A stretch of DNA of 45,112 nt from a virus, in the IMG/VR virus record IMGVR_UViG_3300019758_000011, positions 1-45,112 of that record; one strand, 5' to 3'. This document shows positions 1 through 45,112 of this stretch, piece after piece (position 1 is the stretch's first letter; the number at the start of each line of letters is the position of its first letter). The notes below the pieces were generated by a model. The model was not told the DNA's origin. It made no database searches and worked only from the letters and a program-made list of their open reading frames with translations. A program made the position numbers and the translations under genes.

Positions 1-123
1 AATGTTTTTTTATATGCTCTCCAGGAATAGGAGTGCTTGTGGGATTAAGCCTTATGTAAGAACAACATGCAATCCAGACCCAGAGAGCTGGGTTGCTGAT
101 TTGATTTCCTGGTGGATTGACCA
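1..123. repeat. Terminal overlap of circular assembly (left copy)
   Basis: Bases 1-123 are identical to 44990-45112. The repeat lies wholly inside the large terminase reading frame, and joining the ends restores one uninterrupted gene. This is what a circular or circularly permuted genome gives when an assembler opens it at an arbitrary point. The circle is then 44,989 bp. Confidence 0.93.
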
Positions 124-1102
124 GGAGACAGGAGACCCGATTCCAGAGAGGGATGGGGTAATAAGATATTTTATAAGAAATGGGGAGGAATATATCTGGG
201 GAGACAGCCAGGAGGAATGTATTGAGAGAGGTTGGTTTTTGATTAAGGATGCTGTTGAAAAATCTGGGATTCCAGCTGATTCAATGGTTAAATCAATAAC
301 TTTTATCTCTGGAGATATTTATGGGAATAAAGAGCTTTTAAAAGTCAATCCAGAATATCTTGGAAATCTACTCTCCCAGGATGACGCAACCAAATCACAG
401 CTATTGGGGGGAAATTGGAAAATAAGACTCTCAGATATTGATTTGTATGATTATTACAAATTTTTAGACATTCATACAAATACAGGAGTAAAAAAAACAG
501 GAGTTAAAAGGATTACAGCTGATATTGCTTTAAAAGGCTCTGATAAATTTATTGTTTTTGTTTGGGATGGCTCTGTGGTTATTGATGTTTTAATCCTGGA
601 TAAGTCAAACGGAAAGCAAGTGATTGAGGGGATTGAAATGCTGGCAAAAAGGCACAAAGTTCAATATTCCAATATCACTTTTGATAATGATGGGGTTGGA
701 GGTTTTGTTGATGGATTTATTGAGGGAGCTGTTGAGTTTAAAAATGGAGGAGCTGCAATGAATGGAGAGGCTTATGCTAATTTAAAAACTCAATGCTATT
801 ATAAGAGTGCTGACAGGGTAAAAAGAGGAGATATTTTAATCTCTGAATTTGTATGCTCTCAGATGTATGATAATAAAAGAACTATTAAACAACAGCTGGA
901 GTTTGAAAGGAAAGCAATTAAAAGAGATAAGGCTGATAATGATGGGAAACTAAAAATAATCAGTAAGGCTGAAATGAAAATAAAACTGGGAGGAAAGTCT
1001 CCAGATTTATTGGATGCTCTTATGATGTTTGAAATATTTGACCTTAAACCAGCAGCTCAAATTCATACAACAACAGAATCAGCTGGAGCTTTAGGATTTT
1101 AA
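2..1102 (+). CDS. terL: Terminase large subunit, C-terminal part
   Basis: This is residues 135-500 of the packaging motor; residues 1-134 are at 44589-44990, across the artificial end of the contig. It carries the end of the ATPase domain and the RNase H-like nuclease domain that cuts concatemeric DNA. A likely first catalytic aspartate is in TADIALKGSDKF (about residue 308 of the whole protein), and NITFDNDGVGG supplies another acidic motif. Assignment rests mainly on the Walker motifs in the other half. The stop is 14 bases before the next small gene, and the portal gene follows, the usual order in tailed phages. Confidence 0.9.
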   Translation: MFFYMLSRNRSACGIKPYVRTTCNPDPESWVADLISWWIDQETGDPIPERDGVIRYFIRNGEEYIWGDSQEECIERGWFLIKDAVEKSGIPADSMVKSITFISGDIYGNKELLKVNPEYLGNLLSQDDATKSQLLGGNWKIRLSDIDLYDYYKFLDIHTNTGVKKTGVKRITADIALKGSDKFIVFVWDGSVVIDVLILDKSNGKQVIEGIEMLAKRHKVQYSNITFDNDGVGGFVDGFIEGAVEFKNGGAAMNGEAYANLKTQCYYKSADRVKRGDILISEFVCSQMYDNKRTIKQQLEFERKAIKRDKADNDGKLKIISKAEMKIKLGGKSPDLLDALMMFEIFDLKPAAQIHTTTESAGALGF

Positions 1103-1115
1103 AAATTGAAAATAT

Positions 1116-1370
1116 ATGGATTCACAACAAAAATTTGAGGAGAAAATTGACCAGGCTGAGGCTGAGGAAACTCAGAACCAAACAGGAAACACTCCAATTC
1201 ATTACAACAATAAAAATGGCAGCCTTTATAAAATAGCTCAGCAGAGAGGTTGGAATGCTTATCAGTTTGATGCTATTAAGAGAATTGACAGGGCTCTCAA
1301 AAAAGGAGAGTTTGAGAGAGATATTGACAAGACAATTGAGGTTTTAAAAATGTTTAAAAACAATTTATAA
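1116..1370 (+). CDS. Small hypothetical protein between terminase and portal
   Basis: An 84-residue, charged, soluble protein. The pattern IHYNN...KKGEFERDIDKTIEVLKMF loosely recalls the DUF3310 family of small phage proteins (HYN near the start, then a basic turn and a helix), but the match is weak and I do not assign it. It sits 14 bases after terL and 4 bases before the portal gene, with phage-backbone codon use (GAG, AGA, no CGN), so it is translated with the packaging and head genes. It could be a packaging accessory or a small regulator. Confidence 0.7.
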   Translation: MDSQQKFEEKIDQAEAEETQNQTGNTPIHYNNKNGSLYKIAQQRGWNAYQFDAIKRIDRALKKGEFERDIDKTIEVLKMFKNNL

Positions 1371-1373
1371 ATT

Positions 1374-2762
1374 ATGGAATTTGAAAAATTAAAAGAGTTA
1401 CTTGCAGCAGACCCAGCAAAAGGATTGGCTCTGTTTAATGCAGCAAAAAAGACAAATATTCTGTCTTATAAAAAAGAGTATAAAGGAGACAGAACTGTGA
1501 GAGGCTCCCAGGTTGGGAATAGGCTTGACAAATCTGTTGGAACTGGAGCCAATGCAAAAACAGTAACTGTGGCAAAGATTCCTGTAAATTACCAGAGAAA
1601 AATTGTGAGAACAGCTGCTGCTTTCCTGTTTGGCTCTCCAGTAAAAATCCAGAGCACAAATTCAGAGGCTCTGGAGATAGTTCAAAAGATTTGGGATGCA
1701 AACAGAATGGATTCACTTTTAAAGAAAGCCTGTGACTTGGTAAAATCAGAGACTGAGGCTGTATTTTTCTTTTTTGCAGAAAAAGCAACCAATTCTGATG
1801 GAAAAGAGGTTCCTGTGATTAAAATTAGATTGTATGGCTCTGACAATGGCTCTTATGCTCCTTATTTTGATGACTATGGAGATTTAAAAGCATTTACTTG
1901 GAACTTTAATTCATTGGATGAGGATGGAAAGGAGATTCCAAACTCCTGGGTATTTACAGAGGAGAAAACAGAGAAATTCCAGAAAGGAGCTGCTGGATGG
2001 GAGTTGATTGATTCAGAAATTAATTTATTTGGTAAAATTCCAGTTGTTTACTTATCCCAGGAGGAGCCAGATTGGTTCATTGTAAAGGAATTAATTGACC
2101 AAAATGAGATGACCCTCTCAAAATTCATTGATACCAATTCTTATTTTGCCTCTCCAATGGTCAAACTGTTTGGAACTGTGGAAAGTATGCCAGGAAAGGA
2201 TGACCAGGGGAAAGCTGTCAAAATACCTCAAAAGTATGAGGATGGAAAGCTGATTCAATCTGGAAATGTTGAATATTTAACCTGGGAACATGCTCCAGAG
2301 GCAATCAAATTGGAAAACGAAATCTCAAAAGACCACATTCACTCTCTTACTGATACTCCAGATTTGTCTTTTAACAATGTGAAAGGGGTTGGAGTTACCT
2401 CTGGGATTGCTCTTAAATTGATGTTTATGGGAGCTATTATCAAAGCTAAATGGGATGAGGGAGATTATTCCATTGCTATTGAGAGAATTTTGAGTCTTAT
2501 CCAGGCTGGAACCACAAAGATTGTTGATTTAAAAAGCTCCAGTAAATTCAAAGAGTTTGATAAGGAAATTAAATTCACATCAATACTCCCAGAGAACTTG
2601 TCTGAGTTGGTTACAACATTGGCTGAGGCAACTGGAGGAAAATCAATAATGAGCCAGGAGACAGCTGTTAAACACAATCCTTTAGTCAACAATACTGATG
2701 AGGAAATTAAAAAAATGTCAAAAGAGGAAACTCAAAGCTTGGGAGATACTGTTGAATTTTAA
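1374..2762 (+). CDS. Portal protein, SPP1 gp6-like
   Basis: A 462-residue protein with the outline of the SPP1 Gp6 portal family: an N-terminal stretch with KIPVNYQRKIVRTAAAFLFG, a central alpha/beta wing, then the long helix and crown region, ending in an acidic tail (ETQSLGDTVEF). Portals form the dodecameric ring at one head vertex through which the terminase pumps DNA and to which the connectors bind. Length and position directly after terL and before the minor head protein fit. The start at 1374 is 4 bases after the preceding stop. Confidence 0.88.
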   Translation: MEFEKLKELLAADPAKGLALFNAAKKTNILSYKKEYKGDRTVRGSQVGNRLDKSVGTGANAKTVTVAKIPVNYQRKIVRTAAAFLFGSPVKIQSTNSEALEIVQKIWDANRMDSLLKKACDLVKSETEAVFFFFAEKATNSDGKEVPVIKIRLYGSDNGSYAPYFDDYGDLKAFTWNFNSLDEDGKEIPNSWVFTEEKTEKFQKGAAGWELIDSEINLFGKIPVVYLSQEEPDWFIVKELIDQNEMTLSKFIDTNSYFASPMVKLFGTVESMPGKDDQGKAVKIPQKYEDGKLIQSGNVEYLTWEHAPEAIKLENEISKDHIHSLTDTPDLSFNNVKGVGVTSGIALKLMFMGAIIKAKWDEGDYSIAIERILSLIQAGTTKIVDLKSSSKFKEFDKEIKFTSILPENLSELVTTLAEATGGKSIMSQETAVKHNPLVNNTDEEIKKMSKEETQSLGDTVEF

Positions 2763-2772
2763 AAATTAGAGA

Positions 2773-2976
2773 ATGAAAGCAAAATATAAAGATGGGAAAG
2801 TAATCCCAAAAAAAGGAAAGGAAATTGATGGGCTTATTTTCTCAATAAGGAGAGTTTCATTCAGAGACTTTCATAAATTTTTTATGAGAATGAGAATAAG
2901 GAAAGCAAAATATTTCAAATTTAAATTAAAAAGACATGGCTGGAGGATTTACACAGTTTTAATGGCTTATAAATAA
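2773..2976 (+). CDS. Small basic hypothetical protein
   Basis: A 67-residue, strongly basic protein rich in Lys, Arg, Phe and Tyr (RRVSFRDFHKFFMRMRIRKAKYFKFKLKRHGWR). No domain is recognised. It lies 10 bases after the portal gene and 11 before the next gene, in the head operon, and shares the backbone codon style. The charge suggests nucleic-acid or capsid-interior binding, but that is inference from composition only. Confidence 0.6.
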   Translation: MKAKYKDGKVIPKKGKEIDGLIFSIRRVSFRDFHKFFMRMRIRKAKYFKFKLKRHGWRIYTVLMAYK

Positions 2977-2987
2977 AAAGTAATACA

Positions 2988-3266
2988 ATGGCAAAAGCAA
3001 TCAAAAAAACAGCTGCAAAGAAAGCTCCAGGAGTAAAAGCAGCTAAGAAACCAGAAGTAAAGACAACTCCTCCAAAAGCAGCTCCAAAAGATGAGAGTAT
3101 TTTTAAGGAAACTGAAAACCATATTTTCAAAATTGATGGAACTGCAAATCATTTCCAGCTTTTAAAAATTGATAAAAGCACAAATATTTCAACCAGAGTT
3201 TTAACCTCTGGAGGAACTACTCTCCAGGCTTTTAAGAGAGTTTGTGAATTGTATTTTAAAAATTAA
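2988..3266 (+). CDS. Lys/Ala/Pro-rich tail plus small globular domain
   Basis: A 92-residue protein with two parts. Residues 1-35 are a low-complexity tail of Lys, Ala and Pro with AKK and PKAAPK motifs like those of histone H1 C-terminal tails. Residues 36-92 look like a small folded domain (ENHIFKIDGTANHFQLLK...). It starts 11 bases after its neighbour and ends 8 bases before the minor head gene. A DNA-binding role inside the head is possible from composition, but the tail could also be a flexible linker. I know no named family for it. Confidence 0.62.
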   Translation: MAKAIKKTAAKKAPGVKAAKKPEVKTTPPKAAPKDESIFKETENHIFKIDGTANHFQLLKIDKSTNISTRVLTSGGTTLQAFKRVCELYFKN

Positions 3267-3274
3267 TTAATTAA

Positions 3275-5278
3275 ATGGCTGGAATCCCTTACAATCAAAG
3301 GCTTTTAGGTTTGTTAAGAAACCAGGAGAAACAAATTGATAATATTTACAACAGAATGGCTGTAAATCTGTCTAATGTTTTAAAAAAACACAAAGTAAAC
3401 CCAAAAGCTTTGACTGTTTGGAGTGGTGGAAACTCAGCCATTGAAAAAGAAATAAATAAGCTATTCCAGGGATTTGGTAGTACTATGATTTATTTAATGA
3501 AATCAAATATAAACCAGGCTTGGGAGCTTGGGAATTTGAGTGCTGATGGGCTTGCAAATGATTACCTTAAAGGAATGAACCTCCCAGATGCTGAGAGAGC
3601 TAAAATGTTTTACAGGAACTCAACAGCTCTGGCAGCATTTAACAACAGGAAAACAGCTGGAATGAATCTCAGCCAGAGAGTTTGGAACATTACAGACAGC
3701 ACAAAAGGACAACTGGAGACAATTGTTGGCTCTGGAATCCTGGAGGGGAAATCAGCTGCAAAAATCTCCAGGGATTTAAGACAAACTTTAAAGGAGCCAA
3801 ATAAATTATTTAGGAGAGTCAGAGCTGCTGATGGAACTTTAAAACTTTCAAAACCAGCTCTGGATTACCATCCAGGGAGAGGAGTTTACAGGAGTTCTTA
3901 TAAAAATGCTATGAGATTAGCACGAACTGAGACGAATATGGCTTACAGAGCTGCTGACAATTTGAGGAGACAATCGATGCCTTTTGTAACTGGCTTTACT
4001 GTAAACTTATCCAATGCTCATCCAGCTTATGATATTTGTGATGAGTTAACAGGAGATTATCCAAAAAATTTCAACTTTGTTGGTTGGCATCCTCATTGCT
4101 TATGTTTTACAACTGCAAAGCTCCTCCCAAAAAAGGACTTTATTAAGTATTTAAATGGAGAGCCAATTGCTATTGGAAAGCAAATCAGACAAATTCCAAA
4201 AAATGCTCAAAGTTTTATATCAGCAAATTCTGAGAGGTTTCTGGGGTATAAAAACAAACCTTATTTTTTAGATAATTTTAAGAATGTAAAAGGGGAGTTT
4301 GTATGGAATCCAAATAATGTGATTCCTGGACAGGGAACAGGGGTTCCTGGATTGCCTCCAGCTCCTCCAGTTGCTCCTCCAGTAGATTCCAGAGCAGCAA
4401 AAAGAGCAGCTCAAAAAGCACTTGAGAAAAAAGAGGCTGCTGAGTTGGCAGCATATAAAGCAAAATTAGCAGCTGAATTGGCAGCTCAAAAGCAAGCAAA
4501 TAGACTGGCTTTAGAAAAATTAAAAAGGGAGTCTGCTGCTGAGCTGGAGAGAGTTCTTGCCAATGCTGAAAAAGCCAGGCTTGAGAAAATTGCCAGAAAT
4601 AAAGCTCTTAAAAAAGCAAAAGGAGAGCTGGCTTTTATTCCAGAAAACCTTGAAGCTTATGAGGTTAAAATGGGAGTAAAAGTGGATAGGAGTATTTTTA
4701 AACTGCTTAAAGGGGAGGTTCCTTTAAGAAATCCTATCACAGAGAGAGGAGGAGCTCTTTACGACCCAGGTAAAAAGTTTGTAAAAATCCCTATAAATAA
4801 GAGGTTAAAAAGGTCTAAATTTTACTCAGAAAAAATATTTTATCATGAATATGGACACGCTGTTGATTGGCAATATGGTTTGAGAATGTCTCCAGAGGTT
4901 AGAGATGTAATGCACACTTATAGGACAAAATTCAGAAAGGCAAAAAGTGAATTATACAGGAAACACTCTAAACAGTTAAGTATTGATTACAACAAAGCTA
5001 AATGGGTTGATAAAAATTATGATTTGGCTGAGGAGATTAATAGCACAGCTGACACCTTATGCTCTTTGAATCCCTCTTATGCTTGGGGTCATTCAAAAAA
5101 GTATTTTAGTTATGCGTATATGAGAGAGGCTGAATTTATTGCACATGCTTTTGAGAATAATATTGCTGGAAATAAATATTTTAAAAAATTAATGCCAGAC
5201 CTATACGAGGACATGATTAAAATGATTGAGACTTTTAAGAAAAATATTGCAAAAGACATCAAAAATGGAGTCAAATAA
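3275..5278 (+). CDS. Minor head protein (Mu F / SPP1 gp7-like) fused to a zincin-like domain
   Basis: A 667-residue protein in three parts. Residues 1 to about 300 match the phage minor head morphogenesis family, with ARTETNMAYRAADN and the DICDELTGDYP...GWHPHCLCF cysteine/histidine signature. Residues about 355-450 are a Pro/Ala linker and an Ala/Lys/Glu-rich coiled coil. Residues about 460-667 contain HEYGHAVDW with H524, E525 and H528, an HExxH zinc-metallopeptidase motif, and AEFIAHAF near residue 620, where a third ligand might lie. The family normally attaches to the portal and enters the head; C-terminal enzyme fusions are known there. Whether the peptidase is active, and on what, cannot be told. 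Confidence 0.85.
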   Translation: MAGIPYNQRLLGLLRNQEKQIDNIYNRMAVNLSNVLKKHKVNPKALTVWSGGNSAIEKEINKLFQGFGSTMIYLMKSNINQAWELGNLSADGLANDYLKGMNLPDAERAKMFYRNSTALAAFNNRKTAGMNLSQRVWNITDSTKGQLETIVGSGILEGKSAAKISRDLRQTLKEPNKLFRRVRAADGTLKLSKPALDYHPGRGVYRSSYKNAMRLARTETNMAYRAADNLRRQSMPFVTGFTVNLSNAHPAYDICDELTGDYPKNFNFVGWHPHCLCFTTAKLLPKKDFIKYLNGEPIAIGKQIRQIPKNAQSFISANSERFLGYKNKPYFLDNFKNVKGEFVWNPNNVIPGQGTGVPGLPPAPPVAPPVDSRAAKRAAQKALEKKEAAELAAYKAKLAAELAAQKQANRLALEKLKRESAAELERVLANAEKARLEKIARNKALKKAKGELAFIPENLEAYEVKMGVKVDRSIFKLLKGEVPLRNPITERGGALYDPGKKFVKIPINKRLKRSKFYSEKIFYHEYGHAVDWQYGLRMSPEVRDVMHTYRTKFRKAKSELYRKHSKQLSIDYNKAKWVDKNYDLAEEINSTADTLCSLNPSYAWGHSKKYFSYAYMREAEFIAHAFENNIAGNKYFKKLMPDLYEDMIKMIETFKKNIAKDIKNGVK

Positions 5279-5283
5279 AAATC

Positions 5284-5505
5284 CTATTCAATGAAAACAT
5301 CCTCTTTAATATACTGGTCATTAATTAACTGGTCTGGATTGTCTTTTATAACCAGCTTTTTATTGAGTTTCTCTGCTCTCTCTAATAATGTAAAAAACTC
5401 CTCCTCCTCCAGCTGTGAGGATAAGGTCATCAAAATTTGGACATACTCCCTATCTGATTTGTATTTTGTATTGATACAGTATTTAAATAAATCATATCCT
5501 GTCAT
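5284..5505 (-). CDS. Small acidic protein on the reverse strand in the head operon
   Basis: A 73-residue protein with a coding-like, amphipathic and acidic sequence (SSQLEEEEFFTLLERAEKLNKKLVIKDN). The opposite-strand frame over the same bases gives a Ser-rich, implausible protein, so the reverse frame is preferred. It is convergent with the minor head gene, whose stop is 6 bases away. The A+T-rich stretch before its start could hold its own promoter. Single reverse genes in late operons are often morons expressed from the prophage, but no function can be given. Confidence 0.6.
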   Translation of the reverse strand: MTGYDLFKYCINTKYKSDREYVQILMTLSSQLEEEEFFTLLERAEKLNKKLVIKDNPDQLINDQYIKEDVFIE

Positions 5506-5562
5506 AATTATAAACGTTTAAAAGTTAAGTAATTACAAATTTAATCAAAAAACCCTAAATAA

Positions 5563-5829
5563 ATGAATTTAGATACTAACAAACCCCCAGCTCCTGTTTT
5601 TATCAAAAAAATTGCAACAATTGAAAAATATAAAAACTTTATAAAAGAGCATAAAATAAAATTACCAATTCCATTGATGGAAAAAAGAACTCATTTTGTA
5701 AAATGGTTCCTGGAGGAGAACTCCAGTAATACATTAATCCATAATATTAATGAGTTAAGTAAAAACTATTTATACACATCCTCCAGAACCATTGAGGACA
5801 TACTTTTTAACAATGAAACGAAATCTTAA
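5563..5829 (+). CDS. Hypothetical protein, first of a tandem pair
   Basis: An 88-residue basic protein. Its C-terminal half, INELSKNYLYTSSRTIEDIL, resembles ISIELSDWYLFITPRSILT in the next gene, which overlaps it by 17 bases in another frame. The shared pattern (I-x-E-L-S, aromatic, hydrophobic, T/S-x-R-T/S-I) has the spacing of a small helix-turn-helix, so the pair may be duplicated DNA-binding proteins. They lie just upstream of the scaffold/capsid promoter region, which would suit late-gene regulators, but this is inference. Confidence 0.6.
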   Translation: MNLDTNKPPAPVFIKKIATIEKYKNFIKEHKIKLPIPLMEKRTHFVKWFLEENSSNTLIHNINELSKNYLYTSSRTIEDILFNNETKS

Positions 5830-5983
5830 ACTTATAAAAGCCAGAACTCAATTCATTAAGGATTATTTTAAACAACGCAAAGAGGAAAATCCAGATATTT
5901 CAATTAAAGAGATAAGTATTGAGCTCTCAGATTGGTATTTATTTATAACTCCCAGAAGTATTTTAACAGCATATTACAGTTAA
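5813..5983 (+). CDS. Hypothetical protein, second of a tandem pair
   Basis: A 56-residue basic protein beginning MKRNLKLIKARTQFIKDYFKQ. The ATG at 5813 is chosen over an in-frame ATG seven codons upstream because it overlaps the end of the preceding gene in the usual translational-coupling way. The C-terminal half is similar to that of its neighbour, pointing to a small duplication. A gap of about 100 bases with promoter-like sequences follows. Function unknown; a DNA-binding helix-turn-helix is possible. Confidence 0.55.
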   Translation: MKRNLKLIKARTQFIKDYFKQRKEENPDISIKEISIELSDWYLFITPRSILTAYYS

Positions 5984-5986
5984 TTT

Positions 5987-6048
5987 ATGAAACTACTGTA
6001 AACAGGAGGAGAAATATTTTAATATAGCTTAATAGAGCTATAATTTTG
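5987..6048 (+). promoter_or_regulatory. Candidate late promoter upstream of scaffold and capsid genes
   Basis: The gap holds ATGAAACTACTG (5987-5998), a box that recurs before the tape measure gene (12498) and the lysis genes (23120). It is followed by an AGCTAT-centred hairpin and TAATTTTG at 6041-6048, which fits the Bacteroidetes -7 consensus TAnnTTTG. The shared box suggests a common late activator, but no transcription start is visible from sequence. Confidence 0.45.
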
Positions 6049-6085
6049 AGAATCTAAAACAACAATGTTAAAACCAATTTAAAAG

Positions 6086-6676
6086 ATGGATGAATTAATT
6101 AAAGCACTCAAAGCAGCACTCCTTAAAGGAGGTCTAACTGAGGACTCAGAACAGTTCAAAAATGTAATTAAACCAGAAAATTTTGAGGGGTTGAAAGAGC
6201 AACTTGAAATGAAACAACCAACGACCTTTGAGGAGTCTCTTAAAATTCCAGGTTTCCAGTCAGCTTTTGACAAAAAGATTACTGATGCAATCCAGAGCAG
6301 AGAGGCAAACTTAAAAGAGAAATGGGATTTTGTTGAAAAAGGGAAAGCTCCAGCTGTGGAAACTGCTGAGCAAAAAGCAATAAGAGAGTTGCAAGAGCAA
6401 CAAACAGCCAGAGACAAGGCTGATGCTTTGAAAAATAAGCAAACTGCTGCAAAAACCCTTTTAAACAGTAAAAAGATTCCAGATGCTTTTTTGAGTCATT
6501 TTGATTTTAACTCAGAGACAGCTCTTGAGGAACAATTAAAAGAGGTTGAGAACACTTTTACTGATATTAAACAGAATATCATAACAAGTTCAATTGGGAA
6601 TAAGTTACCTCTGGGAAAGGGAGAAAATGGAGAGGTTTCCAAAGAGGAGGCTGACAGCATTGTTGCGAGAATGTAA
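6086..6676 (+). CDS. Head scaffolding protein
   Basis: A 196-residue, highly charged, largely helical protein, with a central coiled coil (EQKAIRELQEQQTARDKADALKNKQTAAKTLL) and a KIPDAFLSHFDF segment typical of gp20-like scaffold proteins of Gram-positive-type siphophages. Scaffold proteins guide procapsid assembly and are then removed. The position directly before decoration and major capsid genes supports the call. The charge pattern and length are normal for the role; the family match is by pattern only. Confidence 0.75.
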   Translation: MDELIKALKAALLKGGLTEDSEQFKNVIKPENFEGLKEQLEMKQPTTFEESLKIPGFQSAFDKKITDAIQSREANLKEKWDFVEKGKAPAVETAEQKAIRELQEQQTARDKADALKNKQTAAKTLLNSKKIPDAFLSHFDFNSETALEEQLKEVENTFTDIKQNIITSSIGNKLPLGKGENGEVSKEEADSIVARM

Positions 6677-6704
6677 AATTAAAAATTAATTAAAATCTTT
6701 AGAA

Positions 6705-7064
6705 ATGACAACAGATTTAAACAGCAATGAGCAAGTTGATTTCAGCAATGATTCAATTGTTATTGTTAAAAATATTGAAACAATCCCAGGAGGAAAAACC
6801 CTGGATTGCACAGGATATGCTCCAGCCTTTTTGAAAGCTGGTCATATAATTATTGAGGAGGATGCAACAGGGAATTTATTGCCTTTGCCAGTTGATGACA
6901 CTTTGCCAGCTTTACACTCTTACAAAGGAGTTTTAGTTGCAAGTATTTTAACAGCTCAACCAATTGCCTCTATAATGGTAAGAGGAACTGTTGACACAGC
7001 TGCAATGGAATATCCAGCAGATGCGACAGCAATTGCAGCATTGCCTTTAATTAGATTCTCTTAA
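6705..7064 (+). CDS. Head decoration protein (lambda gpD-like)
   Basis: A 119-residue, beta-rich protein with few charges. It contains the pattern GHIIIEEDATGNLLPL, and later LHSYKGVLVASILTAQPIAS, typical of capsid-stabilising decoration proteins in phages with an E-type capsid protein (a gene D / gene E pair). It lies between scaffold and major capsid, the expected place. It would trimerise on the expanded head. Start at 6705 follows a 28-base A+T-rich gap. Confidence 0.68.
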   Translation: MTTDLNSNEQVDFSNDSIVIVKNIETIPGGKTLDCTGYAPAFLKAGHIIIEEDATGNLLPLPVDDTLPALHSYKGVLVASILTAQPIASIMVRGTVDTAAMEYPADATAIAALPLIRFS

Positions 7065-7116
7065 TAAAAAAGAAATCTTAAAACAAGCTCAAAAAATTTA
7101 AAAATTTAAAAATATT

Positions 7117-8196
7117 ATGACAACAAGTTTATTTACAGAATATGTTTCAAAGTATTTTGGGAAATTAATTTCCTCAATTACTGAGAAAATAAATGGAAAA
7201 GAGGGAGCTCAAGCTTACTTTTTCAAAACATTCCTTAAAAAGAATGAGACAACTGATTTAACCTGGAACGCATTGGAGAGCAATGGAACTGTTGCTGCTG
7301 TGGATGTGGTTTCAATGGATTCAAGTTTGCCATTGAAAAAAAGAGATTCTATTAAAAGAGCCTCTGGAGTGGTTCCAAAAATTGGAGCAAAAATGGCTCT
7401 AAATGAGAAACAATTATCTGATTTAAAAGTATTGCAATTAAAAGGAGACAAAGAAGCCTCTTTGGTTGTGAAACTGTTTGCTGATGCTAAGAAATTAGTT
7501 GAGGGAGTTTCAGAGAGATTGGAATATATGTTCTTACAGGCTTTAAGTTCTGGAGTTACAGTAATTGATGAGGACAACGGAGCTGGAGTGAGGATTGCTT
7601 TTGGGATTCCAACAGAGAACCTATTTGACACCATTGGAGATGTTTGGGCTACTGCTGCAACTGCAACTCCTATTGATGACATCCAGGCTGTTCTGGAGGC
7701 TGCTGATTTAAAAGGGCACGTTATAACAAATATTTTTATGGATAGAGTTACACTTAACAGAATGAGAAAAACAACTCAAGTAAAAGAGGCTTACGCTGCT
7801 TTTATTGGGTTTGCTGGAAATGTTGCTCCTGTTCCAAATTTAAAGAAATTAAATGAGATGCTGGCTGATGAGCAAGGGGTTCAAATAATTGAGGTTAATA
7901 AGTCAACTATGATTGAAAAATCTGGAGTGCAAACCTCAGTAAAAGGATGGACTGCTGGAGCTGTAACTTTCACAACAACTCTGGAGCTTGGTTCTTTAGT
8001 TTATGGGGAATTGGCTGAGAAAACATCTCCTGTGGATGGGGTTGCTTATGAGACTGCTGATGACTTTATTTTGGTTTCAAAATACAGAAAAAATGACCCA
8101 TTGCAAGAGTTTACAAGTGCTCAAGCTTTAGTATTGCCAGTATTGGAAAATGTTGGAGCTATTTACATTTTAGACTCAACAACTAAAGCAGCTTAA
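7117..8196 (+). CDS. Major capsid protein, E family
   Basis: A 359-residue protein fitting the Phage_cap_E group: SLPLKKRDSIKRASGVVPKIGAK near residue 80, long helices (ADAKKLVEGVSERLEYMFLQAL), then GHVITNIFMDRVTLNRMRKTTQV and a C-terminal beta region ending in an Ala-rich tail. It builds the icosahedral shell. A 52-base leader separates it from the decoration gene, and the connector genes follow 3 bases after the stop. The family call is strengthened by the preceding scaffold and decoration genes. Confidence 0.85.
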   Translation: MTTSLFTEYVSKYFGKLISSITEKINGKEGAQAYFFKTFLKKNETTDLTWNALESNGTVAAVDVVSMDSSLPLKKRDSIKRASGVVPKIGAKMALNEKQLSDLKVLQLKGDKEASLVVKLFADAKKLVEGVSERLEYMFLQALSSGVTVIDEDNGAGVRIAFGIPTENLFDTIGDVWATAATATPIDDIQAVLEAADLKGHVITNIFMDRVTLNRMRKTTQVKEAYAAFIGFAGNVAPVPNLKKLNEMLADEQGVQIIEVNKSTMIEKSGVQTSVKGWTAGAVTFTTTLELGSLVYGELAEKTSPVDGVAYETADDFILVSKYRKNDPLQEFTSAQALVLPVLENVGAIYILDSTTKAA

Positions 8197-8199
8197 TAA

Positions 8200-8520
8200 A
8201 TGACAAATCTTGAACTCATACAAAGTAGGTTGACTTTTCAATCATTACCAAAGGAATTGATTCAAGAGTTTTTAATCAATCGTTCATTAAGTTGGGCGAT
8301 TGATTATGATGTTGTTTTTGCAGAACAAATTGAGTTGACAACAGCTGATTTATATGTTGAGATTTTGACCTCTCCAGATTTTAAGGAGGGAGATTTATCA
8401 ATCAACTATGACAGGGCTTTTTTAAAGAGCCAGGCTATTGCAATTTACACCAAATATGATGACCCAAAGCTCTCTGATTTGAGCTCAAATGAATCCATTC
8501 AAGCTGTTAATTTATGGTAA
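8200..8520 (+). CDS. Head-tail connector protein (adaptor-like)
   Basis: A 106-residue, mostly helical, acidic protein. By size and position, first after the capsid gene and ahead of a beta-rich stopper-like and a gp10-like gene, it should be the adaptor that docks on the portal, as lambda/HK97 gp6-like proteins do. The sequence (AFLKSQAIAIYTKYDDPKL) has the helix pattern of that group but I cannot confirm it without a profile search. Its stop overlaps the next start (TTAATGG). Confidence 0.6.
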   Translation: MTNLELIQSRLTFQSLPKELIQEFLINRSLSWAIDYDVVFAEQIELTTADLYVEILTSPDFKEGDLSINYDRAFLKSQAIAIYTKYDDPKLSDLSSNESIQAVNLW

Positions 8521-8789
8521 GATACCCAGACAAAGCAACCCTCCAATTGACATCCAGCACAAAGGATGTTGATGGAAACTTTACAGGAGCAATCCTGGAG
8601 AGTGAAATTGTTGGGAGATTCAGACCTATTGCAAAAGGTTCTCTGGATTACGCTGGTAAATTTTATTGTAAAAAATTGGATTTTGCTCCCTATGAGATTG
8701 AGGGAGAGAAATTGAAAGTAAATGGAGTAGTAATGGAAATTTATAAGTTTTATAATTATCAAAATCATTGTGAGTTATGGCTAAGATAG
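8514..8789 (+). CDS. Head-tail connector protein (stopper-like)
   Basis: A 91-residue, beta-strand-rich protein (KATLQLTSSTKDVDGNFTGAILESEIVGRFRPIA...). Such small beta proteins between the adaptor and the gp10-like gene are usually head-completion stoppers that close the portal channel after packaging. It overlaps the preceding gene by 7 bases and the next by 13, which fits tight stoichiometric coupling. No specific motif is seen; assignment is by position, length and predicted strand content. Confidence 0.58.
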   Translation: MVRYPDKATLQLTSSTKDVDGNFTGAILESEIVGRFRPIAKGSLDYAGKFYCKKLDFAPYEIEGEKLKVNGVVMEIYKFYNYQNHCELWLR

Positions 8790-9232
8790 GAGGTTTGGGA
8801 GCTTTATTTAATGGAGCTCAAGTTGAGGGGATTTTGAGCCAATTCCAGGAGAAAGTTGATAATAAATCCCTGGAGGTTTTACAGTATGCTGGAGAAACTT
8901 TTGTAAATGAGGCACGAATTAAAGGGAATTACAATGACAGAACAGGGAATTTAAGGAGTTCAATTGGCTATATAATTTTAAATAATGGTAAAGTAATTGA
9001 TAAAAATTTCCAAAAATCTGGAGTTGGTTCTGGAGGAAATAAAGGAGTTTCAGCTGCAAAGGATTTTGCAGAGAGCCTTGCTCAACAATACTCCTCTGGA
9101 TTGGTTTTGATTGGAGTTGCTGGTATGGATTATGCAGCTTATGTTGAGAAAAAACATTCTCTGGATGTGATTTCTGGCTCAGCTCCAGAATCTGAATTTA
9201 TAAAAAACATATTTAGTGAAATTAAGTTTTAA
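8777..9232 (+). CDS. HK97 gp10-like head-tail joining protein
   Basis: A 151-residue protein with the gp10 signature: YAGETFVNEARIKGNYNDRTGNLRSSIGYII, then GLVLIGVAGMDYAAYVEKKHSLDVI, ending in a helix. The conserved DRTGNLR...SI and YA-x-YVE elements are clear. The protein joins the connector to the tail in HK97-type siphophages. It overlaps its neighbours on both sides. Confidence 0.82.
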   Translation: MAKIGGLGALFNGAQVEGILSQFQEKVDNKSLEVLQYAGETFVNEARIKGNYNDRTGNLRSSIGYIILNNGKVIDKNFQKSGVGSGGNKGVSAAKDFAESLAQQYSSGLVLIGVAGMDYAAYVEKKHSLDVISGSAPESEFIKNIFSEIKF

Positions 9233-9608
9233 TATAGAATCAATTATTTACAAAGCTTTGAATGTAGCTGCTGTAACTGACTTTATTTCTGGAGACATAT
9301 ACAAAGGTATTACTCCAGCTAAAAGTCAGCTCCAGGATATTGAAATTAAAGTTTTAACAAATAATAATAAGTATTTGCAGAATGGTTATGTAAATATAAA
9401 TTTCTATTGTCAGCAAATTAGAGAGGGAATCCCAGACAATAAGAAACTAAGTGAGGTAACTACTATTTTAATGAATCTAATTGACAAAAAAAACATCCAG
9501 GGAATCCTGTTTGATGTTGAGAGTCAAACTGGAGCAATTAAAGACCAGGAGCCTGGCAGAGATGGGATTTTCTTTACAAATTTAAAAGTAAAATTTAATA
9601 CAATTTAA
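9216..9608 (+). CDS. Tail terminator / completion protein
   Basis: A 130-residue alpha/beta protein (INFYCQQIREGIPDNKKLSEVTTILMNLIDKKNIQGILFDVESQTG) with the layout of tail terminator proteins (gpU / DUF3168-like), which cap the tail tube next to the head. No ATG is available near the front, so the start is taken as GTG at 9216, 17 bases inside the preceding gene; this would be one of the few non-ATG starts in the genome. The tail tube gene follows. Confidence 0.62.
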   Translation: MKLSFNIESIIYKALNVAAVTDFISGDIYKGITPAKSQLQDIEIKVLTNNNKYLQNGYVNINFYCQQIREGIPDNKKLSEVTTILMNLIDKKNIQGILFDVESQTGAIKDQEPGRDGIFFTNLKVKFNTI

Positions 9609-9626
9609 TAACTAAAAATTTAAAAA

Positions 9627-10145
9627 ATGAGTGCTAAAAATAATATTTTAGGAATAGAAAAATTTGAACTTGGAGCTCCTGGAGATGGAATTATGGGAGC
9701 AGCATTAACTGAGTTTACAGATATTGAGGTCAACTCTGTATCAATTGAGGGGGAGCAAGCTAATGAGGAAACAATTCCAACAGAGGCAAACGATTCATAT
9801 ATTACATTAAATGCTGATGTAACTCCAGCAAAATTAACTGTGAGGCTGTTTGGGGTTGATTTGGCTGATTATCCTATGTTAATGGGAGGAACTTTTTCTG
9901 TTGACAAATGGGAGGCTCCAAAAGTTAAGCCAAATATTTTCTTGAGTGCAATGTTGACCTCTTTTGAAGTTGATGGATTCAAAAAAACAATTTCCATTCC
10001 TTATGCAAAAGTAAATGCAAGGTTACAAGGGAATATTACAAAAAATGGATTGCCAGCTATTGATATTGAAATCACAGCAAACACTCCAGTTTCAGCTGCT
10101 CAAGTTGAGGGAGCTCCTTATGTAATCCAGGATGTTGCAGCGTAA
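9627..10145 (+). CDS. Major tail tube protein
   Basis: A 172-residue, acidic, beta-rich protein (VNSVSIEGEQANEETIPTEANDSYITLNADVTPAKLTVRLFGVD). Size, acidity, beta content and position between the terminator-like gene and the frameshifted chaperones identify it as the subunit that stacks into the tail tube. A strong intrinsic terminator directly after the stop suits a gene needing much more product than those downstream. Confidence 0.78.
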   Translation: MSAKNNILGIEKFELGAPGDGIMGAALTEFTDIEVNSVSIEGEQANEETIPTEANDSYITLNADVTPAKLTVRLFGVDLADYPMLMGGTFSVDKWEAPKVKPNIFLSAMLTSFEVDGFKKTISIPYAKVNARLQGNITKNGLPAIDIEITANTPVSAAQVEGAPYVIQDVAA

Positions 10146-10169
10146 TAAAAATTAATAAATTAATCTATT

Positions 10170-10202
10170 AAAAAGGCTGTGATTTGTTTTACAGCCTTTT
10201 TT
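10170..10202 (+). terminator. Intrinsic terminator after tail tube gene
   Basis: Perfect stem AAAAAGGCTGT (10170-10180) / ACAGCCTTTTT (10191-10201), 10-base loop, with a T run on the 3' side and an A run on the 5' side. Probably partial, since tail genes continue 9 bases downstream. Confidence 0.82.
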
Positions 10203-10210
10203 CAAAGCTT

Positions 10211-10657
10211 ATGGAGAACAGAGAGAAAATTTTACAGGCATTTATTGAAACTCCAACAACTTACAAAATTGCAGTTTCAGACAATTCAATGCTGCCAAAA
10301 TCAATGAAAAACAAAAAAGAGGTTACTTTTATTGTAAAGCCTCCTGTTTTGTCTGTATTGGCAAAATGTGGGATTCCTGTTGGTAAAATACCAAAAGAGC
10401 TTATGGATGCTGACAAAGATATTAATTTGGAGGATGCTGTGAAATACACAAAAGAAATGGCTGAGGCTTTTGCAATCCTGGCACATGGAAAAACAACAGA
10501 GTTTCCAGAATGGTATATCCCTTTTATTTTAAATAATGTAACTGCCAGAGAATTATTTATTTTATTTAAAGAGGTTGCTTTAAAAACACAGTCAAGTTTT
10601 TTTTTGAACAGTTTCCAGATTGCAAGCATAAGCAATCCAATGACGATGAGCCAGTAA
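10211..10657 (+). CDS. Tail assembly chaperone, short form (gpG-like)
   Basis: A 148-residue helical protein. The ATG at 10211 is preferred over an in-frame ATG at 10184, which lies inside the terminator. Position between tail tube and tape measure, and the T9 slippery run near the end of the frame (10597-10605), identify it as the gpG-type chaperone that coats the tape measure protein during tail assembly. The terminal 16 codons of this frame (NSFQIASISNPMTMSQ) exist only in the unshifted product. Confidence 0.78.
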   Translation: MENREKILQAFIETPTTYKIAVSDNSMLPKSMKNKKEVTFIVKPPVLSVLAKCGIPVGKIPKELMDADKDINLEDAVKYTKEMAEAFAILAHGKTTEFPEWYIPFILNNVTARELFILFKEVALKTQSSFFLNSFQIASISNPMTMSQ

Positions 10658-10884
10658 AACCTTTCAATGTTTATCAGTTTGTTGGCTCTGTTTGCAATTA
10701 TTATCATTTCTCCTGGGAGTTTGTTACTCAAAAAATATCTTATCAAAATTTAATAATGCTGGCAGCCTCTGTTCCAAAATATGACTCTGATAAAAAAGAG
10801 GACTCACAACAGGAGGAGCAGCCTGGAGATTTATTTGGAATATTAGACAAAGCACAAAAAACAAAAAATGAAAAAAGTACTTAA
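10211..10884 (+). CDS. Tail assembly chaperone, frameshifted long form (gpGT-like)
   Basis: The zero frame reads AGT TTT TTT TTG across nine T bases (10597-10605). Slipping back one base gives TTT TTT TTT GAA and continues as FEQFPDCKHKQSNDDEPV... to TAA at 10882-10884, adding about 95 residues with normal coding character (KPFNVYQFVGSVCNYYHFSWEFVTQKISYQNLIMLAASVP, then an acidic, Gln-rich tail). No start codon is needed for this second frame and it overlaps the next gene's start. A -1 shift at this gene is conserved in lambda-like and most long-tailed phages; the T contribution binds tail tube subunits. Confidence 0.75.
10597..10605 (+). promoter_or_regulatory. Slippery sequence for -1 frameshift
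   Basis: Nine T bases, read AGT TTT TTT TTG in the zero frame. Tandem P-site and A-site slippage by -1 keeps TTT pairing in both sites. The reading frame entered is open for about 285 bases, to 10884. Confidence 0.72.
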
Positions 10885-11437
10885 TATAATTTACAACAGA
10901 CTACTGGAGCTGAAACTCTCAGAGAATATCCTTTGCTCTGAATATTGGAGGAAAATCATTGCTTTAAATGAAAACTTTAACCAGGAGGCAGCCTGGAACT
11001 TATTTACAGAAAATTTTGACTGGATTGTAAATTCAAATATCATCACAACAGCTGAAATAAAATCCTGGTTTCTGGAGGAGGAGCTGAATGCTCATAATAT
11101 TTTTACAACTGGAACCCATAAGATTTCAGAATCAAAAGCCATTGGAATTGGAGAGGCTAATCTGGAGGCTGTTGGTCATTCAAAAATATTGCTATTTGAC
11201 CAGGCTCATTGCAAAGCTTTTGACAGTACTTTTGTAAAAGGTTTTAATAAATCTACATTTGAGCTAAAAGAATGCACAGGAGAGGCTTTCAATGATTGTA
11301 AAGCTGTTGCTGGTTACAACTCAAAAGTTGAGGCTTGGGATAATAGTTTTGTAACTGCTCAAGATTGGAGCTTTATTATTCAGCACAAAGGAGCTCAAGT
11401 TGCTGCAACTGTTAGAGCTGTTGTAAATGAGCAATAA
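10868..11437 (+). CDS. Beta-helix repeat protein between chaperone and tape measure
   Basis: A 189-residue protein. Residues 1 to about 75 are helical; residues about 78-180 carry short hydrophobic repeats (KISESKAIGIGEANLEAVGHSKILLFDQAHCKAFDSTFVKGFNKSTFEL...) of the kind that winds into a beta helix, with Ala or small residues and aromatic residues in register. Similar repeats occur in phage and Bacteroidetes surface proteins. Its place, overlapping the shifted chaperone by 17 bases, suggests a tail role or a moron; function unknown. Confidence 0.6.
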   Translation: MKKVLNIIYNRLLELKLSENILCSEYWRKIIALNENFNQEAAWNLFTENFDWIVNSNIITTAEIKSWFLEEELNAHNIFTTGTHKISESKAIGIGEANLEAVGHSKILLFDQAHCKAFDSTFVKGFNKSTFELKECTGEAFNDCKAVAGYNSKVEAWDNSFVTAQDWSFIIQHKGAQVAATVRAVVNEQ

Positions 11438-11482
11438 GTTTACTTATAAGTATATTTTTTAATATAAAAGTATAGGTATAAA

Positions 11483-11509
11483 AAAAGAGGCTTAATTGCC
11501 TCCTCTTTT
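11483..11509. terminator. Bidirectional intrinsic terminator
   Basis: Stem AAAAGAGG (11483-11490) / CCTCTTTT (11502-11509) with an alternative inner pairing GAGGC/GCCTC. It separates the convergent genes 10868-11437 (+) and 11492-11686 (-), overlapping the end of the latter. Confidence 0.7.
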
Positions 11510-11686
11510 GTTTATAAATAAATTGAGTTTTTGTATATCCTCTTTTTTTACATCAAAAGCAATATACTGCTCTTTAAACTCTGTAAAGCATTCCATTTCC
11601 AATGTAAAGCCTTTTTTTGTCTTATAAATAGTGAAAAGAGATTTTTTCCCCTCAATTGTGATTGATTCAGTTTTTATATTTGGCAT
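11492..11686 (-). CDS. Small hypothetical protein, reverse strand
   Basis: A 64-residue protein (MPNIKTESITIEGKKSLFTIYKTKKGFTLEMECFTEFKEQYIAFDVKKEDIQKLNLF) with alternating strands and a final helix. No family recognised. It is the last of up to three reverse-strand genes inserted between the chaperone and tape measure genes, and its stop lies within the bidirectional terminator. Likely a moron expressed independently of the late operon. Confidence 0.58.
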   Translation of the reverse strand: MPNIKTESITIEGKKSLFTIYKTKKGFTLEMECFTEFKEQYIAFDVKKEDIQKLNLFINKRGGN

Positions 11687-11728
11687 AATTATTTTTTATA
11701 AGTTAGATATTTCTAAAATCATAGCAAT

Positions 11729-11833
11729 CTAAACAATAATGAATCCATTTTTTAAACCTAAAAAAGTTTTTTTCTGTACGCTGTGAGTCTCTGTTGCTTT
11801 AGATAAATTACATTTACATTTTTTACATTTCAT
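11729..11833 (-). CDS. Very small Cys-rich protein, reverse strand
   Basis: A 34-residue open frame, MKCKKCKCNLSKATETHSVQKK..., with a CxxCxC cluster and a later His that could make half a zinc ribbon. It starts 10 bases after the stop of the 215-residue reverse gene. An in-frame upstream extension would overlap that gene and is unlikely. The short length makes the call uncertain; it could be noise. Confidence 0.35.
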   Translation of the reverse strand: MKCKKCKCNLSKATETHSVQKKTFLGLKNGFIIV

Positions 11834-11843
11834 AATTTTATTT

Positions 11844-12491
11844 TTATAAAATATGTCTGATATTGTTTGGAACCTGGATTTTAACTCCAGAAACATACTG
11901 CTCAATGTAATGGATTTCAAAGTCAATGCCATTTGGAGAGATTGAGTCTGGGAGATTATTTACTGCAAATCTGATTTTATTAACATCAAAAAAGCTGCAA
12001 ATATCAATCCCTTTTTTTGATGCGTGCTCCAGTAATTTCTCCAGGATTATCTCCTTATCAATAATCCATAAATCTCCCTTAAAATGACCAAAATTATACC
12101 AGAATCTATTGCTTTTTTTATAGTCTCCAAAACCTCCAATCTCATATTTGATAAAATCTAACTTATGACAGCTCCAGGCTGGATTTGAGTGCATTGTTAG
12201 ACAGTTTTTAGCATCTTTAATGCTCCTGGATTCACAGAGAGCAATCTGATGAGTATGGAATATGAATTGATAAGGATGGACTTTGGCTCCTTTGTAAGTT
12301 GCTGCTGTTGATTTCCAGTTTTGGATAAGTGCAAACAGCTGCCTTATAATATTATAAGAGCCCAGGAGCTGCTGCTCTGCAATATTTATAAAAATCTTAT
12401 CTCCAATAAATTCACAATTCAGCTCCTTAGCAAAAGCCAAAGCTGCTGGAAAGTATTTTGATTTATTTTTTTTAAAAGATAAACTATACAT
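11844..12491 (-). CDS. Hypothetical protein, reverse strand, upstream of tape measure
   Basis: A 215-residue protein with real coding character (LPDSISPNGIDFEIHYIEQYVSGVKIQVPNNIRHIL; YQFIFHTHQIALCESRSIKDAKNCL) and backbone codon use. No domain recognised. It reads away from the tape measure gene, with which it shares an intergenic region of under 90 bases that holds the late-type box ATGAAACTACTG. With its two reverse neighbours it interrupts the normally unbroken chaperone/tape-measure order. Confidence 0.65.
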   Translation of the reverse strand: MYSLSFKKNKSKYFPAALAFAKELNCEFIGDKIFINIAEQQLLGSYNIIRQLFALIQNWKSTAATYKGAKVHPYQFIFHTHQIALCESRSIKDAKNCLTMHSNPAWSCHKLDFIKYEIGGFGDYKKSNRFWYNFGHFKGDLWIIDKEIILEKLLEHASKKGIDICSFFDVNKIRFAVNNLPDSISPNGIDFEIHYIEQYVSGVKIQVPNNIRHIL

Positions 12492-12497
12492 TTTTTT

Positions 12498-12575
12498 ATG
12501 AAACTACTGAAACAGAGGTCTAAAATAGTCTTAAAAATTCTGTTATCAAAGTACTTTTATAGAAATTATAATTTT
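12498..12575 (+). promoter_or_regulatory. Candidate late promoter before tape measure gene
   Basis: ATGAAACTACTGAAACAG at 12498 nearly repeats ATGAAACTACTGTAAACAG at 5987, and TATAATTTT just before the ATG at 12576 matches the element before the scaffold gene. The gene reads away from a reverse gene here, so a promoter is needed in this stretch. Confidence 0.45.
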
Positions 12576-15500
12576 ATGGGAGCAGTTTCTGGAGATAATT
12601 CCTTATTTTTTTCAACAGGATTGGATAATTCTGGACTTTTAAAAGGCTCAGCTGAGGCTGGAGGCATTGTGCAAAATATGGCAAGTAAAATCTCCAAAAT
12701 AAATCCTTTTGCTGCTTTGGGAGTTGCTGCTGTTGCTGCTTTTGCTATGATTGCAAGTTCTGCAACAAAAATGGCAAAGGAATTTGAGCACGCAATGAAA
12801 GAGGTTGAAACCATTTCAGCTGCAACTCAGAAAAATTTTAAAGGCATCTCCTCCCAGGTTTTTGCATTGTCAAAAATTACTCCAGACAATCCAGAGAAAC
12901 TGGCTAAAGCTTATTATCAGATTGTTTCTGCTGGTTATGATGGGGCAGCTGGGTTGAAATTATTGGAGACTGCTGCAAAAGCAGCTGTTGGAGGAGTTAC
13001 AGATACACAAACAGCAGCTGATGGATTGACAACTGTTTTAAATGCTTTTAAAATTGAGGCTGGAGAGGTCAACTCTGTGGCTGATGTAATGTTCCAGACT
13101 GTTAAGCTGGGAAAAACAACCTTTGGAGAGTTGGCTGCAAATATGTCAACAGTTGCTCCAATTGCAGCAGCCTCTGGAATATCATTTGACCAGATTTCTG
13201 CTGCTATTGCTACATTGACAAAGCAAGGGGTTCCAACTGCTCAAGCTATGACCCAGATAAGGTCTGCAATTATTGGAGCCAATGAATCCCTGGGAGATGG
13301 ATGGGTTAAAGCAATGAGCTTACAGGATGCTTTCCAGTTATTATATGACAAAGCTGGAGGTTCTCAAACTGCTCTCCAGGAATTAGTTGGGAGAGTTGAG
13401 GCTGTTGGAGGAGTGCTGGGGGTTGCTGGTAAAAATGCAAAAATGGCTGCTGAGGATTTGGCAAGTATTAAAGCAGCAGCTGGAGCAAATGAGCAAGCTT
13501 ATGCCTCAATGGTTACATCTAATGTGAGTCAAAGTGAGCTTTTAAGGAATAAAATAAAAGCAACAACTGAGGGAATTGGAAATTTTTTCAATGATATGAG
13601 CACTAATGCAATAAGTGATTTGGCTGCTATATTTGAGGAAAATGACAAGCTCTCCAAAAAATACACAGAGCAAAAAATTGCAATAAATGATTTATATACA
13701 GAATATCTCTCTTTACATACAGAGGAATCCAGGAGGCTGGAAATCCTGGAGGAGATAAATAAATTAAACCCATCTATTATTGAGGGTTTAAAAAATGAGG
13801 CTATTGGATATGATAATCTGGGGGAAAGTATAAGAAAATACAATGCTTATGTTTTATCAAAAGAGATAGTTTCTGAGGATTTTGGAGACAGAATTGCTGG
13901 TCAAGAAAAACTTATAAAACATTATAAAAAAGAGCAAAAAGAAACTGAGGGAGATTTAAAAAGAGAATACCAGGAGTTTGTTCTGAGTCTCTCAGCAATG
14001 AAAATCTCAGATACTGAGAGAGCTGGATTGCAAGCCATTATAAGCTCAGAGGGAGATTTTATGGATAAGATTGAGCCAATAAGAGCTAAAATCTCTGAAA
14101 TAATGGCAAAAGGCTATGAGGATACCTCTGGAATAACATCCCTCCCTTTTGGAGATATTAAAGATTATGAGAGTCTTGCTGGAGCTGTTGAGTTGGTTGA
14201 AAAATCTTACAATAAATTACAAGCTGCTGCAAAAGAGGCTTTAATTAATTACCAGGATAACACAACAGATGCTCCTTTTGTGGTTAATGAGATTGAAAAT
14301 GTAAACTCTTTAATTGAGTTGGAGAAAAATTACAGCTCTTATCAAAATAAAACGATTAAGGAGGCTTATAAAAACAGAGTTGAGCAAATAAATAACCAGA
14401 ACAAAATTGCTGCTGAAATTGCCAAAATAAATGGAATTACTAAACAGGAATATGATAAAAACTCTAAAGTTTTGGCAGCTTATTTGAAGTCTGAGGATAA
14501 ACAAATAAGAGAGGCAGCTGAAAAGAGAGAAAAATATTTCAATTACAAAATTGCTCCTCCAAAAACAGACACAACTTTTAAAGAGGAGCTTACTGAGAAA
14601 AAAAAGCAATATGATGGGTATAAGTTAGCCATTGAGAATAAAGATTTGGAGCTTGCTAAAAAATTAAAAGAAACTTACAAACTTAAAGAGGAGGATTATA
14701 CTACTTATTTAAGGAATTTATATGCTCAGACTGAGGATTATAATAAAAAATCAACCATTCTGGAAACTTTGGATAAATCTGATTCTGGTCTGGTTGATAG
14801 AAAAAAGGCAACTCCAATAGTTGCAAAATTAATGCCTGTAACGATTATCCCAGAAATTGACACAACCTCTGTTGAGGCTATCAATACAAAGCTTAAAAAA
14901 TTAAGGTCAGATTGGAGCAAAGCACAAACAAAACTTGACAGAGAAACCATTCAGAAACAAATTGAAGTTGAGGAGGCAAAACTTAAGTCAATTGAATTAT
15001 CTAAAGGGAAAAAAGAGAAAATTGAGGAGGATTTTTACAAAACCATTCAATCTCTCTCCAGGAAAGGCTTACTGGATAAGAAAAAAGAACTTAAAAAAGA
15101 GCTAAAGGCTGTCAAAGATTCACTTGGAGAACAATCTGAGGCTTATAAAAAATTAAGAGACCAAATTGATAAAATAAATGAGGAGACTGGAAAAGGGGTT
15201 GCTGGGGTTGCTGCTGAGTTTTCAAAAGGATTCTCTGGTTTGTCTGATTTATTTGCAAAATTTGGAGATGAGGACACAGCTCAAGTTTTAGGGCAACTCT
15301 CTGGAGTTGCTGATGGAATTGCCTCCATTGCCTCTGGAGATATTATTGGAGGCTCTTTGGCAGTTTTAAACTCTGCAATTACAGTAACTGTTGAGTCAGA
15401 CACAGAGCAGTTTGAAAAAGACATGGAGAGACTCTCCAGAGTTATCAAAAACCTGGCTTTGGAGATTGACCATGCAATGGGAACGGACAGGATTGATAAG

Positions 15501-16316
15501 AGGCTGGAAAATTTAAAACAAGAGGCAGCTTTATTGGAGGCAAATAAAAAAGCTCTCCAGGCAGAATTGGAAGCCAGGAGGAGCATTAATGTTTTAGGAA
15601 TTTCAGTAAGAAAAAAAGGAGAGGGTTCTGGGAGTGATGCTGAAAAAATAAAAGAGTTTGAGGATTCCATCCAGGAGGCGATTTGGAGGCTTAAAGACTT
15701 ACAGACTGAAATATATGAGACTCTGACAGCAGCCACAAAAAACTCAATTGCTGATAGTATTATTGAGGGTTTTAAAGCTGGAAAAAATTCAATTGCTGAT
15801 TTTGCTGGAACATTTGAGGAGTTAATGAAAAAAGCAATGATTGAAACTTTTAAATTGAAATTCCTGGAGGTTGCAACCAATAAATTTTTTGAGCAATTTG
15901 GTCAGATGGCTGAATCTGGTCAAAGCCTCTCTCCAGTTGAAATTGCAAACTTAAGAGCCTCTTTTAATGACTTACTTACAAAATCACAGGCAGAAATGGA
16001 GGCTTTAAATGAAATCCTTTCAAGTGCTGGAATTGCTGGAGGAATGTTTGGAGAAACTGCTGAAAATAGAGGTTTAAGTGGAGCTATTAGAGAAAATATC
16101 ACAGAGGAGACTGGAACAGAATTGGCTGGATTAATGAGGAGGATTGCTGAGGATGTGAGAGCTGGATTATTTTATGGAAAAACAGCTGTTGAAAATTTAG
16201 TTTTGATTGAAGCAAACACAAAAAACACAGTAAAAGAGTTACAGTTTGCAGTTGTAGAACTCAAATCAATTGCCAAAAATACCAGAGAGATTTATTTGCA
16301 CGACATAGGAGCATAA
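12576..16316 (+). CDS. Tail tape measure protein
   Basis: A protein of 1246 residues starting MGAVSGDNSLFFSTGLDNSGLLKGSAEAGG. An in-frame ATG 78 bases upstream falls inside the putative promoter box and is rejected. Near the N-terminus is a hydrophobic Ala-rich segment (AALGVAAVAAFAMIASSATKMA), followed by the TP901-type core (KEVETISAATQKNF...LSKITPDNPEKLAKAYYQIVSAGYDGAAGLKLLETAAKAA), then long coiled coils and a second Gly/Ala-rich region near residue 880. It sets tail length; at about 1.5 angstrom per residue, near 190 nm. It lacks a recognisable lytic domain. Confidence 0.9.
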   Translation: MGAVSGDNSLFFSTGLDNSGLLKGSAEAGGIVQNMASKISKINPFAALGVAAVAAFAMIASSATKMAKEFEHAMKEVETISAATQKNFKGISSQVFALSKITPDNPEKLAKAYYQIVSAGYDGAAGLKLLETAAKAAVGGVTDTQTAADGLTTVLNAFKIEAGEVNSVADVMFQTVKLGKTTFGELAANMSTVAPIAAASGISFDQISAAIATLTKQGVPTAQAMTQIRSAIIGANESLGDGWVKAMSLQDAFQLLYDKAGGSQTALQELVGRVEAVGGVLGVAGKNAKMAAEDLASIKAAAGANEQAYASMVTSNVSQSELLRNKIKATTEGIGNFFNDMSTNAISDLAAIFEENDKLSKKYTEQKIAINDLYTEYLSLHTEESRRLEILEEINKLNPSIIEGLKNEAIGYDNLGESIRKYNAYVLSKEIVSEDFGDRIAGQEKLIKHYKKEQKETEGDLKREYQEFVLSLSAMKISDTERAGLQAIISSEGDFMDKIEPIRAKISEIMAKGYEDTSGITSLPFGDIKDYESLAGAVELVEKSYNKLQAAAKEALINYQDNTTDAPFVVNEIENVNSLIELEKNYSSYQNKTIKEAYKNRVEQINNQNKIAAEIAKINGITKQEYDKNSKVLAAYLKSEDKQIREAAEKREKYFNYKIAPPKTDTTFKEELTEKKKQYDGYKLAIENKDLELAKKLKETYKLKEEDYTTYLRNLYAQTEDYNKKSTILETLDKSDSGLVDRKKATPIVAKLMPVTIIPEIDTTSVEAINTKLKKLRSDWSKAQTKLDRETIQKQIEVEEAKLKSIELSKGKKEKIEEDFYKTIQSLSRKGLLDKKKELKKELKAVKDSLGEQSEAYKKLRDQIDKINEETGKGVAGVAAEFSKGFSGLSDLFAKFGDEDTAQVLGQLSGVADGIASIASGDIIGGSLAVLNSAITVTVESDTEQFEKDMERLSRVIKNLALEIDHAMGTDRIDKRLENLKQEAALLEANKKALQAELEARRSINVLGISVRKKGEGSGSDAEKIKEFEDSIQEAIWRLKDLQTEIYETLTAATKNSIADSIIEGFKAGKNSIADFAGTFEELMKKAMIETFKLKFLEVATNKFFEQFGQMAESGQSLSPVEIANLRASFNDLLTKSQAEMEALNEILSSAGIAGGMFGETAENRGLSGAIRENITEETGTELAGLMRRIAEDVRAGLFYGKTAVENLVLIEANTKNTVKELQFAVVELKSIAKNTREIYLHDIGA

Positions 16317-16319
16317 TTT

Positions 16320-17528
16320 ATGTATAAATTAAATAATATTACATTTTTAAGCCTGGGAATTACTCCAGGCAGAATCAAAGGAGAGGGGATTGCTGTTAAA
16401 GGCTGTTTTGACCTCCCAAAAAGAATTGGAACAACTTTCCAGGACTGGTCTGACAGCGACTCTGTGGAGCCTTATGTTGAGGCTGATGAGATATTCCTGG
16501 GAGGCAGAACCATTCTCTTTGCTGGAATTATCCAGGGAACAAAAACTGAAATTGAAACAAAGCTTTTTGATTTAAAAACATTGATAAACTCCTTTGAGTC
16601 TGTGGTTCCATTTGAGAGTCCTTATGGAGTTTTTTGTGTTTATTTAAGAAATATAAAGATAAAATCTTATTTAAACGGAGCAACCTTTATAATAGAGATG
16701 AGAGAGCCAGAGCTTGGAGCCTCTTGTGGGGTTGTAGTGAACCCTCCAACGACTTACAGCTCTGATGTTTATTCAGAGAGTGCTGTAAAAAATAACTGTG
16801 ATTCTGGTTACTATGGAACCTCTGTGGAACTTTCCTCAACTTTAGGGCAATTCACATCAACATTAAGCCAGGAGGCAGCAAACCAATTGGCAATAAATTG
16901 GGTTCGAGAGAATAAACAAAATTATGCCAATTTAAATGGAGTATGTAATTTGAATCCAGTAATTTATTGGAATGAAAAAATAATAGGAGAACTGCAAAAG
17001 GATAATTGTAATGAGGGAGCTGCTGGCTCTATTGTGAGTTATACTGTTTTAGCTTTTAAATACAGCTCAATGATTTCTCAAGCTGATGCAAATGCAAAAG
17101 CACAGGCTGAGATGGATGCTAATTTAACTCAAGCTTATGCAAATGAGCAAGGTTATTGCACAATTTTACCATCTTTTAAATTGATAAGTGAGGAGGCATT
17201 CTCTGGAGGAATTGGAGTTGCACCTCCTTGGGGTACTATTCAATATTTTGAAGTAGGAGAGGCAATTGTTCCTGGAACAGTTTATGTTCTTATGATGTTT
17301 GGAGTACAATTCTCTTATACATCAAGCATTACAGACTCTCCAGAGAGCATTGTAAACTGGTTTGTTACTTGGATTAATCTTGCAACAGTAGAAGATTGGT
17401 CTGTAATGAATCAGCAACCAGACCCTTTTCCTATACCTCCTGTGGCAAGTTTGTCTGGATATAATAAATTGAAATTATACTCAGTATATGTTCCTTTATT
17501 ACAAGGAGCAACAGTTTGGGTTGAATAA
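16320..17528 (+). CDS. Distal tail protein with DUF5977 repeats
   Basis: A 402-residue protein. Residues 1 to about 145 resemble a distal-tail or tail-component domain (ITFLSLGITPGRIKGEGIAVKGCFDLPKRIGTTFQDW). Two DUF5977-like repeats follow, each with NNC or DNC, then S-x-V, then A-N-x-x-A or A-N-A and a closing C (NCDSGYYGTSVELSSTL...NGVC and NCNEGAAGSIVSYTVL...EQGYC). DUF5977 repeats are typical of Bacteroidetes surface and phage tail proteins. The C-terminal part is beta-rich. It begins 3 bases after the tape measure stop. Confidence 0.75.
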   Translation: MYKLNNITFLSLGITPGRIKGEGIAVKGCFDLPKRIGTTFQDWSDSDSVEPYVEADEIFLGGRTILFAGIIQGTKTEIETKLFDLKTLINSFESVVPFESPYGVFCVYLRNIKIKSYLNGATFIIEMREPELGASCGVVVNPPTTYSSDVYSESAVKNNCDSGYYGTSVELSSTLGQFTSTLSQEAANQLAINWVRENKQNYANLNGVCNLNPVIYWNEKIIGELQKDNCNEGAAGSIVSYTVLAFKYSSMISQADANAKAQAEMDANLTQAYANEQGYCTILPSFKLISEEAFSGGIGVAPPWGTIQYFEVGEAIVPGTVYVLMMFGVQFSYTSSITDSPESIVNWFVTWINLATVEDWSVMNQQPDPFPIPPVASLSGYNKLKLYSVYVPLLQGATVWVE

Positions 17529-17537
17529 TTATAATAT

Positions 17538-17903
17538 ATGTACACAATAGACAGTATAAAATTTACAGATTTTGGTTTACATATTATAAACCATACAGGA
17601 AACTCAGACCTGGGGAACCTTAAAAAACAGTTTATCTCAATTTACGGAGCTGAGGGGTTTCAAATGTCAAAAAGGATAGGAAATACCTTACAATTAAATG
17701 GAGTTATCCTGGCAGCTGATTTGGCTGATTTTAAAACAAAAACAACAGCTCTGGCTGATAAATTTTCAGCTCCAGGATTAAGGTCTGTCATATTAGACCA
17801 GGGAGCAATGAATTGCTTTGCTGTTGATGGGTTTAAAATTGATAATGTGAGGGTTTTATCAAATGTTTATGGAATGTTTAAAATTAACCTCTTAATTGTT
17901 TAA
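17538..17903 (+). CDS. Small tail protein (DUF6046-like position)
   Basis: A 121-residue beta-rich protein (MYTIDSIKFTDFGLHIINHTGNSDLGNLKKQFISIYGAEGFQMSKRIGNTLQLNGVI...). It resembles the N-terminal domain of its upstream neighbour in shape (TIDSIKFTDFGL versus LNNITFLSLGI; RIGNTLQ versus RIGTTFQ), so both may be distal-tail ring domains. It sits between distal tail and hub genes, 3 bases before the hub. Structural role inferred from position and this similarity. Confidence 0.62.
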   Translation: MYTIDSIKFTDFGLHIINHTGNSDLGNLKKQFISIYGAEGFQMSKRIGNTLQLNGVILAADLADFKTKTTALADKFSAPGLRSVILDQGAMNCFAVDGFKIDNVRVLSNVYGMFKINLLIV

Positions 17904-17906
17904 ATA

Positions 17907-19589
17907 ATGGATTTGATAATTTACAGAACAGGAACTGAGGTTGCAAGAGTCTCTATTGATGAGCAAACTGTGCTCACTAAAAAATTAATGAATGAGGATA
18001 AAATTTCCTCTGAGTTTTATTCTGAGAATGTGATTCCAATTGAGATTGGAGACTATATTGAGTATAATTCAAAAAAATACTATCTCAACAGCCTCCCAAA
18101 TATTGAGAAATTAAATAATAAAAGTTTTAAATATACTGTCTTTTTTCAGTCTGATTTATATTCACTTTATAATAAATTATTTATTTCAATTGATGGATTG
18201 AATGATTTTGTTTTGATTGATAATGCTGAGAATGTTTTAAATCAGATTGTTTCAAATATGAATGAAATTTCCTCTGGCTGGTCTGTTGGAGCTGTGGATG
18301 AGACCTCAGAAAAATCAATCTCTTTTGTAAATGAAAATTTAAGAACAGCTTTGACAAAAATTTCCCTAGAGTTTGGAATGGAGTTTGAGGTTGTAAATAA
18401 GGTTATAAATTTCAAAAAAGCCATTGGTAATGTAACAAATTTTACCTTTGAATATGGTCAAAATAATGGGCTTTACTCCATTGAAAGGAGAGGGGTTGAC
18501 AATACCTCTGTAATTACAAAAGCTTATGGTTATGGAGCTGCAAAAAATCTCCCTTATACTTACAGAGACAGAGCAAAAAGATTGGTTTTTGAGGAACGTT
18601 TTTTGACTCAGAATGAAGATGTTTATGGAGTCAGAGAGGGTCATTATACAAATGAGGACATTTACCCTCACAGAACAGGAACCCTTACTGATGTAAATAT
18701 GGAGTTCAATGTTGATGGATATGACTCAAATCTCTCTTTTGTTGAGGACACCTCTATTGATTTCAATTTAAATGATTATCTCCTGGAGGGAACTATTGCA
18801 AAAATAGTTTTTAAATCTGGAGACTTATCTGGGAGCCAGTTTGATATTTGGAAATATGAGGATTCAAAAATATACTTTAATGCTATTGGGGAGGCTGATG
18901 GATATTCAGCTCCAAATGAGGATGCAAAAGCTAAAATTGGAGATACTTATACTTTGATTGATATTGATATGCCTCCCTCTTATGTAATTGCAGCAGAGCT
19001 GGAGCTTAAAAATGCAACCCAGGTTTTTTTGGATGAGAACTCAACTCCAAAATCTTTGTATTTGGTAAAAATAGACCCAAAATATAGCAAAGCAAATTCC
19101 ATCTTATTGGATGCTGGAGATTTGGTAAAAATTATTGATACTCAAATGGGAATCAACAGGGCAATCAGAATCTCCCAGGTTTCCTTTCCAATTGTGAACC
19201 CTTATAAAATTTCAGCCACAATTGCAGATTTTATCCCTTATAGTTTACAGCAGTTAGTTTCTAAAACAGCAGCTAAAACCAGCAAAGAAATAAAAAGCAT
19301 TGTAAATAAAATTACAAATGTTCAAAACGTAACAAATAAGACTTACAATACAACAGTCATTAAAAGCAAACCAGAGCCAGAAACTGGAGTCATTTACATA
19401 AATGGGAGAAAATACAAACACATTAAAGGTTTTGATAATTCAGACCAAACAATCCTGGAGGCTGGAGACTCTATTTCTGGGAATTACTTTGACAGATTTA
19501 CTTATGTAGATGAGTGGATGTATTTAGGAGGTATAAAAGAGAAAATTGAGAGCTGGGAGCAAATCATTACAACAGAAACGACAGTATAA
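17907..19589 (+). CDS. Tail hub / tail-associated endopeptidase-like protein
   Basis: A 560-residue protein with the outline of the Prophage_tail (gp44/Tal hub) family: an N-terminal beta domain (YIEYNSKKYYLNSLPNIEKLNNKSFKYTVFFQSDLYSL), the segment NLRTALTKISLEFGMEFEVVNKVINF, and later KLGD-like strands. Hub proteins close the tail tube and carry the fibres. After residue 450 come a coiled stretch (SKTAAKTSKEIKSIVNKITNVQNVTNKTYNTT) and a beta domain. No catalytic peptidase residues are evident. The next gene's ATG directly follows the stop. Confidence 0.76.
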   Translation: MDLIIYRTGTEVARVSIDEQTVLTKKLMNEDKISSEFYSENVIPIEIGDYIEYNSKKYYLNSLPNIEKLNNKSFKYTVFFQSDLYSLYNKLFISIDGLNDFVLIDNAENVLNQIVSNMNEISSGWSVGAVDETSEKSISFVNENLRTALTKISLEFGMEFEVVNKVINFKKAIGNVTNFTFEYGQNNGLYSIERRGVDNTSVITKAYGYGAAKNLPYTYRDRAKRLVFEERFLTQNEDVYGVREGHYTNEDIYPHRTGTLTDVNMEFNVDGYDSNLSFVEDTSIDFNLNDYLLEGTIAKIVFKSGDLSGSQFDIWKYEDSKIYFNAIGEADGYSAPNEDAKAKIGDTYTLIDIDMPPSYVIAAELELKNATQVFLDENSTPKSLYLVKIDPKYSKANSILLDAGDLVKIIDTQMGINRAIRISQVSFPIVNPYKISATIADFIPYSLQQLVSKTAAKTSKEIKSIVNKITNVQNVTNKTYNTTVIKSKPEPETGVIYINGRKYKHIKGFDNSDQTILEAGDSISGNYFDRFTYVDEWMYLGGIKEKIESWEQIITTETTV

Positions 19590-20036
19590 ATGGGGAAAGT
19601 AATAAAATTGCCAAACTTAAAATTGACAGAAATCCAGGAGAATCTGGAGCCTGTTGAATTGATTTCTATTGATGAGAATGGATTGTTAAGTAAAACACCT
19701 TTTGAAGCTCATCCAGATTATATAATTGACATTATTGCAAATGAATTAAAACTTTATAAGAATGGGGATGAGATTGCAAGTAAGGACTTGTCAATTTATT
19801 TGGATGACTCAAATTTATCCAGGTTAATAAGTGGAGTTATAGATGAGGAGACTGGAATTGTAACTTTTACAAGAGATGACCAGAGTACATTTACAATTGA
19901 TATGAGTAATTTAATTGGAGGCACAGAGGAAATAGGTTTGAATAGTGATTATGATTTTAATTATCGTTTAGATAGTGTTTCAGATGTGGATTTCGGAAAT
20001 AGAATAATAAATACAAATTTAGGAAACAGATTTTAA
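19590..20036 (+). CDS. Tail fibre / collar-type protein
   Basis: A 148-residue protein with ISLYLDD-like segment SIYLDDSNLSRLISGVIDEETGIVTFTRDDQSTFTIDMSNL, a motif found near the N-termini of many Bacteroidetes phage tail fibres. Probably a fibre base or short fibre. Its second half shows codon and base composition moving toward that of the following fibre genes (more CG and GAA), so it may lie at the edge of an exchanged segment. Confidence 0.65.
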   Translation: MGKVIKLPNLKLTEIQENLEPVELISIDENGLLSKTPFEAHPDYIIDIIANELKLYKNGDEIASKDLSIYLDDSNLSRLISGVIDEETGIVTFTRDDQSTFTIDMSNLIGGTEEIGLNSDYDFNYRLDSVSDVDFGNRIINTNLGNRF

Positions 20037-20038
20037 TT

Positions 20039-20848
20039 ATGGGATTTTTACAAGTACCAAAAATTTCAACCTTAGAGAGGTTGTCATTCACACCTTATAA
20101 ATCAGAGTTGATTTATGATACAGATTTGGATATAATTTTCACAGGAGACGGCTTGACTGTTGGGGGTAATAAAGTAGGAGCTTTGTCAGAGGATAGTTTG
20201 TATTTAAAGTCATACGCTACTGAGGCAGCTTTAAATACAGCACACCCAACAGCTATAAGTGGTAATTATGCACTGGTTCAGTCAACAGATACAGTTTGGG
20301 TTTGGGATGCTGATACAACAGCCTGGGTTGATAGTGGAGATGAGTTAAGCAGCATACCTCTTAACAGTGTTGGTTTATTAGAGTTAAAAAATGAAGTTAA
20401 AGGAAATATATTATTTAAAGATAATACTGTTACTTATGTACCTACTGCAAATTATCATCCAGCAACAAAAAAATATATAGATGATGCCATTGCTGCTGGG
20501 GTTGCAGATAATAGTGTTACAGCTGCTAAATTAGCACCAGCATTTAAAACAATCATAGACTTAGGAGATGTAAGTGGAACAGTAAATTTAGATTTTAGTT
20601 TGGCTGTTAAGTATAAATTAAATATGACTGCAAACATAACTTTGACCTTTAGTAATGTTACAGATTATGTAGGCGTAAAAACCCAACAATTAGAGGTTAC
20701 AAGTAATTCAGACACTTATACATTATTTTACCCAGTTGGAGTAGATGCAGCAAATGAATTAACAGATGTAGATTTATTAAAAACTAATTACTTTACGTTT
20801 TTTCCACATACAGCAACAGTTTTTCAATCATCAGTAATAGCGAAATAA
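20039..20848 (+). CDS. Tail fibre protein
   Basis: A 269-residue protein. The first part (ELIYDTDLDIIFTGDGLTVGGNKV) and the middle (YHPATKKYIDDAIAAGVADNSVTAAKLAPAF) are typical fibre modules; YVDDAI...TAAKLA repeats usually form triple-stranded shafts. The C-terminal domain (SGTVNLDFSLAVKYKLNMTANITLTFSNV) is beta-rich and could be a knob. It is followed after one base by the leucine-rich-repeat protein, so the two may act in one adhesion complex. Confidence 0.68.
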   Translation: MGFLQVPKISTLERLSFTPYKSELIYDTDLDIIFTGDGLTVGGNKVGALSEDSLYLKSYATEAALNTAHPTAISGNYALVQSTDTVWVWDADTTAWVDSGDELSSIPLNSVGLLELKNEVKGNILFKDNTVTYVPTANYHPATKKYIDDAIAAGVADNSVTAAKLAPAFKTIIDLGDVSGTVNLDFSLAVKYKLNMTANITLTFSNVTDYVGVKTQQLEVTSNSDTYTLFYPVGVDAANELTDVDLLKTNYFTFFPHTATVFQSSVIAK

Positions 20849-20849
20849 T

Positions 20850-22031
20850 ATGATAGTAGGAAATAAAAATAGTTTGTGGGGGAAAAAAGTAATAGACCCA
20901 ACGTCATCGCTAAAATTTACAATAAATACTGCTTTAGGAACTGGAGATAATTTTACAATTCCTACATTTTCATCGTCCGAAACGTATAATTATGATATAA
21001 ACGTTTCAGATGGACAAACATTTACTGGTGTTACAGGTAATCAGCTTATAAATTTCGCTACTGGAGGTATTTATCAAATTGAAATTACTGGTGTCTTCCT
21101 TAAGTTTTATTTTAATAATGGTGGTGATAAATTAAAAATTGTCAGCATAGAACAATTCGGTAGCACTGGTTATTCTTTAGACCAATCAAACAAATTATTC
21201 GGTTGCTCTAATTTTACTACGATGCCTAATGACATAAGTTGGTTAAATAGTGTTACTGGAGCAAATAGTATGCTATACGGAACAAATTTAACAACTTTAC
21301 CTGATGGATTAACTCTAGAAAATTTAGTTAACGGAACTTCTTTTATTGATGGAGGTAATTTAAGTTCATTACCTAGTAGTATGTCTCTTGCTAATTTAGA
21401 AGTAGGGCAAAGTTTTTTTCAAAACAATAATTTAACAACTATTCCTAGCGTAATGCTATTGAGTAAATTGATTAACGGTAATTCTATGTTTAACGGTAAT
21501 GCATTTACATCATTACCAAGCGGAATGGTATTAGGAAATCTAACAAGTGGGAGTTATATGTTTAACGGTAGTGCATTTACATCATTACCAAGCGGAATGA
21601 CTTTAAGCTCTTTAACTAACGGGAGTTATATGTTTAGGTCTCATAATTTAACAAATTTACCTAGCGTTATGGTGTTAGGTTCTTTACTAGATGGTAGTTC
21701 TATGTTTAGGGATAATAACCTTACATCATTACCTAGCGGAATGGTATTAGGAAATCTAACTAACGGTAGTTTTATGTTTGACCAATGTAGTTTAACAGAT
21801 TTACCTAGTGGAATAACTTTAAGCTCTTTAACTAACGGGAGTTATATGTTTAGAGGTAGTACTATAAACACAGTTAGGTATTCGCAATTATTAATTGATT
21901 TAGAATCTGGAAACCCTAATGACAATGTAACTTTTCACGGTGGAAATTCAACATACAATAGCTCAGCATCAACAGCAAGAGCAAATTTAATTTCAAGAGG
22001 ATGGTCGATATTAGATGGAGGTTTAGTATAA
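20850..22031 (+). CDS. Leucine-rich-repeat receptor-binding protein candidate
   Basis: A 393-residue protein. Residues 1-118 form a beta-rich attachment domain (DNFTIPTFSSSETYNYDINVSDGQTF). Residues about 120-337 hold nine repeats of about 24 residues of the form NLTSLPSGMVLGNLTNGSYMF, matching BspA-like (DUF285-type) leucine-rich repeats. The last 55 residues cap the solenoid (STARANLISRGWSILDGGLV). BspA-like repeats bind host surface molecules in Bacteroidetes proteins, and the position after the fibre gene suggests a host-recognition tip. CG is common here, unlike the backbone, so the gene looks acquired. Confidence 0.7.
   Translation: MIVGNKNSLWGKKVIDPTSSLKFTINTALGTGDNFTIPTFSSSETYNYDINVSDGQTFTGVTGNQLINFATGGIYQIEITGVFLKFYFNNGGDKLKIVSIEQFGSTGYSLDQSNKLFGCSNFTTMPNDISWLNSVTGANSMLYGTNLTTLPDGLTLENLVNGTSFIDGGNLSSLPSSMSLANLEVGQSFFQNNNLTTIPSVMLLSKLINGNSMFNGNAFTSLPSGMVLGNLTSGSYMFNGSAFTSLPSGMTLSSLTNGSYMFRSHNLTNLPSVMVLGSLLDGSSMFRDNNLTSLPSGMVLGNLTNGSFMFDQCSLTDLPSGITLSSLTNGSYMFRGSTINTVRYSQLLIDLESGNPNDNVTFHGGNSTYNSSASTARANLISRGWSILDGGLV
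21207..21860 (+). repeat. Nine coding 72-base leucine-rich repeats
   Basis: Tandem units of 72 bases (24 residues; the first slightly longer). Units five, six, eight and nine are nearly identical over long blocks, for example AGCGGAATGGTATTAGGAAA at 21520-21539 and 21737-21756. Such similarity allows repeat number and specificity to change by recombination. Confidence 0.82.
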
Positions 22032-22044
22032 AAAATAAAACATT

Positions 22045-22602
22045 ATGAAAAAAGCAATAAAAATAACACAGCAAAACATAGATAACAATCAACATTTATT
22101 TAAAGGTAAAAATGTAAATGATATTATTATTTATACAGATAAGAACTTTCCAAAGGTTTTTAATAACGGAACAGTAAATTTTAATTCAGATTTACCAGAC
22201 TTTTTAAACGTTGTAGAACCAACTTTAAACGAAGGTCAACAAATAGATAACAATTTAAACAATGGTATTATAGACTTAGAAGCTGGCACTTTTACTTATG
22301 CTGTAAAAGATATTCCACAACCAACAGCAGATGAGTTGTATAATAATTTAATTGAGCAGTCAAAACAAACTTATGATGACTTTAGAAAGCTATTAATAGA
22401 AGCATCAACAGAGGCTTTAATTTTAGGAGAACCTAACGAAAATATTAAAACTTTAACACGTATTTTAAAAGATGAGAAAGTAAGAATTGATACTGTTTTG
22501 TTAGAATATTTAAATAACAATAATATACAAGAGTTGCAGAATTTTAGCTTTGACACTCCAGAGGCTGAGCAGTTCAGAATTGCAATTGAAAGTTTTAAAT
22601 AA
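22045..22602 (+). CDS. Fibre-associated protein or fibre chaperone candidate
   Basis: A 185-residue, mostly soluble protein, with an N-terminal alpha/beta part (KVFNNGTVNFNSDLPDFLNVVEPTLNEGQQ), a PQPTADELYNNLIEQ junction and a helical C-terminal half. The PTADEL...helix layout is like the DUF4376/fibre assembly proteins encoded after fibre genes in many phages. It may help fold or trim the fibre. The last 30 codons return to backbone composition (CCAGAGGCTGAGCAG), marking the end of the acquired tract. Its stop overlaps the next ATG (TAATG). Confidence 0.55.
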   Translation: MKKAIKITQQNIDNNQHLFKGKNVNDIIIYTDKNFPKVFNNGTVNFNSDLPDFLNVVEPTLNEGQQIDNNLNNGIIDLEAGTFTYAVKDIPQPTADELYNNLIEQSKQTYDDFRKLLIEASTEALILGEPNENIKTLTRILKDEKVRIDTVLLEYLNNNNIQELQNFSFDTPEAEQFRIAIESFK

Positions 22603-23120
22603 TGAGCACACAGATACAGAGATTAAAAACCAGGCTTTTAAAACTGGAATTTATTTTAACAGTTATTTTATTATTAACTCCAGGGATTTTGATTTTAATC
22701 TCTGGAGAAATAAGACCCAGTATAAGCAATTACGCATATTCTAAAACTAATCATTTATTTGTTTTTCTGCTAACTATTGCAGCAACCATGTTAGTTTACA
22801 ATGGAGCTGCTTTTAATAAACATTGGTACAATATAATTTTAGGATGTTTATTGGCTGTGGTTGTGTTAACACCTCATTTGCATTATCCTATTATTCATTT
22901 TATTGCTGCTGGTCTATTTTTTTTATTTTCTGTGTTTGTTATGATTTTTTACAGCTCAAAAACACAAAGGATTTACAAGGTTTGTGCTGGGGTTTTTATT
23001 GTTACAGCATTATTTTTGCATTTCTTTTTTAATTTATACTCTCTTTTTATTGCAGAATGGATTGGAATAGCTCCAATAGCTCTCCATTACATTGGAGAGA
23101 GTTTTGGAAAAATAGATTAA
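22602..23120 (+). CDS. Multi-span membrane protein, holin candidate
   Basis: A 172-residue protein with about five hydrophobic segments (FILTVILLLTPGILILISG; LFVFLLTIAATMLVYNG; IILGCLLAVVVLTP; FIAAGLFFLFSVFVMIFY; VCAGVFIVTALFLHFFF). It lies upstream of the muramidase with a short coil-forming membrane protein between. That position fits a holin, but it is long for one and could instead be a superinfection-exclusion or other membrane protein. No signal peptide is evident. Confidence 0.6.
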   Translation: MSTQIQRLKTRLLKLEFILTVILLLTPGILILISGEIRPSISNYAYSKTNHLFVFLLTIAATMLVYNGAAFNKHWYNIILGCLLAVVVLTPHLHYPIIHFIAAGLFFLFSVFVMIFYSSKTQRIYKVCAGVFIVTALFLHFFFNLYSLFIAEWIGIAPIALHYIGESFGKID

Positions 23121-23202
23121 TGAAACTATTGAATTTTACTCTTTATTGATATTGAGATAATTAAAGAAATTTAAGAAATTGCATGAATAATTTATATAAA
23201 AT
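23120..23202 (+). promoter_or_regulatory. Candidate late promoter before lysis genes
   Basis: ATGAAACTATTG (23120-23131) matches the boxes at 5987 and 12498 with one change. The 82-base gap otherwise holds only A+T-rich sequence without an ORF. Whether it drives 23203-24658 is inference. Confidence 0.35.
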
Positions 23203-23484
23203 ATGGTAATTTCATTTATTAGAGAAAATTGGGAGGTTTTAGCTGGAACCATAGGCACTATTTTTGCATTTTTTGGAGGTAGAAAAAGTAAGGTTTTAAA
23301 CGACAAAACCCTGGAGCTGGATAACATTCAAAAAGTTAGAGAGATTGAAAAAAGTTTGCTGACAGATATGCAAGACCAAATAAATAAACTTATAAAATAC
23401 AATGATTATCTGGAGGGGGTTGTCAAGGATGTTAAGCAGAAACTTGTAAAATATTCAGACAAATATGGAGAACTTGAGGATTAA
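23203..23484 (+). CDS. Small holin-like protein: one membrane segment plus coiled coil
   Basis: A 93-residue protein with a single N-terminal hydrophobic segment (NWEVLAGTIGTIFAFFGG, residues about 8-25) followed by a charged helix (KVREIEKSLLTDMQDQINKLIKYNDYLEGVVKDVKQKL) and an acidic end. Such proteins commonly precede the endolysin in Bacteroidetes phages and are candidate holins or holin partners. Its last 20 bases overlap the endolysin start, so the two are coupled. Confidence 0.62.
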   Translation: MVISFIRENWEVLAGTIGTIFAFFGGRKSKVLNDKTLELDNIQKVREIEKSLLTDMQDQINKLIKYNDYLEGVVKDVKQKLVKYSDKYGELED

Positions 23485-24022
23485 AGATTTTAAAAATGTA
23501 GCTAATAAATTAAATATTGAGACAGCAGCTCTCCAGGCTGTTTGCGAGGTTGAAGCTCCAGGAGGGGGGTTTTACTCCAATGGCACTCCAAAGATATTAT
23601 TTGAGAGACATAAATTCCACAAATTTACAGGAGGAGTTTATTCAAATGACTTTCCAGAAATTTCAAATAAAAAACCTGGAGGCTACTCAGTAAATGAGCA
23701 CAAAAGACTCCAGAGAGCTGTTGAATTAAACAGAGAGGCAGCTTTAAAATCAGCCTCCTGGGGAAAGTTTCAACTGATGGGATTCAATTACAAACTTTGT
23801 GGATTTACATCCCTCCAGGATTTCATTAATGCAATGTATAAAAGTGAGGAGGAGCATTTAAAAGCTTTTGTAAATTTTATTAAAAATGTTGGATTGATTG
23901 ATGAGCTCCAGAGATTGGATTGGAAAGGATTTGCAAGAGGTTACAATGGTAAAAATTATCACATCAACAATTACGATGTAAGAATGGAGAGAGCTTATAA
24001 AAGACTTAAAAAACAATGTTAA
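23465..24022 (+). CDS. Endolysin, N-acetylmuramidase
   Basis: A 185-residue enzyme of the N-acetylmuramidase (DUF3380/PF11860) family that cleaves the glycan backbone of peptidoglycan. Signatures: LQAVCEVEAPGGGFYSNGTPKILFERHKFHK at residues 23-53, with E28/E30 as candidate catalytic acids, then SWGKFQLMGFNYKLCGF and the closing FARGYNGKNYHINNYDVRMERAYKRL. The full-length family domain is present and there is no cell-wall-binding domain or signal peptide, so a holin is needed for release. The stop overlaps the next start. Confidence 0.88.
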   Translation: MENLRIKDFKNVANKLNIETAALQAVCEVEAPGGGFYSNGTPKILFERHKFHKFTGGVYSNDFPEISNKKPGGYSVNEHKRLQRAVELNREAALKSASWGKFQLMGFNYKLCGFTSLQDFINAMYKSEEEHLKAFVNFIKNVGLIDELQRLDWKGFARGYNGKNYHINNYDVRMERAYKRLKKQC

Positions 24023-24369
24023 CGTTTTTATTTAATTACTGGAGGAGCCAAACAGGAAAGGAGAAACTTTTTTTAATTGTTATTTTTTTGGTGGTTGTTT
24101 TTGCAATCCAGAAAGGCATTTCAGCAGCTGTTTATAAATACAAATATTTCAAAGAGGTTGAAAATAATTACAATGAGCTTTTAAATACGATTGAGGAGGC
24201 AAATAAAGCAGAGGAGTTGATTATTAAGAACCATAAGGAGCAAACTATTAAAACCAATAAAAAAAGCTCTGAAATTGATTTAAAATTAAAAACAGATGAG
24301 AAAATTATTGACAATACTGATGTTTCTGATTTGGAGCTCCTGGAGTTTCTCTCAAAGCATTCCAGATAA
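24016..24369 (+). CDS. Inner-membrane spanin-like protein
   Basis: A 117-residue protein with an N-terminal membrane segment (KLFLIVIFLVVVFAIQKGI) and a long charged coiled coil (NNYNELLNTIEEANKAEELIIKNHKEQTIKTNKKSSEID). This is the architecture of Rz-type i-spanins, which bridge inner and outer membranes in the last step of lysis. It overlaps the endolysin by 7 bases, and the next gene starts inside it in another frame, the usual nesting of Rz/Rz1 pairs. Confidence 0.62.
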   Translation: MLTFLFNYWRSQTGKEKLFLIVIFLVVVFAIQKGISAAVYKYKYFKEVENNYNELLNTIEEANKAEELIIKNHKEQTIKTNKKSSEIDLKLKTDEKIIDNTDVSDLELLEFLSKHSR

Positions 24370-24658
24370 AATTGAGATTAAAAAAACAACCCTTATCTCT
24401 ATTGTAAAAGAATCCAGGAAATGTGATTCCTTAAAAATAGCTTACAATTTAAAATCTCTCCAGCTCACTAATTTAATTAATTCAAACTTAATGATGTTCC
24501 AGGAGTTGGAGGAGCAGCGAATTAAAAGGATTGAAGCTGAGAAAAACTTACAAAAAAATATCAAAATTTACAAAAAAAAGAACAATAAAAATGTTGTGAT
24601 TTTCGCAACTGGAGGAGCTCTGCTGGGGATTTTGGCTGGAGTTTTAATTTCTAACTAA
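24296..24658 (+). CDS. Secreted spanin-partner candidate
   Basis: A 120-residue protein with a clear signal peptide (MRKLLTILMFLIWSSWSFSQS), a coiled coil (MFQELEEQRIKRIEAEKNLQKNIKIYKKK) and a C-terminal hydrophobic Gly-rich segment (VVIFATGGALLGILAGVLI). The frame is nested 74 bases into the i-spanin-like gene. A normal o-spanin would have a lipobox Cys; none is present, so this may be a two-anchor variant rather than a lipoprotein. Confidence in a lysis role rests on position and layout. Confidence 0.6.
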   Translation: MRKLLTILMFLIWSSWSFSQSIPDKIEIKKTTLISIVKESRKCDSLKIAYNLKSLQLTNLINSNLMMFQELEEQRIKRIEAEKNLQKNIKIYKKKNNKNVVIFATGGALLGILAGVLISN

Positions 24659-24668
24659 AAACTTTTTT

Positions 24669-25946
24669 ATGATTAAATTTGATTATACTGATTTAATGGA
24701 GGAGGCTCTGGAATTGTATAAAAACGACCCAGAACTTATGGGGAGTAAAACAGCTGTTGCAAAATGGTTGCACCATAGGGATTCCCTGGAGTGCTCTTTG
24801 AATGCTTTCAGAGTAAGAGTAAATTATCACATCAACAGAAAAATTGCTGATAAGGAGATTGTAATTGAGAATGTAAAGCTGGCAAAAGGAAAGCAAAAAA
24901 ACCAGGACATTAACAGGATTGAGAGAAAAAGTTTTAGAGAATATGCCAGGGAGGAGAATGCTGTTGCAGCTTTGGGAGCAGCTCTCCTGGAGCAACATAA
25001 AAAATATGCTGAGCATTTAAAAAACTTATACATTACTCCATTAATAAAAAGTAATTTAAGGAGAGGGGTTGGGGTGGTTCAACTTACAGATTTACATGGA
25101 AATGAATTGGTTGACTTGCCTCATAATAAATATGATTTCATTGTATTATCTAAAAGGCTGAAATTATATATTAATGAATGTTTATTTTATTTCAAAGCCA
25201 AAAAAGTTGAGAAAATTTGCCTCCTGGTTACTGGAGATTTATTAAATTCTGACAGGAGGCTGGATGAGCTTTTAAACCAGGCAACCAACAGAGCAAAAGC
25301 CAGCCTTTTAATGGAGCATTTATTGACCCAGGCAATTTTGGAGCTGAGAGATTCTGGGCTCCCTGTAACTATTGTCTCAGTACTGGGAAATGAGAGCAGA
25401 ATGGGAAAGGAAATGACATTCTCAAAAGCTGGGCTCTCTGATAATTATGATTTTGTAATAATGGCAAATATTAAAAAAGCCTTTGAACTTGCAAAAATAA
25501 AAGGAATAACCTGGGGAACTATTGACCAGGTTGAGGAAACTATCACAATTGATGGATTAAAATGGTTGATTGCTCATGACCTTTCCAGATTTACAGATAC
25601 ACAACAAAAAAACCAGCAAGCTGTTGGGAGATACAGTCTCCAGGGAGAGCAAATTGATTTTATGGTTGCTGGTCATATACATGCAACAAACATCCAGGGA
25701 AATTCAGCCAGGAGCTCCTCAATGACAGGCTCAAACTCATTCAATGAGATTGCTTTGAATTTAGCTGGGAAAGCTCAACATAATTGCTATACTTGCCAGG
25801 ATGGGAAAATCACTACAACTGTAATTGATTTGCAGAATACAGATGGAATTGATGGTTATCATATAATAAAAGAGCTGGAGGAGTACAATGCAAAATCTGT
25901 TGGGAAATTACATCAAAAAAAGACAGTCTTTGAGATTGTTGTTTAA
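24669..25946 (+). CDS. Metallophosphoesterase family protein
   Basis: A 425-residue protein with all calcineurin-like motifs in order: TDLH (D141, H143), TGD (D190), GNE (N241, E242), AHD (H303) and AGHIHA (H336, H338). The first 130 residues form a helical domain with a possible HTH-like part (MGSKTAVAKWLHHRDSLECSLNAFRVRVNYHI). Enzymes of this fold hydrolyse phosphodiesters, from DNA ends to nucleotides, with two metals. It lies last in the late block, before a strong terminator. The substrate is unknown; a DNA-processing role is the usual guess for phage members. Confidence 0.83.
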   Translation: MIKFDYTDLMEEALELYKNDPELMGSKTAVAKWLHHRDSLECSLNAFRVRVNYHINRKIADKEIVIENVKLAKGKQKNQDINRIERKSFREYAREENAVAALGAALLEQHKKYAEHLKNLYITPLIKSNLRRGVGVVQLTDLHGNELVDLPHNKYDFIVLSKRLKLYINECLFYFKAKKVEKICLLVTGDLLNSDRRLDELLNQATNRAKASLLMEHLLTQAILELRDSGLPVTIVSVLGNESRMGKEMTFSKAGLSDNYDFVIMANIKKAFELAKIKGITWGTIDQVEETITIDGLKWLIAHDLSRFTDTQQKNQQAVGRYSLQGEQIDFMVAGHIHATNIQGNSARSSSMTGSNSFNEIALNLAGKAQHNCYTCQDGKITTTVIDLQNTDGIDGYHIIKELEEYNAKSVGKLHQKKTVFEIVV

Positions 25947-25964
25947 ATTATTGATTGAAAATAA

Positions 25965-25996
25965 AAAAAAGCTGTCTAAATTAGGCAGTTTTTTTG
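25965..25996 (+). terminator. Intrinsic terminator ending the late block
   Basis: A stem CTGTCT / AGGCAG with one G-T pair (within 25972-25988) is preceded by an A run and followed by seven T bases. It closes the rightward transcript from the lysis and phosphoesterase genes. The 3' arm also forms the first copy of the TTAGGCAG repeat. Confidence 0.7.
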
Positions 25997-26270
25997 TTTT
26001 AATATAGTTCTGTTTTTAGGCAGTTTTTAGGCAGTTAATAAATCTTTACAAAGCTGGAGCTCCTTTCAATTCTAATAAAATAACATTTTCCACGTGATGC
26101 GTTTGCGGAAACTTGACAAAAAAAGAAATTTGAAAACTTTACATCCTGGAGAGCTTGTTTTTAAAGGGTTTTAGGTTATTTTAAAATTAAACATTTTCAG
26201 ACTAATTAACACAAATAACAAAAAATAAGCTATATTTGTTTTAAATTTAGGCAGTTTTTAGGCAGTTTTT
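25979..26270. other. Candidate attP with integrase arm-type repeats
   Basis: The 362-base gap before the integrase holds two tandem pairs of an 11-mer, TTTTTAGGCAG, at 26013-26034 and 26244-26265 (first unit of the second pair AATTTAGGCAG), plus one copy at 25981, all in the same orientation. Midway, 26087-26111 is TTTCC-15 nt-GGAAA with three CG dinucleotides in a region otherwise nearly CG-free; this could be the core shared with the host. Arm repeats flanking a core beside the integrase gene is the normal attP layout. Crossover position is inference. Confidence 0.6.
26231..26238 (+). promoter_or_regulatory. Integrase promoter -7 element
   Basis: TATATTTG fits the Bacteroidetes -7 consensus TAnnTTTG. 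It lies 70 bases before the integrase ATG, and the second pair of arm repeats falls in the leader just downstream, so the integrase may repress its own gene. Confidence 0.5.
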
Positions 26271-26308
26271 AAAAATGCTTTATAAAATAAAATAAACACA
26301 AAATAAAA

Positions 26309-27457
26309 ATGAACATTTCCATAAAATTGGATGGGAGAAAAACATCTCTCACAAAAGCTGGATTCCCAATTGTTTTTTATCTCAGCAAAAATAGTAAATT
26401 CAAACGAATTAAAACAGGATATTTTTCAGAACAAAAAAACTGGGATAAAAAGAACCAGATTCCTAAAAAATCACATCCAAATTTTATTGAGTTGCTAAAT
26501 TATTTAAGCAATAAAAAAATAAGAATTGGAAAGCTCCAGGAACAGTCAAAAACAGAGGCTTTAAATTTTCATTATGTTGAGAGATTTTTGCTCCAGAATG
26601 ATTCTGGAATTTTTTATCTGGAGGGCTTGAAATTGGAGGGAGTCTCCAGAACTTATAAAATTGCTTTAAACTCATTCCAAAAATACTTTCCAGATTACCC
26701 ATTTAAAATGATTACCAAAGAGATTGCTGAGGAATATATGAATTTACTTATAAATACTCCAACAGCTAACAATTTTAAACAGAGGAGTTCCAATGGAGTT
26801 ATTTCTTATATGAATACTTTGACAGCTGCCTGGAATAAATTAAAAAGACCAAACAATCCATTCTCTGCAATAAGACCAGCAGCAACCAGAACAAAAAACA
26901 AAGCAATGACTCCAGAGGATTTAATTAAGATTAAAAACTCTCCTATTGCTCCAGATGGAAACTCAAAAGGAGGAGGAGTTTACAATTACTTAAATTATTT
27001 TTTACTTTGTTTTTATTTGGGTGGAATTGATATGAATGACCTGGCTCATTCAAAATGGTCTGACGTTGTAGATGGGAGGCTGGAATTTACCAGGAGGAAA
27101 GGAGGAACCAATGTTTTTGTTTCAAATAAAATATTTCCAGAGGCAATGGAGCTCCTGGAGCAATATAATTGCAAACCTTATTTAATTCCTTTAATTTTAG
27201 AAAACAATTACAGAAATTTTATCCCAAATGTCTCCAGGAGGTTCCAGGATATTAAAGAGCAGCTCCAACTTTCAAAAAAGCCTTATTCAAAAGCTCCCAG
27301 ATATACTTTTATTACAAGAGCTCAACAGTTACTGATTGATGAGAGAATCACAGTTGAAATTGTAGGACATAAGCAACAGAGCACACATTCCATTTATAAG
27401 GATGAGTTTCCTTTCCATGTAAGAGATGAGGCTCATAAAAAGATAATTGGATTATAA
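26309..27457 (+). CDS. int: Phage integrase, tyrosine recombinase
   Basis: A 382-residue protein of the Bacteroidetes phage/transposon integrase type: an N-terminal arm-binding domain (residues 1-80), a SAM-like core-binding domain (about 95-180) and a catalytic domain (about 200-380). Catalytic R331 (APRYTFITRAQ), H354 (VGHKQQST) and nucleophile Y363 (HSIYKD) are visible, with a Lys in FTRRKGG. The first catalytic Arg, expected near residues 238-241, reads GGIDMNDL and is missing; a number of Bacteroidetes integrases vary here. It presumably integrates and excises the prophage at the adjacent attP. Confidence 0.84.
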   Translation: MNISIKLDGRKTSLTKAGFPIVFYLSKNSKFKRIKTGYFSEQKNWDKKNQIPKKSHPNFIELLNYLSNKKIRIGKLQEQSKTEALNFHYVERFLLQNDSGIFYLEGLKLEGVSRTYKIALNSFQKYFPDYPFKMITKEIAEEYMNLLINTPTANNFKQRSSNGVISYMNTLTAAWNKLKRPNNPFSAIRPAATRTKNKAMTPEDLIKIKNSPIAPDGNSKGGGVYNYLNYFLLCFYLGGIDMNDLAHSKWSDVVDGRLEFTRRKGGTNVFVSNKIFPEAMELLEQYNCKPYLIPLILENNYRNFIPNVSRRFQDIKEQLQLSKKPYSKAPRYTFITRAQQLLIDERITVEIVGHKQQSTHSIYKDEFPFHVRDEAHKKIIGL

Positions 27458-27554
27458 GTTTTAAAAAGTACGGAAAAACCATATTTAATATATGGAATAA
27501 ACATTATTTTAAAAATAAATATATGTTATTTTTGATTTTCTAAAAAAAAACATT

Positions 27555-27881
27555 ATGACATTACAAAATTTTTGGATTGCTGAAATTAATAAAATAGGAG
27601 GGTTTAACAAAATTATAAACTTATTAGAATCTTTAAAAAGAAAGGTACTTAAAAAAGAAACTTATCATATAGATACTACTATATTTTATTTAAACAGGAT
27701 TCATTATTGCAATAATATAAGCATTGAAACTGATTTCATTAATAACAGGGAGGATATTATAAATAGATATATTTTTTATAATGGAATGGCAAAAAAATAC
27801 AACAGCAAAGAGTTGAATTGTATATCAGAATCTTATTTATTTTGTTTAAATCACTGCAAAAGATTAAGAAATATTGCTTAA
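27555..27881 (+). CDS. Hypothetical protein downstream of integrase
   Basis: A 108-residue, Asn/Ile/Lys-rich, basic protein (MTLQNFWIAEINKIGGFNKIINLLESLKRKVLKKET...). A -7-like TATTTTTG at 27527-27534 lies 20 bases upstream. The 3' end overlaps, tail to tail, the last 18 bases of the repressor-like gene on the other strand. No family recognised; codon use is even more A+T-rich than the backbone. Possibly a lysogenic-state gene. Confidence 0.58.
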   Translation: MTLQNFWIAEINKIGGFNKIINLLESLKRKVLKKETYHIDTTIFYLNRIHYCNNISIETDFINNREDIINRYIFYNGMAKKYNSKELNCISESYLFCLNHCKRLRNIA

Positions 27882-28331
27882 ATTATTATTTGAATTTATC
27901 TCTTTTTTTATATCTGTAAACATTCTAAAAAGATTTAATAAGTCTTTTTGGGTACTTTGATTGAGTTTCTCTTGTTTATCCAGAATTGGTTTTATCTTAC
28001 TTAAAACATTTTCAAAAACATTGTTTTCTAAGTCAAATTTACTCAATTCCGTTTGAATTAAGAGGCTTATCTGCTCATCAAGAGTTGTGTTTTTTTGAGT
28101 TTTAGACTCTTTTTTTAAAGTATTTTTATAACTATTTTGTGTATTAAAATCAAAATTATAGTCTGGAAATGCGTCTGATAATGTCTTTTTTTGCGTTGGT
28201 TTTAACGCTGTTTTCTCTCCGTTTTTTATAGAATAATAGAGCATTTTGGAAAATTTAGTTTTCTCCAGAAACTCTTTAACTGTTAGATTTTCAAGGAATT
28301 GAATCTCCTCAAATTGCTGTATTAAACTCAT
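27864..28331 (-). CDS. CI-like repressor, HTH protein
   Basis: A 155-residue protein. Residues about 15-60 (NLTVKEFLEKTKFSKMLYYSIKNGEKTALKPTQKKTLSDAFPDYNFDF) have the XRE helix-turn-helix pattern; the rest is a long coiled coil (EQISLLIQTELSKFDLENNV...) probably for oligomerisation, with no peptidase domain. It is read divergently from the early operon across a 13-bp dyad and next to the integrase, the classical position of a prophage repressor. The absence of a LexA-like domain means induction would need a different route. Confidence 0.72.
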   Translation of the reverse strand: MSLIQQFEEIQFLENLTVKEFLEKTKFSKMLYYSIKNGEKTALKPTQKKTLSDAFPDYNFDFNTQNSYKNTLKKESKTQKNTTLDEQISLLIQTELSKFDLENNVFENVLSKIKPILDKQEKLNQSTQKDLLNLFRMFTDIKKEINSNNNLSNIS

Positions 28332-28382
28332 AGCTTTGTTTTATTTTGTTTTGTTTTTATGATATGTGTTTATTTAGAATCA

Positions 28383-28423
28383 GAATAAATAAGACATAAA
28401 GTTTTTAAAAGTCTTTTTTATTC
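28383..28423. promoter_or_regulatory. Operator-like dyad between repressor and early genes
   Basis: GAATAAATAAGAC (28383-28395) and GTCTTTTTTATTC (28411-28423) are complementary at 12 of 13 positions, separated by 15 A+T-rich bases. The right arm abuts the -7 element at 28425-28432, so a bound repressor would cover the -33 region of the early promoter. Confidence 0.66.
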
Positions 28424-28424
28424 T

Positions 28425-28432
28425 TATATTTG
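28425..28432 (+). promoter_or_regulatory. Early promoter -7 element
   Basis: TATATTTG, followed by C, fits TAnnTTTG. It is 33 bases before the first early gene and directly follows the operator dyad. Confidence 0.6.
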
Positions 28433-28464
28433 CTACACAAACACAAAGTAAATATAAAACAAAA

Positions 28465-28776
28465 ATGAATACAAGTCAACTCTTAATTATTATTAATGAG
28501 AATTTAAACTTTTTTAAGGATAAAAAAATCTCATTACAACTCACTCAAAACAATGGAATTACAGAAACTTTTGAGTTTGAAAATTACAACTCTTTTATAA
28601 GTGAAATTAAAAAACTCTCAGAGGCTGGATTCAGTTTTATTGCTGTAAAAAACAGCTGCTGTGAGAGGTCTATTTTAAAAGCAAAAAATTTTAATTATTG
28701 GTTAAAAAATGGCTCCTGGTCTGTTGTGAGGATTTATGGAACTTTTGTGAAATTATCTAATTTAAAAACAGCTTAA
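28465..28776 (+). CDS. First early-operon protein, unknown
   Basis: A 103-residue alpha/beta protein (MNTSQLLIIINENLNFFKDKKISLQLTQNNGITETFEFENYNSFISEIKKLSEAGFSFIAVKNSCCERS). It is the first gene behind the early promoter and overlaps the next start (TAATG). Position suggests an anti-repressor, Cro-like or host take-over role, but no helix-turn-helix is seen and no family is recognised. Confidence 0.62.
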   Translation: MNTSQLLIIINENLNFFKDKKISLQLTQNNGITETFEFENYNSFISEIKKLSEAGFSFIAVKNSCCERSILKAKNFNYWLKNGSWSVVRIYGTFVKLSNLKTA

Positions 28777-29015
28777 TGATGTTATTTATTAAACCAACAG
28801 TAAAACTGACAAAATTACCTCTTATAAATGTTTGGTTACAGGCTGAATATGATAAAATAAAAACCAGAGGGGAATTGATTGAGTTTGTTTTTGATAAGCT
28901 CCAGGAGGTTGAAAATACCACAAACCCTGTAAGGAGAGAGGCAATCAAAGCCATTGCTTTCCTTTTATATTCTTATTTAACTAATCTCTCTTATGAGAGC
29001 AAAATACAATTATGA
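28776..29015 (+). CDS. Early hypothetical protein
   Basis: A 79-residue, helical protein (NVWLQAEYDKIKTRGELIEFVFDKLQEVENTTNPVRREAIKAIAFLLYSYL). It overlaps the preceding stop by one base and the next start by four, so it is translated as part of a coupled run of four small early genes. No domain recognised. Confidence 0.6.
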   Translation: MMLFIKPTVKLTKLPLINVWLQAEYDKIKTRGELIEFVFDKLQEVENTTNPVRREAIKAIAFLLYSYLTNLSYESKIQL

Positions 29016-29245
29016 TGGAAATATTATTGCAAGAGTTGAGCCTGGTTTCAGAAATGGCTCCAAAAGGCAGCCATGTTGTTGTGGCTAAACAGAATCATAT
29101 TTCAGCTGAGTATTTATACCAAATCAGAGCTGGCAAAAATATGACCACAGACACCCAGGAGAACAGAGAAACTCTCCAGAAACTTATTGACTCTTACAGA
29201 GCCATTTTAAGAGAGTTAAAACTACAAATTGAAGCAGTACTATAA
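29012..29245 (+). CDS. Small early regulator candidate
   Basis: A 77-residue protein with a possible helix-turn-helix (HVVVAKQNHISAEYLYQIRAGKNM, residues about 22-45): the S-A-E-Y-L-Y-Q-I-R-A-G-K part looks like the recognition helix and turn of XRE/Cro proteins. A C-terminal helix follows. The start is MM at 29012/29015; either fits. In this position a Cro-like role opposite the repressor is plausible. Confidence 0.58.
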   Translation: MMEILLQELSLVSEMAPKGSHVVVAKQNHISAEYLYQIRAGKNMTTDTQENRETLQKLIDSYRAILRELKLQIEAVL

Positions 29246-29496
29246 TGACAGCTTTACAAGTAAGAGAGATAAGCTCTGAGGTTTATATGGAGCACAATAA
29301 ACAGATAATAAATGGGCTGATTAAGATTAAGCCACAAATGACCACAAAAGAGGCTGTTAATTATTTAGGATGCTCCAGGCAATGGTTGAGCTCAAACAGA
29401 GAGCTGTTTGCTGCAAAGGTTTTAAATAGGAGAGGAGACTTAAGTTTCTCAGCAGCAAAAGTGGTTGAATATAAAAGAAAAAATCTAATTGAATAA
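29245..29496 (+). CDS. Helix-turn-helix protein, excisionase-like
   Basis: An 83-residue protein. Residues about 31-80 (MTTKEAVNYLGCSRQWLSSNRELFAAKVLNRRGDLSFSAAKVVEYKRKN) match the MerR-like HTH_17 pattern used by excisionases and small phage DNA-binding proteins: T-x-x-E-A-x-x-x-L, a short helix, then a wing with LSFSAAKVVEYK. It overlaps the preceding gene by one base and ends the first small-gene cluster; a hairpin follows. Confidence 0.66.
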   Translation: MTALQVREISSEVYMEHNKQIINGLIKIKPQMTTKEAVNYLGCSRQWLSSNRELFAAKVLNRRGDLSFSAAKVVEYKRKNLIE

Positions 29497-29500
29497 AAAA

Positions 29501-29520
29501 CCTCCAGCTGTAACTGGAGG
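29501..29520. terminator. Hairpin after early gene cluster
   Basis: Perfect 7-bp stem CCTCCAG (29501-29507) / CTGGAGG (29514-29520) with a six-base loop. The T run is on the reverse-strand side (AAAAAA precedes it on +), so it would terminate leftward transcripts best; for rightward mRNA it may be a processing or attenuation hairpin. Confidence 0.5.
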
Positions 29521-29562
29521 GAAATTAAATAAATAATTAATTAAATAATAAAAAGTAAAATT

Positions 29563-29994
29563 ATGAAAAAAAATGAATTAACAAAAGCAACAAACTCTCC
29601 AAATGGATTGAGTAAAATTTCAGACTTGCCAAACTTGCATAAAGCAGAGGTTTCTCCTCAAGAGTTATCCTCAGAATATTGGACTCCAGAGGCTGCTGGA
29701 GAGTATAAGGTTGGAATTATTTTTGACATTACTGATGAGACTTATGAGGATGCTCATGGGGAAACTATCATTTTACCATGTATAATAATGCTGGCACAGG
29801 CTGAGGATGGTTCTTTTGCAACTATCAGAAACGGTTCAAAAAGATTGGTTGCAACTATTGAGGCAGCAACTGACAAAGGAACTATTGTAATGAGAGAAAC
29901 TCCTGTAAAAATTACTTACACAGGGAAACAAAAAAACAAAACAAACAGCTTTCATTCTGACAGATGGAGTGTTAAACCTTTAATGATTTCTTAA
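29563..29994 (+). CDS. Protein paired with the exonuclease, possible ssDNA-binding/OB type
   Basis: A 143-residue, acidic protein; a disordered first third, then a beta-rich part (GEYKVGIIFDITDETYEDAHGETIILPCIIMLAQAEDGSFATIRNGSKRLVATIEAATDKGTIVMRETPVKITYTGKQK). The strand pattern resembles an OB-type fold. It lies 2 bases before a RecE-like nuclease, where annealing or ssDNA-binding partners are usual. No catalytic motif; the role is inferred from context. Confidence 0.58.
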   Translation: MKKNELTKATNSPNGLSKISDLPNLHKAEVSPQELSSEYWTPEAAGEYKVGIIFDITDETYEDAHGETIILPCIIMLAQAEDGSFATIRNGSKRLVATIEAATDKGTIVMRETPVKITYTGKQKNKTNSFHSDRWSVKPLMIS

Positions 29995-29996
29995 TT

Positions 29997-31229
29997 ATGG
30001 AACTTTCAAAAGAAATGATAAAAAACAGTATGCCAAATTTACATTTGGCAGCTGTTGAGGAAAAGGAGCTTTTTATTGCTGGAGATATTGATTATACCAG
30101 ACCATTAAAAGAATATCCAACAGCTCAGACAATTATTGAGCATATCTCACAAAATGAGAAAACAGAGCATATTTATACAAAGGATTTGAATGTGAATGGA
30201 ATTTGCATCCAGGACTCCTTTGAGAAATATTTGGGAAACCCAGCAAAGAGCTCTGGGATGTTTAAATCAGCTTTAAAAACTCCAATGCATTATGAATTTT
30301 CAAAGGATGGGGATAAAATGGAGCTGGAGGCTTTGCAAGGTCGAAAAAATTACTTTGAGCTTGGAGAGTTTTTGCACCAGGCAATCCTGGAGCCAACAAA
30401 ATTTGGGAGAGTATTGGTTGAACCAAAACAGAGCCTGGCATCCACAGCTGGAGTTGAGGCTTTGACAGAGTTCTGGATGGATGTTATCCAGGAGCAAGGA
30501 TTTGGAGTTGATGAGAATGGAGAGGAGATTCCAGTTCCTCAAGTTTTGGAATTTGCTGTTATAGCAACAGAAACCTTAAAACAGCCTTTGGATAAGATGC
30601 CAGGTAAAAAAACCTATTTGGCAACCTTAAAAAAGCTCTCTGGAATGGAGCCAGTTACTGAGGAGAACTTTTTAAAAATTCAAATCTTAAAAAAGCATTA
30701 TGAGGCTTATGGAGATGGGGTTTTAAAAAGATTATTAAAACATTCAAAAAGAGAGATTTCAATGTATTACACAGACCCAGGAACTGGCTTTGATGTAAAA
30801 ATAAGACCAGATGCTCTCCAGTTTGAGGAGAACATTGGCTGCAATGCCATTATCTCTGTGAAATCCTCTGGGATTGAGGATTTAAGAGCCTTTTATTACC
30901 AGGCTGCAAAATTACATTATGACTTAAGTGAGGGAATGTATCAAGAGGTTGCAACAGCTGTAACTGGGAGAGATTTCAATACAACTATTATGGTTATGCT
31001 CCAAACAGTTGCTCCTTTTGCGGTTGCAATTCTGGTCTGGTCTGCTGAGGACATTGAAATGGGAAAATACAAATATAGAACTGCTTTAAATACAGTTTTA
31101 GAATGTGAGCAAAAACAAACTTTCCCTGGATATGATGCTTTTGCAGAATCTGGAAATTTTGGGCTGATTCAAATGGAACTCCCTCAATGGAATAATAAAG
31201 AGATTTTGCCAACAAATATTGAAAATTAA
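29997..31229 (+). CDS. PD-(D/E)XK exonuclease, RecE / DUF3799-like
   Basis: A 410-residue protein. GEFLHQAILEP at residues about 125-135 is the G-x-x-x-H-x-x-x-L-x-P helix of this family, and GFDVKIRPDALQFEENIGCNAIISVKSSGIEDLRAFYYQAAKLHYDLSEGMY holds the catalytic Asp (in RPDAL), the Val-Lys of the (D/E)XK motif (ISVK) and the QA-x-LHYDLS-x-x-MY helix. RecE-type 5'-3' exonucleases make single strands for recombination. The first 110 residues are an extra N-terminal region. Terminator downstream. Confidence 0.8.
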   Translation: MELSKEMIKNSMPNLHLAAVEEKELFIAGDIDYTRPLKEYPTAQTIIEHISQNEKTEHIYTKDLNVNGICIQDSFEKYLGNPAKSSGMFKSALKTPMHYEFSKDGDKMELEALQGRKNYFELGEFLHQAILEPTKFGRVLVEPKQSLASTAGVEALTEFWMDVIQEQGFGVDENGEEIPVPQVLEFAVIATETLKQPLDKMPGKKTYLATLKKLSGMEPVTEENFLKIQILKKHYEAYGDGVLKRLLKHSKREISMYYTDPGTGFDVKIRPDALQFEENIGCNAIISVKSSGIEDLRAFYYQAAKLHYDLSEGMYQEVATAVTGRDFNTTIMVMLQTVAPFAVAILVWSAEDIEMGKYKYRTALNTVLECEQKQTFPGYDAFAESGNFGLIQMELPQWNNKEILPTNIEN

Positions 31230-31237
31230 ACAATGAG

Positions 31238-31276
31238 GCTGTCTCCAATATAAAAGACCTGGAGACAGCTTAATTT
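31238..31276 (+). terminator. Intrinsic terminator after exonuclease
   Basis: Perfect 9-bp stem GCTGTCTCC (31238-31246) / GGAGACAGC (31261-31269), followed by TTAATTTT. It would reduce read-through into the HNH and replication genes. Confidence 0.72.
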
Positions 31277-31301
31277 TAACCCTTTAACCCTATAATCCCA
31301 A

Positions 31302-31604
31302 ATGAATTCTTATTTATGCTCAAATGGTTCCAGGATTCCACAATCCAAAATTGAATCATTAATCAAAAAAGCAAAAGCCAAAGTTTTAGAAAATCAAATT
31401 GACTCAGATGGATTTAATCATTGCATAAGCTGTGGGAAATCCTCTGGAGTAATGTTGGACTGTGCTCATGTGGTTTCAGTAAAAAAAGCCAAAGAGATGG
31501 GTAAAACAGAGCTTTGCTATGATGTGAATAACATTGAAATTTTATGCAGAGACTGTCATCAAAAATATGACAAACTTAACACTCAGTTTACAGCTGATAA
31601 ATAA
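31302..31604 (+). CDS. HNH / NinG-like recombination protein
   Basis: A 100-residue protein with two Cys pairs and the HNH order: CISCGK (zinc knuckle), LDCAHVVSVKKAKEMG (first His), LCYDVNNIEIL (Asn) and CRDCHQKYDKL. This fits small HNH nucleases related to lambda NinG/Rap, Holliday-junction-like endonucleases in phage recombination genes. The exonuclease gene upstream supports a recombination role. It is shorter than NinG. Confidence 0.7.
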   Translation: MNSYLCSNGSRIPQSKIESLIKKAKAKVLENQIDSDGFNHCISCGKSSGVMLDCAHVVSVKKAKEMGKTELCYDVNNIEILCRDCHQKYDKLNTQFTADK

Positions 31605-31620
31605 ACAAAAATCTTATAAA

Positions 31621-32163
31621 ATGATACAAAATAATATAAAAAAACCAGCTGAAATTGAAAAGCTGAATTTCAACGATGTTGCCTTTTTTTTCAATGAAAG
31701 TTCTGGAGATGCAAAATGGAGGATTGCTCCTTTTATTTTTGGCTCTCCAAAAATTCTGGAGAACAATCTTACAAAATCTGGGGTTCCAAAAATCTCAAGT
31801 AAAGAGTTTGTTTTTAAAAAAGATATTGATATAAAAATCAAATCATGTTCAGCTCTGGATGGGCTTAATATGATTGATTATACAATTGAGACTTATAACA
31901 AAGGAATCCCAGCTGACAGACTTATAAAATATAAAGACAACTCAACTTTTGCAAAAGCTTTAAAGTTTACAGGAAAGTATTCCATTTTGAATGATATTCT
32001 TAATAAAGAGCAGTTTTTGACTCTTAAAAAATCCTGGTTATTACAATCCCTTTACTCAAACAATACCTTTATTAATTTTCAAGCTAAAAATGATTGGGCT
32101 GCTGGATTTGTTCAGAAAAAAAATGCAGCCTGGAAAAATTTCACAAACTCAAAAGCCTCTTAA
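31621..32163 (+). CDS. Hypothetical early protein beginning MIQNNI
   Basis: A 180-residue basic protein. The ATG at 31621 is chosen over an upstream frame extension because its start region, TAAAATGATACAAAATAATA, is repeated exactly at the start of the next gene. Sequence such as FFFNESSGDAKWRIAPFIFGSPKILENNL and KALKFTGKYSILNDIL shows no family I know. It ends one base before the following ATG. Confidence 0.6.
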   Translation: MIQNNIKKPAEIEKLNFNDVAFFFNESSGDAKWRIAPFIFGSPKILENNLTKSGVPKISSKEFVFKKDIDIKIKSCSALDGLNMIDYTIETYNKGIPADRLIKYKDNSTFAKALKFTGKYSILNDILNKEQFLTLKKSWLLQSLYSNNTFINFQAKNDWAAGFVQKKNAAWKNFTNSKAS

Positions 32164-32164
32164 A

Positions 32165-32608
32165 ATGATACAAAATAATATATCAACAGTAAACAGAAAC
32201 CTGGCATATTTTCAAAAAGTTGAAAATTTAGCAGCCAATAGAAAAACAGTTTTTGAACTGATTAAAAAACACAATCCAATAACAGCACAAGAGCTCTCCA
32301 GTTTGTTATTATGGAATATTAATCAAATATCTGGCAGAATAACAGAACTCTCAGAAATGTTCTTAATTAAACCAGAGGGCTCAAAATTGAACACTTATTC
32401 AAACTGTGAAAATACTCTCTGGACTATTGTTGGAAATAACCAGGAGAGAGTTGATTTAATTACTGCAAAATTTAAAGAGCTGGAGCTGGAGAGAGATGCT
32501 CTGGAGGAGGATTTGTCAAGCTTTGAGCTCTCTGATTATCTTAAAAAAGAGGCTCAAAAAAGACTCAAAAAAGTAAACAAAACCCTTAAACAATTAGCAA
32601 CTTTTTAA
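32165..32608 (+). CDS. Winged-helix-like early protein
   Basis: A 148-residue protein. Residues about 20-65 (NRKTVFELIKKHNPITAQELSSLLLWNINQISGRITELSEMFLIKPEGS) have the pattern of a MarR/ArsR-like winged helix (IT-x-x-ELS ... I-S-G-R-ITEL ... I). The C-terminal part is a coiled coil (AKFKELELERDALEEDLSSFELSDYLKKEAQKRLKK). Probably DNA binding; perhaps a regulator or a replication accessory protein. It starts with the same MIQNNI sequence as its neighbour. Confidence 0.62.
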   Translation: MIQNNISTVNRNLAYFQKVENLAANRKTVFELIKKHNPITAQELSSLLLWNINQISGRITELSEMFLIKPEGSKLNTYSNCENTLWTIVGNNQERVDLITAKFKELELERDALEEDLSSFELSDYLKKEAQKRLKKVNKTLKQLATF

Positions 32609-32618
32609 TCCCCAAAAA

Positions 32619-32882
32619 ATGACACAAATTACAGGAATTATCACAGAAATTCAAAACCCTATCACTACAAAAAAAGGAACTCCTATTCAAATCATTTCAG
32701 TCAGAAAAAACAATCATTCTTACATATATCCTCAAATCCATTGGAATCTGGATATTTTAGAGGGTTTCTCTGTTGGGGATGACGTTTTAATTGATTATAC
32801 AATCTTTGGAAAGGAGATTGAATCCCACAATAAAAAAGTACAATTTCACACAGTAGTAATTGATAAAATTAAAAAATTATGA
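32619..32882 (+). CDS. DUF3127-like OB-fold protein
   Basis: An 87-residue protein fitting the DUF3127 pattern: ITGIITEIQNPITTKKGTPIQIISV, then GFSVGDDVLIDYTIFGKEIESHNKKVQFHTVVIDKIKKL, corresponding to GDEV-x-x-x-FNIRGRE and F-x-TLVAWRIE in that family. These small Bacteroidetes proteins are related to single-stranded DNA-binding OB folds. A role with the replication genes is likely. The next ATG overlaps its stop. Confidence 0.68.
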   Translation: MTQITGIITEIQNPITTKKGTPIQIISVRKNNHSYIYPQIHWNLDILEGFSVGDDVLIDYTIFGKEIESHNKKVQFHTVVIDKIKKL

Positions 32883-33316
32883 AAATTTATATTCCTTTAC
32901 AGCTTATTGAAAAAATAATCTGTCAGCATTTTGAAATGACCTCAGAAATATTATTCACTAAAACCAGAAAAAGAACCATTGTTGAACCCAGACAAATATT
33001 TCATTTTTTTAGCAGAAAATATTCAAAAAACAGCCTGGCTGCTATTGGAGATTATAAGCTAATATTAGACCATGCAACTATTTTGCATAGTTGTGGAAAG
33101 GTTGAGAACTTATGTGATGTTGATGCTGTTTTCAGAAAAAATATTGAGAAAATTGACTCTAAACTGAGAATGATTTTGATTAATGATTTGACAGATGAGG
33201 AGAAAAAATTCCAATTAAAAACAAACAACCTCATAAATGATATTATAAGCTGTGAAAATGAGGAGGATGTTACAAATGTATTGTCTAACAATTTAAACCC
33301 TGTAAACAATGGCTAA
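32879..33316 (+). CDS. DnaA domain IV-like protein
   Basis: A 145-residue protein. Residues about 8-85 match the DNA-binding C-terminal domain of DnaA: IICQHFEMTSEILFTKTRKRTIVEPRQIFHFFSRKYSKNSLAAIGDY and DHATILHSCGKVENL (DnaA: R-x-x-x-x-x-R-Q-x-A-M ... H-x-T-V-x-x-A). The AAA+ ATPase domain is absent. The remainder is helical and acidic. It probably marks or loads at the phage origin, acting with the DUF1376 protein whose gene overlaps by 8 bases. Confidence 0.82.
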   Translation: MKIYIPLQLIEKIICQHFEMTSEILFTKTRKRTIVEPRQIFHFFSRKYSKNSLAAIGDYKLILDHATILHSCGKVENLCDVDAVFRKNIEKIDSKLRMILINDLTDEEKKFQLKTNNLINDIISCENEEDVTNVLSNNLNPVNNG

Positions 33317-34064
33317 AGACCCAGCATTCCCATTTTATGCTCAAGATTTCCTCTCTGGAACAGCTTTTTTTACCAATGAGGAAACTGGAGCTTATATCAG
33401 ACTTTTAGCTCATCAATGGAATACAGGACAAATCCCAAAAAAAAGGCTTGGGTTTGTTCTGGGTTCTGGTTGGGAATCTATTTGGGAAAATATTTCAGAT
33501 AAATTCCAGGAGGTTGATGGTTTTATTTTAAATCCCAGGCTGGAGCTTGAGAGAGAAAAAAGAGCTGTTTTTAAAGCAAAACAAGCTGAGAACGGAAAAA
33601 AAGGAGGCAGACCTCCAAAAAAAGAACCCAAACGAAACCCAAACAAAACCCAAACCATAACCCAAAGTAAAAGCCAAAAAAACCCTTTAGAGGATGAGAA
33701 TGATAATGAAAGTGAAAAAGAGTTTAAAAAAGAAAATAAAAAAAGCGAAAAAATAAATTTCCCTTTTGATTCTGAAATTTTCAAAACTCAATGGCAATTA
33801 TGGAAAGTTTATAAATCAAAAGAGTTTGGTTTTAAATACAAAGCAACAGTTTCAGAAAATGGAGCTCTGGCAAAATTAGAGAAACTATCTGGAGGAGATG
33901 AGAGAGCAGCTATTGAAATAATTCAGCAATCAATCTCTGAGGGATGGAAAGGATTTTTTGATTTAAAGACTCATCCAGCAGCAAAAGGAAATACAGCAAA
34001 TAAATTTCCTAAAAGAATAACTGGAGCAGAGGCTTTGCAAAATGCAGTTTTTAACAATGGATAA
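33309..34064 (+). CDS. DUF1376 replication protein with iteron-coding linker
   Basis: A 251-residue protein. Residues 1-95 are a DUF1376 domain (DPAFPFYAQDFLSGTAFFTNEETGAYIRLLAHQWN), a winged-helix domain of phage replication initiators (YdaU-like). Then comes a Lys/Asn/Pro-rich linker (KKGGRPPKKEPKRNPNKTQT), which is where four AACCCAAAC iterons lie in the DNA. A C-terminal helical domain follows (FKTQWQLWKVYKSKEFGFKYKATVSE). This layout, with origin-like repeats inside the initiator gene, parallels lambda O. Confidence 0.76.
   Translation: MAKDPAFPFYAQDFLSGTAFFTNEETGAYIRLLAHQWNTGQIPKKRLGFVLGSGWESIWENISDKFQEVDGFILNPRLELEREKRAVFKAKQAENGKKGGRPPKKEPKRNPNKTQTITQSKSQKNPLEDENDNESEKEFKKENKKSEKINFPFDSEIFKTQWQLWKVYKSKEFGFKYKATVSENGALAKLEKLSGGDERAAIEIIQQSISEGWKGFFDLKTHPAAKGNTANKFPKRITGAEALQNAVFNNG
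33625..33667 (+). repeat. Four AACCCAAAC iterons, candidate replication origin
   Basis: AACCCAAAC occurs at 33625, 33636 and 33647, and AACCCAAAG at 33659: spacings 11, 11 and 12, about one helical turn. They lie in the linker of the DUF1376 gene, next to the DnaA-like gene, as origin iterons of lambdoid phages lie in gene O. A 20-base part is repeated at 43819-43838. Confidence 0.6.
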
Positions 34065-34839
34065 AAGTTTAATAATACCAGAATTAAATCAATTAGTAAG
34101 GTTTGCAAAACCAGAGCTGGTTGTTTTATCAGAATCTCCAAAACTTAGGGAGTTAAGTATTGAGGAGAAAAATACAAAATCTTTTGAGGTTGTTAAATAT
34201 TTATTAAACCTCCTGGGAGTTGCTGATGGAAAAACAGAACATCATAAAGCTTTAATAATGCACATCTCACAAAATTACACAGATAACACTTTTGAGGAGA
34301 TTTACAAAGCTTTCAATCTGTTTGCAATGGGAGAGCTCCAGGAGAAACCTCTCCAGCAATTGAATGCTGTTGTTTTTGGGAAAGTAATGGCTGAATATAG
34401 CAAACTAAAAAGGAACCAGGTCAAAACGTATCAATTAAGGCTCCAGGAGTTTAAAAGAGAGGCTCAACCAATGAGCCAGGATGACATTGATGAGTTTATG
34501 GATGAAATTATTTCAGAGGCTGTTGAGAAATTTAAAAAAACTGGAGTTATTGAAATGGCAGCAAACAAATATGACTGGCTGGATTCCAAAGGGAGGATCC
34601 AGGGAGAGAGAACCAAAGAAACCTGGTATAAATACAAAAGAACAAAATATATATCCTGTAAAGCCAGCCTAAAAGTTGAATTAAAAAACCAAAAACCTGT
34701 AAACAAACAGGAGAAAATAAATTTAACCAATACACTCAAAGAGCTGGAGGAGGCAAAATCTGGAAAGGTTGTTCTGAGATGTAAAACAGAAATCCTGGAG
34801 GATTATTTTAAACAATTAATAAACAACCTTAAAAATTAA
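34057..34839 (+). CDS. Replication-associated protein, unknown family
   Basis: A 260-residue, helical protein. ATG at 34057 (overlapping the preceding stop) is preferred over one five codons upstream. It contains LLGVADGKTEHHKALIMHISQNYTDNTFEEIYKAFNLFAMGEL and KFKKTGVIEMAANKYDWLDSKGRI. The position after the DUF1376 gene is where a helicase loader (lambda P / DnaC type) is expected, but there is no Walker motif. A P-like loader without ATPase would be consistent; not proven. Confidence 0.62.
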   Translation: MDKSLIIPELNQLVRFAKPELVVLSESPKLRELSIEEKNTKSFEVVKYLLNLLGVADGKTEHHKALIMHISQNYTDNTFEEIYKAFNLFAMGELQEKPLQQLNAVVFGKVMAEYSKLKRNQVKTYQLRLQEFKREAQPMSQDDIDEFMDEIISEAVEKFKKTGVIEMAANKYDWLDSKGRIQGERTKETWYKYKRTKYISCKASLKVELKNQKPVNKQEKINLTNTLKELEEAKSGKVVLRCKTEILEDYFKQLINNLKN

Positions 34840-34842
34840 AAA

Positions 34843-35046
34843 ATGAGTTATAGACAGAAAAAATATCATAGTGTAAAAGCTCAGTTAATTTCAGAAAATG
34901 AAACCCATTGGATTCTGGATATTTTAGAGTCAACAGATGGAATTACAAAGGTTTCAAAAATGGACTTTAATTACAATTATGAGGAGGAGCTCCTGGAGGG
35001 AAAATTGCATCTCCTGGAGGGGATTATTGAGGAGGAATTTATTTAA
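34843..35046 (+). CDS. Small acidic hypothetical protein
   Basis: A 67-residue protein: MSYRQKKYHSVKAQLISENE..., then a strongly acidic C-terminus (EEELLEGKLHLLEGIIEEEFI). No family recognised. It follows the replication gene by 3 bases and shows backbone codon use. The charge suggests binding to a basic partner or DNA mimicry; both are guesses. Confidence 0.55.
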   Translation: MSYRQKKYHSVKAQLISENETHWILDILESTDGITKVSKMDFNYNYEEELLEGKLHLLEGIIEEEFI

Positions 35047-35064
35047 CAATTTAAAACAATAAAA

Positions 35065-35325
35065 ATGAGAAAATCTATAAAAATAATTTACAAAATAGTC
35101 ATAAGATTAATCACATTTACTCCATTTTTAATATTAATATCAATCTCAATTATCAGACATTTTTACTGGTATTTTAGGAATTTTATTTTATATGGTTTTG
35201 AGCTTGGAGTTTATGATGACCAAAAAAACCCAGCAACAATCTCAATGGTTTATGATAAGATTATCAAACAACAGGAGGAGCTGAATAATACTGAGGTAAC
35301 TTTTGAGACAGTTAAACCAAATTAA
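35065..35325 (+). CDS. Small single- or double-span membrane protein
   Basis: An 86-residue protein with a hydrophobic segment (VIRLITFTPFLILISISIIRH, residues about 11-31), a short aromatic stretch and a soluble C-terminal tail (KNPATISMVYDKIIKQQEELNNTEVTFETVK). No family recognised. A terminator follows, so it ends the replication transcript. Function unknown; early membrane proteins often affect superinfection. Confidence 0.58.
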   Translation: MRKSIKIIYKIVIRLITFTPFLILISISIIRHFYWYFRNFILYGFELGVYDDQKNPATISMVYDKIIKQQEELNNTEVTFETVKPN

Positions 35326-35338
35326 TAACACAATATAC

Positions 35339-35372
35339 CCCTCCAGACAAAAAAAGACTCTGGAGGGCTTTA
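35339..35372 (+). terminator. Intrinsic terminator
   Basis: Perfect 9-bp stem CCCTCCAGA (35339-35347) / TCTGGAGGG (35359-35367), 11-base A-rich loop, followed by CTTTAAATT. It lies 13 bases before the next gene. Confidence 0.68.
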
Positions 35373-35384
35373 AATTGAGAAACA

Positions 35385-35666
35385 ATGATTTTAAAATATT
35401 CAATAATTGTATTTATAACTCAGCTGATTTTTATTGGTTGCAGAACCTGGAATGTGAAAGCAATCTCCAGGAATAATTTAAGCCAGGTTTTAATTTCTGG
35501 AACTTTTGTTCATTTAAGCTGGCTGGTTTCCATTGCCATTGGCTCTGTGAGTATGATTGAGCTCCTCCAGGATTTTAATTGGCATTATATTCCTGTTGTT
35601 TTTTGCAGCCTCTCTGGAGGGTTGATTGGTTCCTGGTTGGGTTTAATAGAAAAAAGTAAAAAGTAA
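35385..35666 (+). CDS. Three-span membrane protein
   Basis: A 93-residue protein with hydrophobic segments at about residues 4-20, 38-58 and 68-88 (KYSIIVFITQLIFIGC; TFVHLSWLVSIAIGSVSMI; YIPVVFCSLSGGLIGSWLGLI). The loop RTWNVKAISRNNLSQVLISG is polar and positive. Similar short proteins occur in many phages without known role. The next gene's ATG directly follows its stop. Confidence 0.6.
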   Translation: MILKYSIIVFITQLIFIGCRTWNVKAISRNNLSQVLISGTFVHLSWLVSIAIGSVSMIELLQDFNWHYIPVVFCSLSGGLIGSWLGLIEKSKK

Positions 35667-35882
35667 ATGAGGGAGCTTGACAATAAAGAAATTTTAGTTT
35701 TAAAACAATGTAAAAAAGGCTTTATTTTAAAAAGAAAAAAACACAATATAAAACTGAAAATCTCAAAAGGAATCATAAAAAATAAATTAACAAAAAGAGA
35801 GCTCAGATTTGTAATGGCAAACTTGCCAGAGTATTATTTTAAATATAAAAAAACAGTTAAATCTTATTTAGAATCTTTATAA
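35667..35882 (+). CDS. Small basic protein
   Basis: A 71-residue, Lys-rich protein (GFILKRKKHNIKLKISKGIIKNKLTKRELRFVMANLPEYYFKYKKTVKSYL). The middle is highly basic, and LTKRELRFVMANLPEYYFKYK may be a small helical domain. No family recognised. It directly follows the membrane protein gene and precedes a promoter region. Confidence 0.55.
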   Translation: MRELDNKEILVLKQCKKGFILKRKKHNIKLKISKGIIKNKLTKRELRFVMANLPEYYFKYKKTVKSYLESL

Positions 35883-35910
35883 ATTAAAAAAAATTTACCT
35901 CAGAGAGTCT

Positions 35911-35947
35911 TTAAAAGTCTTATTCTGTCTTTTTATTTCTATATTTG
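35911..35947 (+). promoter_or_regulatory. Second early-type promoter
   Basis: TATATTTG at 35940-35947 fits the -7 consensus. Just upstream lies AAAAGTCTTATTCT, close to the right arm of the repressor dyad (AAAAGTCTTTTTTATTC at 28407-28423), and a second AGTCTT. It may be controlled by the same repressor. It would drive the small genes from 36177. Confidence 0.52.
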
Positions 35948-36055
35948 TGTAACAATAACAAGGAAATTAAAAACCAGGGAGCTATTTTGTTAAGCTGATT
36001 AATTAAAAAGTAAGATTTGTAAGAATTAAAAGCACAGCAAAAAGCTCTCCAGTTG

Positions 36056-36130
36056 AACCAGGCAAAGCCTCCTCTTTTAGAATTTTATATAAACTGTGGT
36101 TGGTTTTTCAAACAAGAGGAGGGCTTGGTT
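36056..36130 (+). ncRNA. Long structured leader in a 294-base gap
   Basis: The gap 35883-36176 has no ORF with support. AAGCCTCCTCTT (36064-36075) pairs with AAGAGGAGGGCTT (36114-36126) with one bulge, and AACCA (36056-36060) pairs with TGGTT (36126-36130), making a long stem with a loop of about 38 bases. It lies downstream of the promoter at 35940. It could be an attenuator or a small RNA; there is no T run directly after the stem. Confidence 0.42.
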
Positions 36131-36176
36131 AAATAAAATAAAAAATAAAATAACTATTAATTTAAAACAAAAGAAA

Positions 36177-36386
36177 ATGAGTCAACCAGCAATTTACAAA
36201 TCAAAAGAAAAGACATTCACAGGAACTCCAGGAGCCTGGAAATCCAATGCTCAACTAATTGCAGCAGCTCCAGAATTGCTTTCAGCTCTCCAGTTGGCAG
36301 TTTTAGCTTTTAAGGAGCTTGGAGTTTCAGAGAATCAAAACTGCTATAAAACAGCATTAAAAGCAATAAACAAAGCACTAAAATAA
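36177..36386 (+). CDS. Small hypothetical protein
   Basis: A 69-residue protein (MSQPAIYKSKEKTFTGTPGAWKSNAQLIAAAPELLSALQLAVLAFKELGVSE...KAINKALK). The NAQLIAAAPELLSALQ segment is a widespread small phage-protein motif in which a short protein ends in a helical hairpin (often annotated only as hypothetical). ATG at 36177 is chosen because the upstream frame lies within the structured leader. Confidence 0.65.
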   Translation: MSQPAIYKSKEKTFTGTPGAWKSNAQLIAAAPELLSALQLAVLAFKELGVSENQNCYKTALKAINKALK

Positions 36387-36392
36387 AAAACC

Positions 36393-36560
36393 ATGAGAAC
36401 ATCAATTTTACAATCAGAGCAAAAAACAGTTATTCAAATTAATTTGGATGTAACTGGAATCAAAAACTTTTTAAATAATTTTTGGAAAGGACTCCAGGAA
36501 TGGGGAGCAGCAGCAGCAGCAGCCAGGAATCACACAGCAACAATAAAAAGAGGGAGATAA
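36393..36560 (+). CDS. Small protein with poly-Ala stretch
   Basis: A 55-residue frame: MRTSILQSEQKTVIQINLDV..., ending with WGAAAAAARNHTATIKRGR. The six Ala codons include five GCA in a row. Its stop overlaps the next ATG (TAATG), supporting translation. The pattern V-T-G-I-K-N-F-L-N-N-F-W-K-G could be a short amphipathic helix. Function unknown. Confidence 0.5.
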   Translation: MRTSILQSEQKTVIQINLDVTGIKNFLNNFWKGLQEWGAAAAAARNHTATIKRGR

Positions 36561-36673
36561 TGGAAAATAAAACAAAATACAGACAACAATTTAAAGCAAT
36601 TTTGTATGTGCTGATTGTTCTGGGGTTTGTTTCAATAGGTCAAATATTAGTTTTATTAGTACTATTAAAATAA
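36560..36673 (+). CDS. Short single-span membrane protein
   Basis: A 37-residue protein, MENKTKYRQQFKAILYVLIVLGFVSIGQILVLLVLLK: a charged start, then hydrophobic residues to the end. The ATG overlaps the preceding stop by one base. Small size limits confidence, but coupling and codon use support it. Confidence 0.5.
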   Translation: MENKTKYRQQFKAILYVLIVLGFVSIGQILVLLVLLK

Positions 36674-36679
36674 AATCAA

Positions 36680-36904
36680 ATGAGCACAAATAAAAAAGCA
36701 TATTTAGCTCAATACAGGCATTTGCCAACTTATTACAAGATTGCTAAGATGGCTTATAACGAGGGAATGAATGACCAGGCTGCAATTGATTTGGATTTTG
36801 CAAATTTAAAAAAAGAGGTTATAAAATTAAGAGCAGAAAACAAAGAGCAAAGAGAGCTCCTGGATGACCCAGACAGAATGATTGAAATGATTGGAGGAAT
36901 GTAA
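36680..36904 (+). CDS. Small helical hypothetical protein
   Basis: A 74-residue protein (YLAQYRHLPTYYKIAKMAYNEGMNDQAAIDLDFANLKKEVIKLRAENKEQRELLDDPDRMIEMIGG). The C-terminal half is a coiled coil. No family recognised. It lies between the short membrane protein and a helix-turn-helix gene, in a run of tightly spaced early genes. Confidence 0.55.
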   Translation: MSTNKKAYLAQYRHLPTYYKIAKMAYNEGMNDQAAIDLDFANLKKEVIKLRAENKEQRELLDDPDRMIEMIGGM

Positions 36905-36921
36905 AAATTTAAAATTAACAA

Positions 36922-37266
36922 ATGATTAAAAATGTTCATAAAGACCTCCAGGAGGCTAAAAAAAGATTAAGAGTTTTTAAAAAATTAAAAGTTTCAGATT
37001 CAAAAATAAAAAAACTGGAGAGGGATGTTGCAGAGCTTAAAAAAGAGATTAAAAAAGAGGCTTTTAAAACAAATTCAATCCTGGCAACTGTATTTTATAG
37101 GGCTGGAATTTCCCAGGCTCAGCTTGCAGATTTAACAGGGAAGCAAGAGAATAATATTTCCAGATGGATTCACTCAAAAGTACAATTAAGTTATAAGGAT
37201 TTTAGGGAGATTATGTCTTTTTTAAATTACGATACTGAGATTAAAATTAAAAAAAAGTCAGCATAA
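36922..37266 (+). CDS. HTH protein with N-terminal coiled coil
   Basis: A 114-residue basic protein. Residues 1 to about 50 are a coiled coil (KDLQEAKKRLRVFKKLKVSDSKIKKLERDVAELKKEIKKEAF). Residues about 55-105 form an XRE-type helix-turn-helix (LATVFYRAGISQAQLADLTGKQENNISRWIHSKVQLSYKDFREIM), with the Q-x-x-L-A ... Q-x-x-I-S-R-W pattern. It is a DNA-binding regulator, perhaps related to antitoxins; no toxin partner is seen. Confidence 0.7.
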   Translation: MIKNVHKDLQEAKKRLRVFKKLKVSDSKIKKLERDVAELKKEIKKEAFKTNSILATVFYRAGISQAQLADLTGKQENNISRWIHSKVQLSYKDFREIMSFLNYDTEIKIKKKSA

Positions 37267-37267
37267 T

Positions 37268-37462
37268 ATGGAGATAATAAATTTAAAACCAAATTCAAAG
37301 AGATATAATCTTTGTAAAGTTATAGAGCTGTTGATTCAGAGCATAGAATTATCAAAAGTATTAAACACTCCAGAGAGTTATATTAAAAACCTGGAGCAGC
37401 AGCTGAGATTCCAGGAGGAGCAATTGGATAAGATTGAAAACAAATTTAGATATGGATTTTAA
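37268..37462 (+). CDS. Small coiled-coil protein
   Basis: A 64-residue protein (YNLCKVIELLIQSIELSKVLNTPESYIKNLEQQLRFQEEQLDKIENKFRYGF). No domain. It is the last gene with backbone codon use before the foreign segment; the next gene starts inside its last codons. Confidence 0.55.
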   Translation: MEIINLKPNSKRYNLCKVIELLIQSIELSKVLNTPESYIKNLEQQLRFQEEQLDKIENKFRYGF

Positions 37463-37679
37463 AATAATAAAAGAGGAAATGAAAAAGAATGTAGAACTAC
37501 ATAAAACTAATGGTTATGCTGAGTTAGGCGAAGTTTACTGGACTTACAATATAATTTTTATGCCAGTACAGGTGAAAGTTTTAGAAACAGAAGATTTACT
37601 AAAAAAAGCAAGAATAGAGCAGGGCTGGATTGATTATAGTAGACTTTATAAAAATAAGGAAGATTGCCCTCAGCGTTAA
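37452..37679 (+). CDS. Small hypothetical protein at the edge of the cassette region
   Basis: A 75-residue protein (MDFKIIKEEMKKNVELHKTNGYAELGEVYWTYNIIFMPVQVKVLETEDLLKKARIEQGWIDYSRLY). The ATG at 37452, inside the preceding gene's end, is preferred over a TTG 18 bases earlier. Composition shifts here: CG and GAA appear, as in the following genes. Its stop is 9 bases before the first complete attC-like site, so it could be the first cassette gene. Confidence 0.58.
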   Translation: MDFKIIKEEMKKNVELHKTNGYAELGEVYWTYNIIFMPVQVKVLETEDLLKKARIEQGWIDYSRLYKNKEDCPQR

Positions 37680-37685
37680 ATTACG

Positions 37686-37746
37686 CTCTAACGGTTGAGT
37701 GTAAAAAATCGTTTTAATGTTTTTTACACTTTGTTACCAACAGTAC
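37686..37746 (+). repeat. attC-like site A
   Basis: R'' CTCTAAC (37686-37692), spacer GGTTG, L'' AGTGTAAAAAA (37698-37708), loop TCGTTTTAATG, L' TTTTTTACACT (37720-37730, perfect complement), spacer TT, R' GTTACCAACA (from 37733). Confidence 0.6.
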
Positions 37747-37772
37747 GGATTATTAACTTAAAAATTAAATAT

Positions 37773-37964
37773 ATGAAACGAGAATTAAAAGAAGGTGATT
37801 GGGTTGCTTATAATTGGTTAGACGATGAAGGTAACGATAATTGGAAAATAGGCAGAATTGTAGAAACCGAAACAAATGGATTAATGTACTTCAATGATGA
37901 TGGTACTGAAAGAAGTGGTTATATACCAATCACCAATGGCGTGAAATTACTGACTAACGATTAG
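37773..37964 (+). CDS. Cassette gene: small acidic protein
   Basis: A 63-residue acidic protein (MKRELKEGDWVAYNWLDDEGNDNWKIGRIVETETNGLMYFNDDGTERSGYIPITNGVKLL). The strand pattern and KEGDWVAY...WKIGRIVE suggest a small SH3-like barrel. An upstream in-frame codon at 37695 would lie in site A and is rejected. The whole gene lies between R' of site A and the complementary R'' of site B, exactly as a cassette gene should. An A+T-rich leader (ATTAACTTAAAAATTAAATAT) precedes the ATG. Confidence 0.66.
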   Translation: MKRELKEGDWVAYNWLDDEGNDNWKIGRIVETETNGLMYFNDDGTERSGYIPITNGVKLLTND

Positions 37965-38273
37965 TATTGTTGGTAACGGTTTGTGTATGAGTAGTAATAC
38001 TACGGATTTAATAACTAAAAATTAAAATAAAATGGATTACAAAATTGAAAACGAAAAAGTTAAAGATTTCTTTGAGGTGGTTGATGACCTTGAAAAACTA
38101 TTGACAGATAGAATAAGTGATTTGCACGAAGTAAAAGGCGGTATGCAAGCAAGACACGCTTACATTCTTTATAGAAAGCTGCTTTGGGAAGCTAAATATT
38201 TGATGAGAGATAACCTCAAAGAAATTAAAACGAAAAGTAAGTAGTATTATTACTTATACACATTGTTGTAAAA
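37964..38273 (+). repeat. attC-like site B, enclosing a gene
   Basis: R'' GTATTGTTGGTAAC (37964-37977), spacer GGTT, L'' at 37982-38003, L' at 38241-38262 (20 of 22 complementary), spacer TT, R' GTTGTAAAA (38265-38273). The loop holds the gene 38032-38244, whose stop codon lies in L'. Confidence 0.55.
38032..38244 (+). CDS. Cassette gene: small helical protein
   Basis: A 70-residue protein (MDYKIENEKVKDFFEVVDDLEKLLTDRISDLHEVKGGMQARHAYILYRKLLWEAKYLMRDNLKEIKTK). Mostly helical with a mixed charge pattern; no family recognised. It lies wholly between the L'' and L' arms of site B; its stop codon is in the first bases of the L' arm. A leader ACGGATTTAATAACTAAAAATT resembles that of the previous gene (ACGGATTATTAACTTAAAAATT), showing repeated upstream sequence. 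Confidence 0.62.
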   Translation: MDYKIENEKVKDFFEVVDDLEKLLTDRISDLHEVKGGMQARHAYILYRKLLWEAKYLMRDNLKEIKTKSK

Positions 38274-38421
38274 TCGTTTTAATGTTTTACAACGTTGTTG
38301 TGTATGCCACGTTGCGACTTTGAATAATAATTAAACTTAATAGAAATGGAAAAAGAAAGAGGAATTACAATAACTAATGTAGATAAGAAAAAGCAATGTG
38401 ATATACACGTTGTTACCACAC
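38265..38421 (+). repeat. attC-like site C and preceding 29-base mini-unit
   Basis: GTTGTAAAA (38265-38273), 11-base loop, TTTTACAAC (38285-38293; R'' of site C), spacer GTTGT, L'' TGTGTATGCCACG (38299-38311), L' TGTGATATACACG (38397-38409; about 9 of 13), spacer TT, R' GTTACCACAC (38412-38421). L' and R' lie inside gene 38346-38666. Confidence 0.5.
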
Positions 38422-38666
38422 GTTTTTCACCTGCAATTGCAGAAATGAAAGAAGCTATTCTTAATGACTTAAAAAAGTTAAGCAAAGGCTATGGTAAATT
38501 GAAATGGGCTATATCTAAAGATACTGAAATACCAGTTGATATATTAACTGTACTTCTTAAACAACTAAAATACGAGGGTAAAGTAGAATTAATAATGATA
38601 TGGTCTGAATCAACTGGTAAACCTGATGGTAGTGGTTATTGCTTAACTGGCAAATCATCACATTAA
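38346..38666 (+). CDS. Cassette-region gene: possible winged-helix protein
   Basis: A 106-residue protein (MEKERGITITNVDKKKQCDIHVVTTRFSPAIAEMKEAILNDLKKLSKGYGKLKWAISKDTEIPVDILTVLLKQLKYEGKVELIMIWSESTGKPDGSGYCLTGK). The part IPVDILTVLLKQLKYEGKVELIMIW...GYCL fits a small winged helix, so DNA binding is possible. The L' and R' boxes of site C code for residues 18-26 (CDIHVVTTR), so the gene straddles a putative cassette boundary. Its stop is 2 bases before R'' of site D. Confidence 0.62.
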   Translation: MEKERGITITNVDKKKQCDIHVVTTRFSPAIAEMKEAILNDLKKLSKGYGKLKWAISKDTEIPVDILTVLLKQLKYEGKVELIMIWSESTGKPDGSGYCLTGKSSH

Positions 38667-38668
38667 AT

Positions 38669-38810
38669 GTGTGGTAACGGTTTTGTATATAAAAAGTAGG
38701 CGTAGGAAGGTATGAACCACGGAAAGCCTAAACGACACACTAAAACAAGGACACTAGCCTTGAGATGTTACCAAGTGTCTAGCCTATTTTTTATATACAT
38801 TGTTAACTAC
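38669..38810 (+). repeat. attC-like site D
   Basis: R'' GTGTGGTAAC (38669-38678), spacer GGTTT, L'' TGTATATAAAAAGTAGGC (38684-38701), 80-base loop, L' at 38782-38799 (17 of 18 complementary), spacer TT, R' GTTAACTAC (38802-38810). Closest in form to a real attC (142 bp, no gene inside). Confidence 0.65.
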
Positions 38811-38869
38811 TGTTATTTTTGCGCGGTGGCAAATGGCGATAGCCAAATATTTATAAATTTTTTACTTTT

Positions 38870-38906
38870 TTATTTGTGTATACCGTATATATGTTATATA
38901 TTTGCA
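38870..38906 (+). promoter_or_regulatory. Internal promoter in the cassette region
   Basis: TTTGTG about 19 bases before TATATTTGC (38899-38907) gives good -33 and -7 elements of the Bacteroidetes type, 27 bases before the ATG at 38934. Confidence 0.5.
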
Positions 38907-38933
38907 CCAGTAATAACAACTAAAACATATATT

Positions 38934-39212
38934 ATGACAACTTACACAAACAAAAAAATAAAAACTGAAACTAAAACATTAGAAATATTAAGAGAAACTA
39001 AAACAAGCGTTTTTGTAAGACCCGATGATTGTAAGTTATGGAAAGACATTTGTATCTCTAAATCAAATTTGACTTTTATTAATAATGGAGTTGAGATATA
39101 TTTTGAATTATCATTTAAAAAAGTTTGGACTGAATCTAATTTTAAATTAAACGCTTTAGGTTTTGAGGGAAACTTAAACAGTAGAAAAAACAGTATGTTA
39201 ACATTTGTATAA
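38934..39212 (+). CDS. Cassette gene: hypothetical protein
   Basis: A 92-residue basic protein (MTTYTNKKIKTETKTLEILRETKTSVFVRPDDCKLWKDICISKSNLTFINNGVEIYFELSFKKVWTESNFKLNALGFEGNLNSRKN). ATG at 38934 is chosen because it follows a good promoter; an upstream extension would run through site D and give an improbable hydrophobic protein. It ends one base before the next gene and both fall between R' of site D and R'' of site E. Confidence 0.6.
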   Translation: MTTYTNKKIKTETKTLEILRETKTSVFVRPDDCKLWKDICISKSNLTFINNGVEIYFELSFKKVWTESNFKLNALGFEGNLNSRKNSMLTFV

Positions 39213-39213
39213 T

Positions 39214-39462
39214 ATGAGAAAAATAATAGATATAAAAGAGGAAGACTTACTGCCGTTAAAGATAATGGCAGCAAAGGCAGATAAGGACTTAAAAAACTAT
39301 ATTCAGGATTTAATTACAGACAAAGTAAATAGTAAAAATGCTTTTTTTTGTGACGGTTTTTTAGTTAATGGAGAAACAACTTGTACTAAACAATGTACTG
39401 GGTGCGAAAAATCATTATATAAACCCAAGTGGGCACGTTCTGCTTGGTGGCAAAAAAAATAA
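39214..39462 (+). CDS. Cassette gene: ribbon-helix-helix-like protein with Cys cluster
   Basis: An 82-residue protein. Residues 1-38 (MRKIIDIKEEDLLPLKIMAAKADKDLKNYIQDLITDKV) match the ribbon-helix-helix pattern of Arc/MetJ-type regulators and antitoxins (short strand, helix with LK-x-x-AA, then DLKNYIQDLI). The rest has a Cys cluster (FFCDGFLVNGETTCTKQCTGC) followed by basic and Trp-rich residues. It is the second gene of a two-gene cassette. No toxin is evident next to it; the preceding gene is a possible but unproven partner. Confidence 0.64.
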   Translation: MRKIIDIKEEDLLPLKIMAAKADKDLKNYIQDLITDKVNSKNAFFCDGFLVNGETTCTKQCTGCEKSLYKPKWARSAWWQKK

Positions 39463-39464
39463 TT

Positions 39465-39670
39465 GTAGTTAACGGATACGTATAAGGCTATTTGCGATTA
39501 ATAACAAAATAAAATATATAAAAATGAAAAGACCAATTTATGAGAGCATCGTCTATGACACAGGAAGCGAATTAGAAGATTTACGACTGTTTAGAAAAGA
39601 TATTGAAGATTATGCAGACTTTTTAGAAAAGGAACGAAATAAGCAATTAGCTTTATGCGAAGTTAGCAAC
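39465..39670 (+). repeat. attC-like site E, running into a gene
   Basis: R'' GTAGTTAAC (39465-39473), spacer GGATA, L'' CGTATAAGGCTATTT (39479-39493), L' AATTAGCTTTATGCG (39645-39659; 12 of 15), spacer AA, R' GTTAGCAAC (39662-39670). L' and R' fall within gene 39524-39781. Confidence 0.5.
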
Positions 39671-39781
39671 CAAAGGGAAACGTTTAATGCTTGGTTTGTT
39701 TATTTAGACGAATTATCGGAAAATGAATATGACAATCGGAGTATAACTGAACACGTTGAAGATTACCTAAAAAACATTTAA
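39524..39781 (+). CDS. Cassette-region gene: acidic hypothetical protein
   Basis: An 85-residue acidic protein (MKRPIYESIVYDTGSELEDLRLFRKDIEDYADFLEKERNKQLALCEVSNQRETFNAWFVYLDELSENEYDNRSITEHVEDYLKNI), helical throughout. No family recognised. Bases coding for about residues 41-49 (KQLALCEVSN) form the L' and R' boxes of site E, so this gene spans a putative recombination boundary, as do two others in the region. Stop 2 bases before R'' of site F. Confidence 0.58.
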   Translation: MKRPIYESIVYDTGSELEDLRLFRKDIEDYADFLEKERNKQLALCEVSNQRETFNAWFVYLDELSENEYDNRSITEHVEDYLKNI

Positions 39782-39783
39782 TG

Positions 39784-40228
39784 TTTGCTAACGAATACGA
39801 ATATGATTTGGCACGATAAAAAATAATATAAATTTTAATTAAAAACGATATGAAAGCAAAAAATTTAAGAGTAGGAAATTTAGTAAAGACAAATGAATTA
39901 GCTTGTAATGAAACCAAAGGTAGTATTTTAAAGGTTGCTGGTGTTGGTTTAGATGTTGATTTTACAAACGGCACTACACAAAATTACATAGGCATAGAAG
40001 GTATTAAATTAACACATAAACTACTAAAACAGTTTGGATTTGTAAAACAACAATGTTTCTTCTATTGCGAAGGTGTTTGTATTGAAGATGATTTTACTTT
40101 GGAAGGATTTGGCAAAGTACCTTTAAGATACGTGCATCAATTACAAAACTTATTTTTTGCGTTAACTGGGACTGAACTTGTATTAAAAGACAAAGTTAGT
40201 GCTTAATTATATGCGAAGTTATTGCAAG
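39784..40228 (+). repeat. attC-like site F, enclosing a gene
   Basis: R'' TTTGCTAAC (39784-39792), spacer GAATA, L'' CGAATATGA (39798-39806), L' TTATATGCG (40207-40215; 7 of 9), spacer AA, R' GTTATTGCAAG (40218-40228). The loop contains gene 39850-40206. Confidence 0.45.
39850..40206 (+). CDS. Cassette gene: Bacteroidetes small mobile-element protein
   Basis: A 118-residue protein (MKAKNLRVGNLVKTNELACNETKGSILKVAGVGLDVDF...IKLTHKLLKQFGFVKQ...KVPLRYVHQLQNLFFALTGTEL). The order LRVGNLV ... I-x-L-T-x-x-x-L-x-x-FGF ... R-YVHQLQNL-x-FALTG-x-EL is common in hypothetical proteins from Bacteroidetes phages, plasmids and islands. Function unknown. It fills the space between the L arms of site F. Confidence 0.66.
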   Translation: MKAKNLRVGNLVKTNELACNETKGSILKVAGVGLDVDFTNGTTQNYIGIEGIKLTHKLLKQFGFVKQQCFFYCEGVCIEDDFTLEGFGKVPLRYVHQLQNLFFALTGTELVLKDKVSA

Positions 40229-40330
40229 TAGAGCCACGTACTGATTGCGTGGCTATGCTTTAATCGGCTGTATTTGCTATAACTTTATAGAGCATAAAAT
40301 CGTTTTAATGTTTTATGCGCATAGTTAAGC
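40218..40330 (+). repeat. attC-like site G with gene-less 65-base unit
   Basis: Between R' of site F (40218) and R'' TTTGCTATAAC (40273-40283) is a unit with no gene but a perfect 7-bp hairpin, AGCCACG/CGTGGCT (40232-40254). Then GCATAAAA (40292-40299), loop TCGTTTTAATG, TTTTATGC (40311-40318) and R' GTTAAGC (40324-40330). Confidence 0.52.
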
Positions 40331-40443
40331 AACGTTGCTAAAAAAAGGGCTATTGGTTTGCAAAACCAAAATAACACATTTCGAATAAGTATAGAACAAG
40401 TTTAATTTAAAAATAAATGTAATACAAAATAAAAATTAAAGAT

Positions 40444-40571
40444 ATGGCGGTAGATAAAAAGAAGTATGGGAAATTATAGAAAATTACGCCCCTAATTTAT
40501 CAAATGAGATAGGATGGGGGAGTATGGATAGTTTATGTGATAATTTAATTGAATACATACAAGAAAAATAG
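40444..40571 (+). pseudogene. Frameshifted small gene
   Basis: ATG at 40444 reads MAVDKKKYGKL and stops. One extra A in the A5 run at 40456-40460 would give MAVDKKEVWEIIENYAPNLS... continuing for 42 residues to TAG at 40569-40571, followed after zero bases by another ATG. The shifted frame has good coding character. Either a true one-base deletion or a homopolymer sequencing error. Confidence 0.45.
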
Positions 40572-40643
40572 ATGGAAGCAACAATTATAATAATAGGATT
40601 TTTAATAGTACTACTTTTATTAGGTGGTGCAAACAATTATTAA
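40572..40643 (+). CDS. Tiny membrane peptide
   Basis: A 23-residue frame, MEATIIIIGFLIVLLLLGGA..., nearly all hydrophobic. It starts directly after the stop of the frameshifted gene, in a coupled arrangement. It is too short for firm support; toxin-like single-span peptides have this form, but nothing else points that way. Confidence 0.35.
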   Translation: MEATIIIIGFLIVLLLLGGANNY

Positions 40644-40673
40644 GTAACTAACAAAGTAACAAAGAAAGTAACT

Positions 40674-41090
40674 ATGAGAGAAATTAAATTTAGAGCAAAA
40701 AGAATTGACAACTGGGAGGTTGTCTATGGTTCTTATTTTTTTGAAAAAAATGTTGAGATTAAAAAAGAAGATTCGCAAGGCAACTTTATTGTTTGCGGTT
40801 ATGAAGATAAGCATTCAATTAAAGTTGATGAAAAAACAAAAGACGGTAAAGTATGGTGCGATATTGATTTTGAAACATTAGAACAGTTTACAGGTTTGAA
40901 AGATAAAAATGGAATTGAAATTTATGAAGGAGATGTTATTTCGGCAATAAATTTAGGACAAAATCACAAAATTATTTTTAAAGATTTTATGTGGTTTTGT
41001 AAACCAATTGAAATTAACTTTAACCACTACAATGGTATTTGTTTAAAAGAAGCAAATAGATACAAAAAAACAGAAATTATAATAATATGA
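40674..41090 (+). CDS. YopX family protein
   Basis: A 138-residue protein with the YopX signature: REIKFRAKRIDNWEVVYGSYFF at the start, then FTGLKDKNGIEIYEGDVI in the middle. YopX proteins are widespread in phages of Firmicutes and Bacteroidetes, and their role is unknown. This one uses GAA-rich, CG-containing codons like its cassette neighbours rather than the backbone. It overlaps the next gene by 4 bases. Confidence 0.85.
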   Translation: MREIKFRAKRIDNWEVVYGSYFFEKNVEIKKEDSQGNFIVCGYEDKHSIKVDEKTKDGKVWCDIDFETLEQFTGLKDKNGIEIYEGDVISAINLGQNHKIIFKDFMWFCKPIEINFNHYNGICLKEANRYKKTEIIII

Positions 41091-41329
41091 ATTACGCATT
41101 TGAAATACTAAACGAACAAAGAGATTTGTTAAGAGATGAAATTAGATTCGCTAAAGGTTTAGAATTAGAAAAATTAAAAAGTAAAATTAAAGATGTTGAT
41201 GAAGCCTTATTAAGTTTACAAAAACCAATTACTAAGTTTTATTGTAAAGATGAAAGTTATCACAAAATTGACAGATGTTCAACACAATGCCCTGACTGTA
41301 TAGAATTTACAAAAGGATTTAAAAAATAA
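41087..41329 (+). CDS. Cassette-region gene: coiled coil with Cys cluster
   Basis: An 80-residue protein: a charged helix (LNEQRDLLRDEIRFAKGLELEKLKSKIKDVDEALLSLQ) and a Cys-containing end (FYCKDESYHKIDRCSTQCPDCIEF). The C-terminal C...CSTQCPDC resembles CTKQCTGC in gene 39214-39462, hinting at a shared small metal-binding ending. It is coupled to the YopX gene by a 4-base overlap. Function unknown. Confidence 0.6.
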   Translation: MNYAFEILNEQRDLLRDEIRFAKGLELEKLKSKIKDVDEALLSLQKPITKFYCKDESYHKIDRCSTQCPDCIEFTKGFKK

Positions 41330-41361
41330 CCTTTATTAGCTAATAATGGTTGTTATTTTCA
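41324..41361 (+). repeat. Hairpin after YopX gene pair
   Basis: AAATAAC / GTTATTT outer arms with TTATTA-GC-TAATAA inside, and unpaired bases of two and five between, similar in shape to the cassette sites but with the longer spacer on the right. Possibly a degenerate site. Confidence 0.35.
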
Positions 41362-41400
41362 TCATTCTACGGTGTGAGTGGCAGCCCTTTTTTTAGTTAT

Positions 41401-41676
41401 GTTATTTAACGTAATTGTGTATGGCACGTTGCGGAATTAAACACTAACCTTAACAAATAAAACAATGATTAAATTACAAGAACAACCAATAGTAACTCCA
41501 GAAAAATACTTGTTTAGAACTTGGATTGACGGAAGTAAGATTATAAAAACTGAAAAAGGGGATATAACTGTGATGGAAATATTGACAGACTTTAGAAATC
41601 ACTTATTACAAGACCTTGAACATAACAAAAAAGCCTATGCCCAAAAGCAATGTGCTATACACGGTGTTGTGGATAG
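41401..41676 (+). repeat. attC-like site H, running into a gene
   Basis: R'' TTATTTAAC (41402-41410), spacer GTAAT, L'' TGTGTATGGCACGTTGC (41416-41432), L' GCAATGTGCTATACACG (41647-41663; 14 of 17), spacer GT, R' GTTGTGGATAG (41666-41676). L' and R' are inside gene 41465-41824. L'' resembles that of site C. Confidence 0.52.
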
Positions 41677-41824
41677 TATGCCTATGACAAAAGACTTTAT
41701 TAATAAACTTGAAAGTAAGATTGAAAACAACCATAAAGGTTTAGACCAACTTTCAAAAACGCAAATGCTATTGGGTGGAAAATACGCTTTTAGGATAATA
41801 AATGGCTTTAAAAAACAAGATTAA
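41465..41824 (+). CDS. Cassette-region gene: hypothetical protein
   Basis: A 119-residue, charged, helical protein (MIKLQEQPIVTPEKYLFRTWIDGSKIIKTEKGDITVMEILTDFRNHLLQDLEHNKKAYAQKQCAIHGVVDSMPMTKDFINKLESKIENNHKG). No family recognised. Codons for about residues 61-71 (KQCAIHGVVDS) form the L' and R' boxes of site H. R' is matched by R'' of site I just after the stop. It is the last small gene before the recombinase. Confidence 0.6.
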   Translation: MIKLQEQPIVTPEKYLFRTWIDGSKIIKTEKGDITVMEILTDFRNHLLQDLEHNKKAYAQKQCAIHGVVDSMPMTKDFINKLESKIENNHKGLDQLSKTQMLLGGKYAFRIINGFKKQD

Positions 41825-41831
41825 GGCATAT

Positions 41832-41852
41832 TATCTACAACTAATATATAGA
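41832..41852 (+). repeat. attC-like site I, left half
   Basis: TATCTACAAC (41832-41841) complements R' of site H at 9 of 10, followed by spacer TAATA. No convincing L' is seen; GTTAGTAAC at 42743-42751, after TT and beyond the recombinase gene, could be a matching R'. Confidence 0.38.
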
Positions 41853-41933
41853 AATAACACTTATTTAAACCTTTATTTTACTGGGTTTTTAATTAAATAA
41901 TCTTTAAAAAATAACAAAAACAAAAAGAACATC

Positions 41934-42731
41934 ATGAGAATAATTGACGTATATAAGCAAAAATTAAAATTTAAAAATTACTCTTTAAAAACTATTGAAA
42001 CTTACAGCTGTTATTTAAGTAAGTTTATTATTGATTTAAATATAAAAGACCCTTATCAAATAAGTTTAAAACAAATAAAAAATTACTTAGAAAATAAAGA
42101 GTATAGTTCAATTTCAAAACAAAATCAAATTATTGGAGCATTGAAATTATTTGCAAGATACATTTTAAATAAAAAGGATGTTCATTTAAAAAAGATTGAG
42201 AGACCAAAAAAAGAGAAAAAACTACCTTTAGTAATTGAATCAGATTTTTTAAAATACACTATAAATAATATTGAGAATTTAAAACACAAATCTATTATAA
42301 TGCTGGGTTTTGGATGTGCTATGAGAGTAAGTGAGGTTATTAATTTAAAAATTACTGATATTGACAGTAAAAGAATGTTAATTCACATAAGGAATGCAAA
42401 AGGTAAAAAAGACAGGATTGTTCCAATTTCAGAAAATATTTTAAAAACGTTAAGGAATTACTTTAAAAAATACAAGCCAGTTAATCATTTATTTAACGGG
42501 CAATTTAAAAACCAATATTCTGCCGAGAGCTGCAATAAAATAGTTAAAAAACATTTAGGAGCAAACTATCATTTTCATACACTCAGACACTCTGGAGCAA
42601 CTACAATGCATGAGAATGGAACGGATTTGGCTTTGATTCAAAAACTATTAGGGCATAACAATATAAAAACTACAATGATTTACACTCACATCTCACAAAA
42701 AGCAATACAAAATATTAGTTTACCAATTTAA
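41934..42731 (+). CDS. Second tyrosine recombinase, Xer-like
   Basis: A 265-residue protein with a SAM-like N-terminal domain (residues about 1-85) and a complete catalytic domain: R131 (GCAMRVSEV), Lys in NAKGKKDRIVPI (156-159), H215 and R218 (HFHTLRHSGAT), H241 (LLGHNNIKTT) and Y250 (MIYTHIS). It is short and lacks both an arm-binding domain and the extra helix typical of IntI, so it resembles XerC/D-type enzymes. It is the first gene beyond the cassette-like chain and is the obvious candidate to act on it. Codon use is intermediate between backbone and cassette genes. Confidence 0.86.
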   Translation: MRIIDVYKQKLKFKNYSLKTIETYSCYLSKFIIDLNIKDPYQISLKQIKNYLENKEYSSISKQNQIIGALKLFARYILNKKDVHLKKIERPKKEKKLPLVIESDFLKYTINNIENLKHKSIIMLGFGCAMRVSEVINLKITDIDSKRMLIHIRNAKGKKDRIVPISENILKTLRNYFKKYKPVNHLFNGQFKNQYSAESCNKIVKKHLGANYHFHTLRHSGATTMHENGTDLALIQKLLGHNNIKTTMIYTHISQKAIQNISLPI

Positions 42732-42921
42732 AATAAAATATTGTTAGTAACTAAAATTTAATATTTTAATAAATAGAATTATCTTTGGCTTAGAGAGTTA
42801 GCCTCTCAACTACAAAATCAAAGAGCTTATCTGGCTCAACATACAAAATAAAAATTAAAAAAAGTAATAAACAGCTCCAGGACTAAATTCCAGGAGTATT
42901 TATAAATTTAAATTTAATAGT
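42732..42921. other. 190-base gap without a gene
   Basis: Holds GTTAGTAAC (42743), an imperfect hairpin around AGAGAGTTAGCCTCTC (42791-42806), a stretch TAGAATTATCTTTGG that is A+T-rich, and CTCCAGG...CCAGGAG (42873-42894), an imperfect stem before the next gene. I see no tRNA cloverleaf and no ORF with support. Confidence 0.4.
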
Positions 42922-43134
42922 ATGTTATTGCTTAAACTTTTTTTAATCTGGTATTTAACAGGGTTTATTTTTTACCTGGTTTATCAGAGAGGTTCTGACT
43001 TTTATACAAAAGGAAATCTTATCACTTTATTTTTTACAGCTGTAATGGGATTGTTTATTCCATTGATTGTGCTGCTGGAGGAGCAACATTTCTCCTGGTG
43101 GGATGAGCCTTTGTTTAAGAAAAAAGCAAAGTAA
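42922..43134 (+). CDS. Two-span membrane protein
   Basis: A 70-residue protein with hydrophobic segments at residues about 2-22 and 33-54 (LLKLFLIWYLTGFIFYLVYQ; LITLFFTAVMGLFIPLIVLL) and an aromatic, charged tail (EEQHFSWWDEPLFKKKAK). Backbone codon use returns here. The HNH gene starts directly after its stop. Small membrane proteins before the terminase occur in many phages; function unknown. Confidence 0.58.
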   Translation: MLLLKLFLIWYLTGFIFYLVYQRGSDFYTKGNLITLFFTAVMGLFIPLIVLLEEQHFSWWDEPLFKKKAK

Positions 43135-43953
43135 ATGGCTGTGATAAGTTATAATAGTAAAAATTGCTCTGAATGTAATAAAGAAAAGCAGTTAAGTGAA
43201 TTCGGAAAACATAAACAATCAAAAGGTGGGTATTATTCTAAATGTAAAAAATGTCAAAAGGAATGGTACAATAATAATAAAATAGTTCTTAAGGAAAAAA
43301 GAGCTGTTTATATTGAAAAAAACAAAAATAAAATTGCCGAAAAAACAAAGGCGTATTATGAAACTAACAAAGACAAGATTATTGAATATGGTAAAGAGTA
43401 TAGTTTAGAATGGTATAAAAATAATAAAGACAAGGTTAAAAAAAAACAAAAAAATTATAGAGAAAACAATAAGCAAAAATATAACGCATATCATAAGAAA
43501 TTAAGAGATACAAATCCTTTGCATAAAATGAGTATGAATATAAGGAATAGAACAAGGAAAGCTTTTAATAGGGGAAATTGGAATAAAGACAGTAGTAATT
43601 TAAAAATGCTTGGATGTGATTATACAACAGCTTTTAATCATTTAGAGAAACAATTTACAAGTGGTATGAATTGGGATAATTATGGAGAATGGCACATTGA
43701 CCATATTAAACCATTAATCTCTGCAAATACAAAAGAAGAATTAAAAAAACTTTGCCTATATACTAATTTACAACCATTGTGGGCAATAGATAATTTAATC
43801 AAGGGGGGCAAGTATATTAAACCCAAACAAAACCCAAAGCAAAAGCTAAAAGTAAACCCAAATAAACCCAACCCTTTTGATAAGGTTTCCCATTTGGAGG
43901 AGCTGCTGAGAAAAAAGGAAAGTTTAAGAGCTAATTATACAGAGAGAGCATAA
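43135..43953 (+). CDS. HNH endonuclease next to terminase
   Basis: A 272-residue protein. An N-terminal zinc ribbon (CSECNKEKQLSEFGKHKQSKGGYYSKCKKCQKEW) is followed by a long Lys/Asn/Tyr-rich repeat region and an HNH core: GEWHIDHIKPL (H187, D189, H190) and NLQPLWAIDNLIKGG. HNH proteins beside terminases are needed for cos cutting in several HK97-type phages; free-standing HNH homing enzymes also occur. The first 225 codons are unlike the backbone (GAA, GTA, some CG) while the last 30 are backbone-like, so the gene may be a chimera. An AACCC repeat tract lies in its 3' part. Confidence 0.78.
   Translation: MAVISYNSKNCSECNKEKQLSEFGKHKQSKGGYYSKCKKCQKEWYNNNKIVLKEKRAVYIEKNKNKIAEKTKAYYETNKDKIIEYGKEYSLEWYKNNKDKVKKKQKNYRENNKQKYNAYHKKLRDTNPLHKMSMNIRNRTRKAFNRGNWNKDSSNLKMLGCDYTTAFNHLEKQFTSGMNWDNYGEWHIDHIKPLISANTKEELKKLCLYTNLQPLWAIDNLIKGGKYIKPKQNPKQKLKVNPNKPNPFDKVSHLEELLRKKESLRANYTERA
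43820..43875 (+). repeat. AACCC repeats in HNH gene
   Basis: AACCCAAAC/G/T at 43820, 43831, 43855 and 43865 (spacings 11, 24, 10). Bases 43819-43838 are identical to 33635-33654 in the putative origin. The reverse strand has five GGG runs. Confidence 0.6.
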
Positions 43954-44033
43954 GACAAACAATAAACCCAGAGACAACCCAAAACCCCAAAGAAACCCCA
44001 AAGCAAAAACAAAACCCCTCAAAACCCCAGACA
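43954..44033 (+). repeat. C-rich tract before terS, packaging-site candidate
   Basis: An 80-base gap almost without G or T on the + strand. CCC or CCCC runs begin at 43967, 43978, 43985, 43996, 44015 and 44025 in an A-rich background, several about 11 bases apart. Position directly before the small terminase gene suits a pac or cos site. The reverse strand has six G runs in 62 bases and might form a G-quadruplex. Confidence 0.45.
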
Positions 44034-44588
44034 ATGCAAAAAAAAGATAAATCAACCCAGAGACTAACTCCTAAGCAAGAGAAATTTTGCCAGGAGTATA
44101 TTATTACAGGGAATAAATCTGAGGCTTATAGGAACTCTTATTCTGCTGGGAATATGAAATCTGAAACCATTAATAATAAAGCTTATCAATTAATGCTTAG
44201 GGAGGATATAAGGGCGAGAGTTGAGCAATTACAAAATGAATTAAAAAAAAGAAATGAGATAACTCTTGACAAAGTTATAAAAGGGATTGCTGACATTGCA
44301 ACATTTGACATTGCTGAGCTTTATGATGAGAATGGGGTTTTTAAAAATATTCATGACATCCCTAAAAATGTAAGGACTGCAATAAGTGGAATTAAAACCC
44401 TGGAGGAGTTTGATGGGTATGGAAAGGATAAGGAGAGTATTGGATTCACAAAGGATGTGAAAATCATAAACAAACTGGATGCTTACAGAGAGTTAATGAA
44501 ATACTTTGGAGGCTATGAGTTACATAATAAACAAAAAACGGATTCTGTTGTTACAATTTTTGAACTGCCTAACGATGGGAGAAACTAA
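44034..44588 (+). CDS. terS: Terminase small subunit
   Basis: A 184-residue protein of the Terminase_2 family: RLTPKQEKFCQEYIITGNKSEAYRNSYSAGNMKSETINNKAYQLMLREDIRARVEQLQ, a helix-turn-helix DNA-binding start, then an oligomerisation helix (EITLDKVIKGIADIATFDIAELYD) and a C-terminal tail (VTIFELPNDGRN). It recognises the packaging site and loads the large subunit. The large-subunit ATG directly follows its stop. Confidence 0.9.
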   Translation: MQKKDKSTQRLTPKQEKFCQEYIITGNKSEAYRNSYSAGNMKSETINNKAYQLMLREDIRARVEQLQNELKKRNEITLDKVIKGIADIATFDIAELYDENGVFKNIHDIPKNVRTAISGIKTLEEFDGYGKDKESIGFTKDVKIINKLDAYRELMKYFGGYELHNKQKTDSVVTIFELPNDGRN

Positions 44589-45112
44589 ATGGATGTAACT
44601 GTCAAAAAAATAAGACCTCAAGAGGGTTATCAAATGAAAGCATTAAGCTCTCCAGCTGATATTGTTATCGGAGGAGGAGCAGCTGGAGCTGGTAAAACTT
44701 TCAGTTTATTATTAGACCCATTAAAGCACATAAAAAACCCAAATTTTGGAGGAGTTATTTTTAGGAGGACATCTCCTCAAATAAAAGTTGAGGGAGGTCT
44801 CTGGGACACATCTCTGGAGCTTTATAATGCTATTGGAGCAGCTCCAAAAGAATCCAACTCCTCCTGGGAATTTCCCTCTGGAGCAAAAATGAAATTCAAT
44901 CATTTAGAGTACGAAAAAAATATCCTGGACTGGCAAGGCTCTCAAATTCCTTTCCTGGGATTTGATGAGCTTACACATTTCACAAAGAAAATGTTTTTTT
45001 ATATGCTCTCCAGGAATAGGAGTGCTTGTGGGATTAAGCCTTATGTAAGAACAACATGCAATCCAGACCCAGAGAGCTGGGTTGCTGATTTGATTTCCTG
45101 GTGGATTGACCA
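44589..45112 (+). CDS. terL: Terminase large subunit, N-terminal part
   Basis: Residues 1-174 of a 500-residue protein that continues from base 124 of the window (bases 44990-45112 duplicate 1-123). The ATPase motifs are clear: Walker A GGGAAGAGKT at residues 28-37 and Walker B IPFLGFDEL with D126 and E127. ATG at 44589 is chosen because it abuts the terS stop; a second ATG four bases on is out of frame. This motor hydrolyses ATP to pump DNA into the procapsid through the portal. Confidence 0.93.
   Translation, partial: MDVTVKKIRPQEGYQMKALSSPADIVIGGGAAGAGKTFSLLLDPLKHIKNPNFGGVIFRRTSPQIKVEGGLWDTSLELYNAIGAAPKESNSSWEFPSGAKMKFNHLEYEKNILDWQGSQIPFLGFDELTHFTKKMFFYMLSRNRSACGIKPYVRTTCNPDPESWVADLISWWID
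44990..45112. repeat. Terminal overlap of circular assembly (right copy)
   Basis: Identical to bases 1-123. See the left copy for interpretation. Nothing is unique here; the duplicated bases encode terL residues about 134-174. Confidence 0.93.

Follow-up and report, generated by a model that had tools for sequence, protein, structure and literature searches.

A chain of paired repeats that runs between small phage genes and stops short of a tyrosine recombinase gene raises the question of whether the phage collects genes as integrons do and, if so, by which enzyme. An earlier note had proposed an integron-like chain of small-gene cassettes at this locus, on a phage and beside a tyrosine recombinase gene, and this proposal is borne out by shuffled sequences, by linkage among IMG/VR records and by differences between cultured isolates. 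We therefore regard it as very probable that the window (the whole 45,112-nucleotide stretch analysed) carries a phage-borne integron-like cassette system. Judging by its nearest cultured relatives, which are Polaribacter phages, the virus probably infects a Bacteroidota host; the array DNA itself gave only short matches to named phages.

Sequence inspection of the chain finds all nine of the proposed sites as AAC junctions (9/9), which bound eight cassettes over 37690-41841 (Table 1), and the recombinase gene, said earlier to follow the chain directly, starts 92 bp past the last junction. A gene of the window array may sit in either interval, R'..R'' or L''..L', and several genes cross L'-R'. 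The window also contains a second integrase (26309-27457), which could serve lysogeny.

Table 1. Features of the window array. Pairing is given as Watson-Crick (+ G.T) pairs over arm length, for arms that were placed by eye beforehand and not blind. The AAC junctions end at 37692, 37977, 38293, 38678, 39473, 39792, 40283, 41410 and 41841.
Feature	Position	Strand	L''; L'	R'; R''	L''/L' pairing	R'/R'' pairing	Genes and remarks
AAC junction A	37690..37692	+					outer array end, distal to recombinase (from sequence)
c1 cassette	37693..37977	+	37698-37708; 37720-37730	37733-37741; 37969-37977	11+0/11	9/9	gene 37773-37964 within body; minimal hairpin with loop TCGTTTTAATG
c2 cassette	37978..38293	+	37982-38001; 38243-38262	38265-38273; 38285-38293	18+2/20	9/9	gene 38032-38244 enclosed by L'' and L'; body is a gene-free hairpin with loop TCGTTTTAATG
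c3 cassette	38294..38678	+	38300-38315; 38393-38408	38412-38422; 38668-38678	13+2/16	10+1/11	gene 38346-38666 begins within hairpin and runs across L' and R'
c4 cassette	38679..39473	+	38684-38701; 38782-38799	38802-38810; 39465-39473	17+1/18	9/9	two body genes, 38934-39212 and 39205-39462
c5 cassette	39474..39792	+	39480-39495; 39643-39658	39662-39671; 39783-39792	13+2/16	9/10	gene 39524-39781 runs across L' and R'
c6 cassette	39793..40283	+	39799-39814; 40199-40214	40218-40230; 40271-40283	12+2/16	11+1/13	gene 39850-40206 enclosed by L''/L', final bases within L' (phrog_10066, PHROG match, E 1.6e-16, unknown function); body is hairpin only
c7 cassette	40284..41410	+	40290-40299; 40311-40320	40324-40351; 41383-41410	9+0/10	23+3/28	YopX-family gene 40674-41090 (Pfam PF09643, E 3.8e-12), second gene 41087-41329; minimal hairpin with loop TCGTTTTAATG
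c8 cassette	41411..41841	+	41417-41432; 41647-41662	41666-41683; 41824-41841	14+2/16	16+2/18	gene 41465-41824 runs across L' and R'
attI-like box	41839..41862	+					AAC followed by TAATATATAGAAATAACACTT; adjoins recombinase; similar box ahead of recombinase in IMG/VR relatives
tyrosine recombinase	41934..42731	+					265 aa; PF00589, E 4.3e-35; proposed cassette recombinase

The pairing claimed for the L arms and for R' with R'' is present, including in pairs previously left unlisted. The spacers, described as 5 versus 2 nt, follow that description in part: AAC-L'' measures 4-6 nt, and L'-R' is 3 rather than 2 nt in c3, c5, c6, c7 and c8. For a blind test a unit had to consist, in order, of AAC, a gap of 4-6 nt, L arms that pair, a gap of 2-3 nt, GTT and an R'..R'' pair; this strict grammar yields 7 units in the array with a longest linked chain of 5. 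Comparison with shuffled sequence, the check named in the earlier note, favours the chain, as 200 dinucleotide shuffles of the array gave at most 4 units and linked chains of at most 1; nine further 4.2-kb segments of the window likewise gave linked chains of at most 1. R'/R'' pairs anchored on GTT alone show no excess (32 versus a shuffle mean of 24 and a maximum of 50), and thus the signal of the array over shuffles lies in the linked grammar only. The attC-type R''-L''..L'-R' layout keeps its structure while its sequence varies, the only fixed core being GTT/AAC, with several R' matching GTTRRRY loosely. The minimal hairpin is represented by 17 distinct stems with 95.7% of cells paired, and two-sided changes occur at 10/11 of its pairs; 0/500 shuffles scored as high. 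Arms of the minimal hairpins and of the window pair without bulges, under a search grammar that itself permits none, and the base after AAC is G at 7/8 of the junctions ahead of the attI-like box. A search of Rfam returned no match at gathering score and one chance-level match.

The 19-mer AAAATCGTTTTAATGTTTT occurs three times in the window (three copies in 0/100 shuffles) and is found exactly in at least 120 IMG/VR stretches, versus 66 stretches among 84,980 genomes, many of them outside Bacteroidota and without the surrounding hairpin. We considered a host-chromosome origin of the array and rejected it on this spread. A PF00589 protein is encoded by 19/98 distinct 19-mer records (from 100 of the at least 120 loci), which means that many arrays have no recombinase or that their records are fragmentary. 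The recombinase profile is matched at E ≤ 1e-88 in 2/295 genomes of one class, with at most 8 candidates scored per genome. A relative at E ≤ 1e-30, on the other hand, is present in 18/19 genomes bearing the 19-mer, which counts against a purely phage origin, as may the placement of two MAG contigs in the recombinase tree (below). Published matches to the loop motif CGTTTTAATG were unrelated by title among the matches listed.

We examined the linkage of array and recombinase in loci selected through the recombinase alone. A search with the L205 recombinase gave 49 such loci in IMG/VR; several of their records belong to the 19-mer set as well, which makes the two samples overlap. Upstream of the recombinase (150,549 bp), all 38 copies of CGTTTTAATG lie on the recombinase strand (+) and none on the opposite one, versus 2 on + and 1 on - downstream (230,471 bp) and 3 in total for the reversed-pattern control. 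An upstream site is present in 24/49 loci (18/24 with the full 5 kb upstream). Parsing covered 26/49 loci and the window, loci with a short upstream stretch or an incomplete match being set aside; in 24/27 parsed loci one or more units have their end at the attI-like AAC, and the total is 116 cassettes. Their R''-L'' spacer is 5, 6 or 4 nt (69, 38 and 9 cassettes) and their L'-R' spacer 2 or 3 nt (106 and 10), while the genes point toward the recombinase in 103 and away from it in 1, the other 12 having no ORF of 50 aa. The best chain reaches at least 4 in 18/26 loci, in 0/104 shuffles, in 0/21 downstream stretches and in 0/26 reverse complements; shorter chains prove nothing, because shuffles also yield chains of 1-3. 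The automatic parser set one boundary in the cultured phage Freya wrongly (2215 versus the true 2163). L hairpin alleles are common to many contigs, as 48-nt exact copies.

The attI-like box of the relatives is conserved in the form AAC followed by TAtnATATAt, with an abrupt switch in sequence at AAC. Contigs with an identical right side differ to the left of the box (L217/L219 versus L218 versus L220; L215 versus L216), and a cassette end that lies beside attI in one contig lies beside another cassette elsewhere (L218/L220, L225/L254, L119/L224). Left ends of shared blocks fall clearly at TAAC (117/252, 46% versus 4% in the inside-alignment control), and right ends are barely above that control (TAAC 27/238, 11% versus 7%; GTTA 35/238, 15% versus 9%).

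Cultured phages show the same boundaries in near-identical genomes. The Polaribacter phages Freya_1-10, from North Sea water, have seven array versions, represented by Freya_1, 2, 5, 6, 8, 9 and 10 (the arrays of Freya_3 and 4 are identical to that of Freya_2, and that of Freya_7 to that of Freya_6). These seven share a 43,913-bp core in which Freya_1, 2, 5, 6, 8 and 9 have 0, 4, 0, 1, 0 and 0 mismatches to Freya_10, and their arrays differ by whole cassettes (0, 2, 3, 4 and so on), Freya_1 being empty. The versions are nested (1 within 2 within 5 within 6, and 5 within 9 within 10) and the change always adjoins the recombinase; in Freya_8 one inner cassette is missing. In the related case of Danklef, a 781-bp methylase cassette has been gained or lost between AAC junctions (Danklef_1 and 5 versus 2, 3 and 4), and a 1,164-bp cassette common to Danklef and Freya (99.57% identity) ends at junctions. 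A fixed gene order, which had been named as an outcome that would speak against mobility, is contradicted by these isolates, and since they differ by exactly whole cassettes the array looks like a working gene-collecting system. Exchange had been placed at the GTT of R'; this has to be revised to the AAC of R'', directly after which all pairwise common prefixes of the seven Freya isolates end (21/21). With exchange at AAC, a cassette runs from behind one AAC through L''..L', R' and the gene to the AAC of its own R'', which places the hairpin 5' of the gene.

We propose that the XerA-like tyrosine recombinase of ~265 aa inserts and excises short cassettes at the attI-like site upstream of its own gene, with the crossover in or at AAC. 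On the coding strand such a cassette would consist, behind AAC, of a spacer (4-6), L''..L', a second spacer (2-3), R' (GTT..), the gene and R'' (..AAC). By analogy with IntI the recombinase may act on the folded single-stranded hairpin, insertion would take place mostly beside attI, and the cargo of small proteins and DNA methylases could help the phage in different hosts.

The neighbouring recombinase is the candidate enzyme by its position. It is unlikely, if conceivable, that another enzyme (host XerCD, or a recombinase of the host or of a co-infecting phage) moves the cassettes while the neighbouring one only integrates the phage. Most array-bearing records have no recombinase, and the Danklef array varies although the Danklef recombinase is N-terminally truncated, so that the activity may be supplied in trans or by a different enzyme; Bartlau et al. 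moreover interpreted the integrase of Freya as an indication of a temperate lifestyle (PMC8776804). However, the recombinase follows the attI-like box at the same end and on the same strand in many unrelated contigs, and in the window the second integrase could serve lysogeny.

That the locus is a true integron (IntI acting on attC) whose sequence has merely diverged is very improbable. The topology is the same (recombinase, attI, ordered cassettes), R'/R'' and L''/L' arms are paired, and the recombinase matches both the XerA and the TIGR02249 profiles, the latter at E 3.4e-46 but with a score of 158, below the cut-off of 265. The recombinase lacks the IntI-specific insertion, with 31 residues where IntI4 (2a3v) has 78, and on this ground we reject a canonical integron; the GKG..R-to-HxxRH distance is 57 in Freya and 53-55 in the array proteins (six caught by the pattern), versus 99-100 in three IntI and 66-67 in three Xer proteins. 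The genes, moreover, face the recombinase. In the recombinase tree the IntI rows form a separate group (100/100); the Freya recombinase joins that of Ingeline (99/98) outside the array clade, the deep split being weak (79/89), and two MAG contigs, L264 and L265, lie within the array clade.

An account with no site-specific enzyme, in which similar hairpins undergo homologous recombination or polymerase slippage, could draw on the short homology that the shared hairpin alleles provide, yet the Freya cassette flanks share little beyond AAC where every comparison breaks, and the attI-like side is not hairpin sequence, leaving it scarcely credible. Inverted repeats that arose by chance, or transcription terminators, between the small genes would fit the ordinary frequency of GTT-anchored pairs; both are ruled out for practical purposes by the linked chain in comparison with shuffles, the conserved loop with covarying stems, the strand polarity and the isolate variation.

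Freya thus offers a cultured natural experiment, ten isolates with seven versions of one cassette array. The phage-borne cassette system would give phages a route to shuffle small accessory genes, DNA methylases included, as whole cassettes, and it makes questions about integrons testable: the need for the IntI-specific domain, the control of strand and gene polarity, and the origin of cassettes. In a Bacteroidota phage, an 'integrase' gene of this type is not necessarily a sign of lysogeny. In a search that left most subscription journals and all preprints outside its scope, we found no published description of such a phage cassette system. Tentatively, and with somewhat more doubt than conviction, we suggest a second, independently arisen integron in Bacteroidota phages. 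Its Xer-type recombinase would have lacked the IntI domain from the start, its gene polarity would be reversed, its recombination sites would themselves supply start codons and leader peptides and so belong to the gene, and its gene-exchange network would reach up to jumbo-phage size and stand largely apart from bacterial integrons.

In the canonical integron the core is GTTRRRY / RYYYAAC, and cassettes have attC at the 3' end of the gene with genes pointing away from attI. Like it, the phage system has a recombinase beside an attI-like site, an ordered array that gains and loses whole cassettes, paired R'/R'' and L''/L' arms, an asymmetric unpaired spacer and AAC followed mostly by G. In integrons, G follows AAC on the recombined strand, and extrahelical bases on the L'' arm set the strand choice (PMC2727003). 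The extra IntI domain near patch III is described as defining for integron integrases (PMC9668308), and an account of the tyrosine recombinases of an integron-like subgroup presents the insertion as indispensable for an integron to work (PMC8138268). Qi et al. 2023 report attC-like arrays in phage genomes, as phage-borne integrons and CALINs (attC clusters without intI), one case being Polaribacter phage P12002L, whose attCs point in divergent directions; their use of IntegronFinder and HattCI implies canonical attC/IntI, and the sections consulted name no recombinase of the present type (PMC9892861). The window recombinase resembles XerA and simple Xer-type enzymes in sequence, in length and in an end-to-end alignment with 4a8e, but where Xer is tied to chromosome dimer resolution, it accompanies cassette arrays with their attI-like box. 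Unlike an integron, the phage system exchanges at R'' on the coding strand, has the hairpin 5' of the gene with a conserved loop and genes within or across it, and uses its own attI-like box. The system works like an integron but, because its recombinase has no IntI-specific domain and its genes face the recombinase, is not one by definition.

The array of the window comprises eight cassettes (c1 to c8) delimited by nine AAC junctions, every cassette having paired L''/L' arms and paired R'/R'' arms. An L or R interval may be empty and closed by the loop TCGTTTTAATG (L in c1 and c7, R in c2) or may bear the gene, and the main gene lies in the body, the interval from R' to R'', in c1, c4 and c7, in the L loop in c2 and c6, and runs through L'-R' in c3, c5 and c8. 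The integron-like chain of linked R'/R'' and L''/L' pairs described in the earlier note stands far above shuffled sequence, as the longest linked chain is 5 in the array and at most 1 in 200 shuffles.

The minimal site reads AAC N5 stem11 loop11 stem11 N2 GTT. A structure-only search, in DNA chosen in part by a 19-mer present three times in the array, returned 29 distinct minimal sites, 27 with loop TCGTTTTAATG, versus 0 for a parallel-pairing control, and 10 of the 11 stem pairs covary among 17 distinct stems chosen by loop and flanks with no pairing filter. L regions fall into length classes near 40, 80 and 117, a few long ones (six >800) likely being parse errors. Forward-strand ORFs of 103 cassettes are placed in the body (58), spanning L'-R' (40) or in the L loop (5).

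Linkage of the chain to a recombinase, also claimed earlier, was borne out from the recombinase side. Using the recombinase of locus L205 as query we obtained 49 loci, many on contigs >100 kb, around which 38 sites lie upstream on the same strand, 0 upstream on the other strand and 3 downstream, two of the latter belonging to L263, a 25-residue recombinase match. An upstream site is present in 24 of the 49 loci, the remaining 25 including loci with little DNA upstream or whose sites have different loops. The best chain is 4–12 in 18 of 26 loci, while chains of at least 4 occur in 0/104 shuffles, 0/21 downstream stretches and 0/26 reverse complements. An attI-like box, (N)TAAC followed directly by TATTATATATAAACAAGTA or a variant (TATCATATATCAACACCTAG, others), precedes the recombinase start by ∼50–130 nt in nearly all 42 loci shown (not visible in L245 and L253; automatic placement was wrong in 5 of 40 loci), and 24 of 27 parsed arrays end at its AAC. 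Between loci identical on the right side of the box, the sequence changes abruptly on its left. This switch sets the polarity of the system, with the insertion point at the AAC (R'') rather than the GTT (R') boundary at which exchange had been proposed.

For blocks shared between oriented loci, a TAAC lies no more than 7 nt from the left end in each of the two sequences in 117 of 252 cases (random 0.7%, inside alignment 3.9%), and right ends show a weak excess (TAAC 27/238, GTTA 35/238; inside-alignment control 7.4% and 8.9%). These counts indicate that L units return with different bodies and cassettes in different places; in integrons, attC types likewise recur with different bodies.

Related cultured phages vary at cassette boundaries, as the integron-like reading had anticipated. 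The 43,913-bp cores of Freya_1, 2, 5, 6, 8 and 9 carry 0, 4, 0, 1, 0 and 0 mismatches, respectively, to Freya_10, and their arrays, taken from the last common gene to the recombinase, differ by whole cassettes. The array is empty in Freya_1, holds cassettes of 382 + 460 bp in Freya_2 (Freya_3 and Freya_4 being equal to it), 382 + 460 + 902 bp in Freya_5, and the Freya_5 set plus a 472-bp cassette absent from every other version in Freya_6 (and, identically, Freya_7). Freya_9 has 382 + 460 + 902 + 1,727 + 1,164 bp (the 1,727-bp boundary, missed by the parser, was taken from the Freya_5/9 comparison), Freya_10 adds 307 bp, and Freya_8 has the Freya_10 set minus the 902-bp cassette. All 21 pairwise common prefixes stop directly after AAC, and common suffixes begin at AAC or at most 8 bases before. 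In Danklef, a cassette of 781 bp, flanked by ...TCTAAC and ...GGTAAC and carrying a gene annotated as an adenine-specific methylase, is present in Danklef_1 and 5 and absent from Danklef_2, 3 and 4. The 1,164-bp cassette is common to Freya and Danklef at 99.57% identity, the match stopping at the junctions. These whole-cassette differences are proof-like evidence. The cassettes are modular units with a defined boundary and one polarity, are subject to ongoing gain or loss, and are accompanied by an attI-like box. The integrase is annotated only as a 132-bp remnant in all five Danklef records (L308-L312), although their arrays differ. Leef, another cultured flavobacterial phage, has two short stretches in common with the Freya_10 array. 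In the paper on these phages (PMC8776804), genome sizes are 44.0–48.9 kb, the Freya integrase is taken as temperate potential, and the word 'integron' is absent from the main text.

Matches to the 19-mer occur in at least 120 IMG/VR stretches. In DNA collected via the 19-mer, a selection that biases the counts and makes sites outside it the useful controls, the 10-mer CGTTTTAATG occurs 273 times versus 2–12 for four altered 10-mers; 43 of 215 hairpins are without the 19-mer and have different stems. Across 31 records CGTTTTAATG is found at 81 places versus 7 for the reversed pattern, mostly biased to a single strand per record. The recombinase closely follows the last site on the same strand in 7 of 10 PF00589-bearing records (G003, G007, G016, G029, G036, G038, G044) and is far from the sites in G012 and G050, the tenth, G021, being outside the site count. 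Scattered single hairpins, not arrays, with the same loop and another flank (..TTATC..CGTTAAACGAAGTTAG..) occur in chromosomes of Algibacter, Lacinutrix, Winogradskyella and relatives (around the 19-mer in L126, L128, L141, L155, L157, L164, L168, L171, L177, L179, L181, L187 and L188). L192 and L245 contain several near-identical ∼130-bp blocks ending in TGTCACAGACATTCATTTAAAC with differing right neighbours, perhaps another repeat-bounded array.

The window, an IMG/VR record of 45,112 bp, encodes both subunits of the terminase, large and small, as well as a portal protein, a head morphogenesis protein, a major head protein and a tape measure protein. Its genome is probably complete and circularly closed, because it has a direct terminal repeat and a separate contig, L190, spans the joined ends at 100% identity. 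Recombinase, HNH-like protein and TerS follow the order integrase, HNH endonuclease and terminase small subunit of Polaribacter phage Freya, whose integrase is 37.7% identical to the window recombinase; from this likeness we infer a Bacteroidota host.

Coordinates of features in the window
Feature	Position	Size	Remark
Direct terminal repeat	1-123 = 44990-45112	123 bp	
Second, longer tyrosine integrase	26309-27457	382 aa	phrog_1; candidate for phage integration proper
Cassette array	37690-41841		c1 to c8
Array recombinase	41934-42731	265 aa	proposed cassette recombinase
HNH-like protein	43135-43953		putative; named from our reading of its sequence
TerS	44034		

If the second integrase serves phage integration, the array recombinase would be left free for cassettes. 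In the mechanism we propose, this neighbouring recombinase would catalyse cassette exchange on a folded single strand, the asymmetric spacer (5 versus 2) would act as the polarity signal, replacing extrahelical bases, and cassettes would be inserted next to the attI-like site. The nested Freya series fits such insertion, but serial excision would yield the same series.

Pfam placed only the YopX-like gene of c7 above its cut-off among the window cassette genes, PHROGs matched the c6 and c7 genes to families of unknown function, and most had no match in either. Ten cassette proteins, selected among the 29 that are 105 aa or longer, gave two DNA methylases, one HD domain, one PARP-like match below its cut-off and six without a Pfam match. 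Unrelated cassette proteins have common N-termini, e.g. MSKEMRE.. or MKDLKQFIKTTIREFLNE.. (L220, L225, L230, L232, L234, L247, L254), perhaps a leader for targeting or processing.

The array recombinases are 265–276 aa long and retain R/K/HxxR/H/Y. In a tree of 62 proteins they cluster together, with two MAG proteins among them, and IntI stands apart at 100/100, grouped with Xer; the Freya recombinase, which has relatives in the cultured flavobacterial phages Ingeline (L293) and Leef, groups with that of Ingeline, the basal split being weak (79/89). The best profile match is XerA, with 4a8e aligned end to end, whereas IntI4 matches in two stretches only, between which it has 47 extra residues that the array recombinase profile is without.

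Follow-up and report, generated by a model that had tools for sequence, protein, structure and literature searches.

The window, meaning the whole 45,112-nucleotide stretch of viral DNA analysed here (IMG/VR record IMGVR_UViG_3300019758_000011), contains an array of small genes that lies between phage genes and, downstream on the same strand, a tyrosine recombinase gene. Positions 1–123 and 44990–45112 are the same 123-base sequence, and the end junction is spanned by contig L124 at 100% identity, so the window represents a phage genome that is circular and complete. Boundaries placed by the AAC rule, read from the sequence and not from comparison with an empty site, would divide the array at 37693–41841 into eight cassettes; the crossover boxes end at 37692, 37977, 38293, 38678, 39473, 39792, 40283, 41410 and 41841. 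Each cassette would carry a crossover box R1 (...AAC↓, the arrow marking the crossover) and a box L″, with their complements, L′ and R2, located at other places within it.

37693–37977, + strand: predicted cassette 1, layout i; hairpin between L″/L′, then R2, an open reading frame (ORF) at 37773–37964 and R1 ending at AAC 37977; R2/R1 form a bracketing inverted repeat (37733–37755 / 37955–37977)
37705–37723, + strand: 19-base tip; stem GTGTAA/TTACAC (L″/L′); covariance-model score 75.9 bits
37978–38293, + strand: predicted cassette 2, layout ii (swapped); ORF 38032–38244 between L″ and L′ (boxes 37982–38003 / 38241–38262), tip between R2/R1
38270–38288, + strand: 19-base tip; stem GTTGT/ACAAC (R2/R1)
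38294–38678, + strand: predicted cassette 3; ORF 38346–38666, with the L′–R2 arm (about 38400–38421) inside it
38679–39473, + strand: predicted cassette 4, layout i; ORFs 38934–39212 and 39214–39462; a long terminal structure replaces the 19-mer
39474–39792, + strand: predicted cassette 5; ORF 39524–39781, with the L′–R2 arm (39650–39671) inside it
39793–40283, + strand: predicted cassette 6, swapped layout without the 19-mer; ORF 39850–40206
40284–41410, + strand: predicted cassette 7, layout i; ORFs 40674–41090 (YopX family) and 41087–41329
40296–40314, + strand: 19-base tip; stem GCAT/ATGC (L″/L′); covariance-model score 61.9 bits
41411–41841, + strand: predicted cassette 8; ORF 41465–41824, with the L′–R2 arm (41650–41670) inside it
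41834–41860, + strand: attI-like site TCTACAAC↓TAATATATAGAAATAACAC; crossover at the AAC ending at 41841
41934–42731, + strand: tyrosine recombinase of Xer/IntI type, 265 amino acids, without the IntI insert

In layout i, L″/L′ is capped by the tip and R2 and R1 flank the gene; layout ii exchanges the two, so that L″ and L′ flank the gene and R2/R1 is capped by the tip. Both fold to a single stem that carries gene and tip at opposite ends, and long-range partner boxes are found across the gene in the predicted direction at ratios of 28:4 (p = 7e-5) for layout i and 23:2 (p = 3e-5) for layout ii. A third form, seen in three cassettes of the window, has the L′–R2 arm within the gene, so that the translated product includes a portion of the recombination site (peptides QCDIHVV, LCEVSNQR and QCAIHGV). 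Base composition breaks at the array: ACG/CGT is very scarce and CTCC/GGAG abundant in the phage backbone, and the array at 37693–41841 is the opposite (ACG 11.6 per kb in the array versus 2.0 per kb in the backbone; CTCC/GGAG 1.7 versus 14.3 per kb). Most cassette proteins of the window have no near relatives among the loci compared, and a phage collection compared by DNA similarity gave only short matches to the window.

The integrase gene begins about 90 bases past the array end, placing an integrase, an adjoining attI-like site and a cassette array side by side as in an integron, and distinguishing the locus from a CALIN, which has no integrase nearby. By sequence and fold the closest proteins are archaeal XerA (4a8e, 5hxy) and the integron integrase IntI4 (2a3v). 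Scores of 158 bits against the IntI family TIGR02249 and 175.6 bits against the XerA family lie below the curated cut-offs of 265 and 220. The insert region near patch III has 36 residues compared with 84 in IntI4, demonstrating that the IntI-specific additional domain is missing. Residues R131, H215, R218, H241 and Y250 of the catalytic site are invariant among relatives and the structure model is confident (mean pLDDT 89.7); the protein is presumably an active recombinase. Relatives are encoded in at least 509 viral stretches, and in the integrase loci compared most have an attI-like motif, NTAAC↓TATTATATAT, some 30–70 bases 5′ of the gene, recognized by reading the upstream stretches (a strict regular expression missed most sites). 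Two further features of the window are a larger tyrosine integrase at 26309–27457 (382 amino acids, PHROG 1), separate from the array integrase, and a sub-threshold Rfam Lnt RNA match at 42925–42978 on the − strand (34.6 bits, gathering threshold 55) that is probably due to chance.

Conserved tip and covarying stems

The 19-mer AAAATCGTTTTAATGTTTT occurs as an exact match three times on the + strand, at 37705–37723, 38270–38288 and 40296–40314, as the initial annotation had reported. None of 100 shuffles contained three matches, even with three mismatches allowed. The same annotation had read the flanking stems as different yet complementary and had placed the hairpins at 37705 and 40296 between L″/L′ and the one at 38270 between R′ and R″, and both readings are accurate. 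Viral contigs carry the 19-mer in at least 120 stretches, compared with 9 for the letter-reversed 19-mer. Among the viral-contig matches listed, 105 of 129 copies are flanked by five or more bp of perfect complementarity; flanks of the reversed control are complementary over only 0–2 bp. The minimal core is CGTTTTAATG, retained even where the inner stem changes, and a single unpaired T lies 5′ of this core in 167 of 188 stems, a set selected mostly through the exact 19-mer.

To quantify stem conservation we used gapless alignments of 36 sites with the tip between L″/L′ and 42 sites with the tip between R2/R1. The L″/L′ alignment has 91.7% of cells paired and 61 double-changed cells, scoring 0.307 compared with 0.105 when shuffled and at most 0.098 in slid controls. 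The R2/R1 alignment has 16 GC to AU double changes, with most pairs invariant, and its 100% paired cells are partly a product of selection because rows were picked for a paired GTT/AAC stem. In neither layout did any of 500 shuffles reach the observed score, and replacing the right flank with that of another site destroyed most stems. The search of viral contigs and the covariation far above background thus bear out the initial proposal that compensatory change reflects a selected structure. Covariation, partner boxes and single-stranded DNA folds of the window's sites all show inverted R and L boxes folding into one single-strand stem, as attC sites do. The recombination sites of this phage cassette array are attC-like, and the repeated hairpin forms their apical tip.

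That the same 19-mer caps two different stems, of L and of R boxes, could also be explained if the tip were a tiny mobile or hitch-hiking insert, functionless and aimed at the centres of palindromes. Such an insert is very unlikely, as tip orientation is fixed though the stems are symmetric, and the inner stem around CGTTTTAATG varies with matching changes (GGC/GCC, GTGC/GCAC).

Position, strand and polarity of the tip

Integrase loci were gathered by protein sequence alone. In 78 of them there are 42 copies of CGTTTTAATG, all upstream on the integrase strand and 39 with complementary stems; none was found elsewhere in the loci, that is, on the other strand upstream or on either strand downstream (701 kb, both strands). 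A covariance model of the whole site gave 95 matches over 61 integrase loci tested, all but two of which (93) lay upstream and on the integrase strand, and at its threshold found no site in 31 of the 61. Position and strand are the same at 14/14 integrase loci of the hairpin-bearing set, and in four hairpin-selected loci the tip directly abuts the attI-like site. Chromosomal integrase matches from a longer family with no tip nearby (L289–L292) were set aside.

Interior stem mismatches are G–T in 30 cases and A–C in 7 (p = 2e-4), an excess indicating that the tip strand is the strand that folds. On viral contigs this is also the coding strand (107:3), and the cassette genes read towards attI both in the window and at 107/110 viral sites, opposite to the classical integron polarity, in which genes are read away from attI and have attC at their 3′ end. 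In named flavobacterial chromosomes, by contrast, the tip is antisense to genes at 14 of 18 sites (14:4, judged by the majority coding strand), a difference in gene polarity between the two settings with a Fisher p of ~1e-12. Tip strand relative to the crossover box, and hence box order, is kept in both. Gene direction mostly flips while box order is kept, so the tip follows the crossover strand rather than transcription.

These strand relationships bear on whether the hairpin acts as RNA, for example as a terminator or as a processing or stability element between small operon genes. The 107:3 bias towards the coding strand in viral contigs would suit such a role and G–U pairs are tolerated in RNA too, but flavobacterial-chromosome tips lie mostly antisense to genes with their strand relative to the crossover box retained, the A/T-rich stem is followed by no T tract, and Rfam searched at a relaxed E-value gave no relevant family for the hairpin. 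We consider an RNA role very improbable. The constraint looks like that on folded, recombining DNA, and the choice between DNA and RNA, which the initial annotation had left open when it identified a selected structure, is now tipped towards folded single-strand DNA by the strand evidence together with the exact cassette junctions of related phages.

Gene polarity is classical at most flavobacterial-chromosome sites (L146, L148, L159, L192, L199, L208 and other flavobacterial chromosomes). Lacinutrix integrases (L293, L294) have an attI-like TAACGTTTATATATACC 5′ of the gene, and these integrases and the flavobacterial chromosomal sites are a possible chromosomal counterpart of the phage system. 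Among genomes from the phylum to which an Aquimarina genome belongs, the site model matched 15/297, and among those from the phylum of an Aliivibrio genome 0/299, where absence is weak evidence because both scans used strict filters.

Cassette turnover and a proposed mechanism

Freya phage isolates infect one Polaribacter strain, and the paper describing them mentions neither integron nor cassette (PMC8776804). The ten isolate genomes, 43,978 to 48,920 bases long, vary by entire cassettes immediately 5′ of an integrase that is 38% identical to that of the window. Segment comparison of the Freya_10 region placed breakpoints after positions 501, 1343, 2245, 5136 and 5443, each exactly at ...AAC↓ and with identical flanks on both sides, and Freya_6 has a different cassette in the integrase-proximal place. 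Likewise, a methylase cassette is present or absent among Danklef phages (L309–L312) with its boundary exactly at AAC↓. In both groups the junctions put the crossover in the GTT/AAC of the R box, as in attC sites. The 19-mer tip is absent next to the integrase in the Freya arrays examined, and the Danklef integrase gene is truncated, yet its methylase cassette varies between isolates. These two observations suggest that another recombinase may act in trans or that the variation may be older; the Freya and Danklef comparisons document the cassette system, not the tip.

Variation in Danklef despite a broken integrase gene, and a RecT gene in Freya, would also fit ordinary repeats moved by homologous recombination through the RecT-like genes of these phages, with the integrase serving lysogeny only. 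However, the junctions are exact to the base in two phage species and share only ~3–4 bases (AAC), less than homologous recombination requires, and in the window lysogeny could be served by the larger integrase at 26309–27457. We therefore regard homologous recombination as highly improbable.

Our preferred reading, which we hold with considerable confidence, is that the 19-mer is the terminal tip of attC-like sites and that these belong to an integron-like system of cassettes carried by phages, in which the integrase inserts and excises cassettes at AAC↓; it draws directly on the structure and its covariation, the position and strand of the tip, the attI motif and the exact gain and loss of cassettes in relatives. 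When the integrase-coding strand is single or extruded, R1–L″ would pair with L′–R2 to form a double-stranded recombination core, its stem closed by the gene at one end and by the tip at the other. The phage integrase, presumably including that of the window, would then recombine this folded core either with the attI motif immediately 5′ of the integrase gene or with some other site, so that a cassette enters or leaves exactly at AAC↓. The tip would most likely help the correct strand to fold and mark that strand, and may bind the integrase or a host protein. Bacteroidota phages thus probably share a widespread integron-like system in which their own small integrase adds or drops small genes one cassette at a time.

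Integrons are rarely reported in phages and in Bacteroidota, and our results point to a common, self-sufficient phage version with cassette turnover visible between isolates of one bloom. Such a system would explain much of the small-gene variation, methylases included, in marine flavobacterial phages.

Comparison with known integrons

Within the open-access literature, preprints excluded, we looked for phage integrons that have an integrase of this type of their own, and the only close work was Qi 2023 (PMC9892861). As far as its accessible part goes, that paper records attC sites and CALINs in phages and a pair of Polaribacter phage P12002L attC sites tried with IntI1, one of which, P12002L_attC2, recombined; the same part describes neither a tip nor cassette turnover, nor a phage integrase of this type dedicated to such sites. 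Between the methyltransferase genes of P12002L lie an exact copy of the 19-mer and another CGTTTTAATG hairpin, and which of these sequences is attC2 was assigned from position. This CALIN therefore has two sites of the same type as those of the window but differs in that its genome has no integrase match. The open-access literature yielded no description of a conserved tip, an integrase without the IntI domain, reversed gene polarity, a swapped gene and tip layout, or isolate-level cassette turnover. IntegronFinder 2.0 found few complete integrons in Bacteroidetes (PMC9024848).

Like classical attC sites of class 1 integrons and Vibrio superintegrons, the phage sites have two inverted box pairs, an unpaired spacer and a terminal structure. 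As in classical integrons, the crossover is at AAC/GTT, one folded strand is preferred and cassettes are added next to attI beside the integrase. Fold and catalytic residues of the array integrase are those of IntI (2a3v) and XerA (4a8e, 5hxy), from which it differs in falling under both curated cut-offs and lacking the IntI-specific domain. The terminal structure of classical attC sites is highly variable (PMC8352920, PMC2727003), whereas the phage tip is a conserved sequence; phage genes, unlike those of classical integrons, point towards attI, and in some phage cassettes gene and tip are swapped. The system allows two questions to be tested directly: whether folded-strand recombination requires the IntI-specific domain, and what role a conserved terminal tip plays. 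On balance we lean towards a separate integron class in Bacteroidota phages, set apart by a compact integrase without the IntI domain, conserved-tip sites, reversed polarity, swapped cassettes and rapid turnover of accessory genes in natural populations.
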